A DNA stretch of 64,000 nt, from assembly GCF_001870905.1 (NCBI RefSeq), contig NZ_LNDC01000131.1, positions 1-64,000 on the forward strand, read 5' to 3'. The DNA is from Geitlerinema sp. PCC 9228. Its GTDB lineage: Bacteria; Cyanobacteriota; Cyanobacteriia; Cyanobacteriales; PCC-9228. Every line of letters begins with the position of its first letter. The first letter of the stretch is position 1. A program made the translations under genes and the position numbers. The notes beneath the pieces were generated by a model, which did no database searches, was not told the origin of the DNA, and worked only from the letters and a program-made list of their open reading frames with translations. This document shows, one piece after another, positions 1 to 64,000 of the stretch.

Positions 1-66
1 TGAAACGCGGTAGCGGCGAAGATACTTGGCGGGCAACCGCCTGGGAAAATAGCTCGGTGCCAGGAG
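1..66 (+). rRNA. rrf: 5S ribosomal RNA, 3' end only
   Basis: The first 66 bases match the 3' half of cyanobacterial 5S rRNA as I remember it: a GAAAC segment, GAUACUUGG, the GGGAAAAUAGCUCG block at about 42-55 and the closing GGUGCCAGGA that pairs with the missing 5' UCCUGG. The 5' half and the 16S/23S genes must lie left of the window. A T-rich stretch (TTCTTTTTTATT, 68-79) follows and may be the operon terminator. The neighbouring polysaccharide genes run in the opposite direction and end at 141. The length of the matched blocks makes chance similarity unlikely. Confidence 0.85.
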
Positions 67-140
67 TCTTCTTTTTTATTGTTGCTACAGATTGCCCCCT
101 ATGATTCCTTTTGTTTATTTCTTATCAAGGGGGATAATTT

Positions 141-2744
141 TTATGGAGCTGTGGTGCGAGTAGCGGTAGCTAGGGGAGCTTGCTTTTGTGCTAGTTCTCG
201 GAATAAGGCGTACATATCGCTAGCAAATTGTTTGGGGTTCCAGATGGGGGCTAGGGATTCTGGTTGTTGGGAGCGTTCTAGTTGTTGAGATATTGCTTTT
301 CTAGCTTGGATGTCTTTGCCCAGCCAGATGGCTTTTTGGATGTATTCTTCCCAATTCCAGGCGATTCCGGCTTGCAAACCAACGTTGTGTAGTAAGGAAT
401 ATCCCATGCGGGCGAAAGATTGCTGACCTACGTGGGTAATGACGGGAAGATGCAGCCAAAGGGCTTCTAGGGTATGGGTGGCACCGTTGTAGGGATAGGA
501 GTCTAACAAGACATCGGCAATTTTATAAAGGAGACGGTGTTCTTCTTCGGTGCGAGTGCGGGGCATAAATTTGATTCGGTTGTAACTGATCCCATATTTT
601 TCGCAGGTACGCCAATATATCTGCTGCATCATTTTGGTATCGCCAACGCGCGCTTTGTATAGAAGAATGCTGTTGGGAACTGCCTGCAGAATTTGGATTT
701 GCGCTTCTACCATCTCGACGGAAAGTTTAAAACTAGGAGCAGCACATAAGTAGGCTACTTGCTCTTTTCCTATGCGCATGCCCCGACGGATGGTTTCTCG
801 AGCGCCAGGGGCGCATTGCAATCCAGAAATAGCTGTGAAGGAGTTAGGCATTCGGATGATTTTTTCTATGTAATGTGGTTCTACACCGGGGGGATGGGTG
901 AAGCGATCGCTTAGATAATAGTTACGATCGCAAATGTATGGGGCATCGTAGCCCAGCCAAGTAAGGCATACAGGAGCTGGTCGTGCTCGTAAAATCGCAA
1001 TATGGGACAGTACGGTGAGAGAATCCAAATCTACCAGTACATCAATGCCATCCCGAGAGACTTGTTCGATAATTTCTTGAGCATCGGCATTGCCCTTAGA
1101 ACGCTGGCTGCGGTAAAATTTCGTAGCTGCTTTCTCAAACAACGCCGTGCGGTCGTCAGCCTTCATTTCTCCAGTAACGTAGAGATAAATTTCTGTATGT
1201 AGCTGGGAAAGTTCTTGGAGAATATCAGCACTACACCAACCTACAGAGTGACGGCGGAAATGACGGGAAAGGAACCCAATGCGTAGGGGCCTGCGTTGGT
1301 CAAAGGTGGGATACACCCGCGGCGAATTTCCCAAAGCTGCTTGAATTTGCCGGTCGAGGTGCGCCCCATAGTAGTTGCCTACATACCGCGACAGCTTGCC
1401 GTTTTCAGCCACACCATCACGCAGGTGGTGCATGTCGAACAGGACATTGAGGTACACCTTGGTGAGTTCGTGAGGCTGTAGCTGGCTGCATTGCTGGTAA
1501 ACGAGCGGTTCTAACTTTTGAAACTGAGCTGCTGCCACTTGACTCAATCCCGATTTGAGATGGGTTTTGATAAAAATTGCCTTGGCTAAAATTTCTCCCG
1601 TACCCGTGCATTCTTGGCAAGCTCGTTCAGCAGCTTCCCTGGCCTCGCTCAGATCTGATTTGCTTCCCAGTAATTCGCACAAGTCCCAATGAGCGATCGC
1701 TGCTTCTGGCTGCTGGTCAATTGCTTTTTTTAAATAGAAAATCCCCTCTTCTTTTTTGCCTAAATTTACCAAACGGGAAGCTAAATGGTAGTAAGACTTA
1801 CCATCAAAAGCTTGAGGCTGGTGTTCGATCGCGCGTTTCCAAGCTGGAATCGCCTTATCCAGTCTTCCCTGTCGTTCCCAAACTTTCCCTAAATTCCAAT
1901 ATACCTCATGCAAATTGGGATTTAACCCCAGGGCTTTTTCATAATAAGCGATCGCGCGTTGCAGCTGATTGTGTTTGGATAGCAAACTGCCGATATTGGA
2001 AAAAGCTTCGGCAAAATCTGGTTGGTATTGCACTGCTTTCACATAAGCACGATACGCCGCTTCATCCTGACCGCGCGCCAGCAAACAATTCCCCAATAAT
2101 TTATAAGCCAAAGCCGATTGTGGTTGGCATTGAATGGCACGATAGCAAGCTGCGATCGCTTGTGGGATATTTTTCTGTTGCAAGTATAATTTGGCCAAAC
2201 ACTCGTAACCCCGTTCGTTGTCCGGCTGGAGTTCCAAAGCACGCCGGTAGGACCGTTCTGCCGCCACATATGCTTCCACCTCCTGCCACAAATCCCCAGC
2301 ATCCCTTGCCATTTGCGCCGCTTCCGATCCATTGCCCAACCGGAAATGCCATCGCTCCATATCCTCGTAGTATACCAACAAACGATCGACACTGCGCTGG
2401 CGATTTTTCTGAATTTCCTCACGCTCTCCTGGCGTAGATGGTCCTAAAACCAGTGCCTTTTGAAAATGTTGTACCGCTTCCAAAAGAGAACCGCGCGCGT
2501 GCAGAGCCAGTCCCAGATTGTTATAAAAAATAACCTTACCCGGCTCTAGCTCGATCGATTTTTCCAAAAGCGGAATCGCCGCCTTGAATTGACCGCGTTG
2601 GTACGCCACCACCCCCAGCCAATGTAGTGCTTCCGCGTTGTAAGGCTCGTGTTGGAGGAGATGTTTGTAGATTTTTTCGGCTGCCGATAGCTTACCCGAA
2701 CGGAGGTATCGCAGTGCATTTTTTAAAGCGATTGAACTTGCCAT
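141..2744 (-). CDS. TPR protein with SPINDLY/O-GlcNAc-transferase-like (GT41) domain
   Basis: 867 aa. Residues about 5-390 are tandem TPRs with typical W-LG-Y-G, NLG and A---Y--AL positions. Residues about 480-845 match the SPINDLY/OGT catalytic region (GT41): RIGFLSRHFRRHSVG, then GIDVLVDLDSLT, VCLTWLGYDAP, and DVLLDSYPYNGATHTLEALW near the sugar-nucleotide site. In bacteria such proteins transfer sugars to protein or glycan acceptors; the donor and acceptor here are unknown. It is the last gene of the minus-strand polysaccharide block, 53 bp after the upstream glycosyltransferase, so it probably shares the transcript. The start at 2744 is the first Met before the first TPR. Confidence 0.85.
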   Translation of the reverse strand: MASSIALKNALRYLRSGKLSAAEKIYKHLLQHEPYNAEALHWLGVVAYQRGQFKAAIPLLEKSIELEPGKVIFYNNLGLALHARGSLLEAVQHFQKALVLGPSTPGEREEIQKNRQRSVDRLLVYYEDMERWHFRLGNGSEAAQMARDAGDLWQEVEAYVAAERSYRRALELQPDNERGYECLAKLYLQQKNIPQAIAACYRAIQCQPQSALAYKLLGNCLLARGQDEAAYRAYVKAVQYQPDFAEAFSNIGSLLSKHNQLQRAIAYYEKALGLNPNLHEVYWNLGKVWERQGRLDKAIPAWKRAIEHQPQAFDGKSYYHLASRLVNLGKKEEGIFYLKKAIDQQPEAAIAHWDLCELLGSKSDLSEAREAAERACQECTGTGEILAKAIFIKTHLKSGLSQVAAAQFQKLEPLVYQQCSQLQPHELTKVYLNVLFDMHHLRDGVAENGKLSRYVGNYYGAHLDRQIQAALGNSPRVYPTFDQRRPLRIGFLSRHFRRHSVGWCSADILQELSQLHTEIYLYVTGEMKADDRTALFEKAATKFYRSQRSKGNADAQEIIEQVSRDGIDVLVDLDSLTVLSHIAILRARPAPVCLTWLGYDAPYICDRNYYLSDRFTHPPGVEPHYIEKIIRMPNSFTAISGLQCAPGARETIRRGMRIGKEQVAYLCAAPSFKLSVEMVEAQIQILQAVPNSILLYKARVGDTKMMQQIYWRTCEKYGISYNRIKFMPRTRTEEEHRLLYKIADVLLDSYPYNGATHTLEALWLHLPVITHVGQQSFARMGYSLLHNVGLQAGIAWNWEEYIQKAIWLGKDIQARKAISQQLERSQQPESLAPIWNPKQFASDMYALFRELAQKQAPLATATRTTAP

Positions 2745-2797
2745 ATCTAACTTTAGCTGCTGGAACCAATAAAATGAGCGAAAAAAACCTCGATGAT

Positions 2798-4081
2798 TTA
2801 TCCTTGGGAAGAAACCAGTTCTTTGCGATCGCCTGTGGCCAATTGCGGACTGGTCACCGTTGGCGTTTTACCGCTTGCCACTTCCTCAATTAACTGTAAA
2901 TGTTTGGGCAACAAAACAGCATGGGAATATTGCTCCACAATCGTTTGCCTTGCTTCCTCCCGGAGTTCGGCCATGCGGGTGGGATGATCCAAAACTTCAC
3001 AAACCCGGTCAGCAATTTGCTTGGGAGAGAAGAAATCCACCAACAAACCATTTTCTCCATCGCGAATGACCTCTCGCACTGGTGCTGTATCGGACCCAAC
3101 GACCAGACAGCCAGAAGCCATAGCTTCCATCATCGACCAAGACAAAACAAAAGGTCGCGTCAAATAAATATGCACATCCGACGCCTGCAAAACTTGCTTG
3201 TACAAGCCATAAGGGAGTGTCCCCACAAAATGAACCCGGGACATATCCAAGGGAATCTTCTCTAGCATGTGCTGCTTGTAGCTTTTACCGTTGGGAAGGG
3301 ATTTGCCGTAGCAAACTCGTTCCGCCGCCACAATCACAACATGGCAATTGGGGCGTTTTTCCTGCAAGTAAGCAATGGACTCAATAAATTCCGGAAAACC
3401 GCGGTAGGGCTCCATCCCCCGCGATACATAAGTTACGATCTCATCTGCACCGGATAAATCCAAGTCCGGCAAAACCAATTTCGCTTCCCGGTTGGGTTGA
3501 AAATATTCCGTATCTACCCCATCGTGGAGAACCGTAATTTTATCTTGAAACTCCGTCGGAAACTGGGCCTTTTGCCAATAAGTTGGCGATAGCCCCCAAT
3601 CGCTGCTGTACAAATCCAGCAACATGGGGGCATTTTTAGTACGAATGCGGCATAAATCGTCCGGTTTCAACGGGTCCGCCGGGTCGAAATCCGCATCTGC
3701 TCCCCGCGCGCGATAGAACCATTCAAAATAACACATCAAAGGCGTATCGGGAAACGCATCTTTCATAAACAGGGTCGGACCCCAACCCGAATGTCCGTAA
3801 ACAAGGTCAGGAACGAATCCTTTGGCTTTTAGCTGTTCTGCGATGCGATAGACCGCCTGTCCGTAGAGAACCCCACTTTCCAAAGGACGAACGTAGTGGT
3901 GGGTACTGGGATGGGGATTGCGGCTGGGTTTGAATAGTGCCTTGGTAACGCCAGGAATTTTCCATTCCGGACGTTCGTTTTTGGTGCCAAAAACCACCTG
4001 GTTGTTGGGGTCTTTGCCTAAAGCCGCCGCTACGTGGCGGAATTGCGCGGGAAAATTCGGATGGAGAAATAAAACTCGCAT
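2798..4081 (-). CDS. glycosyltransferase family 4 (GT-B fold)
   Basis: 427 aa. The N-terminus MRVLFLHPNFPAQFRHVA and the segment LVYGHSGWGPTLFMKD match the Glyco_trans_4-type acceptor half. The C-terminal half has the GT1/GT4 donor site: VTVLHDGVDTEYF-like (KITVLHDGVDTEYF), SRGMEPYRGFPEFIE, then MEAMASGCLVVGSDTAPVRE and RDGENGLLVDFF. It most likely adds one sugar from a nucleotide donor at the cytoplasmic face during assembly of the surface glycan. It sits between a methyltransferase gene (4165) and the TPR/OGT gene (2744). The linkage cannot be deduced. The 83-bp gap upstream shows nothing distinctive. Confidence 0.88.
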   Translation of the reverse strand: MRVLFLHPNFPAQFRHVAAALGKDPNNQVVFGTKNERPEWKIPGVTKALFKPSRNPHPSTHHYVRPLESGVLYGQAVYRIAEQLKAKGFVPDLVYGHSGWGPTLFMKDAFPDTPLMCYFEWFYRARGADADFDPADPLKPDDLCRIRTKNAPMLLDLYSSDWGLSPTYWQKAQFPTEFQDKITVLHDGVDTEYFQPNREAKLVLPDLDLSGADEIVTYVSRGMEPYRGFPEFIESIAYLQEKRPNCHVVIVAAERVCYGKSLPNGKSYKQHMLEKIPLDMSRVHFVGTLPYGLYKQVLQASDVHIYLTRPFVLSWSMMEAMASGCLVVGSDTAPVREVIRDGENGLLVDFFSPKQIADRVCEVLDHPTRMAELREEARQTIVEQYSHAVLLPKHLQLIEEVASGKTPTVTSPQLATGDRKELVSSQG

Positions 4082-4164
4082 GGTCGGTCTCGTTTGATTT
4101 GCGTCGTAAAAAAACTATCTGTCAGAATAAATAACTGGTTTGCGATCTTCTCAGAGCGATGGCA

Positions 4165-4914
4165 TCAATCGACCTTTGGTGCTCGGCACACCCAAATGCA
4201 ATCTCTGGGAACCAAGGTTGTATTTTTAACAAGTATCTCATACTGTAGGTGCGTTAGAAATTTTTCCATAATGGCATCGGTCATCACCGAAAAGGCAGTT
4301 CCTTGCCGCTTGCCGAGCAAATTGTTTTGCCATTCGCTGAGGAATTTGCGCCATCCCAACTCGCTCAAAACATTGGTATGGTGGAAAATACACAATCGCC
4401 GACCGCGCATAACCCGAGGAATCAGCGTCAGGTAGTTAAAAATATCCCGTGGTTCCAGATGCACCATGGTGTCGTAACAAAAGCAAACATCCACCGAGTG
4501 GGAATCGATGCCGGCTAGCGACAAACCATCGAGTTTGATATAGCGGACTCGGTCGTTTCCCAACCGCTTTTGGGTGGCTTGGAGCATTTGTGCTGAAATA
4601 TCGGCACACAGGAGTTTTTGGCAAAATTTCAACAGCAAAGCCGCGGTTTTGCCGCCACCAACACCAATTTCGAGCACTATATCTTCTGGTTTGATATAGG
4701 GTTGAATCAGATGCTGCTCAATGAGTGTATTGTACGTTGCGATGGAATCGGCAGCGCCAGCACCTTTGCCTTGCCATTCATCGCCGATGTATTGTAGGTC
4801 TGGGTGCAGTTTCTGCCAAGATTTGGCATATCGGTTCCAAGCACCTTCGTAATCAATTCCTTTCCCCATAATGGCATCCTCAACGATTGGCAACTGTGAC
4901 TTTCCAGCGGACAT
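4165..4914 (-). CDS. class I SAM-dependent methyltransferase
   Basis: 249 aa. Motif I is VLEIGVGGGKTAALLL at about residues 84-99, followed by an acidic SAM ribose-binding position in LLCADISAQML. A later CFCYDTMVHLEP stretch matches the post-II/IV region of Methyltransf_11/25 proteins. The substrate is unknown; position inside the glycan block suggests O-methylation of a sugar. The start at 4914 has an AGGA ribosome-binding sequence about 10 bases upstream, favouring it over the internal Met at residue 16. It is followed after 83 bp by a glycosyltransferase and preceded after 36 bp by a sulfotransferase. Confidence 0.82.
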   Translation of the reverse strand: MSAGKSQLPIVEDAIMGKGIDYEGAWNRYAKSWQKLHPDLQYIGDEWQGKGAGAADSIATYNTLIEQHLIQPYIKPEDIVLEIGVGGGKTAALLLKFCQKLLCADISAQMLQATQKRLGNDRVRYIKLDGLSLAGIDSHSVDVCFCYDTMVHLEPRDIFNYLTLIPRVMRGRRLCIFHHTNVLSELGWRKFLSEWQNNLLGKRQGTAFSVMTDAIMEKFLTHLQYEILVKNTTLVPRDCIWVCRAPKVD

Positions 4915-4950
4915 CTTTGTTCCTAATTTATATCGAAACGACGTTTTTGT

Positions 4951-5715
4951 TTATCCCCAAGAAAAATTTTTTTGTAAAAAAGCTTCTAGCCGTTGGTTGG
5001 GTTCTTTAAAATAACGTGCTAACGGTTGGCGAACTTGCCAACGCGCGAAGCGTTGGCATACGTTTTTAGGATATTCACCGCGATTGTAACGGGAACCTGT
5101 GGATATTTTACAGGTGGGAAGTTGCAAAAAAGAAAAAACGCGATCGAGGGTCGCTTGGGGATTTTGAAAAAACCTTTCGCTTTGGAGAATGCAAAATTGC
5201 GATCGCGGAAAATATTGCAGCCATCGCTGGATTTGTTCCAAATACAGACCGCGGGATAGGTAGCTATAATGCTGGTGGTTGTAGCTGGCATAATAGTGGC
5301 AGGCAATCATTTTTTCCACTTCTCCTTGCAAGCGTTGGGATTCCTGTGCGATCGCATCTGGTAGGGACAATTGTTCGAATCCCAAACGCACTTCGTGGTA
5401 GTATTGAGAGATGGCTCGTTCCACCGGATTGCGAAGCAAAACAATGAGTTTCATACGCGGATAACATTGAAAAACCCGTTCGGGAACCAAAGGATGAAAT
5501 AAATAGTAAGGCGTTGCTTCCCCCGAAATGGTCTGCGCCGGGAAATGATTCGGCGGAAAAAAGGCCTCGTACCAATCTACACCCAAATGGAAAGCCAAAT
5601 CGAAAAAATGAATTTCCTTCTCTTTTGCCGGTAGAATTTGGGGATGCTGTACCAGATATTGGTATAGAGAAGTCGTTCCCCCTTTTTGCGTACCAATAAT
5701 TAAAAAATCGGGCAT
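4951..5715 (-). CDS. PAPS-dependent sulfotransferase
   Basis: 254 aa. The N-terminal PDFLIIGTQKGGTTSLYQYL is the 5'-phosphosulfate-binding loop of the Sulfotransfer_1 (heparan-sulfate-type) family. KEIHFFDLAFHLGVDWY follows as expected, and LIVLLRNPVERAISQYYHE at about residues 90-108 is the 3'-phosphate-binding region. The reaction would be transfer of sulfate from PAPS to a hydroxyl or amino group, most plausibly on a sugar of the surface glycan. The gene lies 3 bp after a GT2 gene and 36 bp before a methyltransferase gene, fitting co-transcription. A second sulfotransferase-like gene is at 13457-14464. Confidence 0.88.
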   Translation of the reverse strand: MPDFLIIGTQKGGTTSLYQYLVQHPQILPAKEKEIHFFDLAFHLGVDWYEAFFPPNHFPAQTISGEATPYYLFHPLVPERVFQCYPRMKLIVLLRNPVERAISQYYHEVRLGFEQLSLPDAIAQESQRLQGEVEKMIACHYYASYNHQHYSYLSRGLYLEQIQRWLQYFPRSQFCILQSERFFQNPQATLDRVFSFLQLPTCKISTGSRYNRGEYPKNVCQRFARWQVRQPLARYFKEPNQRLEAFLQKNFSWG

Positions 5716-5718
5716 TGC

Positions 5719-6663
5719 CTACCAGATTTTGCCAAGCTTGCCTCTTATACCATGCCAAGTCCCTACCAGGCAAGCCCTTATAGATAAATATTTGCGATCG
5801 CTTTCAAAAAGCCACAGCAAAATTATAGTATGGAGTGCGTATTTACAGCGGCGAAGTATCGCCAAAAATACCAACCATTTTCCCGGCGCATATTGAATTG
5901 CCAAATATGTATGGTTGCGGCAAATATAATAGTGGCGCAAGGGAGGATAGTGTTGCAAAAAAATATCGCGCTTCAATAATTTTCGATGGATGGGATAGCC
6001 AAAGCAGTGGGTTAAAATAGCCTGGGGAACAATAAAATTGCGATAGCCGGCGCGAACCAACCGCCATCCGTAATCCATATCAATGCCATCAATAAACAAA
6101 TCAGCGTTAGGGAGGGCAATTTTGGCAGCAGCTTGTAAATCGAGCAAACTCCCAGAAGTAATCGGCGCATCGCAGGGATAAGGTTTGGTAGAATGGATAG
6201 ACCGGTGGCGGGGTAAAAAGCGATCGCGATCGAAATAAGCACCTTCAATGACCGTATTATTTCTCGGATCGATGGCAGTAGGCGCTACAATTCCAATAGA
6301 ATAAAAACAACAATATTCTTGATAAACCTGTAGCAATTTTTCCAAACAGTCTGGTGCTGGAATGCTATCTTGATCCAACATCCATAAAAAATCGTATCCT
6401 TTCGCGATCGCCCATTGCAAACCCAAACACAATCCCCCACCCACCCCAATATTTTCCGGATGGTGAAAAATCGACATTTGCGAACCATCGGCATTGCCAA
6501 CAATGGGAGTTTGGGAATTATCCACCACCAAAATATGTTCCACCGCCAGCGACTGTTGGCGAATGCCAGCAATACATGCCGCAACCGCCGCCGCATCCTC
6601 GTAAGCCGTAATATAAGCAGCAACGCGCATGCTTCGATATTGCTTAGCAAACCTTCCCAACAT
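5719..6663 (-). CDS. glycosyltransferase family 2, rhamnosyltransferase-like
   Basis: 314 aa. A GT-A fold is shown by MRVAAYITAYEDAAAVAACI, ILVVDNSQTP, HPENIGVGGGLCLGLQWA and the DxD-type motif FLWMLDQDSIPAP near residue 115. DLFIDGIDMDYGWRLVRAGY matches the ED/ID acceptor region of WbbL/RfbF-like enzymes. The C-terminal YYICRNHTYLA and the hydrophobic tail WLVFLAILRRCKYALHTIIL suggest membrane association. It starts 2 bp after the preceding methyltransferase stop. Translation could also begin at Met12 (6630), which fits family N-termini equally well; neither site has a clear Shine-Dalgarno sequence. Confidence 0.87.
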   Translation of the reverse strand: MLGRFAKQYRSMRVAAYITAYEDAAAVAACIAGIRQQSLAVEHILVVDNSQTPIVGNADGSQMSIFHHPENIGVGGGLCLGLQWAIAKGYDFLWMLDQDSIPAPDCLEKLLQVYQEYCCFYSIGIVAPTAIDPRNNTVIEGAYFDRDRFLPRHRSIHSTKPYPCDAPITSGSLLDLQAAAKIALPNADLFIDGIDMDYGWRLVRAGYRNFIVPQAILTHCFGYPIHRKLLKRDIFLQHYPPLRHYYICRNHTYLAIQYAPGKWLVFLAILRRCKYALHTIILLWLFESDRKYLSIRACLVGTWHGIRGKLGKIW

Positions 6664-6665
6664 GT

Positions 6666-7928
6666 TTATACCGCTGCTTGGTAGTCGCTAGCCGTGATTT
6701 TCTGACCCAAAAAGCGAATTCCCAACACCCCATCCCTACGACAGGTGTATTGTTGGTTGGTAATATCGAATAAAAATAGATTCAAAATCTCAGGCAAAGC
6801 CGGTTCTATATTTGCTGTATCCATTACAGATAGCCAGCGATTTATATTTCCTTGGACGCTAACATGGAACATATTGGTAGCTTGCAACACCCGAAAGCCA
6901 TTATCGGCAAACAAGCGATACAAATCTGCAAAAGCAAATCCCGGAAGATAGTGCTGGAAATTTTCCCATTCTTGCTGGCATAAATCTGGGTCTTGCTGTT
7001 CTTGTTTCGAGGCAAAAGGAACCGAGATGTACAAATATTTCCCTGGTTTTACCTTCGCTGCCATCTGTTGAAAAGCGCGTTCGTAATTTTGAATGTGTTC
7101 CAAACATTCAATCGACATGACCAGGTCGTATTCTGGTGTCGGATCGATTTGTAAAATATCCCGTTCGTAAAACTGTAAATTGGCAAAAGAATTGCGATTA
7201 ACCTGGGATTCTGCTATAGAAATATCAGTGGCATCGATGCGAACCTGGGGAAGCCTGCCAGCCAAAAAAGATTCTTGATAAGCTTCCCCGCAGCCAACCG
7301 ATAAAATTTTTTCTACGCCTTCTGTTTTCCCCAACCCATCGGCTAAATGGGCCAACCTCAAAAAATAAAGACCTTTCCGAGCAACACATTCCCAAAGAAT
7401 GCGATGTAACTTTTCTTCTGTTTCTAGGTCGATAGATGGCTTGTGTTCTTTGTGGGGAAACAAAAACCCATCCAGTTGATAAGCAGTGGCTTGACGGTAG
7501 CAACAGGAAAAACAAATGGCTGCCGCTAGGGGGTCTTGATTTCGCCAACAAATATCGGTAAAATTATGATTTGTCCATAGAGTAATAGCATTTCCTGGCA
7601 AGCTATCGCTGGTAATATCAAACCAATAAATTTTATTGTTGCTATCTAAAATAGGGTCAAAATAAAAAGATTGCCAGCTATTATCAGCAAAGGAACGGGT
7701 AGATTGAGAAATCTGGCGTAATTTTTCCGTGCGATCGCGATTCCAAATGGTGACATAAACTGTGGCATCAATTTGCTGGCAATAGGTAGCCACCAACAGA
7801 GAGATTCCGTTGAGGCGATTGTTCGTTGCGCGGAATTTTTGCGACAGGTGAACTTGGGAAGTAATTTCTCCTACGTGGGTTTGGGTAGAATCTAAAATGG
7901 CCGATACGGAACTGTTAGCGTTTGACAT
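6666..7928 (-). CDS. SAM-dependent methyltransferase with N-terminal unknown domain
   Basis: 420 aa from 7928. Residues about 1-150 form a beta-rich region I do not recognise (SQVHLSQKFRATNNRLNGIS, VTIWNRDR, NSWQSFYFDP). The C-terminal half is a class I methyltransferase: KILSVGCGEAYQESFLA, IDATDISIAESQVN, YDLVMSIECLEHIQNYERAF and PGKYLYISVPFASK. The start at Met 7928 overlaps the upstream glycosyltransferase by 14 bp; an alternative ATG at 7976 would overlap by 62 bp and is less likely. The N-terminal part could bind carbohydrate, but that is a guess from fold-like pattern and context only. Confidence 0.78.
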   Translation of the reverse strand: MSNANSSVSAILDSTQTHVGEITSQVHLSQKFRATNNRLNGISLLVATYCQQIDATVYVTIWNRDRTEKLRQISQSTRSFADNSWQSFYFDPILDSNNKIYWFDITSDSLPGNAITLWTNHNFTDICWRNQDPLAAAICFSCCYRQATAYQLDGFLFPHKEHKPSIDLETEEKLHRILWECVARKGLYFLRLAHLADGLGKTEGVEKILSVGCGEAYQESFLAGRLPQVRIDATDISIAESQVNRNSFANLQFYERDILQIDPTPEYDLVMSIECLEHIQNYERAFQQMAAKVKPGKYLYISVPFASKQEQQDPDLCQQEWENFQHYLPGFAFADLYRLFADNGFRVLQATNMFHVSVQGNINRWLSVMDTANIEPALPEILNLFLFDITNQQYTCRRDGVLGIRFLGQKITASDYQAAV

Positions 7929-8997
7929 AATTTTTGCGAGCAGTTTGAGTGTTACGAACGATGGTTTGAATAGCATCGCGCCACTGCCAAGCAGTATGCT
8001 GGAGGGTACGCTGGGAAAATACGTATTCCTTGGCTCGATTGGCTATGGTTTGGCGTTGGGAATGGTTTACCATCATGAAATCCAATGCCTCAACCCAGGC
8101 ATCGGGATGGTTGTCAGTTAAATATCCAGTTTCCCAATGGCGTACAGTATTTTGATAGGCAGGAACGTTACTGCAAATACAGGGAATTCCCAAAGCACTG
8201 TAATCCAAAAATTTGATATCCGACTTACAATTGCTAAAAGGATTGTTTTCTAAAGGCGCGATCGCTAAATCCCAATGGAGATTTTGTTGCATCCAACGGA
8301 CAAAATTGGGATACTCGCCGTGTTTTCCCACATCCAAAATTTGCCAAGGCATCCCCGCGAAGGCTTCCAGAACTGAAGACTCGGAAATCCCCCCCACCAA
8401 CTGCAATTCCCAAGTATCTCGATGTTTGTACAAAACTTCCCGCAACGCCTGCAAAACCATCATCATATCCCCATCGTGGGTATAGGTTCCCATGTACCCC
8501 AAAACCAGCTTTTGGGAAGGATTTCTTGGCTGCGCCGCCGCTTTTTTGCCTAACAATTGTTCGTCAATAGCATTGGGAACCACAAAAACATTGGCATTCA
8601 TTCCTAACAAACGCTGCTGGAGATTTTCCGTAGAAACCAACACCCCATCCGCTTCGCGAACCAGATAGCGGATCGTCATTTTTTGTTCTAGCGTCAATCC
8701 CTTTTGGGAAGGTCGGTGTTTGGGTAAATCAAGTAAATTATCATCGAGACTGTAAATCAAACAAGTATTATCGCGGCGGATTTGTTCCACCAAAGCCTCC
8801 ACTTTTTCTAGAGAGACCGTTTGAGGTTGCCAAAGCCGTTCTACAATCGCAACATCGGCCGAACGATACTGAGTATCGTAGCTCAGCCGAAACGAATTCG
8901 CGATGCTGGGATGCTGCAGCGGTCGCAACAAGCGAATATGGGAGGTACTGTGGGGTTCGTGGGGGTGGGTATGTTCGTAGATAACGTGGACTTTCAT
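7915..8997 (-). CDS. glycosyltransferase (GT4-like)
   Basis: 360 aa from 8997. The start MKVHVIYEHTHPHEPHSTSH fits family N-termini better than the Met 13 codons earlier. The segment ADVAIVERLWQP and EQIRRDNTCLIYSLDDNLLD resemble GT4 proteins that contain a DDN-type stretch; VPNAIDEQLLG, VLGYMGTYTHDGDMMMVLQAL, APLENNPFSNCKSDIKFLDY, ALGIPCICSNVPAYQN form the donor-binding C-terminal half. The E-x7-E signature is in its variant form (NNPFSNCKSDIKFLDYSALG). It lies 53 bp after the methyltransferase at 9051 and overlaps the next gene. Confidence 0.82.
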   Translation of the reverse strand: MKVHVIYEHTHPHEPHSTSHIRLLRPLQHPSIANSFRLSYDTQYRSADVAIVERLWQPQTVSLEKVEALVEQIRRDNTCLIYSLDDNLLDLPKHRPSQKGLTLEQKMTIRYLVREADGVLVSTENLQQRLLGMNANVFVVPNAIDEQLLGKKAAAQPRNPSQKLVLGYMGTYTHDGDMMMVLQALREVLYKHRDTWELQLVGGISESSVLEAFAGMPWQILDVGKHGEYPNFVRWMQQNLHWDLAIAPLENNPFSNCKSDIKFLDYSALGIPCICSNVPAYQNTVRHWETGYLTDNHPDAWVEALDFMMVNHSQRQTIANRAKEYVFSQRTLQHTAWQWRDAIQTIVRNTQTARKNYVKR

Positions 8998-9050
8998 GAA
9001 AATATCTGGCTGGTGGGGGTCAATACAATTCGCCAACAGTTGGTCGGGAA

Positions 9051-9914
9051 TTAAACCATTTCTTCAGTGGTTGGTAAATGCAGAAACTTCTTCATTTTCA
9101 ACCAGGAACTGCGCAGCCGCCAAAATTTGCTGCTTTTCATGGCAGCAATCATGGCTTGTTGGTGTAGTAATTCCGCTTGCAATTGGGTAATGGAATTCTG
9201 TAAGTGTTTGACTTGCTGTTCCGTGGCAGAAATTTGGCTGGATTCGCGTTTTCTGGCCCAACCCATGCGACCGCCGTGGGTAATGGCAAAATCGGTAAAA
9301 TCGGGATGCTGTTTGACCAGCAATTCGTAGACCATTTCTACTTGGGGAGTATCCAATTCGCGATCGCTTAAATGGCCAAATTCTTCTCGCCAGTTGGGAA
9401 TACAGCCACGCAAAACAAAATTCAAATCGTCAAAAACGATCCATCCCCCCGGTTTTAGCAATTTCGCCACCAACGCAAAAGCCAACCCATCGGTTTCCCA
9501 TTGATGCGCGCCATCCAAAAAACAAAAATCAAAAATGGGAGTACAAATATTGTCTTGGGTCTGTTTGGCAATTAAATCGGCCAAATACCAATTGTATCCC
9601 AACGGTTCGATCGCCACTTCCAAGGTATCGCCAACTTGGGTATGTTCTTGCAAACGGTAGGGATTGACCGATTCGTATAGCTGGCGATCGCAAGCCACCA
9701 CTTTGCCACCGCCATTCGCTGCCACCGCCGCCGCCATCACGCAGCTGGTGGTTCCGAAACCGCATCCCAATTCCAACCCCCAATGCAACTGATGGCTAGC
9801 AACAAACTCGTAAATATCGGCGATCGCATCTTCGGGAAGTAAAAAAATCGATTCCGGCCAAAAACCGCCAATTTCGTAACTTTGTAGCCGTTGCCAAATG
9901 GTTGCAAAATCCAT
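9051..9914 (-). CDS. SAM methyltransferase with C-terminal coiled coil and SKFW motif
   Basis: 287 aa. Class I methyltransferase core: LELGCGFGTTSCVMAAA at about residues 47-63, VVACDRQL, then DFCFLDGAHQWETDG and LLKPGGWIVFDDLNF, the pattern of Methyltransf_24-like enzymes. The last 60 residues form a coiled coil (VKHLQNSITQLQAELLHQQA) ending in MKSSKFWRLRSSWLKMKK. The same coiled coil plus SKFW unit occurs in the proteins at 10049-13426 and 13457-14464, suggesting a shared docking or membrane-proximal role (inference). Substrate probably a sugar. No clear ribosome-binding site before 9914. Confidence 0.82.
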   Translation of the reverse strand: MDFATIWQRLQSYEIGGFWPESIFLLPEDAIADIYEFVASHQLHWGLELGCGFGTTSCVMAAAVAANGGGKVVACDRQLYESVNPYRLQEHTQVGDTLEVAIEPLGYNWYLADLIAKQTQDNICTPIFDFCFLDGAHQWETDGLAFALVAKLLKPGGWIVFDDLNFVLRGCIPNWREEFGHLSDRELDTPQVEMVYELLVKQHPDFTDFAITHGGRMGWARKRESSQISATEQQVKHLQNSITQLQAELLHQQAMIAAMKSSKFWRLRSSWLKMKKFLHLPTTEEMV

Positions 9915-10048
9915 AACCTATTCAAAATACAGGACCCAAGGCTGCAACGCAGTTCAATAGAAGACCATCCCAAATCAAAGCAACGCACATTTGTCAGTGC
10001 GGTGAATTGTACCACGTACCCAGCGATTTGCTAGCGAGCCACATAGAA

Positions 10049-13000
10049 TTACGCGCCATCAAACAAAACCTCTAGCATATTGTACGCCGATCGCTGCGGG
10101 AAATACTGGCAAGCGTCTGCCATGGCTTGACGAACCAAACCATCGCGCAAATAGCGATCGCCAACCAAACGACTCACCGCCGCCACACAATCTTCGTGGG
10201 ATTCGCTATCTACCACCAACCCATTTTCTCCATCGCGGACAAAACTCACCGAACCACCGCGGCGGGGAACCACAACAGCCGTTCCGCAAAGCATCGCTTC
10301 CAACGCCGTCACCCCCAAAGCTTGAAATTTAGAAAAATCCACAAAAATATCCGCTTCGTTCATCAAAGCAGCTACTTGGCGGCGTTTTAACATGCCAGCA
10401 TGGCGCCAGGTAAAATCGTGGGGAAGTTCTTGGAAACGGGGGTCTTCCGAAAGGCAGCCAAACAAAACAATATCCACATCGCCACCAAAGCGACGGTCGA
10501 TTTCCCGCAAGACTTCCATCGTAAACCGCGGATTGCGTCGTGGGGTACTGGGACGAATCATCGCTGCAATGCGTACTTTGGCCGATCCATGTCGAAGCAG
10601 GGAATTTTCCTGCCGCAGCTGTTGGAAAGGTCGCGGACGAAACAAGTCTACATTGGCGCTGGGACCAATTAACGCACAATCTACGCCGATATGTTTTTTT
10701 ACCTCATCGCGATTCCACGGCGTTTTGGTAATGCGGACCAAATCCCGGTAGCGGGTGTAGGAATTCCAGGCGCGTTTGTATTCGGCAGACCCAGGAGAAA
10801 AGAAATAAGGCTCAAAATCCAGGATGTAATAAGCTTTCACCGTTTGATTGGGAAAGCGATCGAGTGCATCCATCCACTCCACAGAAGCATATAAAGTGGC
10901 AACCACTGCATCAAACTTGGGAAGAATCTTCCCCAACTCCTGCGGACCTTCCGCATAAACCACCGGAACCGGCAGGTCGGGATATCCCCGTTCAAAACCA
11001 GCTTGCATATGCGTCCAATTGGCAATTCTGGCGTCTACTCCCATTTCTTGCATGGCTTGCGCCGCTTGCAGGACCAAATTGCCACCACCGCCAGGTTCGG
11101 AAATTGGTAGTAAAAAGAGAACTCGCTTGCCTTCCCATTTCGCCATCCCTTTCTCGATGAGTTCCCGCTGTTGCCACAAATTGCGGACACGGACCCGGAT
11201 GCCTTCTAACACCCGGTTTTCCCGGCATTGGCTAACGCCAAAGGTAATGAGGTCTTGACCGTGTTTGCTGGCTAAAAGGCGATCGGCATTTTCGCAGAGG
11301 CGGCGACGGCGATCGCTGGTGTAACTGCGCGCCTGGTGGTGGTAAACGTAGGCATCGTCAGCAACCGCCAATTGCCATCCCGCCTGACGGGTTCGTAGGC
11401 AATAATCGTTCTCTTCTCCATATCCGGCAGCAAAGGTTTCTTCGTCGAAAATGCCAATATCTTCAATTAGCCGTCGCCGAATCAACAAACAGAACCCATT
11501 GAGAAACGGAATGCGGGGGTACAACCGCGCCGATACCTGCGCGATCGCATTGGCTACTTCTGCAGTATCCATTCCCTCTGGCAGAAAATTATCGGCCCAA
11601 TCGCCGCGTTCGTCAAAAATTTCCGGAACCGACTGCCAAGAAGCTTTATTGGAAAGCGGTCCCACCAAACCAATGGTAGGGTCGGATTCGGCACATTGAA
11701 CCATGCGATCGAGCCAATTGGGTGTCACAATGGTATCGCTGTTCAACAGCAAAGCATAATCGCCGCTGGATTGTCGCAATCCCTGGTTGGCCGCTAGGGT
11801 GTAGCCGCGCGCGTTTTCATTGCGTAGTAGGGTGGCGTTTTGGGAAGTGGCAAAGCGTTCTAAATAGGTTTTGGTTTCCACCTTGCTGCCGTCGTCTACC
11901 AAAATTAGGTGGTATGGCATGGAGGTGTAGCGAATCACAGACGCCAAACACCGTTTGACATCTGCCAAAGCGTTGTGAACGCAAACAATAATATCTACCG
12001 TTGCTGTATGAGGTTGTAGTGGTGGTGGGTAGGGAACTTCCTCAAAAAAAGCTTGCGATTGGGAATCTGGTGGCGTTGTGGTTGCTGGTGTCGGCTGCGA
12101 TTGGGGAATCGGTGGCATTCCCACTTCTACCGTTGGCGCTTTCAGGTAGTCGGGATTTCTGGTGAAGAGAAATTTCAGGCGGTTTTTCAAGCGAAACCAG
12201 GCATTGCGCAGCTGCCAAAACTTGCTGGTTTCCATGGCCGTGATGGTTAAATTGGCGCGATCGAGTTGCCATTGGGTGGTGGATAGTTCTTGTTGGGTTT
12301 TTTGTAGCTGCGATTGCCACTGAGATTGCGCTTGCGCCTGGTCTGCTTCTTGTTGCTGCAGTTTTTGTTCGTATTGCTGGCGAATTTCTTCGCGTTCTTG
12401 ATGGAGTTTTTGGGATTTTTCGGCAAATTCTTGTTCTTTTTGCCAGAGTTTTTGCTGCCACTGGCGTTCGGTTTGCTGCAATTTGGCTTGCAGGGGTTCT
12501 ACTTGCGATCGCAACTGTTGTAGCTGTGTTTGCGATCGCTGTAACTGTCGGGACAAATCTTCTTGTTTTTTTAGCGATCGCTCTAATTGTAATTCAATTT
12601 CACGGCGTTTTTCCTGTTCCGATAAATAGCGAAATTCTGCCTCTGCAAATACGTTGGCAAAATGCGCTGTATACAAACGCAAATGCTTTTGACTGATGTA
12701 TCGAACCAGCTGGCGGCGGTTTTCTGGCAAGTTACAAGCACTCACCATAGAGTTGTGGCGGCAGCGATAGTCAAACAAAACTTCCGGAAGGCGATAAAAC
12801 TGCCATTGGTTTTCCAAAGCTGACAGCCAAAAATCCCAATCTTCATATCCCAACTGTTTGGGAATATGGGGATCGTAACCACCACAGTCTTGCCAAACCC
12901 GCTTGCGAATCACTGCACAAGCATCGATTTGATTGCCATTGAGAATTTGACTTAAATCCACTTCGGGAAATTCCCAAGTTCCCGTTTTCTCGCCAAACAG

Positions 13001-13426
13001 TTCCGCATAGCCGTGAACCACACCCACTTGGGGATAGGTATCCAAAATTTCCGCACCTTTGGTAATATAATTGGCGCGAATGCGATTGTCCGCATCCAAA
13101 GGTAAAAAATAGCGACCCTGCGCTGCTTTTACACCTGTATTTCTCGCCGCTGCCAAACCAGCATTTTCTTGGTGTTCGATAACTCGATAGCCTCGTTCTT
13201 TTAAATAAGTAAGGGTCTTTTGGGTAAGTTCCTCTGTAGAAGCATCGTCAATAATAAGAATTTCGTAAATCGGTTGCTGGCAGGTTTCCACGCTGGCAAT
13301 GGCCTCTAGAAGAAATTCCCCGTGGTTGTAACAGGGAATAATGACTGAAACGGCAATATCTGTTTTCTCGTCAGGGGTTTTGGCAATTTGGCTGTCTGGT
13401 TCTTCCCAGATTTGCGGCTGGTTCAT
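10049..13426 (-). CDS. three-domain glycosyltransferase (GT2 - coiled coil - GT2 - GT4)
   Basis: 1125 aa. Domain 1 (about 25-250) is GT2: VSVIIPCYNHGEFLLEAI, ILIIDDAS, ENAGLAAARNTG, FLPLDADN. Residues about 285-400 are a long Gln/Glu-rich coiled coil ending in METSKFWQLRNAWFRLKNR. Domain 2 (about 470-720) is a second GT2: VDIIVCVHNALADVKRCLAS, LILVDDGS, LLNSDTIV, GYGEENDYCLRTRQAGW. Domain 3 (about 765-1120) is GT4: VLFLLPISEPGGGGNLVLQA, AAMIRPSTPRRNP, SKFQALGVTALEAMLCGT and RDGENGLVV. Such a chain could build several linkages of one repeat unit. GAGGAG lies upstream of the start. Start and stop are 30 bp and 134 bp from neighbours. Confidence 0.9.
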   Translation of the reverse strand: MNQPQIWEEPDSQIAKTPDEKTDIAVSVIIPCYNHGEFLLEAIASVETCQQPIYEILIIDDASTEELTQKTLTYLKERGYRVIEHQENAGLAAARNTGVKAAQGRYFLPLDADNRIRANYITKGAEILDTYPQVGVVHGYAELFGEKTGTWEFPEVDLSQILNGNQIDACAVIRKRVWQDCGGYDPHIPKQLGYEDWDFWLSALENQWQFYRLPEVLFDYRCRHNSMVSACNLPENRRQLVRYISQKHLRLYTAHFANVFAEAEFRYLSEQEKRREIELQLERSLKKQEDLSRQLQRSQTQLQQLRSQVEPLQAKLQQTERQWQQKLWQKEQEFAEKSQKLHQEREEIRQQYEQKLQQQEADQAQAQSQWQSQLQKTQQELSTTQWQLDRANLTITAMETSKFWQLRNAWFRLKNRLKFLFTRNPDYLKAPTVEVGMPPIPQSQPTPATTTPPDSQSQAFFEEVPYPPPLQPHTATVDIIVCVHNALADVKRCLASVIRYTSMPYHLILVDDGSKVETKTYLERFATSQNATLLRNENARGYTLAANQGLRQSSGDYALLLNSDTIVTPNWLDRMVQCAESDPTIGLVGPLSNKASWQSVPEIFDERGDWADNFLPEGMDTAEVANAIAQVSARLYPRIPFLNGFCLLIRRRLIEDIGIFDEETFAAGYGEENDYCLRTRQAGWQLAVADDAYVYHHQARSYTSDRRRRLCENADRLLASKHGQDLITFGVSQCRENRVLEGIRVRVRNLWQQRELIEKGMAKWEGKRVLFLLPISEPGGGGNLVLQAAQAMQEMGVDARIANWTHMQAGFERGYPDLPVPVVYAEGPQELGKILPKFDAVVATLYASVEWMDALDRFPNQTVKAYYILDFEPYFFSPGSAEYKRAWNSYTRYRDLVRITKTPWNRDEVKKHIGVDCALIGPSANVDLFRPRPFQQLRQENSLLRHGSAKVRIAAMIRPSTPRRNPRFTMEVLREIDRRFGGDVDIVLFGCLSEDPRFQELPHDFTWRHAGMLKRRQVAALMNEADIFVDFSKFQALGVTALEAMLCGTAVVVPRRGGSVSFVRDGENGLVVDSESHEDCVAAVSRLVGDRYLRDGLVRQAMADACQYFPQRSAYNMLEVLFDGA

Positions 13427-13456
13427 AGCAACGTCTCCTCGAAATGCTTTCCTATT

Positions 13457-14464
13457 TTACCGGAAAAACCATCCCCATACCTGCTTTTTGAAATTGTGCC
13501 AACCTTGATAGACCGGCCAAAATTTGGAAGCTTGGATGGTGGCTAGTTGCGATCGCAATTGTTGGAGTTCCCACAGGTATTTTTGTTGTTGCTGCATCGA
13601 TTGCAGGCTATCTCGATACATTTGCAAAACCAATTCCGCCGCCTCGCTATTTTCCGAGTTTGATAAATTACCCGAAAAACCGCTAGGCAAATCGGCAACA
13701 CTATCCAAATTTGCCAAAAGTTGCAGGCTTTCCGGATACAAGCGTTCCAGCAAACCCACCAGAGGATGGTTTCTAGGTAACTGGCGAAACATTTGCGCGT
13801 CGAAAATAGAAGCAGCTTCTGGTTTGGCTTGCCAATGGGGGGGGGACGAAAATTGAAATTTCTCCCGCAATAATTGTACGAGTTTTTCTGGTTCCTCCCA
13901 CAAACGATTGACATTGCATAAAATACAGCGGTGGGGATGGCGGCGATAAAAGTCCCACAGGTGGCGATTGTAATACTGCCAAATTTTTAGGGGATAGTCG
14001 GGGTTTTCTAAAAAAATGGGTGCGTTCAAACGGAAAATGGAATCCACCACATCCCAAGGATAGCGATAGACCAATATGTAATTGGTTTCTGGTAGCAATT
14101 CCTGCCAAAAATCAAGTAAAAGGGTGGTGCGCGGATCTTTCCATCCCCACCAGCGATGTTTCTGGCGTTTGCGGAGAAGTTCTTTGGCAGCTTCTGTATA
14201 GTTGGAAAATTTTTGGCGGTCTAATTGTTCGTTTTCTGTCCATCCCCAATCGACCCAACCGCCATCGTCTTGCGGACAGCAATCCGCTAATAGCGATCGC
14301 TGAAATTGCAAAAAATCAATATCTTCAAAATAGCCTTTGGCATTGTGTCGATCTGCCTGCCAAAATTCTTCCCCCAAATCGACTCCCAACGCCTGCAAAA
14401 AAGCTGCTGTCAGTGACGTACCGGAACGATGCATTCCCGCGATCGCAAGTGGTGGATGTAGCAT
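13457..14464 (-). CDS. sulfotransferase-family protein with C-terminal SKFW motif
   Basis: 335 aa. LAIAGMHRSGTSLTAAFLQ near the N-terminus is the phosphate-binding loop of the sulfotransferase family, followed by KGYFEDIDFLQFQRSLL, WWGWKDPRTTLLLDFWQE and ILVYRYPWDVVDSIFRLN, the 3'-phosphate site. The last 60 residues are a coiled coil (MQQQQKYLWELQQLRSQL) ending in ASKFWPVYQGWHNFKKQ, matching the module in two neighbours. The ATG at 14464 is preceded by GGGAG and lies 2 bp after the upstream stop; a GTG at 14491 is less likely. Probably sulfates the surface glycan, although relatives with other acceptors exist. Confidence 0.82.
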   Translation of the reverse strand: MLHPPLAIAGMHRSGTSLTAAFLQALGVDLGEEFWQADRHNAKGYFEDIDFLQFQRSLLADCCPQDDGGWVDWGWTENEQLDRQKFSNYTEAAKELLRKRQKHRWWGWKDPRTTLLLDFWQELLPETNYILVYRYPWDVVDSIFRLNAPIFLENPDYPLKIWQYYNRHLWDFYRRHPHRCILCNVNRLWEEPEKLVQLLREKFQFSSPPHWQAKPEAASIFDAQMFRQLPRNHPLVGLLERLYPESLQLLANLDSVADLPSGFSGNLSNSENSEAAELVLQMYRDSLQSMQQQQKYLWELQQLRSQLATIQASKFWPVYQGWHNFKKQVWGWFFR

Positions 14465-14466
14465 TT

Positions 14467-15333
14467 CTATGTCTCCCACATTTCCTGCCACTGGGGTTTG
14501 GGAAAATTATATAAATGGGAGGACGTTTTTACCCGCGTTGGCGTTCCTTTGATTGCTACAAATGTAGCGCGATCGGCTTGTTTTTGCTGTCGCATAACTT
14601 CATATTTTGGTACCAAAGGTTGGTGGCATTCGTAAACAGATGTAAACCCAACGCGATCGCAAAAATTCAATAGCGAAGCGCGCGTTAGCCAGAAACTTTG
14701 CACGTTATCCAAAGAAGACCAAAGCACGTTTTTTCTTTCTTTCAAACTCGATTTAGGACTATGTTCGCTGTAAATACGTCCCCAATAAGTTTGCTGCTGG
14801 TACTGATAGGAAATTTCGGCATTCAAAGCAACATGGGTGTCCAAAATTACCAAACCGCGGCAAGCGTGAGCAATATTTTCCAAAAAAGAAAATACATCGG
14901 GAACGTCTAAATGGTAAAGAATTCCCAAACAAAGAATCACGTCAAAATAACCGTATTTTTCCGCAGAAAAATAGCGCACATCATCTTGACAAAAAGAGAT
15001 ATTTTTGGTACCCAAAACCTTTTTAGCAAACCGCGCCTTTTCCAAATTGGCTGAGCGCGCCTCAATTCCTACCACATCCGCCCCTTGCAAAGCCATTTCC
15101 AGTCCGTACAATCCTTCCAAACAAGCCAAATCCAACACCCGCAAATTTTCCCAAGAATTGGGCATCCAATCGGCAACAATTTGCAAAATTCGCTGTACCT
15201 TTACTTCCGACCCCACCAAACGATGGGAATCAATGGTGTACAAATCCTCTTGCAAACAAATATTGTGATTGGTCCATTCGCCAAAAGCATCAACAATCTC
15301 TTGCCGGCGACGTTCAATGTCATCGCGTTTCAT
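14467..15333 (-). CDS. SAM-dependent methyltransferase (CmoB/DUF1698-like)
   Basis: 288 aa. The segment LRVLDLACLEGLYGLEMALQ is motif I, VVGIEARSANLEKARF is motif II, and YFDVILCLGILYHLDVPDVF matches the tRNA mo5U34 methyltransferase-like branch (Methyltransf_9). Despite that resemblance, homologues inside polysaccharide clusters are usually small-molecule or sugar methyltransferases, so a tRNA role is not assumed. A GAGG sequence lies about 8 bases before the ATG. It is the first gene after the mobile-element relic and the ABC exporter, reading in the same direction. Confidence 0.8.
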   Translation of the reverse strand: MKRDDIERRRQEIVDAFGEWTNHNICLQEDLYTIDSHRLVGSEVKVQRILQIVADWMPNSWENLRVLDLACLEGLYGLEMALQGADVVGIEARSANLEKARFAKKVLGTKNISFCQDDVRYFSAEKYGYFDVILCLGILYHLDVPDVFSFLENIAHACRGLVILDTHVALNAEISYQYQQQTYWGRIYSEHSPKSSLKERKNVLWSSLDNVQSFWLTRASLLNFCDRVGFTSVYECHQPLVPKYEVMRQQKQADRATFVAIKGTPTRVKTSSHLYNFPKPQWQEMWET

Positions 15334-15432
15334 AAAACCAACCTCAGCAGAAATCCAAAAGAATCAAAAATTGGGGAACAAAGCATTTACTTCACTTTCA
15401 CGGAAAATCTTCGATACGTTAACCAAATTTGA

Positions 15433-15675
15433 CATGGAAATCTCCGTCAAACGGGGAATGTTTTCCTCGCCAATGTTTTTAGGACTGGTGGGGCTAACGG
15501 CACTGCCTTCCCCTGTTAGGGCAGTTTAACCGTTAACGGCAGGGCGACCAACACCGAAAGCATTTGTAGGTACCATGACCTGAAAAACGTAGTCAGTTCG
15601 TTAAGATTTAAGCCGATCAGCTACCTGAAGCTGGAGGCATGAAACCCCCGTGCTTCAGCCGGGGGGGCTGACTTG
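15433..15675 (+). mobile_element. decayed 3' end of an IS200/IS605 (TnpB-type) element
   Basis: Read on the plus strand, one frame from about 15532 to the TGA at 15640-15642 stays open (it contains TNTESICRYHDLKN and RFKPISYLKLEA) and stops two bases before a strong hairpin, CCCCCG-t-GCT-tc-AGC-CGGGGG, at 15645-15665. A tnpB reading frame ending at a GC-rich hairpin is the usual right-end layout of such elements, where the omega RNA scaffold also lies. A TAG at 15517-15519 interrupts the frame and no 5' part of tnpB is present, so this is a relic. Identification rests on architecture and remembered similarity, not on an alignment. Confidence 0.5.
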
Positions 15676-17068
15676 ATGGATTTTGGATGGAGATTTGTTC
15701 GCGGGAAGTCAGCTGCGGTTCGATCAGCAGATCCACAATACCGCTGCTGAAGGAGTCGTTGTTAGGAAGAACGCGAAACATCGCCACATCAATGCGCCGG
15801 TCCATATAGGTAAACTGACCATCGACCACGCCGGAAACCCCAGCATTGAGAAAATAAACCCCAGGATTGAGCACGCATTTAAAATGAAATTGTACCGTTA
15901 GCAAGGTACCCGCCTCGATATGGCTTTCGGTTTGCGAAGCCGTCACAAAAGAAGCGCCACCTAACTCCAATCCCCGTACGGTTTTGATTAGCATCCCCAA
16001 ACGAACGTTGTTAGCCGACTTTTGAAAGCGAATGGCATAGGTGTAAATATAGTCGCGACGGCTAATCAGATTGTTAACCACCATCCCCTCGGGGGTCGTC
16101 ACCTGGGGGTCGATAATGGTGGCACCGCGGGAAATATACGAAGTGGTGGAATCGGGAACCAAATTGGGGTCAAAAAACTCCTCCATCGCCGTTGCTTCGC
16201 TGGTTTCCCTGTCGTGACCGTTGCGACTGGTTTTTAACTCCAGCGCGGTGGAGGTCTCCTTTTGGGGGGTCAAAGCAGTCAGGGAAGATTGCTGACTATG
16301 GCAAATTTCCTGGCGCAGGAAGGGATATTGCTCGCTGGGTGCATAAATGAGCTTGTGGTATTTGTCCAAAACCACCTTGGGATGGTGGCGCAGCAGCAGT
16401 TCCCCGTGGTCCATCAAAACGGCTTCATCGCACAGTTCCAACACCTGGGAAGCGGAGTGGGAGACGAACAAAATAATGCCTCCCCTTTCCCGAATCTCGC
16501 GAATGCGTGCGAAACACTTGCGCTGGAAAGCTTCATCGCCAACGGAAAGTGCCTCATCGACCACCAGAATATCCGGTTCCACGTTAATGGCGACAGCAAA
16601 CGCCAGCCGCATGAACATACCGCTGGAGTAAGTTTTTACCGGTCGGTCGATAAAATCGCCAATATCGGCAAAACCGGCAATATCGTTGAATTTGGCGTCG
16701 ATTTGTGCGGGGGTGAGGCCGAGCAACTGGCCGTTAAAAAAAACGTTTTGCCGCCCGGTAAATTCTGGGTTAAAACCGCTTCCCAATTCTAGCAATGCGG
16801 AAATTTTTCCCCCTACCGAAACCTCTCCGGTGGTTGGCAGCAGGGTACCGGCAATAATTTGTAAGAGGGTACTTTTGCCAGATCCATTGCGTCCGACAAT
16901 GCCGAGGGTTTCTCCCCAGGCGACTTCTAAATTAATGTTTTGTAGCGCCCAAAATTCTTCAGCACGGCTTTTTCCTGGCAGCAGGAGTTCCTTGAGGCGA
17001 TCGACCGGATGGTGGTATCGCTTGAAGCACTTGCATACATTTTGGAGCGAAATGGCAATCTCACTCAT
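15617..17068 (-). CDS. polysaccharide ABC exporter ATPase, Wzt-like
   Basis: 483 aa. Walker A is GRNGSGKST at residues 59-67, the signature is TYSSGMFMRLAF at about 145 and Walker B is DILVVDEALSVGDEAF. The typical WALQNINLEV start and VSHSASQVLELCD switch His are present. Residues about 310-450 form a beta-rich C-terminal domain like that of Wzt proteins, which reads the finished glycan (RGATIIDPQVTTPEG, GVYFLNAGVSGVVDG). Its permease partner is 55 bp upstream. The last 17 or so residues (PPRLKHGGFMPPASGS) are encoded by the antisense of the IS-like relic at 15600-15665, so the native C-terminus was probably replaced by the insertion. Confidence 0.92.
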   Translation of the reverse strand: MSEIAISLQNVCKCFKRYHHPVDRLKELLLPGKSRAEEFWALQNINLEVAWGETLGIVGRNGSGKSTLLQIIAGTLLPTTGEVSVGGKISALLELGSGFNPEFTGRQNVFFNGQLLGLTPAQIDAKFNDIAGFADIGDFIDRPVKTYSSGMFMRLAFAVAINVEPDILVVDEALSVGDEAFQRKCFARIREIRERGGIILFVSHSASQVLELCDEAVLMDHGELLLRHHPKVVLDKYHKLIYAPSEQYPFLRQEICHSQQSSLTALTPQKETSTALELKTSRNGHDRETSEATAMEEFFDPNLVPDSTTSYISRGATIIDPQVTTPEGMVVNNLISRRDYIYTYAIRFQKSANNVRLGMLIKTVRGLELGGASFVTASQTESHIEAGTLLTVQFHFKCVLNPGVYFLNAGVSGVVDGQFTYMDRRIDVAMFRVLPNNDSFSSGIVDLLIEPQLTSREQISIQNPSSQPPRLKHGGFMPPASGS

Positions 17069-17123
17069 TGGATTCGTGAAGGTGGTTTCGATAGGTGCTC
17101 TTCAGGCGTTCGGTGAAAGCAGG

Positions 17124-17981
17124 TTATAAGACATCGGCAAAGGCACCCCGCAGGCGACGGTAGCAGCTAAACCCGAGATAGGCAACGACCACGGAGACGG
17201 CGGCAGCTACCGACCAAGGCAACAGGTGCCGCACCTGTCCCACTAGGGTGAGGTCGCGATAGACTTGGGAAAAGGCGGCCATGGGGTTTAACAGCAATAC
17301 CCACTGCTGCCACTGTTCGGGAATGAGGCTGACCGGATAGACGATGGGGGTGAGGTAAAACCACAGGCTCATGAGGACGTTGAGGGTTTGGGGAATGTCC
17401 CGCAAAAAGACGGTTAACCCGGCGGATAGATATCCCAAGCCTGCGGTGAAGAGAAAGTGGGGAATGGCGACTAGGGGTAACAACCAAATGGTGTGGGGGA
17501 GTTGTTGGGTCGCGATCGCGATTAAAAGCAGCAGCACCAACAATCCCATTAAGCTTTCAATAAATGTAGAGAAAATCGGTATGATGGGCAGCAGGGAGAG
17601 GGGAAAGACGACTTTTTTGACCAGATTGGGTTGGTTGACCACTGCACTGGTGGACTGTATGAAACCGGTGACAAAGGTGGTCCAAGGCAACAAACCGGCA
17701 AACAGCCACAACCCAAATCCCACGTTGGTTTGGGGGAGGTCTTCTAGATTGAGTTTTAGGTTGAGAACTACCGAAAATACGTAGGTGTAAATTAAAAGTT
17801 GGGCCAGTTGGTTGAGTAGCGGCCAGAAGTTGCCTAAAACCGATCCTTTGTATTTGGCTTCCAAATCCCGACGTACTAAGGTTTTTAACAAATCCAACTT
17901 AAAGCGCCATTGCGGATTCAAGGAAAACAGCCGGGATTTGACGTTGCTTCCTCGCGATCGCGTTTCTTTCAGAAAGCTCAT
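17124..17981 (-). CDS. polysaccharide ABC exporter permease, Wzm-like
   Basis: 285 aa, an ABC-2 type membrane protein. The N-terminus carries the cytoplasmic LVRRDLEAKYKGSVLGNFWP motif common to TagG/Wzm/KpsM proteins. About six hydrophobic segments follow: QLLIYTYVFSVVL, FGLWLFAGLLPWTTF, ESLMGLLVLLLLIAIA, IWLLPLVAIPHFLFTAGLG, PQTLNVLMSLWFYLTPIVYP and SVAAAVSVVVAYLGF. With the downstream Wzt-like ATPase it would move a lipid-linked or reducing-end-capped glycan across the inner membrane. It is the first gene of the 13-gene block, so the block promoter should lie in 17982-18180. Confidence 0.92.
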   Translation of the reverse strand: MSFLKETRSRGSNVKSRLFSLNPQWRFKLDLLKTLVRRDLEAKYKGSVLGNFWPLLNQLAQLLIYTYVFSVVLNLKLNLEDLPQTNVGFGLWLFAGLLPWTTFVTGFIQSTSAVVNQPNLVKKVVFPLSLLPIIPIFSTFIESLMGLLVLLLLIAIATQQLPHTIWLLPLVAIPHFLFTAGLGYLSAGLTVFLRDIPQTLNVLMSLWFYLTPIVYPVSLIPEQWQQWVLLLNPMAAFSQVYRDLTLVGQVRHLLPWSVAAAVSVVVAYLGFSCYRRLRGAFADVL

Positions 17982-18180
17982 TCAGTGGGTTGCTCCTCGT
18001 TCACTACCTACACACCGGGTTTGGTTTTCGGAAGACGGTCACACTGACAACAGGACCCCATGTCCCCGCAGCGATCGCGTCTAGCCGATCTTGGTCGTCC
18101 CGTGCCAGTGGCTACCACCAGCAGCACAATACGTTAAATTCTACTAATCTTAACCGATAAAGGAAATGGGGCTGGAAATT

Positions 18181-18747
18181 TTAGGTTTGCGGTTGTTTTG
18201 GCACCAAGGGGTGCAAGGCTTGTTGGATGGCTTGCCGTTGCTCGCTGTCGTATCCCCAGCGTTGGTAAAAGGAATGGTAGCTGCCAGTTTCGTCGGTGGC
18301 GCTTTGGTACATTTCGGCGGCGATTTGAGGAATTTGCGGTAGGGAGAGTTTTTGTAGCAGCTGTCGCGATCGCTTTTGTACCCGTTCGGATGCTGCGGCA
18401 TGGCTCGACCCAAGTTCTTGATTGCTTTGGCGGCGGTGGGAAATGGCTGTGGCGGTGGACATGGCTAGGTTTTTGACCAAAATGTCCGCCACCCACTCGC
18501 TGCCGGATTGCAATCCCTGCAAAATACTATCGTCCGGTTGGTCGGCTATGGCGCGTTCGTCGGTGAGGTAGGCAACGAAAAAGCCTCTGGTACCTGCTTT
18601 GGTTTGTACCAGCCGCGCGATCGCTTCTCGTACTTCGCTATCGGTAAGATGGCTTTGTTCTTTTTGAGAAAGCAAGGATTGGGTACAAGCGATCGCATCT
18701 TCAAAGGATACGGATTCGGGAATGGAAGATACAAAAGAATGGGTCAT
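18181..18747 (-). CDS. conserved-looking protein of unknown function
   Basis: 188 aa, soluble, no signal peptide and no membrane segment. It has an acidic N-terminus with an EDAIACTQSLLSQKE helix, an ADILVKNLAMSTATA-type helical stretch, and a C-terminal part rich in Gln and Ser. I do not recognise the family. It could belong to a cyanobacterial-only group, since its composition and codon use look like its neighbours. An AAGG sequence lies upstream of the ATG at 18747. It reads on the minus strand just upstream of the polysaccharide block but 199 bp separate it from the permease gene, so co-transcription is uncertain. Confidence 0.65.
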   Translation of the reverse strand: MTHSFVSSIPESVSFEDAIACTQSLLSQKEQSHLTDSEVREAIARLVQTKAGTRGFFVAYLTDERAIADQPDDSILQGLQSGSEWVADILVKNLAMSTATAISHRRQSNQELGSSHAAASERVQKRSRQLLQKLSLPQIPQIAAEMYQSATDETGSYHSFYQRWGYDSEQRQAIQQALHPLVPKQPQT

Positions 18748-19452
18748 GGCTCAACGGACCTTCAAAAACAAACCACTCTGTTCTCTGGAATCATCCTAGC
18801 AACAAGGACCGACAGTGCTTGAGCGATTTGGCAGGATCTGTCGGTTGTCTGGGGAAAACGGTTTTTCCTGCATGCTTGCTGCGCTACGGTAGAATTTGAC
18901 CAACGTGGGTGGACGGTTGTCGGTAGTGCTAACCTGCGGTTGGTCCGCAACTGTACCATCCCCGAGCGACATTTTCCTTGACCTAGAAACAGGGACAATA
19001 GCAGAGGAAAGATGGGAAAAAACACGCAGCGAGCGATTCCCTGATGGCTAGACCCAAGTACTTGTAGCCAGTCCAAACGTCATTCTGTTACCTTTTCCTA
19101 AATTCTGGCGTCCTATTTGCCTCTCCAGGAACCATTCTGGAAATCGTTGTTGTCCGGTCAGCCCCACCTACCACCCCCAATGACCTGGTAGAATGAATTT
19201 TTACCATCTAAGTGGTTTGATTTTCCTATTCATAATTTTTAACGATCGATGTAGCTATTGTTGGTGAGAAAGTAAAGATTGGTAGCCAAAACACCAAAAA
19301 CTCTGCCATTGGTGGTTTCACCAACCGACAACCAAGCAGCAATTGGGTTGTCCCCTTGCCACCCCAAATCCCCGATCGAGCCAGCATATTTCTAGGTACC
19401 ATCCAAGTCTCCATGACGATCCATAAAGTTTAAAGTTTGAAAGAGTACATTC
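18748..19452. other. 705-bp intergenic region, possibly with a structured RNA
   Basis: No convincing protein gene. Between about 18880 and 19080 the plus strand is rich in short GC stems, for example GCGG-TTGGT-CCGC at about 18950, followed by GCAACTGTACC. The phrase CCGCAACTGTA recalls a cobalamin-riboswitch box, but the GGTGCNAAUCC and closing elements do not fit and the downstream gene (accD) is not a B12 gene. A minus-strand frame at 18762-19076 is open, but its product shows no domain and the composition is atypical. Left as an unassigned region that may encode a regulatory RNA. Confidence 0.3.
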
Positions 19453-20382
19453 ATGTCTATATTTGATTGGTTTGCAAATCGTAGGAAGTCGGCTCCCATC
19501 AGCCAGCAGCGGCAAGAACGCGAAATTGCAGATGGTTTGTGGACGAAATGTCCTGCCTGTGGGGTCTTAACCTATACCAAAGACCTGCGGAACAATCTAC
19601 AGGTATGTGCGGAATGCAACCATCACATGCTGGTTCCCAGCCACGAACGCATTCAGCAATTGATCGATGCCAATAGCTGGGTTCCCCTGGACGAACATCT
19701 CAAACCCACCGATCCGCTCTACTTTCGCGATCGCAAAACCTACAGCGATCGCCTCAACGAATACCAAGAAAAAACCCAACTCGCTGATGCCGTACAGACG
19801 GGATGGGGACGTTTGGAGAACATTCCCGTGGCCTTGGGAGTTATGGAATTTCGCTTTCTCGGCGGTAGCATGGGGTCGGTGGTTGGTGAAAGACTCACCC
19901 GCTTGGTGGAACGCGCCACCCAAGAAGGACTCCCCCTCATCATTGTCTGTGCCTCTGGTGGTGCCAGAATGCAAGAAGGCATGCTGAGTTTGATGCAAAT
20001 GGCCAAAATTTCTGGCGCTTTGCAGCAGCATCGCCAAGCCGGTTGTTTGTACATTCCCATCCTTACCCACCCCACCACGGGCGGCGTGACCGCTAGCTTT
20101 GCCATGCTGGGGGATATTATCCTCGCCGAACCCAAAGCCACCATTGGGTTTGCCGGACGTCGGGTGATCGAACAAACCATTCGCCAGAAACTCCCCGATA
20201 ATTTCCAAACCGCCGAAGATCTCCTGGAACACGGATTTGTGGATTCCATTGTTCCCCGTACCCAGTTGAAGAAAACCCTGGCGCAATTGCTTAGCCTGCA
20301 TCAACCCCAGCCAAGCAAGAATTATCTGGTTCCTCTACCGGAAAAAGTGGAGTTGGAAAGTTTGCAACAAGAACACACCTAA
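19453..20382 (+). CDS. accD: acetyl-CoA carboxylase carboxyltransferase subunit beta
   Basis: 309 aa, the usual length for bacterial AccD. A zinc ribbon is present: C33-P-A-C36 and C52-A-E-C55. The crotonase-fold core follows with [38 protein letters not shown] and [18 protein letters not shown]. It transfers the carboxyl group from biotin to acetyl-CoA as a partner of AccA, the committed step of fatty-acid synthesis, in the cytoplasm. It is a single-gene unit here, flanked by long non-coding stretches; the other acc genes are not in the window. Confidence 0.97.
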
Positions 20383-20922
20383 AATGCTTCCAGTTGGTAC
20401 CAGCCACTGAGACCATCGAAATTTTCGGAGTATGAAATGGTTTTTGATGGTTTCTGGGATGTTTTCAAATTCTGGTAAACTTTCAACGGAGATAGCTGTC
20501 ATGGGCATGGGGCCCCAGCTCGACTTTCCCTAGAATCCTGTTGCTTGGCAGTCAGGATCGGACAGTTGAAGCCAGGAGAAAAGATAGCCCCACTGCTCGC
20601 TGGTTCCCGTTTTTTCCCGAACCGAAAAACTGGATAGAAAATTCCTGGCAACGGCAGTTGGGAATCTAAGACCAAAGTCCCAACCGTTTCGACCAAGCGA
20701 TCGGCAGCGATCGCGATATCAAAAAACGCGCCATTGGGCAAGAGAATTTTTGCTTATTTTGGTTGGTGCGAGGTCGCTATCTCCTACTTGTTTATTGCCT
20801 ATTTTTTGATTTTGACTCTCCAGGAAAGCAGCAAATAAGCTTGCTTTAGCCAAGAGTTCCTTCAGTAAATGTTGTTGTCTGCAACCCTTTCGTTAATCCA
20901 CGATATTTTTTGAGGATAAACC
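20383..20922. other. 540-bp intergenic region between accD and psbV
   Basis: Nothing convincing is encoded. A minus-strand frame of 80 codons (20499-20741) has no domain and no ribosome-binding site. The last 150 bases are T-rich and should contain the psbV promoter, but no -35/-10 pair stands out. A GAGG sequence is placed well before the psbV start. Confidence 0.4.
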
Positions 20923-21411
20923 ATGAAAAGATACATCGCTCTGGCGGTAGCCACTGTATTTTTCGCCTTCCACGTTCTGGTAGGCAGCGCCATAGCCATT
21001 GACCTAGATCCCGAGGTACGTACGGTCAAACTCAACCCAGAAGGGGAGAATATTACGCTGACCAACAAACAAGCAGAACGAGGGAAACGTTTGTTTAACG
21101 ACGTTTGCGCTCAGTGCCACAACGGCGGGGAAACCAAAACCAATCCCAATGTGAATTTAAGCCAGAGCAGTTTGGAAAGAGCCAACCCTGCTCGCGACAA
21201 TTTGGAAGCTTTGGTGGACTACATGAAAAACCCCACCACCTACGATGGTTTTGAAGAAATTCCCGAACTGCATCCCAACACCCAGCGTAGCGATTTGTAT
21301 CCCGAAATGCGCAATCTGACGGAGTCGGAACTGCGCGATATTGCCGGTCATATCCTCATCCAACAGCAGGTTCTCGGTCCCCGGTGGGGTGGCGGGAAGG
21401 TTTACTTCTAA
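20923..21411 (+). CDS. psbV: cytochrome c550 of photosystem II
   Basis: 162 aa. A signal peptide (ALAVATVFFAFHVLVGSAIA, cleavage near residue 25) directs it to the thylakoid lumen. The mature protein begins IDLDPEVRTVKLNPEG, typical of PsbV. Haem is bound at C62-A-Q-C65-H66, and the conserved YMKNPTTYDG follows, with an axial His expected in the ELHPN segment. It stabilises the oxygen-evolving complex as an extrinsic PSII subunit. The GAGG before ATG supports the start. A psbV2-like gene follows 230 bp downstream in the same direction. Confidence 0.96.
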   Translation: MKRYIALAVATVFFAFHVLVGSAIAIDLDPEVRTVKLNPEGENITLTNKQAERGKRLFNDVCAQCHNGGETKTNPNVNLSQSSLERANPARDNLEALVDYMKNPTTYDGFEEIPELHPNTQRSDLYPEMRNLTESELRDIAGHILIQQQVLGPRWGGGKVYF

Positions 21412-21641
21412 CCTTTCCACGGGTAACTTCCCACTTCAACCTTCCGTGGGGGGAAATGGATTTTTCCCACCTATGTTTTCTAGGAACGGTTCTTCCGGGT
21501 ATCTGATGGATCTCCCAAAACCTGCCATCGTTGCTTGTTGGCACTTTGTCTGGGGAAAGGTTCTTCAGTTTCCCTGAGACCGTTCCTAGTTTTTCCCTGT
21601 TGCCGTCAAGCATTGTTTTCCCAACGAGCCATATCGGTTGT

Positions 21642-22181
21642 ATGTTTTTCCAAAAAATATCCGTTCCCACAGGCTGGTCAAGCGCGATCGCTGTCAAACT
21701 ATCGATTTTCGTCGGTACAGCGGTTGCATTTTTTTTAACGGCTTTGCCAGCACAAGCCGCTTCTATAGACGCCTACGTTAAGCAATATTTGCGGGCTACC
21801 GCACCAGTGGAAATTCCCTACAATGCCCAGGGAGAAACTAGAGAATTTTCGCCCCAGGCGTTGTCTGACGGGAAAAAACTATTTGAAGAAAATTGTTTGA
21901 ACTGCCACGTTGGTGGATCCACTCTCCCCAATCCCCGAGTTTCCCTTTCCTTAGAAGACTTACAAGGGGCTTCGCCACCGCGGGATAATATCGACAATTT
22001 GGTTGTTTACATGCGCCAACCTATGACCTATGACGGTCAGTATGCCAGCGACTGGTGCCGTAAAGTCCCCGATACTTGGATGTCGCGCCAGCAAGTAGAG
22101 AACCTGGCTGCTTTTATCCTACGAGCGGCCGAAAAAGCGCCGGGGTGGGGTGTTGATACCTTTGGAGATAGCCCTTTTTGA
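21642..22181 (+). CDS. psbV2: PsbV2-like cytochrome c550 homologue
   Basis: 179 aa from 21642. A hydrophobic export signal (KLSIFVGTAVAFFLTALPAQ) ends near AQAA. The body parallels PsbV: haem site C85-L-N-C88-H89, VSLSLEDLQGASPPRDNIDN and YMRQPMTYDGQY, but the PsbV axial-His segment is altered to DWCRKVPDTWMS. This is the feature of PsbV2 proteins, known from some cyanobacteria and often encoded directly behind psbV. Its role is unclear; it is not essential in organisms where it was studied, as I recall. The start at 21642 is chosen because the signal peptide begins there; an in-frame ATG-like start at 21531 would add 37 residues of low-quality sequence. Confidence 0.88.
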   Translation: MFFQKISVPTGWSSAIAVKLSIFVGTAVAFFLTALPAQAASIDAYVKQYLRATAPVEIPYNAQGETREFSPQALSDGKKLFEENCLNCHVGGSTLPNPRVSLSLEDLQGASPPRDNIDNLVVYMRQPMTYDGQYASDWCRKVPDTWMSRQQVENLAAFILRAAEKAPGWGVDTFGDSPF

Positions 22182-22205
22182 AAGTAGCCGCCCAAAATAC
22201 CTTGT

Positions 22206-22228
22206 AGGAGCGAATTTGATTCGCTCCT
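22206..22228. repeat. palindromic repeat AGGAGCGAAT/ATTCGCTCCT
   Basis: Ten-base perfect arms around a TTG centre, 25 bp after the psbV2 stop. It belongs to the class of short dispersed palindromes common in cyanobacterial intergenic DNA; related GTAGGGGCGCA-type palindromes lie at 31328 and 61275. It could end psbV2 transcription, although no T-run follows. Confidence 0.6.
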
Positions 22229-22314
22229 GTTCCATAGCTGTTGCCAACCACACCGCCAAACCATCCCATGCCTATTGTTGTTGTAGGCTTGCGGGAAAAG
22301 AGATGGCTGGCAAT

Positions 22315-22713
22315 TTAAGCAGAATCCTCGATTAATTGCTGCATTTGCGCTAACAAATTCTCTAGCTTCTGGAATAGTTCCTTCATGCCTTCGGGGTCTT
22401 GCGCGCGTGCTTTTTTTTCCAGTTCGGCAGCGGTATTCTGGATGGGAACTGCACCCACATTGGCACTGGCACCTTTTAATTGATGGGCCTCATCTTTGAG
22501 CTTCACAAACTCTTGCTGCTGAAAAGCTTCGCCAGCACCGTTTAGGTGAGTGCGGGCGTCTTCAAGGAAAATTTGCAGCAGTTCCGTTTCAAATTCGGAG
22601 TCGTTGTTGGCGAGTTGGTGCAGGCGTTCCCAATTAATGGGGGGTTCCTGGTTACCGCTGTCAGATGTTTGTGGTTGGTTACCGCCGTTGGTAGATTGCC
22701 ACGACTCTGGCAT
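22315..22713 (-). CDS. histidine phosphotransfer (Hpt) domain protein
   Basis: 132 aa. A low-complexity Gln/Asn/Ser N-terminus (residues 1-25) precedes one Hpt domain with INWERLHQLANNDSEFETEL and the phospho-acceptor motif DEAHQLKGASANVGA, with His77 as the expected phosphorylated residue. It would relay phosphate between a hybrid kinase and a response regulator, neither of which is next to it. The ATG at 22713 has GGAG nine bases upstream; the in-frame TTG at 22728 lies on top of that sequence and is rejected. A strong hairpin lies upstream at 22753-22787. Confidence 0.88.
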   Translation of the reverse strand: MPESWQSTNGGNQPQTSDSGNQEPPINWERLHQLANNDSEFETELLQIFLEDARTHLNGAGEAFQQQEFVKLKDEAHQLKGASANVGAVPIQNTAAELEKKARAQDPEGMKELFQKLENLLAQMQQLIEDSA

Positions 22714-22752
22714 GGTTTTTAACTCCAATAATTTTATCGTTTCTACAACACA

Positions 22753-22787
22753 GCCGATAAGAAGCCATTGTCCCTCTTATCCGGCTA
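22753..22787. repeat. hairpin in the leader between hpt and anmK
   Basis: AGCCGATAAGA pairs with TCTTATCCGGCT across a 12-base loop, one bulged C. It lies about 40 bp upstream of the Hpt start on the minus strand and 190 bp upstream of anmK. It may be a leader structure or a terminator for either direction; no long T-run follows. Confidence 0.35.
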
Positions 22788-22977
22788 ACGTTTTCTTAAA
22801 TAGAGATTCAGTAGACTGGAAGCTGTTGGATTTTTCCGAGCATCTTCCCGTTACAAAAATAACGAACGGGAGCTCTTATAGGCTAAATCATACAACCAGA
22901 ACCACAAGCATATCTTAGAATCGGATAGGAATTTTATGAAGAATTAGCAAATACTATCTTAGTTCTTACAAAGAAAG

Positions 22978-24225
22978 ATGACCAGAGCAATTGGTGCAAT
23001 CAGCGGCACTTCCATGGACGGAATCGATGTGGTGCTGGCGGATATATGCACCGAACCTACTCAGGTACGCTTGACGTTGCTGGCAGCCCAAACTTGGGAA
23101 TATCCTGCCTCTTTGCGATCGCAACTTTGGCAGGTAGCTCAGGGAGAACCCATTTCCCTACCAGACCTAGCTGCTTTGGACGATCGCGTTGCGGAAATCT
23201 TCGCACAGGCCGCCACCGAAATTCAAACGGGTTTTGCCCCCGCTGCCATTATCGGTTCCCACGGGCAAACTGTATATCACCAACCCCCCAAATCAGAAAA
23301 CGGGGATAGCCGCTTGGGATACAGCATCCAATTGGGGCGGGGGGCCACCATTGCCCAAAAAACCGGTATTCCCACTGCCAGCAATTTTCGTGCTGCCGAT
23401 ATTCACGCCGGCGGTCACGGTGCGCCTTTGGTTCCCCGGGTAGATGCCTACCTGCTGGCAGACGAACGGCAAAGTCGCTGCATTCAAAATATTGGTGGGA
23501 TTGGCAACGTTACCTACCTGCCACCTCGGGGAACGCTATCGGTGCGGCGGCATCCCAAAACCTTGGAGGGAGAATTTCCCGTTTCCGCCGCCCAACAAGA
23601 TTGGGAACGCCAAATTGTGGGTTGGGATACCGGACCGGGCAATAGTTTGTTGGATATGGCAGCAGCGGAGCTTTCCGGGGGCGAGCAAACCTTCGACCGC
23701 AACGGCGAATGGGCAGCTGCTGGTACCCCTTGCCAGGATTTGGTTGACCGATGGCTGCAGCATCCCTTTTTCCAGCAACCACCGCCGAAATCGACGGGCA
23801 GGGAATTATTTGGGCGTTCGTTTTGGCAGACTGGTTTGGCAGATGCACGCGATCGCGGTTTGTCGGATGCCGATATTTTGGCAACGCTTACCGAACTCAC
23901 GGCAGCCTCCATTGCCCACAGCTATGAAACCTTCTTACCCCAAATGCCGGATTTGGTTTTGCTGTGTGGGGGCGGCAGCCACAACGGCTATCTCCAACAG
24001 CGACTGTACGAACGCTTGCAGCCAGCCAATCCTACTGGCACACCCATTGAAGTTCGGAGAACAGACGAGTTGGGGGTCAGTGCCGATTTTAAAGAAGCGA
24101 TCGCCTTTGCGGTCTTAGCCTGCTGGCACCAGCAAGGAATTCCCGGCAATCTGCCCTCAGTTACTGGTGCCCGAGACTATGTCTTGCTTGGCGATCTACA
24201 TGGTTTTCCCAAATCCATGCCGTAA
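22978..24225 (+). CDS. anmK: anhydro-N-acetylmuramic acid kinase
   Basis: 415 aa. The start [20 protein letters not shown] contains the ATP-binding GTSMDGID motif. Later motifs are [37 protein letters not shown] and [18 protein letters not shown], all diagnostic of AnmK. It phosphorylates and opens 1,6-anhydro-MurNAc to MurNAc-6-phosphate in peptidoglycan recycling. AAAGAAAG directly precedes the ATG. The next plus-strand gene begins 62 bp downstream. No other cell-wall recycling gene is adjacent. Confidence 0.95.
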
Positions 24226-24287
24226 GTACGTCCGCACATAGCATAGAATGCTAGTAGTCGCAGGTCAAAACAGCCGGAGAATAGGGT

Positions 24288-24731
24288 GTGACGCATACGT
24301 TTCTTTTAGAACCAGGTCGATGGTTGCTAGAGGGGAACTGGCTGGAACGCAATGGCAGTCCCGTACAAGTGAAAGGCAAAACCCTGGTTGCTTGGACGCG
24401 GGAGGACTGGTTTACCATGGTCACCAAGCTGGTCTTCCCCGGTACCCAAAGAAATGAAATTACCTTTCAGTACCGCGGGCATTTGGATGTGGGAGAACGT
24501 CAGTATACGTTCGTCTTGCAGCATAGCGACCTCGGCCGCGTTGAAGGCGAAGGATGGATTGCGCCAGAGTCTATTTTGCAACGGTATTGGGTTTTGGGTG
24601 ACAAACAGCGCCGCAGCGGTTTTGAAACCCTGACCCGAGTTGATGCTAGTTGCTACTATCTATCCAGTGCCGTGATGGCCGGTCACTACCTAACCAGTGC
24701 CATGGAAGCGCGTTTGGAACGTCAAGCTTGA
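24288..24731 (+). CDS. protein of unknown function, likely cyanobacterial
   Basis: 147 aa with a GTG start at 24288. Soluble, beta-rich: THTFLLEPGRWLLEGNWLER, TKLVFPGTQRNEITFQYRG, QYTFVLQHSDLGRVEGEG, WIAPESILQRYWVLGDKQRR. No signal peptide or membrane segment. I do not recognise a domain. It follows anmK by 62 bp in the same direction and converges with the Usp gene, whose stop is 3 bp beyond. The evenly spaced hydrophobic residues and normal codon use suggest a real gene. Confidence 0.7.
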   Translation: MTHTFLLEPGRWLLEGNWLERNGSPVQVKGKTLVAWTREDWFTMVTKLVFPGTQRNEITFQYRGHLDVGERQYTFVLQHSDLGRVEGEGWIAPESILQRYWVLGDKQRRSGFETLTRVDASCYYLSSAVMAGHYLTSAMEARLERQA

Positions 24732-24734
24732 TGG

Positions 24735-25631
24735 TTATTGCTGGTCTGGTTCTAAAGTAGGGAAAAACAGTACCGGCTGAAAGCTCCGTCGCAGGACTTC
24801 TGCTGCTACGCTGGGGAGGGCAAAGCGCCAGTATTTGCCTAGTTTGTCGGATGAAATGGCGATCGCGCAAATGTTGGACATGCGTGCCAGTTCTAGCAGA
24901 TCCACCACGGATTTGCCCAGGCGTACATCGGTGGTCACTTGCAAGCCTAAAGACGCCAACTCTTCTTTGACCTGGTCGATTTTTTCCCGTGCGGCTTCTT
25001 GCTGGGATTTTTGATATTCATCCAAAGCAATTGGTCCGCCGGTTTCGATGACCCAGCTCAACAGGCAAGTTTGGCACCCCCCCAAACCGCGATCGCGAAG
25101 GTGTTGTTGCAAATACTTGGTCAGTTGTTGCGAGGCGGCGCTATCGTTGTAGGGAAGCAGCAAATGGCGGTACAAGTGGCGGCAGCGCAGATCCAACTCT
25201 TCGTCGGTCAAAGCCGATACCAACGCTTCGGGTACGGTCAAAATGGGAATTTCCACGCGATCGGAAAGTTCCACCGTCGTACTGCCAAACAGACTTTCGG
25301 CGAGCATGCTGCGGTTGGAAGCGCCGACCATCAGCAGTTGGCTGCCGTGGTCGGCAGCGACTTTTAAAATGCAATCCACTGGTTCTCCGGAAACCACTTC
25401 ACTCCTGACCTCGACCCCTTCAGGTATGTTTTCCCGGTCTACCTGCAATCTTTCCCGCGCCTCGTCCATACGTTTTTCATCCGGCTTGGGAATCATGGTT
25501 TTGGTGCGCAGGGGAACGCTGTGCATAAATACAATGCGATTGAACCCACATGCAGCCAAACTGGGAACAAATTTGGTGAGACGGTGGAGTCCATCTTCAA
25601 AATCGGTGCAAATTAAGCAGCTTTGAAACAT
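24735..25631 (-). CDS. tandem universal stress protein
   Basis: 298 aa from Met at 25631. Two Usp domains: the first has SCLICTDFEDGLHRLTKFVP, IVFMHSVPL and LMVGASNRSMLAESLFGSTT, close to the ATP-binding G-x2-G-x9-G-S/T motif; the second starts at HLLLPYNDSAASQQLTKYL and ends with DLLELARMSNICAIAISSDK and PVLFFPTLEPDQQ. Tandem Usp proteins bind nucleotides and respond to stress; the exact role is unknown. The start six codons earlier (25649) is possible but the Usp fold begins directly after 25631. Confidence 0.88.
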   Translation of the reverse strand: MFQSCLICTDFEDGLHRLTKFVPSLAACGFNRIVFMHSVPLRTKTMIPKPDEKRMDEARERLQVDRENIPEGVEVRSEVVSGEPVDCILKVAADHGSQLLMVGASNRSMLAESLFGSTTVELSDRVEIPILTVPEALVSALTDEELDLRCRHLYRHLLLPYNDSAASQQLTKYLQQHLRDRGLGGCQTCLLSWVIETGGPIALDEYQKSQQEAAREKIDQVKEELASLGLQVTTDVRLGKSVVDLLELARMSNICAIAISSDKLGKYWRFALPSVAAEVLRRSFQPVLFFPTLEPDQQ

Positions 25632-26090
25632 GATTGAAACGCCAACCAAGCATCTAAACAGGAATTTTCTTTAATAGGACTATCCTACGCCAAACATAGC
25701 AAAGTGGGAAGCCATCCGACTTTTGGAAAAATGTGGCGTTTGATCCCGAGTGCGAATGGTTTTTACCGGGTGGATGTGGCTTGTTTCTCGGTAATGGAAG
25801 AATGCTTGGCTAAGGCGGCAGCAAAGAAGTTTTGGGGCAGTAACACCACAAATTGGCGAAATTTTGGCAAAAATTCTTTAGAAAGTCTTCACAGTTGGTG
25901 GTTTTCGGTGTCGTTTGTGTAGCGAGACTGGCGACGCCGAGTCATTTTTTTCATCCTATTCGTTCAAGGCAAGGACCGATCTCGCTTCTATCAGGTTACC
26001 AGTGCAATTAAGACGCCCCATCAACCCCGGCTAGCTTCTTTTGCAAGAACCAAGCAGGAGAGGGAGGTCGCCCATTGCGGCACGACTGGA
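25632..26090. other. 459-bp intergenic region between usp and nblA
   Basis: No gene supported. A 72-codon frame on the plus strand (25704-25922) has no ribosome-binding site or domain. No T-run hairpin was found for the nblA transcript that ends here. Confidence 0.35.
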
Positions 26091-26291
26091 TTACTGGAAG
26101 TTCATACCAGAATCTTCAATGCCCCACTGGTGCTTCAGCAGTTCTTTATAGGTTGCCTCTCGAACCAGCATTTGCTCGTAGAGGTTGACCAAAAATTCTT
26201 GAGCCTGTTCGCGACTCATTTTGTCCACTTGGCTTTTAAACGACCATAGGTTGAACTGCTGCTCTAGGGAAAGTTCGATCGGTTGGTTCAT
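26091..26291 (-). CDS. nblA: phycobilisome degradation protein NblA
   Basis: 66 aa. The sequence ELSLEQQFNLWSFKSQV and EQAQEFLVNLYEQMLVRE are the hallmark helices of NblA. It is a small homodimer that binds phycobiliproteins and recruits Clp protease to dismantle phycobilisomes when nitrogen or sulfur runs short. The start at 26291 is fixed by a very strong AAGGAGG six bases upstream; a longer frame from 26345 would include that site inside the protein. Upstream, GTA-N8-TAA at about 26431 is only a partial NtcA-like site, so nitrogen control is plausible but not shown. Confidence 0.93.
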   Translation of the reverse strand: MNQPIELSLEQQFNLWSFKSQVDKMSREQAQEFLVNLYEQMLVREATYKELLKHQWGIEDSGMNFQ

Positions 26292-26613
26292 TATGGACCT
26301 CCTTGGGGAAATGTACAATCCGAGTGCAGGGGTTCCCAACATCAAAAGTAGGAATTTCCCCGCTGTCGGCTGTATTTTTTACTTTACTTTCTAGGATTCC
26401 CAAACTCAGGTTGCGAGCTTGGGTGTCTTTGTAAAAAAATATAACAAACATTTGACAATTTGCCCACTGTTTATCTTGAAGACTGGATGGCAAGGGCACC
26501 CTGTCTGAATGCTTAGGGATTTTGTAACAGGTCGTTCTACCGGACAATGCTCGCTGCGAACAAATACCCACTGGCGATCGCTACTTACCGATAAAAATTT
26601 TCAATTGCTTCCC

Positions 26614-26649
26614 AAAAAAAAAGGAAACGGCTATCTCGGCCATTTCCCC
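26614..26649 (-). terminator. Rho-independent terminator behind the PP2C gene
   Basis: On the minus strand GGAAATGGCC-GAGAT-AGCCGTTTCC forms a stem followed by nine T residues. It begins about 50 bp after the phosphatase stop at 26701. Confidence 0.8.
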
Positions 26650-26700
26650 ACCTCCAAGCTTCCGGTTGTTCGACGCTCCCCACCACCAGGCAAGCAAGTC

Positions 26701-27438
26701 CTATTCGGGAACAGAAATAAAAATCACGGTGATATTATCGCTACCGCCGCGTTTTTTCGCCAGTTCGATGGCATCGGCGGCTCGTTTTTCACAGGAAGCC
26801 TCTCCCTGGAAACATTCAGCTAGTTCCGCATCGGTAATTTCTTCGGTCAAGCCATCGCTACACAACAACAAGCGATCGCCGACAGCCACCTCAAAAGACT
26901 CAACATCCACCTTCTCCAAATTTTCTCCCAAATCTTCGCGCCCCAAACACTTATACAAAACATGACGCAGGGGATGCTCGCGCGCTTGTTCCCAACTCAA
27001 ACTCCCCGTTGCCAGCGCCCTAGCCACCAAGGTATGGTCCCGAGTCAGCTGTTGTAGCTGCCCCTGACGCCAGCGATACAAGCGAGAATCTCCTAAATTG
27101 GCCCACCACCACTGCTCCTCCCGTACCATCACCAAAACCGCCGTGGTGCCCATATCGGCTTTTTCGGGATTGTCCTGCTGTACTTGCAAAATGGCTTGAT
27201 TGGCAGCGTTGAATCCTTGCCGAATCAACGTCGGCGTATCCGCTGGCGTGTCCCAATTTTCCCTAAAATAGGACTGAAATGCCTCTAGAGCCAAGCGGCT
27301 GGCTTCGTCGCCACTAGCATGACCCCCCATGCCATCCGCCACGATAAAAAATTTCCCTTGCGGATCCATATAGTAACCATCTTGGTTAACGCTACGGACA
27401 AGCCCCGTATCCGTGCGACCAGCAAATTCTGGTGTCAT
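26701..27438 (-). CDS. PP2C-family serine/threonine phosphatase (Stp1-type)
   Basis: 245 aa from 27438. All metal-binding motifs are present: RTDTGLVRSVNQDGYY, FFIVADGMGGHASGDEAS, MGTTAVLVMV, ANLGDSRLYRWRQG, LLLCSDGLTEEITD and GGSDNITVIFISV. Cytoplasmic metal-dependent phosphatase that reverses Ser/Thr kinase action. The start MTPEFAGRTDTG fits bacterial relatives; an in-frame Met at 27540 would add 34 residues without matching homologues. The terminator at 26614-26649 closes the unit. The ABC1 kinase gene ends 165 bp upstream and reads the same way. Confidence 0.93.
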   Translation of the reverse strand: MTPEFAGRTDTGLVRSVNQDGYYMDPQGKFFIVADGMGGHASGDEASRLALEAFQSYFRENWDTPADTPTLIRQGFNAANQAILQVQQDNPEKADMGTTAVLVMVREEQWWWANLGDSRLYRWRQGQLQQLTRDHTLVARALATGSLSWEQAREHPLRHVLYKCLGREDLGENLEKVDVESFEVAVGDRLLLCSDGLTEEITDAELAECFQGEASCEKRAADAIELAKKRGGSDNITVIFISVPE

Positions 27439-27602
27439 TCCACAGTACCTACCCATCAAACAGGTTTTCTTTCTCTTTTTTAATACACCTTCAAAAACGT
27501 ATAGAACGCCATCTGTTGCTCGGATGCTGCTGCTAGCCAATACAAAACGTCTAGCTTACCACATCGAGAGCGCCCCTGGCGGCCGATGGCGATGGTTCCC
27601 GC

Positions 27603-29345
27603 CTAAAACATGCGATCGAACTTCTCGATGCGCTTAAGAACGCGGATGGCATTGATTCCCATGGCACCAGCCCCGCCAGCCACCGGCAGCGCCAACCACA
27701 TCACCCAACCTTGACCGGCCACCAATAAAACAGTAGCAGAGATACTGAAAGCACCAGCAAGGGTGGAATAGCTGGTCACCATCTGCATATCTCCCAAACG
27801 TCGCAAGGCGCGGTCGGTCTCGATGGAGCGGACCCGCAAGCGCAAATCGCCCCGCTCCAGTTTTTCGATGGTATCGTCAATGCGGCGGGGCAATCCCAAG
27901 GCGGTACTGCTGACTTGGGCGGCTTGGCGGCCGAGTTCGTTAAAAATACTGTTGTTATCGCTGGAAGTTCCGTCGTTCATAATTTGCATGGCGAAAGGTC
28001 TGGCCACTTCCATGAAGTTGAAATCCGGGTCGAGACCTTTTCCAACGCCTTCTAGGGTGGAAAAAGCCCGCATGACAAAGGTAAAAGTGGCAGGAAAGCG
28101 GAAGGGTTGGTCGTAAGCAATTTCGTACAGGTCGTCGCTGATGGCGCTGACGGACTGTTCTTCAAAGGTTTGCTCCATCATCCGGTCTAAAATGTACTGG
28201 ATGGAGCGACGCACCGGGCCCATATCGCCGGTGGGGGTTAAAGCACCCAGTTCGATGAGGGCTGCCACCACGCGATCGCTGTTTTTCTCAGCAATCCCAA
28301 AAAACAGCTCCATCATTTGCTCGCGGATGTCCGGGCGGATGCGCCCCATCATGCCAAAATCGTAGAAAATCAGCGATCCTTGGGGACTGACCGCAATGTT
28401 GCCCGGATGGGGATCGGCGTGGAAAAAGCCGTGGTTGAGCAACTGGCGCAGGTAAGCATCAGCTCCCAAAACCGCCAGACGCCGGCGATCGAGACCGGAA
28501 GCTTCCAGGGCTTCGTAGTTGCTAATTTTAATACCGGGGATGTATTCCAAGGTAAGGGTACGGCTGGAGGTATACCCCCAGTACACCCGCGGTACTTGCA
28601 CCCAGTCTTGGTCGCGGAAGTTGCGCCGGAAGGTGTCGGCGTTGCGGCCTTCGTTGATATAATCGATTTCTTCGTAGAGGATGCGGTAGCATTCATCGTA
28701 AATGCCCAGCCAGTCTCTACCTTGGCCCCATTTGGGATGGTTTTGGAAGTACTGGACGACGGTTTTGGCAATGCTGAGGTCAATGTGAAACAGCTGCCGC
28801 AAGCCCGGACGCTGGACTTTGACCACCACTTCTTCACCGTTGCGCAGTTGGGCTTTGTGTACTTGTCCCAAACTGGCAGCGGCCATGGGAACGGGGTTGA
28901 AATACCGATAGAGCTGGGAAATGTTTTTGCCAAAGTCTTCTTGGACGATGGTTTCTACTTGCTCGAAGTCAAAGGCAGGGACCCGGTCTTGTAACTTCGA
29001 GAGTTCTTCTACGTAGTCGCTGGGAAAGAGATCGGAACGGGTGGAAAAAAGCTGCCCGAGCTTGATGAAGGTGGGTCCTAAATCCAGCAAGCTTTCCCGG
29101 ATCCAAATGGCTTGGCGACGGCGTCTTCGAGCTTTTTTGGCCTCGGTAGCGCCTCCCAAGTAGGTCCAGTTTTTGTTGTTCCACCACAAACTAACCAGAA
29201 AGGCAAACACGAATCGCCATATGTGCAGGCGACGGTTGAATTTGGAGTAGTTGGGTTGGTTCCAACGGTACGTTTTGGTGACGTAGGTTTGGTTGTCAGC
29301 AGCCGATTGGCGATCGCTGGCAACCGGCTTTTTCGTGAGGGTCAT
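27603..29345 (-). CDS. ABC1/UbiB-family atypical kinase
   Basis: 580 aa from 29345. Family motifs: the KxGQ helix in GPTFIKLGQLFSTRSDLFP, the Ala-rich nucleotide loop MAAASLGQVHKAQL, invariant Lys in VVVKVQRPG, LEYIPGIKISN, the catalytic HADPHPGNIAV and the DFG-equivalent YDFGMMGRI. Two hydrophobic segments at the C-terminus (LAGAFSISATVLLVAG and VMWLALPVAGGAGAMGI) suggest membrane anchoring, as in plastid ABC1K and UbiB proteins linked to prenylquinone metabolism. GTGGAG precedes the ATG. A GTG-type extension to 29435 is not favoured. Confidence 0.92.
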   Translation of the reverse strand: MTLTKKPVASDRQSAADNQTYVTKTYRWNQPNYSKFNRRLHIWRFVFAFLVSLWWNNKNWTYLGGATEAKKARRRRRQAIWIRESLLDLGPTFIKLGQLFSTRSDLFPSDYVEELSKLQDRVPAFDFEQVETIVQEDFGKNISQLYRYFNPVPMAAASLGQVHKAQLRNGEEVVVKVQRPGLRQLFHIDLSIAKTVVQYFQNHPKWGQGRDWLGIYDECYRILYEEIDYINEGRNADTFRRNFRDQDWVQVPRVYWGYTSSRTLTLEYIPGIKISNYEALEASGLDRRRLAVLGADAYLRQLLNHGFFHADPHPGNIAVSPQGSLIFYDFGMMGRIRPDIREQMMELFFGIAEKNSDRVVAALIELGALTPTGDMGPVRRSIQYILDRMMEQTFEEQSVSAISDDLYEIAYDQPFRFPATFTFVMRAFSTLEGVGKGLDPDFNFMEVARPFAMQIMNDGTSSDNNSIFNELGRQAAQVSSTALGLPRRIDDTIEKLERGDLRLRVRSIETDRALRRLGDMQMVTSYSTLAGAFSISATVLLVAGQGWVMWLALPVAGGAGAMGINAIRVLKRIEKFDRMF

Positions 29346-29558
29346 AGACTCCACTTGGGGGGTAGCAACCGAATCATCTGAAACTGCAGACACGCTATTT
29401 CTTGGTCTTTGAGGGGGGGGATGGCATCGTACCATGGGTTGGTACTTGGGGAGATGGTGGGCACAGACGCGATCGCTCGCGCGCCGGTAACATTGGCAAT
29501 GTTCTCTCCCCTATTGAGGATAATGAATTTTGGTACAGGTTTACTACCGAAAAATTGC

Positions 29559-29885
29559 CTAACTTCTGCGAGCGCGATAGTTTTGCAATTCCGTACGCAG
29601 TTGTGCCATTTCTGCGCGCAATTCGTCAATATTGGCTTGCAGATCTCCGCTGGAACCGTCGGATTGCAAGATATTGCCGTTGGTGGTTCCTTCTAGGGAC
29701 GTTTCCGCTTCTTGGTGGGCCCGTTCCATGACGCGATCGGCAAACTGGCGCAGATTTTCCCGCTGTTCGGCGTCAAATTTCCCCACCTCGCTGAGAAGGT
29801 TGGTGATGTTTTTTTCCACTTCTTCGCTGATGCTTTCTGCCAAAGCTCTACCAATGAAGAAGGCTTGTAAAACGGGGTTATTCAT
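29559..29885 (-). CDS. small cyanobacterial protein, DUF6825-like
   Basis: 108 aa. The start MNNPVLQAFFIGRALAESIS resembles a small group of thylakoid-associated cyanobacterial proteins; an amphipathic helix (EVEKNITNLLSEVGKFDAEQ) and a predicted coiled coil (NIDELRAEMAQLRTELQNY) follow. No membrane segment. The family assignment is from memory. Function unknown. It lies 213 bp upstream of the ABC1 kinase gene on the same strand and could share its transcript. Confidence 0.75.
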   Translation of the reverse strand: MNNPVLQAFFIGRALAESISEEVEKNITNLLSEVGKFDAEQRENLRQFADRVMERAHQEAETSLEGTTNGNILQSDGSSGDLQANIDELRAEMAQLRTELQNYRARRS

Positions 29886-30217
29886 AAAAAACTCCTGTTG
29901 TGTGCGAGCGTTCTAGGAGATTCCTGCGGTCAGGGCCGCTTCGCCCGATCGTTATGGGCGGTCAATTCCCGGGCTGGCGGGCAAAAAGGCATCTTTCCCC
30001 AAGCAATAGGCTGGTGTTTGGGTGGCCAATATCTGCTCTTACCCAACCAGCGATGCCAAAACTGTAAATTTTTGTATGTATCCGCAAGAAATTATAACGT
30101 GCGAGCGCTTTCGATCGCTGAGCTATCCTTGCTTGCCTTTTGGTTGGCTGGTGGGTGGCGGGCCTGTTAAAATTTTTATTGGTTTATACATAACCAAACA
30201 ATTAAGGAGTTATAAAA
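29886..30217. other. 332-bp divergent promoter region
   Basis: Lies between two divergently transcribed genes. A strong AAGGAG sits at about 30203-30208, before the AhpD-like start at 30218. No RNA gene or repeat recognised. Confidence 0.4.
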
Positions 30218-30571
30218 ATGGCACCAGCAACTTCCTATCCAGAACGGCTGCAACAAATTCAGTCCTACATGCAAAAACTAATGGGCGGTCAAGGGGAAGT
30301 CATGCAGGGCTTCTCCACCACCCACAAGGCCACTGCTAAAAGTGGTGCCCTCGATGCCAAAACCAAGGAACTCATTGCCCTGGCGATCGCCGTCGCGGAA
30401 AAATGCGACGACTGCATTGCCTTCCACACCCACGATGCCCTAAAAGCCGGGGCTTCGGAAGCAGAAATCATGGATGCGTTGGGGGTTGCCATTCTCATGG
30501 GTGGCGGACCGGCAGTGATGCATTCTACCCACGTTCTCCAAGCCATGGAAGAGTTCCAACAACAAAGCTAG
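30218..30571 (+). CDS. carboxymuconolactone decarboxylase / AhpD-like protein
   Basis: 117 aa. CMD-family helices with the redox motif [16 protein letters not shown]63, C66 and H70 match the CxxCxxxH centre of AhpD-type alkylhydroperoxidases. [18 protein letters not shown] precedes it and [20 protein letters not shown] follows, as is usual. Likely a small multimeric thiol peroxidase or a related enzyme; substrate unknown. AAGGAG before the ATG and a clear terminator at 30602-30631 define a single-gene transcript. Confidence 0.9.
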
Positions 30572-30601
30572 ACAGTTTTCCAGTTCGCGTACGCGAAGTT
30601 G

Positions 30602-30631
30602 CCCGCAGTTTGGAGACGCTGCGGGTTTTTT
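30602..30631 (+). terminator. Rho-independent terminator of the AhpD-like gene
   Basis: CCCGCAG pairs with CTGCGGG around a 10-base loop, followed by TTTTTT, 30 bp after the stop at 30571. Confidence 0.9.
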
Positions 30632-30645
30632 GCTGGCCGATGCGG

Positions 30646-31197
30646 CTACAGATCGATGGGGTCGCCACCGGCCGTAAATTCCACCTTTTGGATAGACCAT
30701 TGGGGATTGTGGGTCATGGTTTGGCGCAAACTGCCGAACAAAGCCCGCTGTTCGCAGCTGGAGAGGGAAACAAACCGCCGTCTGGCATTGGGAGCTAGGC
30801 GCAGATCGACGGTGGCTTGCTGGCGTTGTGGGTCCACTTGTACCCGATAGCCGACCAAGGAAAAATCGCCGTCGTTCCAAGGTTGTAAGAGTTCTTGCAG
30901 GGTGGCTTCTAAGGATTGCTCTTGGGGAACCTGGATGGTTTGGGGAACCAAAGTTTGGCATTGGTTGTCCATTTGGTAAATGGTAACGGCCACCGGCGGT
31001 GCAGTGGTAGGTGGCGTGGGAGTAGGCGTGGGGGTCGTTTGGGGCAGAGAAGGGGAAGCTGGGGCAGGGTCTGGTGTGGGGGAAGAAGTCGGGGGAACGG
31101 AAGAGGGGGTCTCGGAGACGGGAAACTGACAGCTGGCCAAACAGGAGGCACTGGCGATCGCGATCGCGGCTAGATATTTTTTAAGATTTTCTTTCAT
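30646..31197 (-). CDS. GerMN-domain lipoprotein
   Basis: 183 aa from Met at 31197. The signal LAAIAIASASCLASC has a lipobox ending at Cys23, so the protein should be lipid-anchored. A Pro/Thr/Ser-rich linker (about residues 28-75) leads to a C-terminal domain with AVTIYQMDNQCQTLVPQTIQ, SLEATLQELLQPW and RALFGSLRQTMTHNP, matching the GerMN (spore germination/sporulation-type) domain found in cyanobacterial envelope lipoproteins. Exact role unknown. The longer frame to 31245 would bury the signal peptide. Confidence 0.85.
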   Translation of the reverse strand: MKENLKKYLAAIAIASASCLASCQFPVSETPSSVPPTSSPTPDPAPASPSLPQTTPTPTPTPPTTAPPVAVTIYQMDNQCQTLVPQTIQVPQEQSLEATLQELLQPWNDGDFSLVGYRVQVDPQRQQATVDLRLAPNARRRFVSLSSCEQRALFGSLRQTMTHNPQWSIQKVEFTAGGDPIDL

Positions 31198-31254
31198 TTT
31201 GCATGCCCCATAGCATTCATACCAAATCCAACATAGGGAAACCAAGATCTTTCT

Positions 31255-31291
31255 GTAGGGGTAGGCACGGGGGCACTACCACTACCCCTAC
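31255..31291. repeat. inverted repeat GTAGGGGTAG/CTACCCCTAC
   Basis: Ten-base perfect arms. Sits 58 bp upstream of the GerMN lipoprotein start and 37 bp before a second palindrome. Intergenic palindromes of this kind are repeated in cyanobacterial genomes. Confidence 0.6.
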
Positions 31292-31327
31292 ATTTTGGTG
31301 GGTGTATGTACCTCGGATTTCGTGTCA

Positions 31328-31355
31328 GTAGGGGCGCAACGCGTGAGCGCCCCTG
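31328..31355. repeat. palindromic repeat GTAGGGGCGCA family
   Basis: TAGGGGCGC-aacgcgtga-GCGCCCCT, about 8-base arms. A closely related copy is at 61275-61302 (GTAGGGGCACAACGCG...GCCCCTAC). The shared AACGCG loop core shows they are the same repeat family. Mobility or function unknown. Confidence 0.65.
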
Positions 31356-31454
31356 GGACCTTCTTCGGTCGCTAGCGGAGAAAATCCAGAAAAATCCTTT
31401 TGGTATCGCCGCGATCGTCTATGATGGGGTTGGCCCGTACTCAAAGCTGCGATC

Positions 31455-32435
31455 GTGACGGATTGGAATCGCCTGCACATTCTCTCCCTCGCTGACTTTC
31501 AACCGGCAGAATACGATGCTGTCTTGCAAACGGCGGCTAGTTTTCGGGATGTTCTCTCGCGCCAGGTAAAAAAAGTGCCCACGCTGCAAGGGCAAGTGGT
31601 CACCACTATGTTTTTCGAGCCTTCCACCCGGACTCGCAGCAGTTTCGAGCTAGCTGCCAAACGGCTGTCGGCAGATACCATGAATTTTTCCCCGGGAACC
31701 TCTTCTTTAAGCAAAGGAGAAACCATTTTTGATACGGCGAAAACCTATTGGGCTATGGGCAGCGATATTATGGTGGTACGCCACGGCGAAGCTGGGGTTC
31801 CCCACGCGATCGCGGCAGAAATGGAACGCTTGGGGGCACCGGTGCGGGTGTTGAACGCCGGCGACGGGCAGCACGAACATCCCTCGCAAGCGTTGTTGGA
31901 TTTGTTTACCATTTGTTCGCTGCTCGATGAAGACCGCCCCCACATTGCTAGTTTGGCAGGGAAAAAAATTGCCATTGTGGGGGATATTTTGCACTCCCGG
32001 GTGGCACGTTCAAATATTTGGAGTTTGACTGCAGCAGGTGCTGATGTTTATCTAGCAGCTCCTCCTACTTTATTGCCGCCGGAATTTGCGCACCTGGCGG
32101 GCGATCGCTTGTTGGTGGGCTGGCAGTTGGAACCGGCTTTGGAAAAGGCCGATTTTGTCATGACCCTGCGGCTGCAAAAAGAACGCATGGAACAGCATTT
32201 ACTCCCGAGCCTGCGGGAATACCACCAGCAGTTTGGTTTGACCCGCGAGCGCTTGCAGCTGTGCCAGCCCCATGTCAAAGTCCTGCATCCAGGACCGGTT
32301 AACCGCGGTGTGGAAATCAGCTCCGAGTTGATGGATGACCCGGATTTTAGCTTGATTTCCCAGCAAGTAACCAGCGGTGTTGCTGTACGCATGGCCTTGC
32401 TATATTTGATCGGTGGTGGGAAAGGAAATTCGTAG
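31455..32435 (+). CDS. pyrB: aspartate carbamoyltransferase catalytic subunit
   Basis: 326 aa, GTG start at 31455. Carbamoyl-phosphate site [20 protein letters not shown], then [51 protein letters not shown] and [19 protein letters not shown]. These are all conserved ATCase residues. Catalyses carbamoyl-aspartate formation, the first committed step of pyrimidine synthesis, in the cytoplasm. No regulatory subunit (pyrI) is nearby. The gene lies 145 bp upstream of the ECF sigma-factor gene on the same strand. Confidence 0.96.
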
Positions 32436-32579
32436 CATTGAGAGGGAAATTCTCTCCTATTCCCGGCCATTTTGGGGTGTAGCGCCGTTTCCCACCTTCA
32501 CCAATGTTTTTGATTTCGGAAACCTTTTTGCCGCAGCCGTGTCATAGGGAAAGAGGAACGTTGATGAGCTAGAATTTCC

Positions 32580-33242
32580 ATGAGCGATACTCTGCCTATA
32601 TCCTGTTCCACGGCTGGGGTAACCGTTCCCCAAGAAGCAGTGCAGCCTCCCAAACAACTACCCAACGACGAGCTAGTTCGACGCTGCCAACAAGGATTGC
32701 GCCCCGAAAGGGCTGCCTTTGCTGAGTTAATGCGTCGCTACCAACCCCATGTGGAAAGAATTTTGTACCACCTAGCGCCGGAGTGGCAGGATCGTGCGGA
32801 CTTGGCGCAGGAAGTTTGGCTGCGCGTTTATCGCCATGTCAAGCGATTGCAAGAACCGGGTAAATTTCGGGGGTGGCTGAGTCGGATTACCACCAATTTG
32901 TTTTACGACGAACTGCGCAAACGCAAGCGATTTCGCGAACCTTTGTCTTTGGATGCGCCGCGCCCCCTCGAGGATGGAGAAGTAGATTGGGAAGTAGCAG
33001 GAGATCATCCCAGTCCCGATGGCGATTTGGCTACGCGGGAGTTTTACGACCAACTACGCAGCGCGATCGCCCAACTGCCGGAAATTTTTCGCACCACCAT
33101 CGTGTTGCGGGAAATTGAAGGGATGTCCTACGAAGAAATTGCTTCGATTACCGGTGTGTCTCTAGGAACGGTTAAGTCTCGCATTGCCAGAGCGCGCGCC
33201 CGCTTGCAAATGGAATTGCAAAAGTATTTAGAAGCTGAATAA
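32580..33242 (+). CDS. ECF-type RNA polymerase sigma factor (SigG-like)
   Basis: 220 aa. Region 2 is MRRYQPHVERILYHLAPEWQ and DLAQEVWLRVYRHVKRLQEP, with LSRITTNLFYDELRKRKR contacting the -10 element; region 4 is QLPEIFRTTIVLREIEGMSY with a helix-turn-helix EEIASITGVSLGTVKSRIAR. A linker of about 45 residues lies between. It resembles the cyanobacterial SigG group, which reacts to envelope stress; that assignment is from memory. The downstream gene (33429) is its likely anti-sigma factor and rlpA follows, together forming a probable envelope-stress unit. Confidence 0.9.
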   Translation: MSDTLPISCSTAGVTVPQEAVQPPKQLPNDELVRRCQQGLRPERAAFAELMRRYQPHVERILYHLAPEWQDRADLAQEVWLRVYRHVKRLQEPGKFRGWLSRITTNLFYDELRKRKRFREPLSLDAPRPLEDGEVDWEVAGDHPSPDGDLATREFYDQLRSAIAQLPEIFRTTIVLREIEGMSYEEIASITGVSLGTVKSRIARARARLQMELQKYLEAE

Positions 33243-33302
33243 TTGCCCGCAATTGCGAAAAACCTCGTTGGCGGGGATTCGGTTTCACCCAAACTTGATT
33301 GT

Positions 33303-33316
33303 GGTCCGTAAGGACC
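33303..33316. repeat. short hairpin GGTCC-GTAA-GGACC
   Basis: Five-base stem between the sigma gene and anti-sigma gene. Could slow or end transcription, but has no T-run. Too small to be certain. Confidence 0.3.
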
Positions 33317-33428
33317 GGCGTTTCTGGCGCGATCGCAATACTTTGAATTCCTTTACAATAAATTCAGTAATTTCCCCGTGGTTTTCTTTGGGTTTTTGAC
33401 CCAAGCAATGTAGGTGGTGATTAGGACC

Positions 33429-33977
33429 ATGACATCAAATTCTTGGTACGAGCCAGATTCGGCACAGGGGGGCCCGCAAGACCCGCAAGCGCAAACACCA
33501 GAGTGCAGCTACCGCTTTGAACTTTTAAATGCCTATCTAGATGGCGAAGCGAACGCCAGCGAACGCCAGCAGGTGGAACAGTGGCTGGCTTCCGACCGGA
33601 AATTGCGAGCGACCTACCGGCAATTGCTGCAATTGCGCCAGGGCATATCCAATTTGCCCATTCCAGAAGCATCTACCCAACCCACCGATTTGGTGGTGGA
33701 ACAGGTTCTCCAACGGGCGAAACGTCGCCAGCAACGAACTTGGATTTGGGGAGGCGGCGCGATCGCGGCTTTGTTTATTGGGGTTGTATCCGGTCTATCT
33801 TTCTTTCCCCGCTCGCAAACCCCGCAGTTGGTACAAAGTCCAACGTTACCACCATCCACCAGCGTGCGCGAATCCGTCACTCTGGCTTTGAAGCGTCCGG
33901 TGGTGGAAATTCCCCAAATGTCGGTAGATCCCCATCGCCTCGACCGCCAGCAGAAGCCTACCAACGGCGATCGCTAA
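33429..33977 (+). CDS. putative anti-sigma factor, membrane-anchored
   Basis: 182 aa from ATG 33429, with AGGA at the right distance; the GTG at 33414 is less likely. An N-terminal domain (YRFELLNAYLDGEANASERQ, QQVEQWLASDRKLRATYRQ) has the helical shape of anti-sigma ASD domains, but lacks the H-x3-C-x2-C zinc motif. A single membrane helix (WIWGGGAIAALFIGVVSGL) lies near residue 115 and the rest is extracytoplasmic and Pro/Ser-rich. It would hold the upstream sigma factor at the membrane. The partner assignment rests on adjacency (187 bp), not on a solved complex. Confidence 0.78.
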   Translation: MTSNSWYEPDSAQGGPQDPQAQTPECSYRFELLNAYLDGEANASERQQVEQWLASDRKLRATYRQLLQLRQGISNLPIPEASTQPTDLVVEQVLQRAKRRQQRTWIWGGGAIAALFIGVVSGLSFFPRSQTPQLVQSPTLPPSTSVRESVTLALKRPVVEIPQMSVDPHRLDRQQKPTNGDR

Positions 33978-34046
33978 ACCCAGCCAGCTTGCTTTGGCTG
34001 TAGCACTGCTAAGGAAGGAAGCGATCCCCACTTCTGACGCAACCGG

Positions 34047-35399
34047 ATGCGAACCGCTATACTAGAGGAATATCTAAGCAAAGACCGAGATTGCCGTAAA
34101 TTCCGATGCTTTATGTCCCTATTTGGACTTGTTGGGATAGCTTCCTGCATCAGCTGTTTGGCTGCCACAAGTACAACCCCTACCTCCGTGCTACCTAGTG
34201 TCAACACCGATGGCTTTGAGGCTCCAGTAGCCCCAGGTGGGGTGGCAGCCGATGCTTCCCAACCAGCTAGCGTGTTGGCGTGGTTGCCCATCTCTCCACT
34301 GGCGAGCAACCCCCAACCAAGCTATGGATCTTCTACGAGTGTCAAACAAATACAACCTATCCTACGAACGCTTCCCTGGCTGGCTTCTAGGGAACAAAAA
34401 TTTTGTACCTCCGAACGCGGTCCTACCACGCCTGCCCCGCCAAAATTAGAGAAGGAAACCAGCAAACAAATCTTTCCCCAATCCTACAAACCAGAGAGCA
34501 AGGGTTTGTTTGGACGGTTATTGGGAATTTGGCAGCGTTTGACTGTGGGCAAGCGCAACGACTCGGATACCAACAGCATTCATAAATATCCGGTGGTGGT
34601 TTTGCAACGCCAGGGGTGGCAGCGGCAAACGCCGCCTTGGGTAGATGCGCAGGTACCTGGTTCCAGCCAGGAATATGCCACCCAAACCATCAGCAAGCAC
34701 CAAAAAAGGACCGCTAGCAACTTCAAAAAAGTCACCCAATACCAGGTGTGGGTGCAAGGCTATTTACTGGCGGAGGTAACCAATCGGATTTACGCGCTGC
34801 AAATGGCGAGAAATTTGGAGTCGTTGCTACGTACCGAAGACTTGGACGGCACCCAAATCCAACCAGCGATTGTGCGTGGCGTTCCTGGGGCTACCTACGG
34901 CGATCGCATTCTCTTTTTGGTTACCGAAAACATTGCCAGCAGCAAACAGCGCAACAACGAACTGCTGGCTATCGAATGGGCAAACAAGCTACGCATTGCT
35001 CTTTCCACCTTGCCCCTATCTTTGGTGGAAGCACAAACCAAAATGCACGGCTTGGCGGCAACCGACCAACAAATTTCTGGGTTGGCTTCCTGGTATGGAC
35101 CTTCTTTTCACGGTCGGCTGACGGCCACCGGCGAAACCTTTGACCAACAGGAACTCACCGCGGCCCATCCTTCTTTGCCGTTTAACACCTATCTCAAAGT
35201 CACCAACACCGAAAACGGTCGTTCTGCCATTGTCCGCATCAACGACCGCGGTCCTTACGTAGAGCCGCGAATACTGGATTTATCCTGGCAGGCTGCCCGC
35301 TGCTTGCAAAGCGAAGTGGCTGGTGTCGTTCCTGTGGAAGCCTCGCTGATGCAAAAGAGCGAATTGCCCTTCTTTTCGGCGCGTGCCTATACCGACTAG
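34047..35399 (+). CDS. rlpA: RlpA-like double-psi beta-barrel protein
   Basis: 450 aa. The C-terminal DPBB domain (about 340-435) has SGLASWYGPSFHGRLTATGE, TFDQQELTAAHPSLPFNTYL, RSAIVRINDRGPYVEPRILD, as in RlpA septal murein-acting proteins. The N-terminal half is long, low in order and unlike standard RlpA. A hydrophobic stretch (FMSLFGLVGIASCISCLAA) suggests export, so the true start might be Met23 (34113). Located behind the ECF sigma and anti-sigma genes, which supports an envelope role. Its stop is 17 bp from the convergent trpE stop. Confidence 0.88.
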   Translation: MRTAILEEYLSKDRDCRKFRCFMSLFGLVGIASCISCLAATSTTPTSVLPSVNTDGFEAPVAPGGVAADASQPASVLAWLPISPLASNPQPSYGSSTSVKQIQPILRTLPWLASREQKFCTSERGPTTPAPPKLEKETSKQIFPQSYKPESKGLFGRLLGIWQRLTVGKRNDSDTNSIHKYPVVVLQRQGWQRQTPPWVDAQVPGSSQEYATQTISKHQKRTASNFKKVTQYQVWVQGYLLAEVTNRIYALQMARNLESLLRTEDLDGTQIQPAIVRGVPGATYGDRILFLVTENIASSKQRNNELLAIEWANKLRIALSTLPLSLVEAQTKMHGLAATDQQISGLASWYGPSFHGRLTATGETFDQQELTAAHPSLPFNTYLKVTNTENGRSAIVRINDRGPYVEPRILDLSWQAARCLQSEVAGVVPVEASLMQKSELPFFSARAYTD

Positions 35400-35416
35400 A
35401 GAAAGTAGCAGAGCAT

Positions 35417-36958
35417 TTAGGCGTTATTTCCCAGACAGCGAATGGCTTCTAGCAATCCTTTCGCTTTGTTCAACGTTTCCTCGTACTCTTTTTGGGGGTC
35501 TGAGTCTGCTACTACCCCAGCTCCGGCTTGTACGGAAACCGTATACTCTCCTGTAGGACGCTGGCGGACCATCATGGTGCGGATGGTAATGGCGGTGTTG
35601 AGCTGCCCTTCAAAATCGTAGTAACCGTAGGCACCGGAATAGGGACCGCGGCGGCTGCCTTCCAGTTCGTAGATAATTTCCATGGCGCGAATTTTGGGGG
35701 CACCGCTGACTGTACCTGCGGGAAAACAGGCTTTCAGCAAATCCCAGGCGGTTTGACTGTCGTCCATTTCTCCCACCACGTTGCTGACGATATGCATAAC
35801 GTGGGAGTATCGCTCTACCACCATTAACTCATCCACGCGGACGCTGCCTTTTTGGCAAACCCTTCCCAAATCGTTGCGTCCCAAATCCACCAACATGACG
35901 TGTTCGGCGCGTTCTTTGGGGTCGGCGAGCAGTTCGGTGGCGAGTTCTTCGTCTTCTGCGGTGGTTTGACCGCGGCGGCGGGTACCGGCAATGGGGCGCA
36001 GGGTAGCTACGTACTTATCATCGGCGGTTCTTTCTGCCTTCACCATAACTTCCGGACTGGAACCGATTAAATGCCAGTCGCCAAATTGGAAATAAGCCAT
36101 GTAGGGAGACGGATTGATGAGGCGCAAAGACCGATAGAGGTGAAATGGTTCTCCTTGGTAGCTAGCATCCAGGCGCTGGGAAAGCACTACTTGAAAAATA
36201 TCTCCCGCTTGAATGTCCTGTTTGGCGCGGCGGACCGATTCGCGAAACGCTGCGGCGGTGGTATTGCTAGTGTAGCTGGGAAGCGGCTGGTCGGCGGTTT
36301 GGTTGTTGGGTGGGGTCCACTGTAGGAAGGTATCCTGCGGGGAAAGGGGCGTTTGTAGCTTGTTGACCATGCGCGAAACTTGCGTCACTGCTCGGTCGTA
36401 GGCAGCTTTTAAGTCAGTGTTCTCATCGCGCAGGTCGGCATAGGCGATCGCCCAAATTTTGCGTTTGACTTGGTCGAAAACCAACAGGCGATCGACTTGA
36501 ATCCAAATCCCGTCGGGCAGGTCTTGCTGTTGGGGGGGATAGACCGGTACCCGCGGTTCCATCCACCGAATCAGTTCGTAACCCCAATACCCGTACAACC
36601 CACCGATTCCCGGTGGCAGCTGCGGCAGCTTTACGGGATGATACGCTGCTAAACAATTGGCTAAAACGACAAACGGATCGCCGGAAAAGGTTTCCACCGT
36701 ACCGTCGCGATCGATTTTTCGGGTGGTATCGCCCCGCGCTTCTAAAATCCACTGGGGGTCGCATCCCAGCAAGCTGTAGCGCCCCAGGCGTTCTCCCCCT
36801 TCTACCGACTCCAACAAAAAATTGTAGGGATGGCCGGCGCAAACTTTATACCAAGCGGAAACCGGCGTATCCAGGTCGGCGACCCATTCCCGATACACCG
36901 GTACAAAATTGCCTTGCTGGGCGAGTTGTACAAATTCCGAGAAATCCGGCAGAATCAT
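35417..36958 (-). CDS. trpE: anthranilate synthase component I
   Basis: 513 aa. Chorismate-binding core: GDIFQVVLSQRLDASYQGEP, YMAYFQFGDWHLIGSSPEVM, IAGTRRRGQTTAEDEELATE, HVMLVDLGRNDLGRVCQKGS and ACFPAGTVSGAPKIRAMEII. The N-terminal feedback-inhibition region contains NFLLESVEGGERLGRYSLLG. It makes anthranilate from chorismate with glutaminase TrpG, first step of Trp synthesis. The neighbour psaD lies 129 bp upstream on the same strand, an arrangement I recall from other cyanobacteria. TrpE could also be a component of a PabB-like pair, but the length and N-terminus favour TrpE. Confidence 0.94.
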   Translation of the reverse strand: MILPDFSEFVQLAQQGNFVPVYREWVADLDTPVSAWYKVCAGHPYNFLLESVEGGERLGRYSLLGCDPQWILEARGDTTRKIDRDGTVETFSGDPFVVLANCLAAYHPVKLPQLPPGIGGLYGYWGYELIRWMEPRVPVYPPQQQDLPDGIWIQVDRLLVFDQVKRKIWAIAYADLRDENTDLKAAYDRAVTQVSRMVNKLQTPLSPQDTFLQWTPPNNQTADQPLPSYTSNTTAAAFRESVRRAKQDIQAGDIFQVVLSQRLDASYQGEPFHLYRSLRLINPSPYMAYFQFGDWHLIGSSPEVMVKAERTADDKYVATLRPIAGTRRRGQTTAEDEELATELLADPKERAEHVMLVDLGRNDLGRVCQKGSVRVDELMVVERYSHVMHIVSNVVGEMDDSQTAWDLLKACFPAGTVSGAPKIRAMEIIYELEGSRRGPYSGAYGYYDFEGQLNTAITIRTMMVRQRPTGEYTVSVQAGAGVVADSDPQKEYEETLNKAKGLLEAIRCLGNNA

Positions 36959-37087
36959 AGGTTCACCAGAAAGTCGAAAAGAAGTAGAGGAGCGCTTCCA
37001 GCTACCACGACCTTTGCGATCGCTTGGCGGCCAGCAACGATCCCCTACTTCTCTCTCTATCTTATAGGTAAGAAAGCCAAATCCCGC

Positions 37088-37513
37088 TTAAACGTCAAAG
37101 GGTTGCTTGCCGCTAAATTTCAGCTTGGCAGGCTCGGGATTTTTCCCAATGGTGCGGTCCATTTTGCCTACATAAGGACGCCCTTCGTTGGCTTTTTCGG
37201 GGAAGGTGCCATCTTTGGGGTGTAGGTATTCGACTTCGCCGTTGGGATAAATGCGATAGATTTTATAATCTTGGATTTTGGGTTTAAATTTGGTACGCAA
37301 TTGCGTTCCCAGAGCCAGGCACTGCTCTTTGCGAGCCAAATAGACAATGTTCTCGCCTTCGTTCATAATGGCAGCGCCACCGGTGGGCATTTCAAACACC
37401 TGTCTTTTGGGACTGGTCCAGGTAATCGCGTATTTTTCTTCTAGGTCAGCGTTGCTGAGCAGGCCACCGGTGCTGCCACCGAAAACGGGTGGTTGTCCTT
37501 GTAGCTCTGTCAT
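37088..37513 (-). CDS. psaD: photosystem I subunit II
   Basis: 141 aa. Starts [19 protein letters not shown] and contains [40 protein letters not shown] and [20 protein letters not shown], all conserved in PsaD. This stromal-side subunit docks ferredoxin and holds PsaC. GGAGG lies eight bases before the ATG, fixing the start; the longer frame to 37648 would include the leader. The 5' leader includes a strong hairpin at 37622-37640. Confidence 0.98.
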
Positions 37514-37621
37514 ATAAAACCTCCAAGCGTTTGCAAACCGTGTTTGTATTATGGCACCAAGGAATTTAATCCGGCTCGTTGCCCGGCTATCCCTATACGG
37601 AAAGCTGAAAGGCAGGACCCT

Positions 37622-37640
37622 CCCTATGGTTTTCATAGGG
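37622..37640 (-). promoter_or_regulatory. hairpin in the psaD leader
   Basis: CCCTATG-gtttt-CATAGGG, a seven-base perfect stem located about 110 bp upstream of the psaD start. The GTTACATAATC at 37732-37742 resembles one half of an HLR1 (RpaB) site. Role in light-regulated expression is possible but not shown. Confidence 0.3.
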
Positions 37641-37753
37641 AAGACCAATCGCTTCTGTTAAACAAACTATAGGGATTTTTACGGTATCGTATCACCCTCC
37701 TGGTAAGTCACTAACGCATCTGTCAAAAACTGTTACATAATCGAGGGCGTTGT

Positions 37754-39865
37754 TTAAAGTTTGGCCCCGCGCTGGCGGGAGCTGCGTTTGGAGGAACGGG
37801 AGGATTTGGTGCTTTTGGTTTGGCTTGGGGATGGGGAAGACTCGGCGATCGTGCCATCGCTATCGGTGGTGGCTTGGGGGAGGGTGAAGTGAAACTGGCT
37901 GCCTTGGTCTTTGCCGGCGGATTCGGCCCAAATTTCTCCACCCAGGCGCTGTACGAGTTGGCGGCAGATCGCCAATCCCAATCCGGTTCCCCGGGTGGTA
38001 CGCTGCAAAGCACCTTCTTCCTGATAAAAGCGATCGAAAATGGCTTCTAGGCGGTTGCGGTCGATGCCGCGGCCGGTATCGGCGACGGTGACTTGTACGA
38101 AGCGATCGCCTTTCACCTGGGCGGCAATACGCACGTTCCCAGAGGCATCAGTAAACTTACAGGCATTGTCCAACAGTTTGGAAAGCACCTCCACCAGCCA
38201 CTCGCCATCCGCGTGTACCAAGGGCAAATTGTCGGATACCTGCATTTCCACTTGGGGCAGATCTTTATCTTGCTGTTGGTGGCGGGTACGAATGCTGCTG
38301 AGGGATAAATCGACACACTCGCGCAGGGAAACCGGTTCGATGTTCCATTCCACCCGGCCGCTTTCCAGACGCGAGAGGGTAATAAAATCGTAGACCAAAT
38401 CCCGCATGCGTTCGGCGTCGGCTAAAGCGGAACTCACCATCACCTGTTGCAGGTCTGCTGGCATATCTGGTTCGGCGGAAAGACTTTCCAGACAAATTTG
38501 AATCGTAGAAAGCGGCGTTCGCAGTTCGTGACCGGTAATGGCAATCAGGTTGCTGCGGGTTTGTTCCAACGCCTCCAATTGTTGGTTGAGTTCGTCCAAA
38601 CTGGCGTAGGCTTGGGCTTGGATGAGAGCAATGCCCACTTGAGCAGCGATCGCTTCGACCAAATCCACATCTTCCTTACGCCAAGGTTGGGGATGGGTTT
38701 CGCAGCTGCTGCAGTTGTGTACCTCTACCATTCCTAACAGCTGTCCTTGATAGAGCAACGGCACCATCAACCAACTGCTAATATCCCAGCGACGAACCAA
38801 CTCTGGAATGGGCTGTTGGCTGTCGCCCTCCTTTAGCAAGCGTTGGTCGCTTTGCGTATCGGTGACGCATACTTTTTGCTGGGTTTGGACCACCTCCTGA
38901 AACAGGGGATTCTCCTGCAAGTTCCAAGTTTGACCGGCTAACGAATCCACATTGGCACCGAGATACTCGTATTGAATGGTGGCGTTGCTATCGGTGGATT
39001 TGCAGCGGTAAATCAAACAGCGGCAGCACTGCAAAGTTTGTCCTAATTCTTGAACCGCTACTTTCAAAATCGCTTCGGGATTGAGGGATTTGCGAATTGC
39101 ATTGGTAATAGAATTCACCAGGCGCTGCTTGCGTTCCTGTGCGGATATGGAACGGTAGGCTTTGAGCAATTTATACTGACCGGCCTGCAAGTAGGTGACG
39201 AGGCGCTGGGCAAAAGGACCGGGGTCAATTTCCGTATACGGTGTGGCTTCACTATTTCCGCGAACGTTGCTAGCTTGGGAAATCCCATACTGCTGCTTGG
39301 TTTGTGCGATTTTCTCTTGCAACTCCGTACGGTAGGTAGCAATGCGATCGAGCAACAAAGCTGCCCCCGTTAGGCAAACTTGACGCTCGAAGGTCCAAAT
39401 CCCTTCAAAACGCCTGGCGGTATCCACATCCAAAACCACTTCTTCTCCAGCTTCCACATCCGGCAGTGGGGTGGGGCGTTCGCTGCAAATTAGGCAGACA
39501 GAATACTGCTGACCAATGACAATGAGGTGCCATTCCTGGGTCAGTCGATCGCTGGGGTCGAAAGCAATGGTTTCGTAGTTATGAACTTCTTTGGTGAAGT
39601 CGCTGTTAAACTCCGTATCTGGAGCTGCCAGAACGTACACTTGGGGCGTCACTTGGGCAATGCGCCGGTATCGATGGGCCTCTTGACGGTAAAACCGTTC
39701 CCGCTGAAAACTGGCAATTACCAAAGGTTGCTCGTTCCCCGCCAAAACTTGATCTTCCATGGCATGGGAAAGTGCCGTTAGAGAAGATTTGAAGTAAATT
39801 TGCGGTCGCAACTGGGGAATGGTGCGCAGCAGATCTTCCAGAACCGAATTAGGAATGCTCATCAA
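37754..39865 (-). CDS. DICT-GAF sensor histidine kinase
   Basis: 703 aa. Residues about 1-180 are a DICT sensory domain (SLTALSHAMEDQVLAGNEQP, LVIASFQRERFYRQE, VYVLAAPDTEF). Then a GAF-type domain about 265-415 (SNATIQYEYLGANVDSLAG, SWLMVPLLYQGQLLGMVEVH). The kinase core has the H-box ITGHELRTPLSTIQICLESL, N-box LSKLLDNACKFTD, G1 VADTGRGID and G2 GTGLGLAICRQL. A Ser/Lys-rich tail ends the protein. No response regulator is adjacent. The signal sensed is unknown. The gene ends 241 bp upstream of psaD on the same strand. Confidence 0.9.
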   Translation of the reverse strand: MMSIPNSVLEDLLRTIPQLRPQIYFKSSLTALSHAMEDQVLAGNEQPLVIASFQRERFYRQEAHRYRRIAQVTPQVYVLAAPDTEFNSDFTKEVHNYETIAFDPSDRLTQEWHLIVIGQQYSVCLICSERPTPLPDVEAGEEVVLDVDTARRFEGIWTFERQVCLTGAALLLDRIATYRTELQEKIAQTKQQYGISQASNVRGNSEATPYTEIDPGPFAQRLVTYLQAGQYKLLKAYRSISAQERKQRLVNSITNAIRKSLNPEAILKVAVQELGQTLQCCRCLIYRCKSTDSNATIQYEYLGANVDSLAGQTWNLQENPLFQEVVQTQQKVCVTDTQSDQRLLKEGDSQQPIPELVRRWDISSWLMVPLLYQGQLLGMVEVHNCSSCETHPQPWRKEDVDLVEAIAAQVGIALIQAQAYASLDELNQQLEALEQTRSNLIAITGHELRTPLSTIQICLESLSAEPDMPADLQQVMVSSALADAERMRDLVYDFITLSRLESGRVEWNIEPVSLRECVDLSLSSIRTRHQQQDKDLPQVEMQVSDNLPLVHADGEWLVEVLSKLLDNACKFTDASGNVRIAAQVKGDRFVQVTVADTGRGIDRNRLEAIFDRFYQEEGALQRTTRGTGLGLAICRQLVQRLGGEIWAESAGKDQGSQFHFTLPQATTDSDGTIAESSPSPSQTKSTKSSRSSKRSSRQRGAKL

Positions 39866-40187
39866 CTAGCTTACAGGCCGAATTACCAATATAGATTGAA
39901 TTATCGATAAGATTTGCTCTAAAAACTATGCTACTAGGCGCTGAGGATGTTGTTCCGATCGCTGCTTGTGGGATAGAGCCACAGCCCATCCCATGCTTGC
40001 GTTCGTTTTTGGGATTTTTCCGGAGGCGAAAAAATTTACATTTCTTCACTTCATGCGCCCTCCATCGCTGCTAGGCAAGAATTGGCCCAAATTGGCGCGA
40101 AGAACGCCCACCGCTACAAACAAAAGACTCCTGTGCGTCCTCTTCCTAGTACAATAAAGGATGCACAAACAAAAAAGCAAAGCATCA
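39866..40187. other. 322-bp divergent intergenic region
   Basis: Between the histidine kinase gene (minus) and pdxJ (plus). No RNA gene or repeat seen. AGTACAATAAAGG just before 40161 includes a possible -10 (TACAAT) for pdxJ. Confidence 0.35.
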
Positions 40188-40910
40188 ATGCTTACCCTGG
40201 GTGTCAATATCGATCACGTGGCGACCATTCGACAGGCACGGAAAACGGTGGAACCGGATCCAGTGGCGGCCGCGGTTTTAGCAGAATTGGGCGGTGCCGA
40301 CGGGATTACCACCCACCTGCGCGAAGACCGCCGCCACATTCAAGATCGCGATGTACGGAGTTTGCGCGAAACGGTCAGAACCCACTTAAATTTGGAAATG
40401 GCGGCAACTGACGAGATGGTTGCGATTGCTTTGGAGGTGAAGCCAGACTACGTTACCTTGGTGCCGGAAAAACGGGAAGAGGTCACTACCGAAGGCGGTT
40501 TGGATATTGCCGGGCAGCGATCGCATTTGGCGGAGGTGGTCGATCGCTTGCAAGGGGCGGGAATTCCCGTTAGTCTGTTTATCGATGCCGAACCAGCCCA
40601 AATCGAAGCCTCAGCGAAAACGGGTGCTCGATTCATCGAACTGCACACCGGTCGCTATGCCGAAGCCCAGACAGAGGCGCAACAACACAAAGAATGCCAA
40701 GTTCTTGCCCAAGGATGCGCACAAGCCCGGGATTTGGGATTGCGGGTCAATGCCGGTCACGGTCTCACCTACCAAAACGTACGTCCGGTGGCTTGTCTGG
40801 AAGGGATGGAAGAACTTAATATTGGTCATACGATCGTCGCTCGAGCGGTTTTGGTCGGTTTGGAACGTGCCGTGCGTGAAATGAAACAAGCAATGCGAGG
40901 GGAACTATGA
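40188..40910 (+). CDS. pdxJ: pyridoxine 5'-phosphate synthase
   Basis: 240 aa from Met 40188. The start [18 protein letters not shown] and the motifs [54 protein letters not shown] and [17 protein letters not shown] are PdxJ. Condenses 1-deoxyxylulose-5-phosphate with 3-amino-2-oxopropyl phosphate in B6 synthesis. A start nine codons earlier (40161) also follows an AAAGG, but homologues I recall begin at LTLGVN. The stop overlaps the ycf54 start by four bases (ATGA), suggesting translational coupling. Confidence 0.93.
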
Positions 40911-41233
40911 CCAGGTACTACTACGTATTAGCCAGCGAGCATTTTTTGCTGGAAGAAGAACCTCTAGCAGAGGTGTTAGAAGAGCGCACCCAATACTATG
41001 AAAGAAAAGGCAAGGAAATTGATTTCTGGCTGGTGCGCCAACCGGCCTTTCTGGAAGCGCCGGAAATGAAGTCGGTGAAACAACAGTGCCCCCAACCGGC
41101 AGCGGCAGTCATTACCACCGATATAAACTTTCGCAATTGGTTGAAATTGCGTTTGGAATACGTGGTGAAGGGAGAATTTGAAGCGCCTTCGGAAACGATT
41201 CCAGATCCTTTGGCATCTTTGACGACGGCTTAG
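40907..41233 (+). CDS. ycf54: Ycf54, Mg-protoporphyrin ester cyclase factor
   Basis: 108 aa. [20 protein letters not shown] and [20 protein letters not shown], then [20 protein letters not shown] and IPDPLASL are the Ycf54 pattern. The protein assists the aerobic Mg-protoporphyrin monomethyl ester cyclase, the ring-E step of chlorophyll synthesis. It overlaps pdxJ by four bases, and the pdxJ-ycf54 pair is a conserved order in cyanobacteria as I remember it. Cytoplasmic face of the thylakoid. No membrane segment. Confidence 0.93.
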
Positions 41234-41257
41234 CATTTGTCAATGGTGGGGGTGGCT

Positions 41258-41908
41258 ATGTTCGATCGAAGGGTGTGGCGACGGCTGATTTGGGGGTCTG
41301 GCATAGCGATCGCGATTTGGGTGGGTTCTACCGGTCACCGCGCGCGATCGCAACCGTCTTTTTGCCAGCCTCCCCCATCGGGGGCATATTTGCTGTTGGT
41401 GGATAGCAATACCCCCGCCGACCAACAGCGCGTCAGTGATTTGTTACCGCCAACTTTACAAACCAATATTTGTAGCTATCAAAATACTACGGTTACTCGG
41501 GTAGGGAGCTTTCCCAACCAAGCTATTGCCAATGCCTGGGCTGATTATATCAGCAACACGTTAGGATTAGAGTCGCTGGTGGTGGCACCGGGAACGCAGC
41601 TAGCACCTGCCCAAGTGGGAAATGGTTCGCAAACCAATAATGCCACCTATGCGGTTCTGGTCAATTTTTTCAATCGCCCGGAAATTGCTCGGCAGCTACA
41701 AGATATTTTGGGATCGGATCGAGATATTGGTTTGGTAGCTTACGCGCAAGAGCATTATTTGCTGGTAGAAACTACCGACCAATTGGAAGCCGCCAATGAA
41801 ATCATGCGCCAGCTTAGCGATCGCGGTTTTTGGGTTGCGATCGTAGACAATCGCCGGGTGAGGGTACTGACCGAGCGCGTGCAAGTTACGCCAGAAAGTT
41901 CTCGGTGA
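41258..41908 (+). CDS. exported protein of unknown function
   Basis: 216 aa from ATG 41258, with GGGGGTGG just before it; ATG 41243 and TTG 41237 are alternatives. The N-terminus RRVWRRLIWGSGIAIAIWVG is a signal peptide-like segment with a basic front. The body shows two repeats of a SPOR-like pattern: GAYLLLVDSNTPADQQRVSD and ATYAVLVNFFNRPEIARQLQ, each followed by VTRVGSFPNQAIANAWADYI-type or YLLVETTDQLEAANEIMRQL segments. This suggests a peptidoglycan- or envelope-binding protein, but is inferred from pattern only. It follows ycf54 by 24 bp. Confidence 0.65.
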   Translation: MFDRRVWRRLIWGSGIAIAIWVGSTGHRARSQPSFCQPPPSGAYLLLVDSNTPADQQRVSDLLPPTLQTNICSYQNTTVTRVGSFPNQAIANAWADYISNTLGLESLVVAPGTQLAPAQVGNGSQTNNATYAVLVNFFNRPEIARQLQDILGSDRDIGLVAYAQEHYLLVETTDQLEAANEIMRQLSDRGFWVAIVDNRRVRVLTERVQVTPESSR

Positions 41909-42481
41909 GTTTTTACAGAAATCGTTGGGGGAAGGAAGCAAGTAGCTCTGGTTAGGATCGCGCTTGGCGAGGCACCTCCACAAAAACGCTCCGACTCTGT
42001 TTTGAAACCCACATATCGCAGGTTGAATAGGTTCACCTTGTACCCAGGTGCCGGCTTGGTCTTTTAGAAAGGAAAGAAAAAGGCGAAAATTTTTCCCAAT
42101 ATCTCCCCAAATATGGTATTTTATATATAGACACTTTTAGATAATGGGAATAGACGCAATTTTTAAATTGAGCCTACTAATTCCATTATTAAAATTATAT
42201 GTCAATCCCCTGCCAAAATCAATCCCCAATCACCAAAAAATTCATTTTTCCCATGCCATCCTGGAATTTGGAAGCCAAAATCTACTGAGAATAGATATTA
42301 ACCTGGCAAATGAGGATTGAAAGAACTGCAGAAAATGGTATCGATGTTGCTGTAGCAGGAACTAGCCGTTCTGACAAACTTACACAAACTTAACCCAATC
42401 GGTTAAACTTGACGTTAACTTCCTGTTTCTTTCCCACAAGGAGCTTTTCCTAGATGCGACGGCGCAACCTAGTCCACAGGC
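41909..42481. other. 573-bp AT-rich non-coding region
   Basis: The AT content is clearly above that of the neighbours. An imperfect inverted repeat is present: GATAATGGGAATAG (42140-42153) against CTAATTCCATTATT (42177-42190), and AATTTTTAAATT lies between. No protein gene recognised. It may be the non-coding remains of the IS607-like element whose tnpA relic starts at 42482. Confidence 0.4.
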
Positions 42482-42718
42482 TTATACCATTTCTTGTTTT
42501 TTTTTCAAGTCTTCTTTTCGGTCCTTACTACTAACACGGGCGTAAGTAGAAGTCCCAGAAACATCCTTATTTTTCACCCAAGAATTCCGACACATCAAAC
42601 CGACGATGGTTTCCTTCAGTTCGGACTGCTTTAATCCGTCCTTCAAATTCCCATTTACGAATATGGTTCTTGTCGAAACACCTAAGAGTTCTGCTGCCTC
42701 AGAAACCGGAACTAGATG
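42482..42718 (-). pseudogene. frameshifted IS607-type serine recombinase (tnpA) relic
   Basis: Translation of the minus strand gives an IS607 TnpA in three pieces. First the MerR-like helix-turn-helix VPVSEAAELLGVSTRTI, then in another frame RKWEFEGRIKAVRTEGNHRR followed by FDVSEFLGEK, then back in the first frame YARVSSKDRKEDL, which is the start of the serine-recombinase catalytic domain (catalytic Ser in the VSS motif). It ends at TAA 42482-42484, so the rest of the catalytic domain is lost. No tnpB partner is nearby. Two frameshifts and the truncation make this dead. The recognition is by motif, without alignment. Confidence 0.75.
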
Positions 42719-42797
42719 GCATATATATCACTTAAGTTGGTTTACTTGGGGACGTATAATCTACATTATCCAAGATTTTGTTTTCGTCTCGCAGCGC

Positions 42798-44399
42798 TTA
42801 GGAACAACTCAAACCAGCATCTGCAGGGGTATTGTATTCCAACGGTAAAAAGACCAAACCATACTGCAACCTCTCACAGAGGGCAATACGCACCATTTCT
42901 CGCGGGGGATTTTCTCGGTTGTGGTTGGTGGGGTCAAAAGCCACCACACCGGTAGCACCTTGAATTTCAAAGCTTGGGTCTGAGAGGGTTTGTTGGAAAG
43001 TTTGACGTAGCTGCTGGATATCGCCACCGGAACCGGAAAGCGATCGCAACCCAGCAATCGTAGCGCGGGCAGCATCGTAAGCCATGGCAGTGCGCCAGCT
43101 GAGAAATCTGGTTCCCCACAACTGGTTAGCACCATCACAGAACGCTTGCCCGCCGGGGGTTTGGCAGCCAGTAGTATAGTGCCAGGGTGCATAAGTCACG
43201 AACGTTTCCAAAGTATTCATAGAAGCGTCTTGCAATTCCCGCAGGGTTTCGGGATTGTATAAAGCACTGGAACCCGCTATCCACAACTGACCCTGGTTGG
43301 CTTCGATAACATCAATGGCATTGCGTAGGGAAGCTGCCGACGTGCCCCCGTCGGGTACCAAAACTATCCCCTCGCTGCCTTGCTGTTGTGCCTGGGAAAT
43401 GGCTGCTTGCGCGTCGAATCCAGGTTGGGAAAGATTGTTTGCCGAAATTTGCGTTACCGTGCCCCCATATTGGGGGAACAGGGTTTGAAAATTGCTTTGG
43501 AAAGATTGGCTGTAATCGCTGTTGAAACTATACAAAATAGCTGCCCGCCGGGCGTTGCTCACCAACTGCTCGCTAAAGAAATCCACATTGGCTTGATTGT
43601 TGCCCACAGTACGGAAGAAAAAGCAGGAATCTCCTTGTTCGGCACAAAATTCCGATAAGTTATCGGAGGTACTGCTGGCGGAAATCACCGGTACTTGTTG
43701 CTCTTGGTAAACCGGCAGTGCCGCTTGGGTGGTTTCGCTGGTGTAGTGACCGAGAACCGCGACCACATTTTCACTGGCTGCCAAACGCCGGGCAACTTTC
43801 TCCGCTTCGCTAAGGCTGTTGGCATCGTCGGCGATGAGAACTTGCAATCCTTTCCCGTTAATTTGGGGGTTGGATTCGTTGGCTTCGTGCTGTGCTTGGG
43901 CAACCCCGCGCAAAATGGCGGCGGCTTTGTTGCGATCGCCAGGCACCCTTGCTGGCACCACTACGGCGATGGTATAGACCTCCGCATTCGGATTGGCTAA
44001 TAAATTCGCATTTTGATAGTAAATCCGCGCCTCTGGATTGTTGGCATTTGCTTGTAAAACCTGGGCAAACAACTTCCTCGCTCTTGAGTAATCGCCTTCC
44101 GCAAACGCCCCGATCGCTTGCTGTTCTTGACGGGAAACATCGCTTTGACTTTTCAACAAAAGCGTGTCACCACCGCTGACTTTGCCTTGCAGCTGCTGTG
44201 CCGTTTGCCCGTCGCCGTTGCCACCGCCAGCATTGCCAGAGGGGGCATTGCCTGAGGTAGGCGTGGGTTGATTTCCCATGAGGGCACGAAAATCGCCACC
44301 AAAGCGGCTTTTCACGATCCAGTAGACGCCTCCCAGAATCACCGCTGTAATTAGCAAAGCTCCCACCAATACCTTGGTTTCCTTATTTCCTCCAGACAT
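42798..44399 (-). CDS. membrane-anchored periplasmic-binding-protein-like (LivJ-type)
   Basis: 533 aa from ATG 44399. A membrane helix is near residues 10-30 (VLVGALLITAVILGGVYWIV). A Gly/Asn-rich linker and a TPR-like stretch (GAFAEGDYSRARKLFAQVLQ, ANANNPEARIYYQNANLL) follow. From about residue 145 the type I periplasmic-binding fold is seen: IAVVVPARVPGDRNKAAAIL, VAVLGHYTSETTQAALPVYQ, VISASSTSDNLSE, AAILYSFNSDYSQSFQSNF. No ABC permease or ATPase is adjacent, so this is probably a ligand-sensing rather than a transport protein. Ligand unknown. Confidence 0.85.
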   Translation of the reverse strand: MSGGNKETKVLVGALLITAVILGGVYWIVKSRFGGDFRALMGNQPTPTSGNAPSGNAGGGNGDGQTAQQLQGKVSGGDTLLLKSQSDVSRQEQQAIGAFAEGDYSRARKLFAQVLQANANNPEARIYYQNANLLANPNAEVYTIAVVVPARVPGDRNKAAAILRGVAQAQHEANESNPQINGKGLQVLIADDANSLSEAEKVARRLAASENVVAVLGHYTSETTQAALPVYQEQQVPVISASSTSDNLSEFCAEQGDSCFFFRTVGNNQANVDFFSEQLVSNARRAAILYSFNSDYSQSFQSNFQTLFPQYGGTVTQISANNLSQPGFDAQAAISQAQQQGSEGIVLVPDGGTSAASLRNAIDVIEANQGQLWIAGSSALYNPETLRELQDASMNTLETFVTYAPWHYTTGCQTPGGQAFCDGANQLWGTRFLSWRTAMAYDAARATIAGLRSLSGSGGDIQQLRQTFQQTLSDPSFEIQGATGVVAFDPTNHNRENPPREMVRIALCERLQYGLVFLPLEYNTPADAGLSCS

Positions 44400-44447
44400 A
44401 AAATTCAAATAAAAACAACAAGAAAGCTACGTTTAGGGTATCACAGG

Positions 44448-47400
44448 TTACGATACTGCCTGGGATTCCGGCAGCCCACCTTTCATTTTGCCCAACCAAT
44501 CAATCAAATTTTCTAACTGGTCTTTGGGGGGAAGCACGCCCAACCCCCGCACCACAATTTTGTTGGGCGTATACACAAAACGGGATTGTAAGTTGGCGGG
44601 CAAATTTTCCTGCAACAGCTTCCAAGCCGGTTCTTCCATAGGCGTATCCAGCACCAAATTTTGCTTGCCTTCCGGGCGAATGCGAGAAATTCCTAATTGT
44701 TTGGCTAGCAATTTCAATTCCATAATCCGCAATAATTGCTGGGTGGCAGTGGGAATTTCCCCATAGCGATCGCGCCAGGAACGCGCCACCTGTTCCAACT
44801 CTTCCGGTGTCGTCGCCGCCGCTGCCTCCCGATAGGCACTCATCTTGGATTCCGTATCCCGAATATAATCGGCGGGAATAAACGCCGTCAGCTTCAAATC
44901 GATTTGGGTATCGTCAACTTTGGGAATTTCCTGCCCTTGGATTTGCTGAATGCACTCTTGCAGCATTTCCACATACAAGTCAAACCCAATGGCTTCCATG
45001 TGACCGGATTGTTCTGCCCCTAGTAAATTGCCCACGCCGCGAATTTCCATATCCCGCATCGCTAGTTGGTAGCCAGACCCCAATTGGGTAAACTCCTGAA
45101 TCGCTTTCAAACGTGCCTTGGCTTTATCCGATAGTTGTTTTTTGGGATTCCAAAACAGCCACGCATGTGCCTGCACCCCGGAACGACCCACCCGACCGCG
45201 CAATTGGTATAGCTGAGATAAACCAAACCGGTGGGCATCTTCGATGGAAATGGTGTTGACCCGGGGAATATCCAATCCCGATTCGATAATTGTGGTGCAA
45301 ACCAAAATATCGGCTTCCCCGGCACTAAACGCCAGCATTGTAGCTTCCAACTCCGCCGGATCCATTTGACCGTGGGCGATCGCAATTCGTGCGTTGGGCA
45401 CCATTTCCCGCACCCGCGCCGAAGCCTCTTCAATGCCTTCCACCCGGGGCACCACATAAAAAATCTGACCACCACGGTCTAACTCCTGTCGCAATGCCGT
45501 GCGTACCACTTCCGACTCGTAGGGTGCCAAATGGGTTTTGATGGGGCGACGTGACGGTGGCGGTGTAGAAATAACGCTCATTTCTCGAATCCCCGAAAGC
45601 GCCATATACAAAGTTCGGGGAATGGGGGTAGCGGTGAGGGTCAGCACGTCAACCTGGGTTTTCATGGATTTAATTTTTTCTTTTTGATTCACCCCAAACC
45701 GCTGTTCCTCGTCAACCACCAGCAAACCCAAATTTTGGAATTTCACGCTTTTGTTTAAAAGTTGGTGGGTACCAATGACCACATCCAACTCACCCGTTGC
45801 CAGCCGTTTGAGGAGATGTTTCTTTTCCTGGGTGGTGCGGAAACGGTTCAGCAATCCCACTTCAATGGGATAGGGGGCAAAGCGTTCTTTGATGGTGTGA
45901 TAGTGCTGTTGGGTCAAAATGGTGGTGGGGGCGAGGAAAGCCACCTGTTTGCCAGCGGTAATGGCTTTAAAGATGGCACGGATGGCGACTTCGGTTTTGC
46001 CAAATCCCACATCTCCGCAAACCAAACGATCCATGGGGCGATCGCTTTCCAAATCCCGTTTGACATCCTGAATGGCTTTGAGTTGGTCGGGGGTTTCTTG
46101 ATAAGGAAAAGAATCTTCCAACTCTTGCTGCCAGGGCATATCTTCAGGATAGGCGATCCCTGTTTGTTCGGAACGTTGGGCGTAGAGTTTCAATAAATCC
46201 ACCGCCAGCTTTTTGACGGTTTTGCGGACTTTGTTTTTGGTTTTCTCCCAAGCTTTTCCCGATAATTTATTTAACTGCGGCGGTTTGTCGTTAACGGAAC
46301 GATAGCGGGATAAACTGCCCAACTGGTCGGCGGGAATTCGCAGCAAACCGTCTTCGTATTTCACCACCAGATATTCCCGATTTTCCAGCGATTCTAATTT
46401 TAAAAACTTGCCAATGCCGTGGTGGCGGTGAACTACGTAATCTCCCGGTCGTAGCTGGTTGGGGTCGATTTGTTTGGAAGCGGCGCGGCGGCGCTTGCGG
46501 ATATAGGTAGGCGTGGCGAGGGTATGCTGCCCGAAAAATTCCCGGTCGGTGACCAGCATCAACCGATAGGTAGGCAGGATAAACCCTTCCATTTCCGCCA
46601 AACCGCTGTATTTTAAAGCAATGGGCGTATGTTGCACCTGCAAGCGTTCCACTGCCCGATGGTCGTTGGGATTGGGCAAAAATTGGGCGGGGCAATCGTG
46701 TTCTTGCAGCAGGGCAACGGAACGGGAGGGTTGGGCGGAAATCAGGAAAATTTGATGGTTTTGGCGTTCTTGGCTGAGGGTATCGGCTAATTTGGCAAAT
46801 TGGTGGGGTAAGGTGGGAACGGCACGGGATGCGAGGTTGGTTTCGGGGATGCCGTCGGTTTTGATAGACGCGATCGCGAGTTCGGATAGATAAATCCGCT
46901 GGAATGGGGCGGTGGTTTCTAACGCTTCGTGGAAGTTCTGGTGGCGGCGTTGGTAATGAGTGCCTTGGCTGGATAGTTGTTGGTAGTGCTCTTCAGCGTG
47001 GTCGTACCACTGTTGGTTGTGTGCTTGGCACTGGTCGGGTTCGTCAATGGCAACCAGGGTATTTTCCGGGAAATAATCCACCAGGGAACTGGTAAATCCA
47101 TCCACAACCACCGATGCCAGATATTGAAAGTCTGTGGGTGTCAGCACCAAATTCCCCACTGGTTGGGCTTCGGCGAAGGTGCGTTGGCTGACGGGGTCGA
47201 ACTCGCGGATTGTTTCCAATTCGTCGCCAAACCAATCCAAACGCAAGGGCACTTCGGCGGCAACGGGAAAAATATCGACGATATCGCCGCGACGACTCCA
47301 CTGCCCTTCGGTTTCCACTTGGGCGACCCGTTGGTATCCTAGCTGTGCCAGTTGTTGGTCGAGGGTTTTGCGATCGAGGTTGGTGCCGGGTTGCAGGTGC

Positions 47401-47840
47401 AAGCAACTGCGGGCAAAGTTTTCTGGGGGAGGTAGGTGTGGCTGTAAGGCTCTTTCAGTGGTCACGATCGCAATGGCGGCAGTTTGGGAGGTTGGGGTTC
47501 TTTCTACCAAATCCACCAATACTTGCATTTGCCCCCAGGTGAGTTCTGTATCGGGATGTCGTTCTTCGTAGGGGGAGGCTTCGGAGGTGGGGTAGAAATG
47601 AACGGTTTGCCACCCCATGGCTTCTAACTGTGCCGACCAACGCCCTGCTTCTTCCAGGGTAGCGGCGATCGCGAGTAGGTGTTGGTTGGTGGCACCGCAA
47701 AAGGCAGAAGAGACTAAGCCTTTGACCAAACGAGAAACCCCGCTCAGTTTGAGCTGTTGGTGGTCTGTTAGTTTGGCTAGCAGTTCGCTGGTCAGCTGCG
47801 ATCGCTCGATAAATCGAACAACAGGAGAAAATGCATTCAT
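44448..47840 (-). CDS. mfd: transcription-repair coupling factor
   Basis: 1130 aa from Met 47840. UvrB-like N-terminal region ([20 protein letters not shown]), the RNA-polymerase-interacting domain ([20 protein letters not shown]), and the RecG-like helicase with Walker [56 protein letters not shown] and [18 protein letters not shown]. The C-terminal TRCF domain follows. It removes stalled RNA polymerase and recruits UvrA. The start at 47840 is preferred over a Met 24 codons earlier (47912) since homologues begin near [13 protein letters not shown]. Confidence 0.96.
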
Positions 47841-48182
47841 AAACGAAGTTGACGTAAACGAACGGGCAAATCGATGGAGATCGAAGATGGTGGCTTTGGG
47901 TTGGGCGGTCAAGCCAGCACTCGATCCGATTTGGCTGGGGAGAATACGGAGAAAATCTTTGTGAAGATGCGGTTTGATTCTCTTTACAATTTTGCCACTA
48001 TTGGCTGGTTGTTGCTGTACGAAGTCTCGCTGGCATTTTTAAAATAGAACCAAAGAAAATGTTTTTCTCCTGTAGGTGGGGCTATCCCCCCCGATGGAGG
48101 GGGTTGGTCGCTGCTTACCAAATCCCGATCGCGCCTTTGACGATGGTTTGACGCCCTTATTTATTTGGAAAGAATGCTAGCT
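47841..48182. other. 342-bp divergent intergenic region
   Basis: Between mfd (minus) and the small plus-strand gene. CCCCCCGATGGAGGGGG near 48090-48106 forms a short hairpin. No gene or RNA recognised. Confidence 0.35.
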
Positions 48183-48518
48183 ATGTGGGAATTGCTTTTT
48201 ATTTTGGTTTTGGGATTCATGCCTCCGTTGCTGTCTTTGTGGGTGACCTACAAAACCCGAGAACGCTTGCTGGAGCGGGTTCGGATTGCCCAAGATACCG
48301 CCCCTCCCTGGCGCGGTAACAGCCAAGCGGCTTTCCCAACCCCCTACCTTGCTTCGTCGCTGCACTATCAATCTGGTATTGGCTACGTCATTGGCGACAC
48401 TTCCTGTGCTTTCAATGCGCGATCGCCCCATTTGCGCTGTGCGGTGAATCCCAGCGGACCTTGTACGGATTGTCGTTTTTACGAACCTATTGACAAATGG
48501 AACAACCAGGATGAATAA
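48183..48518 (+). CDS. small cysteine-rich protein, DUF6464-like
   Basis: 111 aa from Met 48183 (alternatives 48165 and 48174). A hydrophobic N-terminal helix (WELLFILVLGFMPPLLSLWV) anchors it, then a soluble tail with IGYVIGDTSCAFNARSPHLR and CAVNPSGPCTDCRFYEPID, whose four cysteines and RCAVNP signature fit a cyanobacterial family I recall as DUF6464. Function unknown. The Cys pattern could bind a metal or be disulfide-linked. It faces the AspH-like gene, its stop 34 bp from that gene's stop. Confidence 0.75.
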   Translation: MWELLFILVLGFMPPLLSLWVTYKTRERLLERVRIAQDTAPPWRGNSQAAFPTPYLASSLHYQSGIGYVIGDTSCAFNARSPHLRCAVNPSGPCTDCRFYEPIDKWNNQDE

Positions 48519-48552
48519 AGAATATTTGCCTGGTTGCTGTGGTTTTCTCTGT

Positions 48553-49278
48553 CTAGGATGGGGATTTTCCTTCGATTTCTTCAAACCATTTTTCCCACGT
48601 TTCGTAATTTTTCTTGGCGTCTTGCACTACGGGAGAGGCAATTAATAAATTAAACGCCAGCCAGCTAACCAACGACATGGGAAAACGCAACGGTCTGGCA
48701 ATATCTAAAAATAAAACTACGCGATATCCATCGGTTTGGTTCCAGGCTTCGTGGTAAAACGTATCGTCAAAAATTAAACTTTTTCCTTCTTCCCAATGGG
48801 CAACTTCGTTATTGACTTGGATACCACATTTTTCTTTGGGTTCCGGTACGATAACCCCCAAATGGTAGCGAATTAAATTTTTTAGTTTCCCCCGGTGTTT
48901 GGGAATGTGTTTGCCAGGGGCTAAAATCGAGAAAAATGCTACTTTTAATCCCGGAATATCTTCGAGGAGTTTGGCGGTTTGCGGGCAGCGATCGCAGTTT
49001 TTGGTGGCTTTCATGCCAAAGGCATAAAAAAAGTAGGTTTTCCAGAGGTCGTTGTTGCTGATGCGACGCTGGCGTTGGGAAATATCCTGGTAGTTGGGAA
49101 GTTTGTCTACATACTGAAGCACCTGTTCTGCTTCCTGGCGAATCACCTGCCAGTTGTCTTCTAACTTTTGTGCCCAGGGGAATTGGTCTTTGTCAAAAAA
49201 AACGCTATCTCCCACTCGGGAGTGCTGCGCCACCAATTCTTCTAATTTTTGGAAAGCACGACTTTGATAGATACTCAT
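48553..49278 (-). CDS. aspartyl/asparaginyl beta-hydroxylase family protein
   Basis: 241 aa. The C-terminal double-stranded beta helix has KVAFFSILAPGKHIPKHRGK, HLGVIVPEPKEKCGIQVNNE, KSLIFDDTFYHEAWNQTDGY and RVVLFLDIARP, placing His in KHRG and HEAW as iron ligands and an Arg in YRVVLF for 2-oxoglutarate. Family members hydroxylate protein Asp/Asn or lipid A (LpxO). Two hydrophobic residues stretches near the C-terminus (MSLVSWLAFNLLIASP) hint at membrane association. The substrate cannot be deduced. Confidence 0.88.
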   Translation of the reverse strand: MSIYQSRAFQKLEELVAQHSRVGDSVFFDKDQFPWAQKLEDNWQVIRQEAEQVLQYVDKLPNYQDISQRQRRISNNDLWKTYFFYAFGMKATKNCDRCPQTAKLLEDIPGLKVAFFSILAPGKHIPKHRGKLKNLIRYHLGVIVPEPKEKCGIQVNNEVAHWEEGKSLIFDDTFYHEAWNQTDGYRVVLFLDIARPLRFPMSLVSWLAFNLLIASPVVQDAKKNYETWEKWFEEIEGKSPS

Positions 49279-49488
49279 GGTTCTGGCGAAAAGGCTAGGA
49301 AATAGGGCGTTACCAATAAAACCGTTTTGGTTTTCCGACGAGGCAATCTTACCACGAACCTGCTCTCGTTATTGATATTGGTTGCATCCCAGGGGCTATC
49401 TGTTTAAAGACCCTATTTCCTATTTGTCTTTGTCAATACTATCGGCTCTTGGTCTAGCCATTACTACGGGAACCTGGCTGTTCCCAAG

Positions 49489-49509
49489 CCCCGTCGCTTT
49501 AGCGCGGGG
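49489..49509. repeat. solo IS605-type end hairpin
   Basis: CCCCG-t-CGC-TTTA-GCG-CGGGG. It has the same layout as the hairpins flanking the TnpB element (CCCCG-t-CTC-TTTA-GAG-CGGGG at 55965 and 57367), with a compensated CGC/GCG change in the stem. No tnpB sequence is beside it, so it is a solo end or a chance homologue of one. Confidence 0.5.
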
Positions 49510-49549
49510 TCAGTGACCCTCTTTGGCGAAAGCCGCAATCACCTGCCAA

Positions 49550-49885
49550 CTACAGGAGATTTTCCAGTTCGGCGCGCAGGGAGGGTAAATCCCCCACTTT
49601 CGCTACCAAAAGGTTTTCTGCCCCCGCATCATCCAAACGTGCTTTCCAAAAGGATACTTGTTCGGGATTTTGCATCCAATAGTTAATGGTTGCCTGTCGC
49701 ACCAGGTTCATATCCCAGTCTTTTCCTTGGGAAATATTATCAATGGTTCTCAGGAAAGCATCAAGAGAACATTCATAACTGCCAATATATTCGATTCCTG
49801 TTTTTTTATTCTTTCTTAATGACTGTTGCTCGTTGAAAAAGTGCAACACTGAAGAGATGCCAATCATTTCAAAAATATATTTCAT
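49550..49885 (-). CDS. small protein of unknown function
   Basis: 111 aa: FEMIGISSVLHFFNEQQSLR, EYIGSYECSLDAFLRTIDNI, DMNLVRQATINYWMQNPEQV and a leucine-rich end. Soluble, no signal, no known domain. It lies 40 bp from the solo hairpin at 49489-49509. The region 49886-50160 upstream holds no clear promoter. Could be a gene of recent origin or of mobile-element context; its codon use is somewhat more AT-rich at the start. Confidence 0.6.
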   Translation of the reverse strand: MKYIFEMIGISSVLHFFNEQQSLRKNKKTGIEYIGSYECSLDAFLRTIDNISQGKDWDMNLVRQATINYWMQNPEQVSFWKARLDDAGAENLLVAKVGDLPSLRAELENLL

Positions 49886-50160
49886 GGCTTTCTCCTAAAA
49901 CCATCCCAGATCGCAGTATCAAAGTGTCTACTTGTCCATCATTCTACCATTACACTGGTTGGACATTGTATAGAAAGGTACAAGCAACTCTACTAGAAAA
50001 TGGTGCCAAAAAAATGCACGCGATCTCTATATTTTCCGAAAAAATTAAACTTTTATTTATATTTTTTATAGCTTGCGCACTTTTTTGGGATGGCAATGAA
50101 AGGAGCTAGATTACCTGGGGGCGCTGGAGAAATTTGGTCAAATTTGATAAAATTTGATAC

Positions 50161-50718
50161 ATGAGAATTTACGGCAATCGCAAATTAAAAACCATTCCCG
50201 GACAACAAGTACGTCCCACCGCTGCTAAAGTTAGAGAAGCTGTGTTTAACATCTGGCAAGATCGGGTTGTGGGATGTTGCTGGTTGGATTTGTGCGCTGG
50301 AAACGGTTCCATGGGGGCAGAAGCTTTGTGTCGTGGCGCTCGATGGGTGGTAGGCATTGAAAAATGGGGCAAGGCTTGCCAAACGGTGAAGCAAAACTGG
50401 CAACAGGTAGCGCCTGCGGGCAGCCAATTTGAGGTAATTCGGGGCAATGTGGTAGCGAAGTTGCCGCAACTGGCAGGAACCTCCTTTGACCTAATCTATT
50501 TCGATCCTCCCTATCGAGAAAATTTATACCAGCCGGTTTTACAAGCGATCGCTACTCACCACCTCCTCGCTGCCGGTGGAGAACTCGCCGTGGAGAGCGA
50601 TGGCGAGCTAAGCTTTGGTGGTTGGTTGCCGGAAACGTTGGCGGTTTGCCGGCAAAGAGTGTACGGAGATACCACGGTCAGCTTTTTCCAACCGGTCGCG
50701 ATGGGAAAGGAGGCTTGA
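50161..50718 (+). CDS. rsmD: 16S rRNA (guanine966-N2)-methyltransferase
   Basis: 185 aa. RIYGNRKLKTIPGQQVRPTA, REAVFNIWQDRVVGCCWLDL, then motif I CAGNGSMGAEALCRGA and the catalytic FDPPYRENLYQPVLQAI identify the RsmD family. It methylates G966 of 16S rRNA during ribosome assembly. The stop TGA lies inside a hairpin shared with the convergent petG gene. The ATG at 50161 is the first Met; upstream lies an AT-rich stretch (TTTGATAAAATTTGATAC) that probably contains the promoter. Confidence 0.93.
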   Translation: MRIYGNRKLKTIPGQQVRPTAAKVREAVFNIWQDRVVGCCWLDLCAGNGSMGAEALCRGARWVVGIEKWGKACQTVKQNWQQVAPAGSQFEVIRGNVVAKLPQLAGTSFDLIYFDPPYRENLYQPVLQAIATHHLLAAGGELAVESDGELSFGGWLPETLAVCRQRVYGDTTVSFFQPVAMGKEA

Positions 50719-50738
50719 GGGGAAGCCATCTTCCCCTC
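50717..50738. terminator. convergent hairpin between rsmD and petG
   Basis: GAGGGGAAG-ccat-CTTCCCCTC, a nine-base perfect stem that starts within the rsmD stop codon and ends 13 bp before the petG stop. It likely ends transcription of both genes, though no long T-run follows. Confidence 0.6.
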
Positions 50739-50750
50739 CCAACGGAACAT

Positions 50751-50864
50751 TTAGCGTTCCAGAGGATTGTCGCGTTGGTAGTCTTGGTAGGCTTTGACAA
50801 ACAAACCGGCTAGGGTAATCAAAATCAAGCCCAAAACAATACCGGATAGAAGAGGTTCTACCAT
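50751..50864 (-). CDS. petG: cytochrome b6f complex subunit V
   Basis: 37 aa: [20 protein letters not shown] is followed by [17 protein letters not shown], the PetG sequence. One membrane helix spans about residues 5-27. It stabilises the b6f complex in the thylakoid membrane. The gene is too short for most gene finders. An AAGGAGT ribosome-binding site lies seven bases before the ATG. A CytM-like gene starts 207 bp upstream on the opposite strand. Confidence 0.95.
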
Positions 50865-51071
50865 AGATACTCCTTAAGAAACCAATGGCTGCAACATATA
50901 TGTAGTCCGTTTGCCATTGTAGCAAGGTTTGGTCGCTCGGAAGCGCCGTCTCTCCCTCGTCCCAGATCGAGTTGCCAGCAAATAGATATTGCCTAGCCAG
51001 CAGTAAAGATTTTAAACTATCTTGTAAATAATAAAGTTTTTTGTAGATCCCTTTATTAATGCAAATTTGTT

Positions 51072-51452
51072 TTGAATAAACCATCGATCCAAACCGAGAC
51101 GGAAAACCAGTTGCCTGCAACGGTCGCGATCGCTTTAATCGTGGTCGGTGCGATCGCTGTAATCGTGTTTGGCATTTACCAGATTCAAACCTCCGATCCT
51201 TATATAGAGAGCGTTCTAGCCACCGAGGGCGACCCCATGCGCGGTCATGCCATCTTTCAAATGAACTGTGCTGGCTGCCACGGTTGGCGCAAAGACGGTC
51301 GTGTGGGGCCTAGTTTGGAGGGCGTTTCCGAACGCAAATCCGACAAGGAGATTATCCACCAAGTCATCAGCGGCGAAACACCCCCCATGCCTCAATTTCA
51401 ACCCAAACCCCAAGATATGGCCGATTTATTAAGTTATTTAAAGAAACAATAA
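51072..51452 (+). CDS. CytM-like membrane-anchored c-type cytochrome
   Basis: 126 aa with a TTG start at 51072 (no in-frame ATG upstream of the helix). One membrane helix (VAIALIVVGAIAVIVFGIYQ) near the N-terminus anchors a single-haem domain: C66-A-G-C69-H70, then DGRVGPSLEGVSERKSDKEI and the axial Met in TPPMPQFQP. This matches CytM of cyanobacteria, whose role in respiration and photosynthesis is debated. A start at TTG is unusual and should be checked. It is divergent from petG. Confidence 0.82.
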   Translation: MNKPSIQTETENQLPATVAIALIVVGAIAVIVFGIYQIQTSDPYIESVLATEGDPMRGHAIFQMNCAGCHGWRKDGRVGPSLEGVSERKSDKEIIHQVISGETPPMPQFQPKPQDMADLLSYLKKQ

Positions 51453-51499
51453 GCAATTTGGCAATCTGATGAAATTTTCATAACATTCGCCCCTGGTTG

Positions 51500-53278
51500 C
51501 TATCCACCAGTTTGAAACTGTTGGGCGCAAAACCGAGCATAGCGACCCTGCAACCGTAGCAATTCCTCGTGATTGCCCGATTCCACAATTTTCCCTTTTT
51601 CCAAAACCAAAATGCGATCGCTGCGCAACACAGTTGCCAAACGATGGGCAATAATAAACACCGTACGGGATTGGTGATGGGAATCTTCCCCGCCAGCAAT
51701 CAACCGTTCCAAAGCTTGCTGTACCAACGCTTCCGACTCCGAATCCAACGAAGAAGTGGCTTCGTCAAGAATTAAAATGCGCGGATCGAGCAACACCGCC
51801 CTAGCAATAGCAATGCGCTGTCGCTGACCCCCCGATAAATTGGCACCGCGTTCTCCCACCCAGGTATAGTAACCATTAGGCAGCTGACAAATAAAATTGT
51901 GGGCATTGGCAACTTTCGCCGCCTCCTTCACTTCCTCCAGAGAACGCTCTGGCTGGGAAAAAGCGATATTATCCGCGATCGTACCAGAAAACAGAATCGT
52001 ATCCTGGGGCACAATCCCAATTTGACGGCGGAGACTGCCGAGGGTGACATCGCGAATATCGATGCCATCCACCAAAATCTGACCCTCCGTGGGGTCGTAA
52101 AACCGGCTAAGCAAACTCATCGCCGTACTTTTGCCAGCGCCACTCATCCCTACCAAAGCAATAATTTCCCCCGGCAATGCCAATAAATTCAGGTCTTCCA
52201 AAACCCACGCCTGGTTGCCGTTGCTGTGGGGATAGGCAAAATACACGTGATTGTATTCCACTTTCCCAGAGAGGGTTGGTAGTTCCATGGCATGGGGTTT
52301 TTCCACCACCGAAGCCGGCACCGCCAGCAGTTCAAAAATCCGGTCTACCGACGCTTCCCCCTGTTTAAACTCGTTGTAGTTGTTGGTGGTAATGGAAATG
52401 GGGTCGATGAGCAATGCCACCGCTGCTACGTAGCTCACAAAATCGCTGGCGGTGAGGTTGTTTTGGGCAATTTGCCATCCTCCCAAGAAAAATAGAAAAA
52501 TGACGCTCACCGCTTCCAGAAAGCCCACTACGACAAATTGAAAGGCTTTGAGCTGTTCGGTGATATATTTGGTACGGCGGTTGCGTTCTGCTTCTTGGGC
52601 AAACCGAGAAAGTTGGTACTGTTGGGCATTAAATCCTTGAATGACCGAAATACCGTTGAAGGATTCCGTTAGCAATGCGGAGAGATTGGAAATGCGGTTT
52701 TGGCTGCGGCGGGCAAAATTGAGTAGCTGGTTGCCAAAATATCCGATGAGAGTTGCCATGAGGGGGGCAACAACGAGGGTAGCGACGGTTAGCTGCCAGT
52801 TGATATAGAACATATATCCCAAAACCACCACCAGTTGCAGGATGGAAGGGATAAATTGATGGAACACTTTGTTGATGACTTCGCCGATGCGGTCGATGTC
52901 TTCGGTGAGGCGGTAGGAGAGGTCGCCGGTTTGGGTTTGGGAAAAGTAGCTGAGGCTGAGTTGGGAAAGATGGGCGTAGGTTTTCAGGCGCAGGTCAAAG
53001 GCGATCGCGAGGGCAGCTTTGGCCATTAAAGCATCTTGCCCGTATTGTACCGCACCCCGTACTAAAAAAATTATAGCTGCCAAACCGGCCAATTGCGCGA
53101 TCGCGGTAATATCGCCAGCGCCAATATAAGAGGCCATTCGCCCGGCGAGGGAAGCCAAAATCGGCCAAAATATGGTAAAAGCCAGGGTACAGGCAAAGGC
53201 TTGGGCAATGGTTTTTCTTTGGGTTTTCAGATAGGGAAGCAGTTGGAAATAGTTGGTTGCCCCGAAACGTTTTTTCAT
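51500..53278 (-). CDS. ABC exporter, MsbA-like (fused permease and ATPase)
   Basis: 592 aa. Six membrane helices cover about residues 1-330; the ATPase has Walker A VGMSGAGKST, Q-loop IGIVPQDTILFSGTIADNIA, signature ANLSGGQRQRIAIARAVLL and Walker B PRILILDEATSSLDSESEAL. Half-transporters of this type act as homodimers and export lipids, polysaccharides, peptides or drugs. Substrate unknown. The stop is 47 bp from the cytochrome stop, convergent. No partner gene is adjacent. Confidence 0.93.
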   Translation of the reverse strand: MKKRFGATNYFQLLPYLKTQRKTIAQAFACTLAFTIFWPILASLAGRMASYIGAGDITAIAQLAGLAAIIFLVRGAVQYGQDALMAKAALAIAFDLRLKTYAHLSQLSLSYFSQTQTGDLSYRLTEDIDRIGEVINKVFHQFIPSILQLVVVLGYMFYINWQLTVATLVVAPLMATLIGYFGNQLLNFARRSQNRISNLSALLTESFNGISVIQGFNAQQYQLSRFAQEAERNRRTKYITEQLKAFQFVVVGFLEAVSVIFLFFLGGWQIAQNNLTASDFVSYVAAVALLIDPISITTNNYNEFKQGEASVDRIFELLAVPASVVEKPHAMELPTLSGKVEYNHVYFAYPHSNGNQAWVLEDLNLLALPGEIIALVGMSGAGKSTAMSLLSRFYDPTEGQILVDGIDIRDVTLGSLRRQIGIVPQDTILFSGTIADNIAFSQPERSLEEVKEAAKVANAHNFICQLPNGYYTWVGERGANLSGGQRQRIAIARAVLLDPRILILDEATSSLDSESEALVQQALERLIAGGEDSHHQSRTVFIIAHRLATVLRSDRILVLEKGKIVESGNHEELLRLQGRYARFCAQQFQTGG

Positions 53279-53374
53279 CAGCGATCGCGCAACATGGATT
53301 TCGCAAACGATATCGAATTCATGTTTCCCATCTTCCCATATCTAGCTGCGATCGCTCCATTCTCCCTACCTTCC

Positions 53375-55054
53375 TCATTCTCTCCATCTCTCAATTTCCC
53401 TATCTAACAACTCTTGCTCTGGTTCTTCGTCTTCTCGATCCTCTTCCTCTTTTTCCTCGTTCTCAGTTTCTTCCAGCAACTCCTTCACCCGATTTTGAAC
53501 TTCCGCATGGGATTCGACACCTTCATAGGCATAGCGGTTGTAACCGTAGCGAAGAATCAAGCTTTCCAGATAGCGAACCCGATTTCCCGTGTCTGGGTGG
53601 GTGGAAAAGAACGTCGGCGGCGACCCTTTGGAAGCTTTCAGTTCGTAAAGCGTTGCCATCACATCCCGCAAACCATCCGCCGCGTATTTGGTATTGGCAA
53701 GCAAACGAGTACCGAAAATATCCGCTTGTCGTTCTTGGTCGCGGCTGTAGTCGAGTGCCAGTAAGTTAGAAACGATATTGCCAAAGGGAACAAATCGAGC
53801 AACGCCGGAAATCAAGTTATTTCGGGTGGCTTGTTGGAAACCGTGAGACAAAACTGTGTGAGCGAGTTCGTGCGCCAGCAAACCGGCTAGTTCCGCCTCG
53901 GAGTCAGTTTCTAAAATAGCGCCAGCGTTGATGAAGATTTTACCGCCGGGAAGGGCAAAGGCGTTGAGATCTTTATTTGATATAACATGGAATTCATATT
54001 CAAAATCCCGCCCCGTGTAAGTAGCTAGCTCCTCTCCCATGTTTTGTACGTAACTGGTTACTTTTTCATCTTCTACCATGGGCAAGTTATCGCGGATAGC
54101 TTTGCTGGCACGACGACCCAATGCTTCTTCTCCCCGCAGCAGCAGCAATGTGCTATCCACCGCTGGTAAGGCGGCAAAAGGGCTACCGGTGACGGCAACG
54201 GAGAGGGCACCTGTAATGGCTGTCGCGATCGCGTTTCCGGTCAGTTCGTCACGCAAGTCGCTACGGAAGTTTTTATAGTGAACTTCGGCTAGTTGTTTAA
54301 ATTCTTCAGCTTGTGGGTGTTCGGGATAAAGCAGGGCAAACTGTCTGGCGGCAATGGAAGCATCCAACCAACGTTCGTTTTCGGCAAAGGTTTTGACGGT
54401 GGCTTTGACCAGTTGCGGTTGGTCGGAATACTCCTGCATGGCTTGTTCTAAGACCAAAGCCGCTTCTTCGGGGCGTTCGTATTTTTTGAGTGCTTCGGCG
54501 TAGCGAATGTGACCGGGAATAAATTCGGGTACTTCTTTGACAAGTAATTCTAGCGGTACGAGAATTTTGGTTTGAAGGTTTTGTTCCCAACCGGCTTTGG
54601 CTTGCCGCCAGTAGACTTTGCCGGCGGGGGAGAGTTTTTCTGGGTCGCTGTAGGGTTCGGGTCGGTCGGTATAATTTTCCGCTTCTTCAGCAAAGGCTGG
54701 CTTGACTTCTCGATAGATTTTTTCGGCGGCTTCGGTATTGCCAGCTAGATACAAGCGATCGGCTTCTGCCAATCTGGAAAAGTGCGGTGGCGAAGCGGCT
54801 TCTAAGGAGTCGCTTTCTGAGTCTGTTTCCGAAGTGTCTTCCGGTTCCTCCTCTGGCGTTGGGGAAGCTTCTGGTTCGCTAGAGGATGAGGATTGATTTT
54901 GCTGTTGGTTTTCTTCTGTGGTAGCTGAGGAGGATTCGTCGGATTCGGAACTGGTTTCTGTTGTCGATGGTTCCGCGATCGCTACGGGAATCGCCATTTC
55001 TAGAGACAGAAGGCTGCCAAATGTGATTGCTAGAGAAGTACGTATAAGTTTCAT
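53375..55054 (-). CDS. M48-family metalloprotease with TPR-like repeats
   Basis: 559 aa from ATG 55054; a GTG three codons upstream is not favoured. Signal peptide, then a Ser/Glu-rich low-complexity linker. The middle part carries TPR-like helices (LYLAGNTEAAEKIYREVKPA, IRYAEALKKYERPEEAALVL). The protease domain has the zinc motif HELAH at about residues 395-399 and a further Glu ligand in SRDQERQADIFG. A very acidic C-tail (EETENEEKEEEDREDEEPEQ) ends the protein. Membrane or periplasm quality control is likely, as in BepA/HtpX relatives. Confidence 0.9.
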   Translation of the reverse strand: MKLIRTSLAITFGSLLSLEMAIPVAIAEPSTTETSSESDESSSATTEENQQQNQSSSSSEPEASPTPEEEPEDTSETDSESDSLEAASPPHFSRLAEADRLYLAGNTEAAEKIYREVKPAFAEEAENYTDRPEPYSDPEKLSPAGKVYWRQAKAGWEQNLQTKILVPLELLVKEVPEFIPGHIRYAEALKKYERPEEAALVLEQAMQEYSDQPQLVKATVKTFAENERWLDASIAARQFALLYPEHPQAEEFKQLAEVHYKNFRSDLRDELTGNAIATAITGALSVAVTGSPFAALPAVDSTLLLLRGEEALGRRASKAIRDNLPMVEDEKVTSYVQNMGEELATYTGRDFEYEFHVISNKDLNAFALPGGKIFINAGAILETDSEAELAGLLAHELAHTVLSHGFQQATRNNLISGVARFVPFGNIVSNLLALDYSRDQERQADIFGTRLLANTKYAADGLRDVMATLYELKASKGSPPTFFSTHPDTGNRVRYLESLILRYGYNRYAYEGVESHAEVQNRVKELLEETENEEKEEEDREDEEPEQELLDREIERWRE

Positions 55055-55421
55055 AGTCGCCACACCGCAACTTGGATTAATTCTATTGTATCCAGACGCA
55101 TCGACTCGTGTGGAAGTTGCTTTTTGGAACTGGGATGTGCGTCTATTGCGGAATTTACGGAGTTGGAAGTGGTATTTTGGTTATCGCGATCGCATTTTCT
55201 TAAGGTTTTTGTCACCAAGGGCGTATTTCTGCGATCGGAGACGCTTGGCGATCGCAGAATTGCAAATGCTAGGTAGAACCAACGAATCGTTCGCTTTCCA
55301 ATGGATGTTATCGATGGTAAAGCCAACCGAAATTTACTCACTTCTTTGCTGAAACCAAGAAGTTGGGCGAATTTATATTTTTATAGTATGGTTGGTTGGT
55401 GACGTTTCCCATTAATTTGCG
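55055..55421. other. 367-bp divergent intergenic region
   Basis: Between the M48 protease (minus) and the excalibur gene (plus). HIP1-type sites (CGATCGC) recur. No gene or RNA recognised. Confidence 0.35.
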
Positions 55422-55787
55422 ATGAGCTTGCAACGGTTTCTAGCAACTTTTTTGGCAGGATTGCTGGTTGGTTTTGCGATCGCGATGCCAGGCGCATCTG
55501 CTGGCAGTTCCTTAGATATTTCTTCTACCAACGTAGCTCAAACCAATTTTTTCCAGCAAACTTCCAGAAGCGATCGCGGTTCTTCTGGCAATCCACAACA
55601 GAAAAGCGATCGGAGTAGCCGCAGCAAATCTAAATTAGATAATTTGCCAGCTTGCGCATCTACCGACTGCAATTGCTCGGATTTTCGCACCCAACAACAA
55701 GCACAGCGGGTTTTAGAAGCATTTTCCGGCGATCCCCACCGCCTCGATGGCGATAAAGACGGCGTTGCTTGCGAACGTTTGCCATAA
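55422..55787 (+). CDS. exported excalibur-domain protein
   Basis: 121 aa. Signal peptide ([20 protein letters not shown]) cleaved near ASA. A Ser/Gln/Arg-rich low-complexity linker follows. The C-terminus is an excalibur domain: [20 protein letters not shown], then [18 protein letters not shown] with the D-x-D-x-D-G-x2-C calcium-binding loop. The domain is common in exported bacterial nucleases and envelope proteins; no nuclease part is present here. Function unknown. It lies just upstream of the TnpB element. Confidence 0.88.
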
Positions 55788-55828
55788 AATTAAATTTCGT
55801 GGTTTCGCTCTCGATCGCTTCATGGAAA

Positions 55829-55978
55829 ATGGAACTTGAAACTTTAGAAAAACACGATGTTATTTTTGTTTCCCAAAACAACAAATATGCCTATACTGTG
55901 GAATTGATGCGTCGTTGGGTAGCTGGCGAGTTTCCCACACGAGCAATAGACGTAGGCTTGGTAGCCCCGTCTCTTTAG
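55829..55978 (+). CDS. short frame ended by the TnpB-element hairpin
   Basis: 49 codons in frame: MELETLEKHDVIFVSQNNKY then AYTVELMRRWVAGEFPTRAI ending VGLVAPSL. Its stop codon TAG (55976-55978) lies inside the left-end hairpin (55965-55985), the same position as in tnpB itself. Possibly a host gene cut by the insertion, or element-derived. No domain recognised. Confidence 0.3.
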   Translation: MELETLEKHDVIFVSQNNKYAYTVELMRRWVAGEFPTRAIDVGLVAPSL

Positions 55979-56051
55979 AGCGGGGCGGAAAAGCCTGTGA
56001 GCGACTTTAGTCGCCTAGTGCCTATCATGATGCGGATCGTTCATATTCTAC

Positions 56052-56057
56052 TATAAT
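56052..56057 (+). promoter_or_regulatory. -10 element TATAAT before tnpB
   Basis: A perfect TATAAT ends seven bases before the tnpB ATG (56064), so a transcript starting at the usual distance would be almost leaderless. A -35 box is not obvious. Confidence 0.45.
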
Positions 56058-56063
56058 TAGCTT

Positions 56064-57380
56064 ATGGCTAAAACATATACGGCTCAAATTAATCGGTTGC
56101 CAGATGACGCTGAACTCAGCGCAGCATTAGAGTACCTGTGCAGAGAATCCAACAAGCTCTATAACTGCACGACGTATCTCGCTCGCCAGCTTTATTTTAA
56201 GGCGGGCAAGTTCTCTAATGGTCGGTGGCTGTCTACCCAGATGAAGCGCAACCCCCACATGAAAGCGTTGTATACCAGTGCAGCGCAACAGACCTGTATT
56301 AGCGTTGGCGAAGCATTTAAGGGGTTCAAGGAACTTCTAGATTTGTGGGATCGGGGAGAGCTGGAGAAAAAGCCAAAGGTACCCAATTACCGCAAGTCTG
56401 ACGGACTGTTTCAGATCTCGTACCCCAAGAAGTGGCTAAGACTTACTGCTAAAGGAGTTAGGGTGCCAATGGGAACCGCCTGTCAGGTTTGGTTTCAGCT
56501 CCCTGAAATCTTCATCCCTTTCCCAACTAACCTAGATTGGTCTGATGTTAAAGAACTTCAGATCGTCCCCCGTGCTGGTTATTTCGATGCGGTATGGATC
56601 GGCAAAGGGCAACCAGTTTCAGACTATGCGTTAGACCCTAACCGAGTGCTGTCAATTGATCATGGGCTCGATAACTGGCTGACCTGCGTTGACTCTCAAG
56701 CTGATAGCTTTATTATTGACGGCAAGCACGTTAAGGCTCTTAACCAGTGGTATAACAAGCGTGTTGCCACGATTAAAGAGGGGAAGGATAAAGACTTCTG
56801 GTGTAGTCTGCTCGACCGTATCACAGGTAAGCGTAACCGCCAAATGCGAGACGCAGTAAACAAAGCGGCTCGAACCGTTATCAACTACTGTCTTGAGAAC
56901 GGTGTAGGTACGTTGGTTTTTGGCTGGAACAAGGGTCAAAAGAACGGCTCAAATATGGGTCGAAAGAATAATCAAAAGTTTGTTCAAGTACCGACTGCTC
57001 GGCTAAAGAAGCGTATCGAACAGATGTGTGAACTCTACGGTATTGAGTTCATAGAGCAAGAGGAAAGTTGTACCTCAAGAGCCAGTGCGTTAGACCTAGA
57101 TGAGATCCCCGTTTACGGTGAAAAACCCGAAGGTTGGGAGTCATCAGGGAAGCGTGTAAAGCGTGGTCTGTATCAGTCCGCAGATGGTACTGTGGTAAAC
57201 GCGGATTGTAATGGAGCCTATAATATAGGTCGTAAAGCGCAAGTAATCGGAATGCAATGCAAACCGACTAGAGGGCAATTGACTAGCCCTAGGCGTCTGT
57301 TTCTCTGGAGTCGTCCCGTCTCTAGGGTAGCAGAAGTGCTGAAACTCGTGAAATTTACCGAGGAATCCCCGTCTCTTTAG
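56064..57380 (+). CDS. tnpB: TnpB RNA-guided nuclease homologue with altered active site
   Basis: 438 aa, of TnpB length. N-terminal helical region has the Tyr/Asn pattern (RESNKLYNCTTYLARQLYFK). RuvC-I Asp is D199 (LSIDHGLDNW) and RuvC-III Asp is D381 (NADCNGAYNIGRKA). The RuvC-II segment reads GTLVFGWNKGQ (282-292), with no Glu where most TnpB have one; candidate replacements are E331, E333 or E334 in EQEESCTSRASALDLD. The usual CxxC...CxxC zinc ribbon between RuvC-II and RuvC-III is gone. This matches TnpB variants with rearranged catalytic sites. The stop TAG lies in the right-end hairpin. Confidence 0.88.
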   Translation: MAKTYTAQINRLPDDAELSAALEYLCRESNKLYNCTTYLARQLYFKAGKFSNGRWLSTQMKRNPHMKALYTSAAQQTCISVGEAFKGFKELLDLWDRGELEKKPKVPNYRKSDGLFQISYPKKWLRLTAKGVRVPMGTACQVWFQLPEIFIPFPTNLDWSDVKELQIVPRAGYFDAVWIGKGQPVSDYALDPNRVLSIDHGLDNWLTCVDSQADSFIIDGKHVKALNQWYNKRVATIKEGKDKDFWCSLLDRITGKRNRQMRDAVNKAARTVINYCLENGVGTLVFGWNKGQKNGSNMGRKNNQKFVQVPTARLKKRIEQMCELYGIEFIEQEESCTSRASALDLDEIPVYGEKPEGWESSGKRVKRGLYQSADGTVVNADCNGAYNIGRKAQVIGMQCKPTRGQLTSPRRLFLWSRPVSRVAEVLKLVKFTEESPSL

Positions 57381-57427
57381 AGCGGGGAGTAGTCAACAAA
57401 CCACAAATAGGACTGATATTGCGTGGG

Positions 57428-57787
57428 ATGATGGCAAAACTGACAGGCAAGCGACTGGCAGGTATAGCGATGGGGATAAGTTTGTTGTTGGCGGTTTCCC
57501 CAGAAGCCAAACCCGTCACTGTGAAACCGGAAAAAATAATCATTACCGGTAGTTGCTTGTGGCAAAATTTCCTTTGTTCTCCCGCCAAGCGAACCATCGT
57601 TGTTTTGGAATTGCCAGAACCCATCCAAAACCTACAACTGCTGCCGATAGATTTGCCATCGGAAAACAGCGGTAAGATATTTCCCAGTTCTTGTATTGAT
57701 GTAGAAAAGTCCCAAATCAAACGATTTCAAAAAAAACGACGCTACGAAGTCAATGGCGAAAGTCTCGCTGACCTTTGCTTTCCATAA
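57428..57787 (+). pseudogene. 5' part of a split membrane-protein gene
   Basis: 119 codons from ATG 57428. Signal peptide (KRLAGIAMGISLLLAVSPEA) and the start of an Ig/beta-sandwich-like domain (PVTVKPEKIIITGSCLWQNF, TIVVLELPEPIQNL). The frame leaves the expected course at an A8 run (57729-57736) and stops at 57787. The sequence that would continue the domain is in the next frame, at 57753-58982. Skipping one A gives FQKNDATKSMAKVSLTFAFH, which is smooth. Its start lies 40 bp after the TnpB element. Confidence 0.6.
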
Positions 57788-58982
57788 TGTTGCCAGTGGT
57801 TCCTACAACGCTCAGTTGCTTTTGGTTGACGATCGCGGTAACAATATTCAAATCCCCGTTACTATCCAAGTGAAGGATAGCTGGGTGTTGCCTGTTTTGC
57901 TGTTGTTTTTGGGTGTGGTGATTGGGTATGGGTTATCTGTGTATCGCCACCAAGGTGCCAAACGTGATGCGATCGCGGTTCAAGTTGGCAACTTGCAAAC
58001 CCAGTGTAAAAACGATTCGGAACTGCCACCAGCGTTTCAAGCTGCGATCGCTCGTCACATTGTGGAAGCAGAAACGGCTTTAGGCAAACAACAGTGGGAA
58101 ACAGCCCAAAAAGCGGTAAATGCCGCACAAGCCATTTGGGATAAGTGGCGTAAATATCGAGAAGATTGGAAAGAGCAATTGCAATATGCAGAAAACAATT
58201 TACGCAGCCGCGTTCAAGAAGAAATCGACTCAGATACCAATTATCAACAAGCTATTCTTTTTTCCCTAGAGCAGGCGAAAAATATTTCTGCTTATAGAAT
58301 ACCGAATGAACTACGCGATCGCTTGGAAGAAATCCGACAGCAGTTCCAACAATACAAACGAAACAAAGACAAGATTCATGGATATGTTTCCCTTCTCAGA
58401 AATTTATCCCCAGAAGAAGAAAGAGAATGGCGCAAAAAGTTGAAAGAATTGGACACGAAGTTACAAGAGCTCTCACCCAGCGAACAGGATGCTATGAAAG
58501 AATGGCAAAATGAGTTAGATAATTTTAAACAAGAGTTAGATCGATATCTGGAAGAAAAGCAAAAGCAAGAAAACTCCAACCGAGAAATTTCACCCGATGT
58601 TAGTTCCAGAGGCAGCTACGAGAGTTCGCCAATCGAAGCCATGTTGCAACCGCCAGCCACCAATCCTTTTACCCAAAATAGCATTCAACAAGCCCGCCAA
58701 CGATTGCAGTGGTTCAACTGGATAGCCCATGCCAGTGTTATTTTTTTGATGGTGGGGGGTGGTTTTAACAAATTATACGCCGAAAAACCTACATTTGGCA
58801 GTCGAGGTATTGCCGACTATTTGGCACTTTTGGTTTGGGGATTTAGTGCAGAAGTAACCCGAGATGCTGTAGTGAAAGCAATTCGTCAAGAAGAACAGCT
58901 ACTAACAACCAAAAAACAAAATTCGGAAACCAGCGAATCCGAGCAAACAACGGAGAAAGAAAGCCAGCAACAATCGGAATAA
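57753..58982 (+). CDS. membrane protein with coiled coil (3' part of split gene)
   Basis: 409 aa if started at ATG 57753, but the true start is probably in the preceding 57428 frame. Continues the beta-domain with VSLTFAFHNVASGSYNAQLL, then one membrane helix (VLPVLLLFLGVVIGYGLSVY), a long charged coiled-coil region (about 60-290, rich in KELDTKLQELSPSEQDAMKE-like stretches), and two more hydrophobic segments (WFNWIAHASVIFLMVGGGF, GIADYLALLVWGFSAEVTRD). I do not recognise the family. The A8 run at 57729-57736 is the likely site of frameshift or slippage. Confidence 0.6.
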   Translation: MAKVSLTFAFHNVASGSYNAQLLLVDDRGNNIQIPVTIQVKDSWVLPVLLLFLGVVIGYGLSVYRHQGAKRDAIAVQVGNLQTQCKNDSELPPAFQAAIARHIVEAETALGKQQWETAQKAVNAAQAIWDKWRKYREDWKEQLQYAENNLRSRVQEEIDSDTNYQQAILFSLEQAKNISAYRIPNELRDRLEEIRQQFQQYKRNKDKIHGYVSLLRNLSPEEEREWRKKLKELDTKLQELSPSEQDAMKEWQNELDNFKQELDRYLEEKQKQENSNREISPDVSSRGSYESSPIEAMLQPPATNPFTQNSIQQARQRLQWFNWIAHASVIFLMVGGGFNKLYAEKPTFGSRGIADYLALLVWGFSAEVTRDAVVKAIRQEEQLLTTKKQNSETSESEQTTEKESQQQSE

Positions 58983-59038
58983 TCTAAAGTTTTTGCTGTC
59001 GAAAAATTCCAACAAATGCGATCGCTTCCCAAAAACCG

Positions 59039-59059
59039 TCCCCCTTGACAAGGGGGACC
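59039..59059. repeat. palindrome GTCCCCCTT-GAC-AAGGGGGAC
   Basis: Nine-base perfect stem between two convergent genes (stops at 58982 and 59068). Resembles short palindromes common between cyanobacterial genes. May terminate transcription from both sides. Confidence 0.6.
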
Positions 59060-59067
59060 ATAGGGGG

Positions 59068-59616
59068 TTAGCCTACCGAAGGTTCGGCAGCTTCAAAAGC
59101 GGCGCGAATTTTCTCCACGCGATCGCGATTTTTGCCTAAATCCGATTCGCCCAAACGGGAAGCCGAACGCACGTGAATGGTTTTATTTTCCGGGTCGTTG
59201 TAGAATTCTACATCATCCACAAATCCCATAATTTGGGTGGTAAACTCCGCGTAAAGATAATTATCTTTGGTTTCGATAATTTCAGCATTTTCTAGTTTTT
59301 CGATAATATTTTTAAGCCGATTAAACGCTTCTTCACCAGAGGATTTATAGGTGAAAGGTTCGATGGCATGGGTTTCGTCTTTGCTTTGACTGGAAACGCA
59401 ATTGGGAGAACTGGGACAAGGCGTCAATTTGCCGTTTTTTACCCCTAAATTATCCGGTCTTTCCCCAGAAAACGAGAAAATACTCGCGATCGCGCTTTCA
59501 CCGCCCAAATCGCTAGCAGCCGCTTTTGCAGCAGACATGGGACTGTAGCCCAACAGCAAGGTACCGAACACCAGCAATGCTGAAACGCAGAATCTCGTCA
59601 ATCCCGACAATTTCAT
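59068..59616 (-). CDS. DUF1499-family exported protein
   Basis: 182 aa from Met 59616. Signal peptide (CVSALLVFGTLLLGYSPMSA). The body contains LTPCPSSPNCVSSQSKDETH, KNIIEKLENAEIIETKDNYL, AEFTTQIMGFVDDVEFYNDP and HVRSASRLGESDLGKNRDRV, matching DUF1499, a family of unknown function widespread in photosynthetic bacteria and plastids. Likely in the thylakoid lumen or periplasm. The longer frame to 59679 would bury the signal peptide. Confidence 0.9.
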   Translation of the reverse strand: MKLSGLTRFCVSALLVFGTLLLGYSPMSAAKAAASDLGGESAIASIFSFSGERPDNLGVKNGKLTPCPSSPNCVSSQSKDETHAIEPFTYKSSGEEAFNRLKNIIEKLENAEIIETKDNYLYAEFTTQIMGFVDDVEFYNDPENKTIHVRSASRLGESDLGKNRDRVEKIRAAFEAAEPSVG

Positions 59617-59849
59617 AACCAAAAGTCCATAATTACCGTCGTTGGGAATATTGTAAACGTTTTTTAACATTTTGACCAACCATCTTGCCTAACGGGTCGC
59701 CAAAATTGAACCATTCCCTGTACCTCAAATAAGTGACGCTTGAAAAAGCGACTGGTGGTAATCGATGGCAATTGTCTAAAACAGTAGCAATCCGGGAGAA
59801 ATATTCTCCCGCATCGGACTTTGGTTGCAACTTAGAGAAAAAAACAATT

Positions 59850-61235
59850 ATGATAGCCCCAGTTACCGATCCCCAAGCTGCCAACGTAGCTTTAGCCCAG
59901 AATTCCGCTGTTATCAATCCCTACGCCCTAGCAGAATTGATTGCCGGTCGGCGTTTGCAGTGGAAACAAATGTCCCATCCCACCCAAGTTTTAGAAGACC
60001 TACTACAAACTCCCTACGAAGAACTGTTCGACCCGAAATTTCAAGGGCCTTTGTACGTGGGATTGCAATTGAACGAGAAGCTACAATTAGAACCAGTGCG
60101 ATCGCCCTTACTCGATTTAGAACTGCAACTCGATACCAACGATTTGGAAGATGCCCTATCTCTCGACCCCAGTCAAATTGCCAAGTTAGGGGATTTGGGA
60201 CCGCGCTTGCAAGTGGAAGATGTGGGCACCATTGAAGTCAAACGCGCGGAAATGGTGGGAGATTATTTCATGAAACTCACCATACGCAAACCAGAAAGCG
60301 ATCGCTTGCAACGGCTGTCGCGGGTTCTCTCGAAAGATATTGTCCGAGCAATCTCTCCCGACCCGCAAACCAGCAGCAAATCCAAAGAATGGACCCCACC
60401 CAACGGTACTTGGAGCGACCCCGGACGATTTTTTAACGAAGCCACCGAATTTTTTGACCCCATTCAAGGTGCCGTTGCCAACTGTTACTACATTGCTGCT
60501 CTATCTGCTGTTGCTTGGGCGAAACCGTATCAAATTGCCCATTTAACCCGCGCCACTGGATTGAGCCAGCAAAATTTTACCAATTTAATTCGTTTTTACC
60601 AACCTGATAGCAATGGTACGGTAGATAAAGAAATTGAAGTCACCGATTCTGTACCTCTCAATAGTTCTTCCGGGAATTTTATTTACGCGCGTTCCAGCGA
60701 AACTGGCGAAATCTGGCCCGCTGTTTACGAAAAAGCTTACGCCAAATACAAAACCAACACCAGTAGCGATCGCCCTGACATCACCGCCACCGCCTGGGGA
60801 GACTGCGTCCGCGCCACCGCCGAACTCACGGGTGGAAAGCGGTTCTACTACAGCACCAACAGTATGTCTGCCGACGAACTGTGGAGTTTAGTACGTGCCA
60901 ACTCCCGCAGTCGCCGTACATTTAACCCCATGACCTGCTGGACTTATTCTACCGATAGCGCTGCCGACCAAGACCTCAACTACAGCGATGCCAATATTGT
61001 CGCTTCTCACTGCTATACAGTTATGGGATGGGATTATCGCAACGAGAAAAAATACATTATCTTGCGCAACCCTTGGGGCGTCACCGAAGCCACCGTACAA
61101 ACCTTAGATAGCACTGTCTGGCTGTACGACATTAGCTGGTGGCGACCGATTAATCTCACCCTCACCGACGGCACGTTTGCCATTGAAGCTTCTGCATTCA
61201 AGAAATACTACGCTGGTATAGGGGTGGTCAAATAG
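59850..61235 (+). CDS. bacterial calpain-like cysteine protease (peptidase C2)
   Basis: 461 aa from ATG 59850; a GTG at 59733 would add 39 residues without support. The catalytic region (about 185-440) shows QGAVANCYYIAALSAVAW with Q206 and C212, ARSSETGEIWPAVYEKAYAK, H387 in ASHCYTVMGWDY and N407 in YIILRNPWG, the calpain triad with correct spacing. No EF-hand or C2-like domain follows. The N-terminal 180 residues are unknown. No signal peptide. Calcium dependence cannot be read from the sequence. Bacterial calpains are sparse and their substrates largely unknown. Confidence 0.88.
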   Translation: MIAPVTDPQAANVALAQNSAVINPYALAELIAGRRLQWKQMSHPTQVLEDLLQTPYEELFDPKFQGPLYVGLQLNEKLQLEPVRSPLLDLELQLDTNDLEDALSLDPSQIAKLGDLGPRLQVEDVGTIEVKRAEMVGDYFMKLTIRKPESDRLQRLSRVLSKDIVRAISPDPQTSSKSKEWTPPNGTWSDPGRFFNEATEFFDPIQGAVANCYYIAALSAVAWAKPYQIAHLTRATGLSQQNFTNLIRFYQPDSNGTVDKEIEVTDSVPLNSSSGNFIYARSSETGEIWPAVYEKAYAKYKTNTSSDRPDITATAWGDCVRATAELTGGKRFYYSTNSMSADELWSLVRANSRSRRTFNPMTCWTYSTDSAADQDLNYSDANIVASHCYTVMGWDYRNEKKYIILRNPWGVTEATVQTLDSTVWLYDISWWRPINLTLTDGTFAIEASAFKKYYAGIGVVK

Positions 61236-61274
61236 CATCATACCATTATTGTCTGAACAACCCTGATTGACCTG

Positions 61275-61302
61275 GTAGGGGCACAACGCGTTGCGCCCCT
61301 AC
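61275..61302. repeat. palindromic repeat GTAGGGGCACAACGCG family
   Basis: GTAGGGGCaCAACGCGTTGcGCCCCTAC is nearly fully self-complementary (40 bp after the calpain stop). It is related to the copy at 31328-31355 and shares the AACGCG core. Confidence 0.65.
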
Positions 61303-61364
61303 AACGCGTGAGCATACCTACCAAAATCCCCGATTGTTTATTGCAAACTTTTAAGGAAATGGTA

Positions 61365-61844
61365 TTACAAATGCAACCAAGCAGTTACCGCCAGTGCCAA
61401 CGCATCCGCCGCATCGTCGGGTTTGGGAATGCTATCTAGCTGCAATTCCCGCGCTACCGCATCTTGAACTTCTTCTTTTTCGGCATTGCCGTATCCCGTT
61501 AGCGTTTGCTTCACCGTACCGGGGATAAATTCAACAAAGTTCAAATTGTGTTGTGCTAAAACGAGCATAATAATTCCCCGGGCTTGAGCTACCAAAATGG
61601 TATTGCCCATGCGATAGAAAAATAATTTCTCCACCGCCACGAACTGCGGTTGGAATTGTTTCATGAGGTCGTGCAAATCTTCGTAGAGAGTTTGCAACCG
61701 TTGGGGCAGTTCCGTTTTCGCGGGGGTTTGGATAATGCCAAAATCTACGACGGTAGCGCTTTGCTTTTGGCTTTCGCTAATATCAATGGCACCAAATCCT
61801 AATGTTGCAAGTCCCGGGTCTAATCCCAAAATCCGTTTTTCCAT
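61365..61844 (-). CDS. ruvC: Holliday junction resolvase
   Basis: 159 aa. Starts [20 protein letters not shown] with the catalytic Asp; [20 protein letters not shown] has the next acidic residue, and [20 protein letters not shown] plus [16 protein letters not shown] completes the active site. RuvC cuts Holliday junctions in a RuvABC complex. The frame could extend further upstream but family N-termini fit 61844. Its stop is at 61365 and chlI starts upstream on the same strand. Confidence 0.95.
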
Positions 61845-61894
61845 GAACGCAACGGTACCAAATCGGAAAAATTCAGTAATTTCCCGGTGTTTTG

Positions 61895-61913
61895 GGGTGG
61901 GCATTGCCCACCC
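61895..61913. repeat. palindrome GGGTGGGCA-T-TGCCCACCC
   Basis: Perfect nine-base arms in the gap between chlI and ruvC, 9 bp from the chlI stop. A recurrent type of intergenic palindrome in cyanobacteria. Confidence 0.6.
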
Positions 61914-61921
61914 TACTACTG

Positions 61922-63040
61922 CTATTCTTCGGGCATTTCCAGACCGAATACCTGACAGAAACTTTGCTGTACCTTGTAGCCGGAGTCTACCGATTCTAAG
62001 GGGTCTTTGCGCAGGCGGTGGCGCAGACACATGGTGATGACTCGCTGGATGTCTTCCACCGTTACGTGATTGCGTCCTTCCAAAGCCGCCAAAGCCTTGG
62101 CAGCGCGGTTGGTGACAATATCGCCACGCAAGCCGTCTACGTCTAGTTCTCCGCAAACTTGGGAAATTTTGACGCGCAGGTCGTACTCAATTTCCACCTG
62201 CCCCAGTCGTTCTTGGGCATCGACAATTTGCCGCCGCAGGGTATCTTGCTGTTCTTGGTAGTGTTGCAGAAATTCCTGGGGATTTTGGTCGAATTGGGTC
62301 CGTTGTTCCACGATTTTGACCCGGAGGTTGGGGTCTCTGACCGTGCGAATTTCCGCATGCATTCCAAAACGGTCTAGTAGTTGGGGACGCAGTTCGCCTT
62401 CTTCTGGGTTGCCCGACCCCACAAGTACAAAACGCGCTGGGTGGCGAATGGAAATGCCTTCCCGTTCTACCACGTTCCAACCGGAGGCGGCGGAGTCTAG
62501 CAACACGTCTACTAGGTGGTCGTCGAGGAGGTTGACTTCGTCTACGTAGAGAATGCCCCGGTTGGCTTTGGCGAGCAAACCTGGTTCAAAAGCGCGAACG
62601 CCTTCGGATAGGGCTTTTTCAATGTCGATGGTACCGCAAACGCGGTCTTCGGTGGCCCCTAGGGGCAAATCGATCATTTGGACTTTGCGTCGGCTGACGG
62701 GTAGATGTTCCCCATTGTCCAAGCGTTCCCGGACTTCATCGCTCATGAGGTCCGTATCGTTCGGGTCGCTGTTGTAGGGGTCGTCGGCGACAATGTCTAC
62801 TTCTGGTAGCAAATCCGCTAAAGCCCGAATGGTGGTGGATTTGCCCGTACCGCGATCGCCCATAATCATGACGCCACCGATTTTTGGGTCGATTGCGTTT
62901 AGCAGTAGGGCCAGCTTCATTTCATCTTGCCCGACGATGGCTGTAAAAGGGAAAACAGCTCGTTGTCCTTTGCGGGCTACAGACACCGACTGTTCGTTGT
63001 TGTTAAGTGTTGGCGTAGCTTGTTGAGCGTTCAAACTCAC
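61922..63040 (-). CDS. chlI: magnesium chelatase ATPase subunit I
   Basis: 372 aa. [20 protein letters not shown], Walker [41 protein letters not shown], then [20 protein letters not shown] and [20 protein letters not shown] are the ChlI/BchI AAA+ pattern. It drives Mg insertion into protoporphyrin IX with ChlD and ChlH, the first step of chlorophyll synthesis. A GTG at 63040 with GGGGAG five bases upstream is preferred; a TTG four codons further upstream (63052) would place that site inside the gene. Confidence 0.97.
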
Positions 63041-63134
63041 GGAACTCCCCAATTTTATAAACTTTTGTTGTCGCCATCCTATTGTGCCATATTCTCTGGG
63101 TGCCTACGCTAGATAATCGCCTCTGTTGGGCAAA

Positions 63135-63575
63135 TCAAGCGGTTGCCGAACAAGTCATACTTTCCATGGCACGACGGGCGGCTTCTAAATCGTAAGGAAA
63201 AGGACATTTAAGAGCCTGATAGTCCCGTTCGTGGGGTTCTCCGTGGCGCAAGACGGCGTTGACCAGCAAACAGGTTTCTGGGTTGAGATTGATGGCACCG
63301 TGGGGAACGCCTGGGGGAATTTTGACGACTTGCGGTTGTTGGTCGCTGAGGGGAATGTATTGGTACTCGCGGTTTTGCAGGGTTACCAAAACGAAGCTAC
63401 CGCGTACGACCAGCAGTTGGTCGGTTTGGAAATGGTGGACAAACAGATCGTCAATGGTATTGCCGGAGATTTCCACCAGCATGGTTTCGTTGCTGGATTG
63501 GGGTTGGTAAAACTCTGCCATGCCTCCTTTGAAGGAAGGAAGCGAACGGATTTCTATCTGCCGAGTTTGACCCAT
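63135..63575 (-). CDS. cupin-fold protein (epimerase-like)
   Basis: 146 aa. FVHHFQTDQLLVVRGSFVLV and YIPLSDQQPQVVKIPPGVPH, with the HH...Q and PHGAINLNPETC stretch, resemble cupin and dTDP-4-dehydrorhamnose 3,5-epimerase-like proteins. The classical epimerase His/Asp pair is not clear, so the enzyme activity is uncertain. Lies 94 bp upstream-side of chlI on the same strand, with a palindrome-free gap. Start at 63575 is preceded by AAAGGAGA at a good distance. Confidence 0.78.
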   Translation of the reverse strand: MGQTRQIEIRSLPSFKGGMAEFYQPQSSNETMLVEISGNTIDDLFVHHFQTDQLLVVRGSFVLVTLQNREYQYIPLSDQQPQVVKIPPGVPHGAINLNPETCLLVNAVLRHGEPHERDYQALKCPFPYDLEAARRAMESMTCSATA

Positions 63576-63709
63576 TTTGGTTGTCTCCTTTGGAAAAGCT
63601 TTCTGAGGATTTTGTAAAAAAATTTTGCTTTATTTTTAGTATAGCGAGTTTTTTATAAAAAAATGTGACGAGTCGCACAAAAAATGCACACAATATGATA
63701 TTGGGATTT

Positions 63710-64000
63710 TTATTTGCCCAAAAGACGATGCCTCCAAGCCTGCAATCCCCACGCCGCCAACCCACATCCGAGGGCGTAGTGGGGAAAATCCCACCAGGAA
63801 AAGACACCTCCTAGTAGGGTTTTGCCGGCGAAAGTAGCCCGCAGGGTTTGCAGCCAAGCAGGTTGCCACAGTTGCAAAAATTCCAAAACACTGGTAGCGA
63901 TAAAGATACCTAGGGCGATTTTGACAGGCTGAATTTGTGGAAAAAGCAATGAAATTAACAAAATCCAGAAAATTTCGTAGACGATGCCGCCAGCGTAGTT
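63710..64000 (-). CDS. DUF2809-like membrane protein, 5' end beyond window
   Basis: At least 96 codons to the right edge. Translation gives NYAGGIVYEIFWILLISLLF, then IALGIFIATSVLEFLQLWQP and FPHYALGCGLAAWGLQAWRH; several membrane helices and the WWDFPHYALG motif suggest the DUF2809 family. The N-terminal part is cut off by the window. Its stop is at 63710, 134 bp from the cupin gene start. Confidence 0.75.
   Translation of the reverse strand, partial: NYAGGIVYEIFWILLISLLFPQIQPVKIALGIFIATSVLEFLQLWQPAWLQTLRATFAGKTLLGGVFSWWDFPHYALGCGLAAWGLQAWRHRLLGK

Follow-up and report, generated by a model that had tools for sequence, protein, structure and literature searches.

Three consecutive genes of one operon of Geitlerinema sp. 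PCC 9228 were found to encode a methyltransferase, a GT2-GT2-GT4 glycosyltransferase and a PAPS sulfotransferase, each carrying a coiled coil followed by the motif SKFWx(L/V)xxxWxxxK. This coil-motif unit appears to be shared, transferable and unnamed, and it is tied to clusters for ABC (Wzm/Wzt) export rather than to polysaccharide clusters at large. We consider it probable that the unit is an unnamed modular membrane-side foot of a coiled-coil stalk, borne by enzymes of ABC-dependent (Wzm/Wzt) glycan assembly.

The window, which is the whole stretch of 64,000 nucleotides analysed, had been initially annotated as carrying a coiled coil plus SKFW module in three enzymes, at the C-terminus in two and internally in one. 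Both statements agreed with our results. Pfam assigned the three proteins (Table 1) to Methyltransf_24, GT2+GT2+GT4 and Sulfotransfer_3, and the central Trp of the motif was located 22 aa before the C-terminal end of the methyltransferase (W265, KSSKFWRLRSSWLKMKKFLHL), 19 aa before that of the sulfotransferase (W325 in the numbering of the GTG-started ORF, QASKFWPVYQGWHNFKKQVWG), and internally, at W404 of 1125, in the glycosyltransferase (GT) protein (ETSKFWQLRNAWFRLKNRLKF). The sulfotransferase ORF has an ATG at 14464 and a longer GTG-started version from 14491. The stalks of the methyltransferase and the sulfotransferase are short (about 35-40 residues), and the long stalk is that of the GT protein, of which the predicted helix of 151 residues would span about 226 angstrom (1.5 angstrom per residue), with block pLDDT of 56-91 along the coil. 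The motif was absent from the remaining enzymes of the cluster (methyltransferase at 14467-15333, sulfotransferase at 4951-5715, and others). The same cluster contains an ABC (Wzm/Wzt) exporter, its Wzt having a carbohydrate-binding domain.

Table 1. Features of the window that bear on the coil-motif unit (the motif is listed as putative foot).
Feature	Position	Strand	Basis
Class I methyltransferase (Methyltransf_24), C-terminal coil and putative foot	9051..9914	-	PF13578 E=2.6e-12
Coiled coil of methyltransferase, about aa 225-259	9138..9242	-	Sequence; heptad register locked to motif
Putative foot motif of methyltransferase, aa 256-281, IAAMKSSKFWRLRSSWLKMKKFLHLP	9072..9149	-	Motif/profile match
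GT2 - long coil - putative foot - GT2 - GT4 protein, 1125 aa	10049..13426	-	Pfam; architecture
Long coil of GT protein, single predicted helix aa 249-399	12230..12682	-	AlphaFold2
Putative foot motif of GT protein, aa 395-420, ITAMETSKFWQLRNAWFRLKNRLKFL, internal	12167..12244	-	Profile match; AlphaFold2 break, then helix 402-418
PAPS-type sulfotransferase, C-terminal coil and putative foot	13457..14491	-	PF13469 E=4.4e-10; Foldseek matches to sulfotransferases
Coil helix of sulfotransferase, aa 283-321	13529..13645	-	AlphaFold2
Putative foot motif of sulfotransferase, aa 316-343	13463..13546	-	Profile match; AlphaFold2, separate helix 325-343 past break at 322-324
Wzt-type ABC ATPase, C-terminal Wzt_C carbohydrate-binding domain at 15728-16144	15617..17068	-	PF14524 E=2.9e-26
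Wzm-type ABC permease	17124..17981	-	Homology to Wzm

That the three copies exceed chance similarity, as had been supposed, was indicated by profile A3, which was built from nine foreign sequences and no window sequence. When the whole 4.8 Mb genome was searched with this profile, the top three matches were the window proteins (E = 5.1e-16, 1.1e-15 and 5.9e-4), and no further copy was found in the genome, the next match having E = 0.6. A coil-free profile of 25 columns, built from 94 foreign copies and run on the window ORFs, gave the three carriers at 3e-15, 3e-12 and 0.008, followed by a short ORF at 0.055. Judged from these E-values (5.9e-4 with A3, 0.008 with the coil-free profile), the sulfotransferase copy is the weakest and leans partly on its position and company.

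The unit had been supposed to lack a name, and this view was upheld. No Pfam model covered the motif in the window proteins, in ten further hosts or in the proteobacterial tails described below, where only generic coil models appeared below threshold; of the NCBIfam matches listed for the window proteins, none covered it; and a literature search by the literal motif letters gave no relevant paper. The possibility that the motif is a piece of a known catalytic fold, which had been named as grounds for abandoning the idea, was rejected in agreement with Pfam, because the sulfotransferase model puts the motif outside the catalytic domain and the Foldseek matches of this model are ordinary PAPS sulfotransferases.

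The anatomy of the unit was then analysed for 214 non-redundant hosts. The heptad phase was found to be locked to the motif across these hosts, with hydrophobic peaks at −30, −27, −23, −20, −16, −13, −9 and −6. At ESSK the heptad breaks, its phase moving by about 100 degrees, and gives way to a helix that is hydrophobic, basic and aromatic, with a mean charge of +4.3 at −1 to +13. AlphaFold2 interrupts the helix at the motif, at residues 322-324 of the sulfotransferase and 400-401 of the GT protein. Amphipathicity over 18 residues was at the level of shuffled sequences (mean z 0.09), and exceeded it only in the −1 to +13 core (z 0.80), a result that counts against the membrane-foot reading. 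This anatomy bears on the proposal that the module is a mere self-oligomerisation tail, its last helix capping a homo-oligomeric coil with neither membrane nor partners of importance. The heptad register is indeed unbroken as far as the motif, and trimerisation of WbdD, the chain terminator of E. coli O9a and K. pneumoniae O3, is driven by its bundle (PMC3482155). The phase shift at ESSK and the mean charge of about +4 to +6 are, however, ill-suited to continued coil packing, and a cap need neither concentrate in ABC-exporter clusters nor separate head from polymerase modules; we therefore regard this explanation as improbable.

Such a separation was observed in the domain order of the same 214 hosts. 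The methyltransferase domain was located N-terminal of the motif in 71 and C-terminal in 8, and the sulfotransferase domain N-terminal in 35 and C-terminal in none. Sets of GT2/GT4 come after internal motifs, for example in the orders MT-coil-foot-GT2-GT2 (8 hosts) and Sulfo-coil-foot-GT2-GT2 (5 hosts). This arrangement agrees with the published domain order of coiled-coil rulers of chain length.

The module was detected in 65 of 100 genomes of the same order, often with several copies per cluster, in line with the earlier statement that other cyanobacterial surface-glycan enzymes have similar tails. An O-antigen ABC transporter of the Wzt_C type was encoded no more than 15 kb from 61 of 108 copies, against 0.77 expected, which rules against a random spread over unrelated loci, the other outcome that had been named as fatal to the idea. 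Copies also lie close to each other, 50 of 63 same-genome pairs being no more than 15 kb apart (0.34 expected). Both Wzm and Wzt homologues were present in 40 of the 61 neighbourhoods examined, and none of the 38 copies tested had a Wzy_C gene within 20 kb. The link to polysaccharide clusters, which had been put forward for testing, was thereby refined: copies are concentrated in surface-glycan clusters next to an ABC exporter, rather than in polysaccharide clusters in general. As a separate observation, 46 of the 108 copies lie more than 20 kb from Wzt_C, some with other ABC genes, some at contig ends and some unexplained, and this counts against the membrane-foot reading.

The contig scan used A3; the diverse alignment A2 had no sufficiently conserved stretch. 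The strict pattern [AG]M[EKQ][ST]SKFW, derived from A3 and therefore blind to other dialects of the motif, gave 310 confirmed places, cyanobacterial throughout among the matches listed. A plasmid collection gave one Nostoc copy, located beside a Wzm/Wzt pair, and the phage sequences searched gave no match.

The most strictly conserved residues are W0, W+6, S−3, K−2, R+3 and K+10. Conservation of the motif is stricter than plain membrane binding requires, an observation that counts against the membrane-foot reading. Near-invariant residues across the second helix suggest a specific partner, and the foot might accordingly be a protein-docking helix that binds either the exporter (Wzm or Wzt) or a shared polymerase at a conserved surface, membrane contact being incidental. 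The tight linkage to Wzm/Wzt (Wzt_C) together with the absence beside Wzy makes the exporter a plausible partner, and the C-terminal region of WbdD recruits the WbdA polymerase (PMC11231755). Co-evolving partners predict a clear similarity within clusters, but motif identity was 0.559 within one cluster and 0.532 between clusters, and some copies are located in neighbourhoods without detectable Wzm/Wzt. Docking of this kind is thus rather unlikely in our estimate, and a cluster-specific docking code was rejected, since within-cluster similarity is barely above background and the effect is very small.

The within-locus comparison also concerns neutral module shuffling, by which Gln-rich repetitive coil DNA would recombine between neighbours and carry the tail along without function. 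The coils are repetitive, and near-alike tails were observed inside one cluster of Moorena-type loci (L045, L046). Nevertheless, only 1 of 180 within-locus pairs was more than 95% identical, and the conserved residues survive where overall identity is low, the window copies being 33% and 22% identical, as well as in unrelated enzymes, which points to selection. Of the explanations considered, neutral shuffling has hardly any likelihood.

Returning to the membrane-side foot, its seating in the membrane is suggested by the composition of the helix and by analogy with WbdD. The stalk would keep the N-terminal heads (sulfo- or methyltransferase, or capping GT) away from the membrane, and the GT modules C-terminal of the foot would remain adjacent to it. 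As stalk and foot occur in three consecutive genes, the sulfotransferase, the methyltransferase and the multi-GT protein would be collected where growth and export of the lipid-linked chain take place, and by the same analogy these enzymes may assemble into one complex. The coil may also act as a ruler, a function that coil lengths do not support, since by a crude measure modifying enzymes and GTs did not differ significantly (p = 0.06). We further propose, with considerable doubt, that the phase-locked Ile/Met core beside the foot allows mixed stalks, in which chains of the sulfotransferase, the methyltransferase and the GT protein join in hetero-bundles on shared feet, and that a single device seated in the membrane carries out elongation, decoration and capping of the polymer. 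If so, the foot would serve ABC-dependent glycans of both cyanobacteria and proteobacteria as a general assembly tag.

For the ABC-dependent pathways of O-antigen, capsule and exopolysaccharide, a few enterobacterial prototypes show how cytoplasmic enzymes come together at the membrane, and we know of no experimental model for those cyanobacterial glycan clusters that include sulfo- and methyltransferases. A short sequence that marks where the stalk meets the membrane would make genomes readable for the members of the machine and for the likely distal capping enzyme, and would also indicate where deletions should be placed. The motif would connect WbdD-type rulers with a large set of such cyanobacterial clusters, and offers a portable tag for testing.

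WbdD resembles the window proteins in the succession of head enzyme, coil and motif-like coil end, and in the adjoining Wzm/Wzt. The coil of E. coli WbdD runs into IEKIHRSRSWRMTKGYRYL (W595), with the related sequence SRSWRMT at the coil end; at positions −9, −6, −3, −2, 0, +1, +2, +6 and +9 it has I, I, S, R, W, R, M, Y and L, against I, M, S, K, W, K, L, W and L in cyanobacteria. The WbdD C-terminus holds an amphipathic helix and a polymerase-binding region (PMC3447403; PMC11231755), and WbdD 1-600 expresses well, whereas the full-length protein is hard to solubilise (PMC3447403). In hhalign, the WbdD tail matched the motif profile with a probability of 92% (E=6e-7) in one comparison that included the coil. 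By PSSM, WbdD of O9 ranked 4 and that of O8 47 among 925 Trp windows; WbdD was first of 358 ORFs with the full profile (E=2e-4), and was absent from the matches listed with the motif-only profile. WbdD differs in having about 110 further residues after the motif, Thr for the +3 Arg, Ser for the −1 Phe and a kinase domain, and one coiled-coil protein is described in its cluster, against three in the Geitlerinema window.

Compared by domain order only, WbbB (K. pneumoniae O12) and ORF6 of K. pneumoniae O7, in which terminator, coil and polymerase GTs form one chain (PMC11231755), have the same order as the MT- and Sulfo-coil-foot-GT2-GT2 proteins, but other head enzymes. Proteobacterial SxSWRLTAPLR tails were found in a Bradyrhizobium methyltransferase, a Ruegeria sulfotransferase and a Rhizobium MT24-coil-GT2-GT2 protein. 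The sources of proteobacterial examples as a whole were a collection of plasmids and a single E. coli record. In the tails, a coil is followed by S-x-[SF]-W-[KR]-[LIA], either as the very end of the protein or between the head and the two GT2 domains, and the Trp mostly by T-A-P-L-R (with proline) instead of RxxWFxLKK. With the cyanobacteria-only PSSM, four of these tails ranked 1, 2, 3 and 7 of the 925 Trp windows; the tails sit in glycan clusters, and ABC exporter genes adjoin three of the five. As in WbdD and WbbB, an extended coil was found on a modifying or capping enzyme in the window (helices 249-399 of the GT protein and 283-321 of the sulfotransferase; short in the methyltransferase and sulfotransferase), and a putative distal cap with polymerase GTs on the membrane side was found as domain order only, as GT2-coil-foot-GT2-GT4. 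A tag of this kind recurs in other phyla, next to export pumps of the same type, and it probably holds the enzymes at the inner membrane, the place of polymer synthesis; judged from sequence, the unit would form the base of a WbdD-related coiled-coil architecture of the ruler type.

Gene checking and domain searching confirmed the positions and enzyme classes that the initial annotation had assigned to a methyltransferase, a triple glycosyltransferase (GT) and a sulfotransferase, and a coiled coil followed by the SKFW motif (the foot) was found in all three. The cluster, in its order of transcription, starts with the ABC exporter genes (permease Wzm, ATPase Wzt) and continues beyond the three carriers with more GT, methyltransferase and sulfotransferase genes on the minus strand. 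The carriers hold the only copies of the module in the 4.8 Mb Geitlerinema genome: a whole-genome search with a profile of nine sequences, all from other organisms (A3), ranked them on top (E = 5.1e-16, 1.1e-15 and 5.9e-4; next match, 0.6). The most divergent of the three motifs was that of the sulfotransferase, SKFWPVYQGW. As the second PAPS-type sulfotransferase carries neither coil nor foot, one of the two sulfotransferases of the cluster is tagged.

Genes of the glycan cluster and other genes observed in the window
Gene	Position	Strand	Remark
Adjacent small c-type cytochrome genes	20923-21411 and 21531-22181	(+)	PsbV (cytochrome c-550)- and PsbV2-like, by eye only
Wzm	17124-17981	(-)	start of cluster transcription order
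Wzt	15617-17068	(-)	next to Wzm in transcription order
Methyltransferase	14467-15333	(-)	between Wzt and the three coil-foot genes
Sulfotransferase	13457-14491 (ATG at 14464)	(-)	coil and foot
GT2-GT2-GT4 protein	10049-13426	(-)	coil and foot; 1125 residues
Methyltransferase	9051-9914	(-)	coil and foot
Second PAPS-type sulfotransferase	4951-5715	(-)	PF00685, E = 4e-21
Large TPR-repeat protein	141-2744	(-)	cluster end; C-terminal half similar by eye to O-GlcNAc-transferase/SPINDLY-type GT41

A three-sequence profile detected the module in 65 of 100 same-order genomes, and a broader one detected it in 65 of 292 genomes sampled across the phylum. Scanning of 84,980 species genomes for the strict pattern [AG]M[EKQ][ST]SKFW gave 310 confirmed places, every one of cyanobacterial origin among the matches listed. 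Of 63 pairs of copies in the same genome, 50 were no more than 15 kb apart, where random placement would give 0.34. Wzt_C, the carbohydrate-binding domain of Wzt, was encoded no farther than 15 kb from 61 of 108 copies (expected, 0.77); a copy was near 41 of 62 strong Wzt_C matches and 0 of 54 weaker ones (Fisher p = 9e-16). Homologues of both Wzm and Wzt were found in 40 of 61 neighbourhoods (20 kb each, plus the window), several of these without Wzt_C. For control, 23 genomes with 106 matches to Wzy_C, the marker of Wzy-dependent assembly, were picked from those with copies far from Wzt_C, and none of 38 motif copies lay within 20 kb of Wzy_C. The copies thus cluster together and adjoin ABC exporters instead of being scattered over unrelated loci, indicating that the module is associated with ABC-dependent, not Wzy-dependent, assembly.

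Two sets of loci gave 245 host proteins (214 non-redundant), classified in bulk by home-made profiles grown from domains of the window proteins; samples were verified against Pfam. The head enzymes included Sulfotransfer_3, several methyltransferase families (Methyltransf_24 and Methyltransf_21/FkbM among them), GT2, GT4, GT8 and a PhyH dioxygenase; one host was a fusion that includes radical SAM and aminotransferase domains. The motif formed the protein end in 158 of 214 hosts, and internal motifs were nearly always followed by a GT2-GT2, GT2-GT4 or GT4-GT4 set; sulfotransferase or methyltransferase domains preceded the motif in 106 cases and followed it in 8. Among loci from other genomes, L072:9975-14768 (-) encodes a 1597-residue fusion of sulfotransferase, SPASM/radical SAM and class-III aminotransferase with the foot at its end; two successive feet about 50 residues apart were observed near the C-terminus in L085:5426-7945, L116:3301-5820, L121:5032-7620, L128:11196-14324 and L140:10735-13248; and L078:8739-11335 carries two foot-bearing genes that converge from opposite strands, their motifs separated by about 100 bases.

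Numbered from the first Trp of the motif, information content peaked at I-9, M-6, S-3, K-2, F-1, W0, L+2, R+3, W+6, F+7, K+10 and L+13. Mean hydrophobicity followed a clean heptad (-30, -27, -23, -20, -16, -13, -9, -6), identical in register in unrelated hosts, with a shift of about 100 degrees after -6; mean charge was +4.3 over -1 to +13, and amphipathicity of the foot was modest. AlphaFold2 (monomer, 12-row alignments) predicted a helix break at residues 322-324 of the sulfotransferase (pLDDT 82-88 over 301-340) and, more weakly, at 400-401 of the GT fragment (pLDDT 53-68), followed in both by a new helix of 17-19 residues. For the GT coil a single helix spanning 151 residues was predicted; at 1.5 angstrom per residue its length would be about 226 angstrom, which is near the approximately 200 angstrom reported for WbdD (PMC5082667; PMC6286764). 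By structure comparison the catalytic part of the sulfotransferase resembles ordinary PAPS sulfotransferases, and no Pfam or NCBIfam model covering the tail was found; the motif therefore lies outside the known catalytic fold.

The coil of E. coli HS WbdD (locus L102) ends in LRQEIEKIHRSRSWRMTKGYRYLG, which includes W595. Proteobacterial tails of the S-x-SWRLTAPLR type, anticipated ahead of the search, were retrieved by tblastn started from the WbdD tail. A Bradyrhizobium methyltransferase with such a tail adjoins Wzm/Wzt, a Ruegeria sulfotransferase and a Leclercia protein adjoin ABC exporter genes, a Leisingera protein also carries the tail, and a Rhizobium protein is organized as Methyltransf_24-coil-SRSWRATRPFR-GT2-GT2. 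With a PSSM made of cyanobacterial motifs alone, the anchoring Trp omitted, the proteobacterial and WbdD tails ranked 1, 2, 3, 4, 7, 10, 21 and 47 out of the 925 Trp windows present in these loci. Profile-profile comparison with WbdD gave 92% probability with the coil included; WbdD was not detected by a coil-free HMM. These similarities support a common architecture of the cyanobacterial, WbdD and proteobacterial tails, and their origin is probably also common, the stretch being too short to prove homology.

From the coil end onward, WbdD has an amphipathic membrane helix and a polymerase-binding site (PMC3447403; PMC11231755). Truncated at residue 600, five positions past W595, WbdD was well expressed, and the full protein was hard to solubilise (PMC3447403). 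By analogy, the foot is probably seated at the membrane. Modifying or capping heads would then be held away from the membrane, with polymerising GTs at the stalk base: in the 1125-residue protein the N-terminal GT2, separated from the foot by the long stalk, would be a distal, possibly capping, transferase, the GT2-GT4 part would lie near the membrane, and the sulfo- and methyltransferase of the window would stand on short stalks. Foot-bearing enzymes may form mixed complexes, and the stalks may serve as rulers; the modest amphipathicity of the foot, and a coil length that did not separate the enzyme classes, caution against reading too much into the analogy. The motifs of cluster mates were barely more alike than those of strangers, which is easier to reconcile with a generic target (the membrane, for example) or a single conserved partner than with private docking pairs. 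Terminators that combine a coiled coil with a membrane-associated helix are already known; within the open PMC literature, the common stalk-base sequence, its occurrence in many enzyme families and in several genes per cluster, and the dialects it shows in two phyla appear to be unnamed so far. The order terminator-coil-polymerase published for WbbB and ORF6 of K. pneumoniae O7 (PMC11231755) is the same as that in the module hosts.
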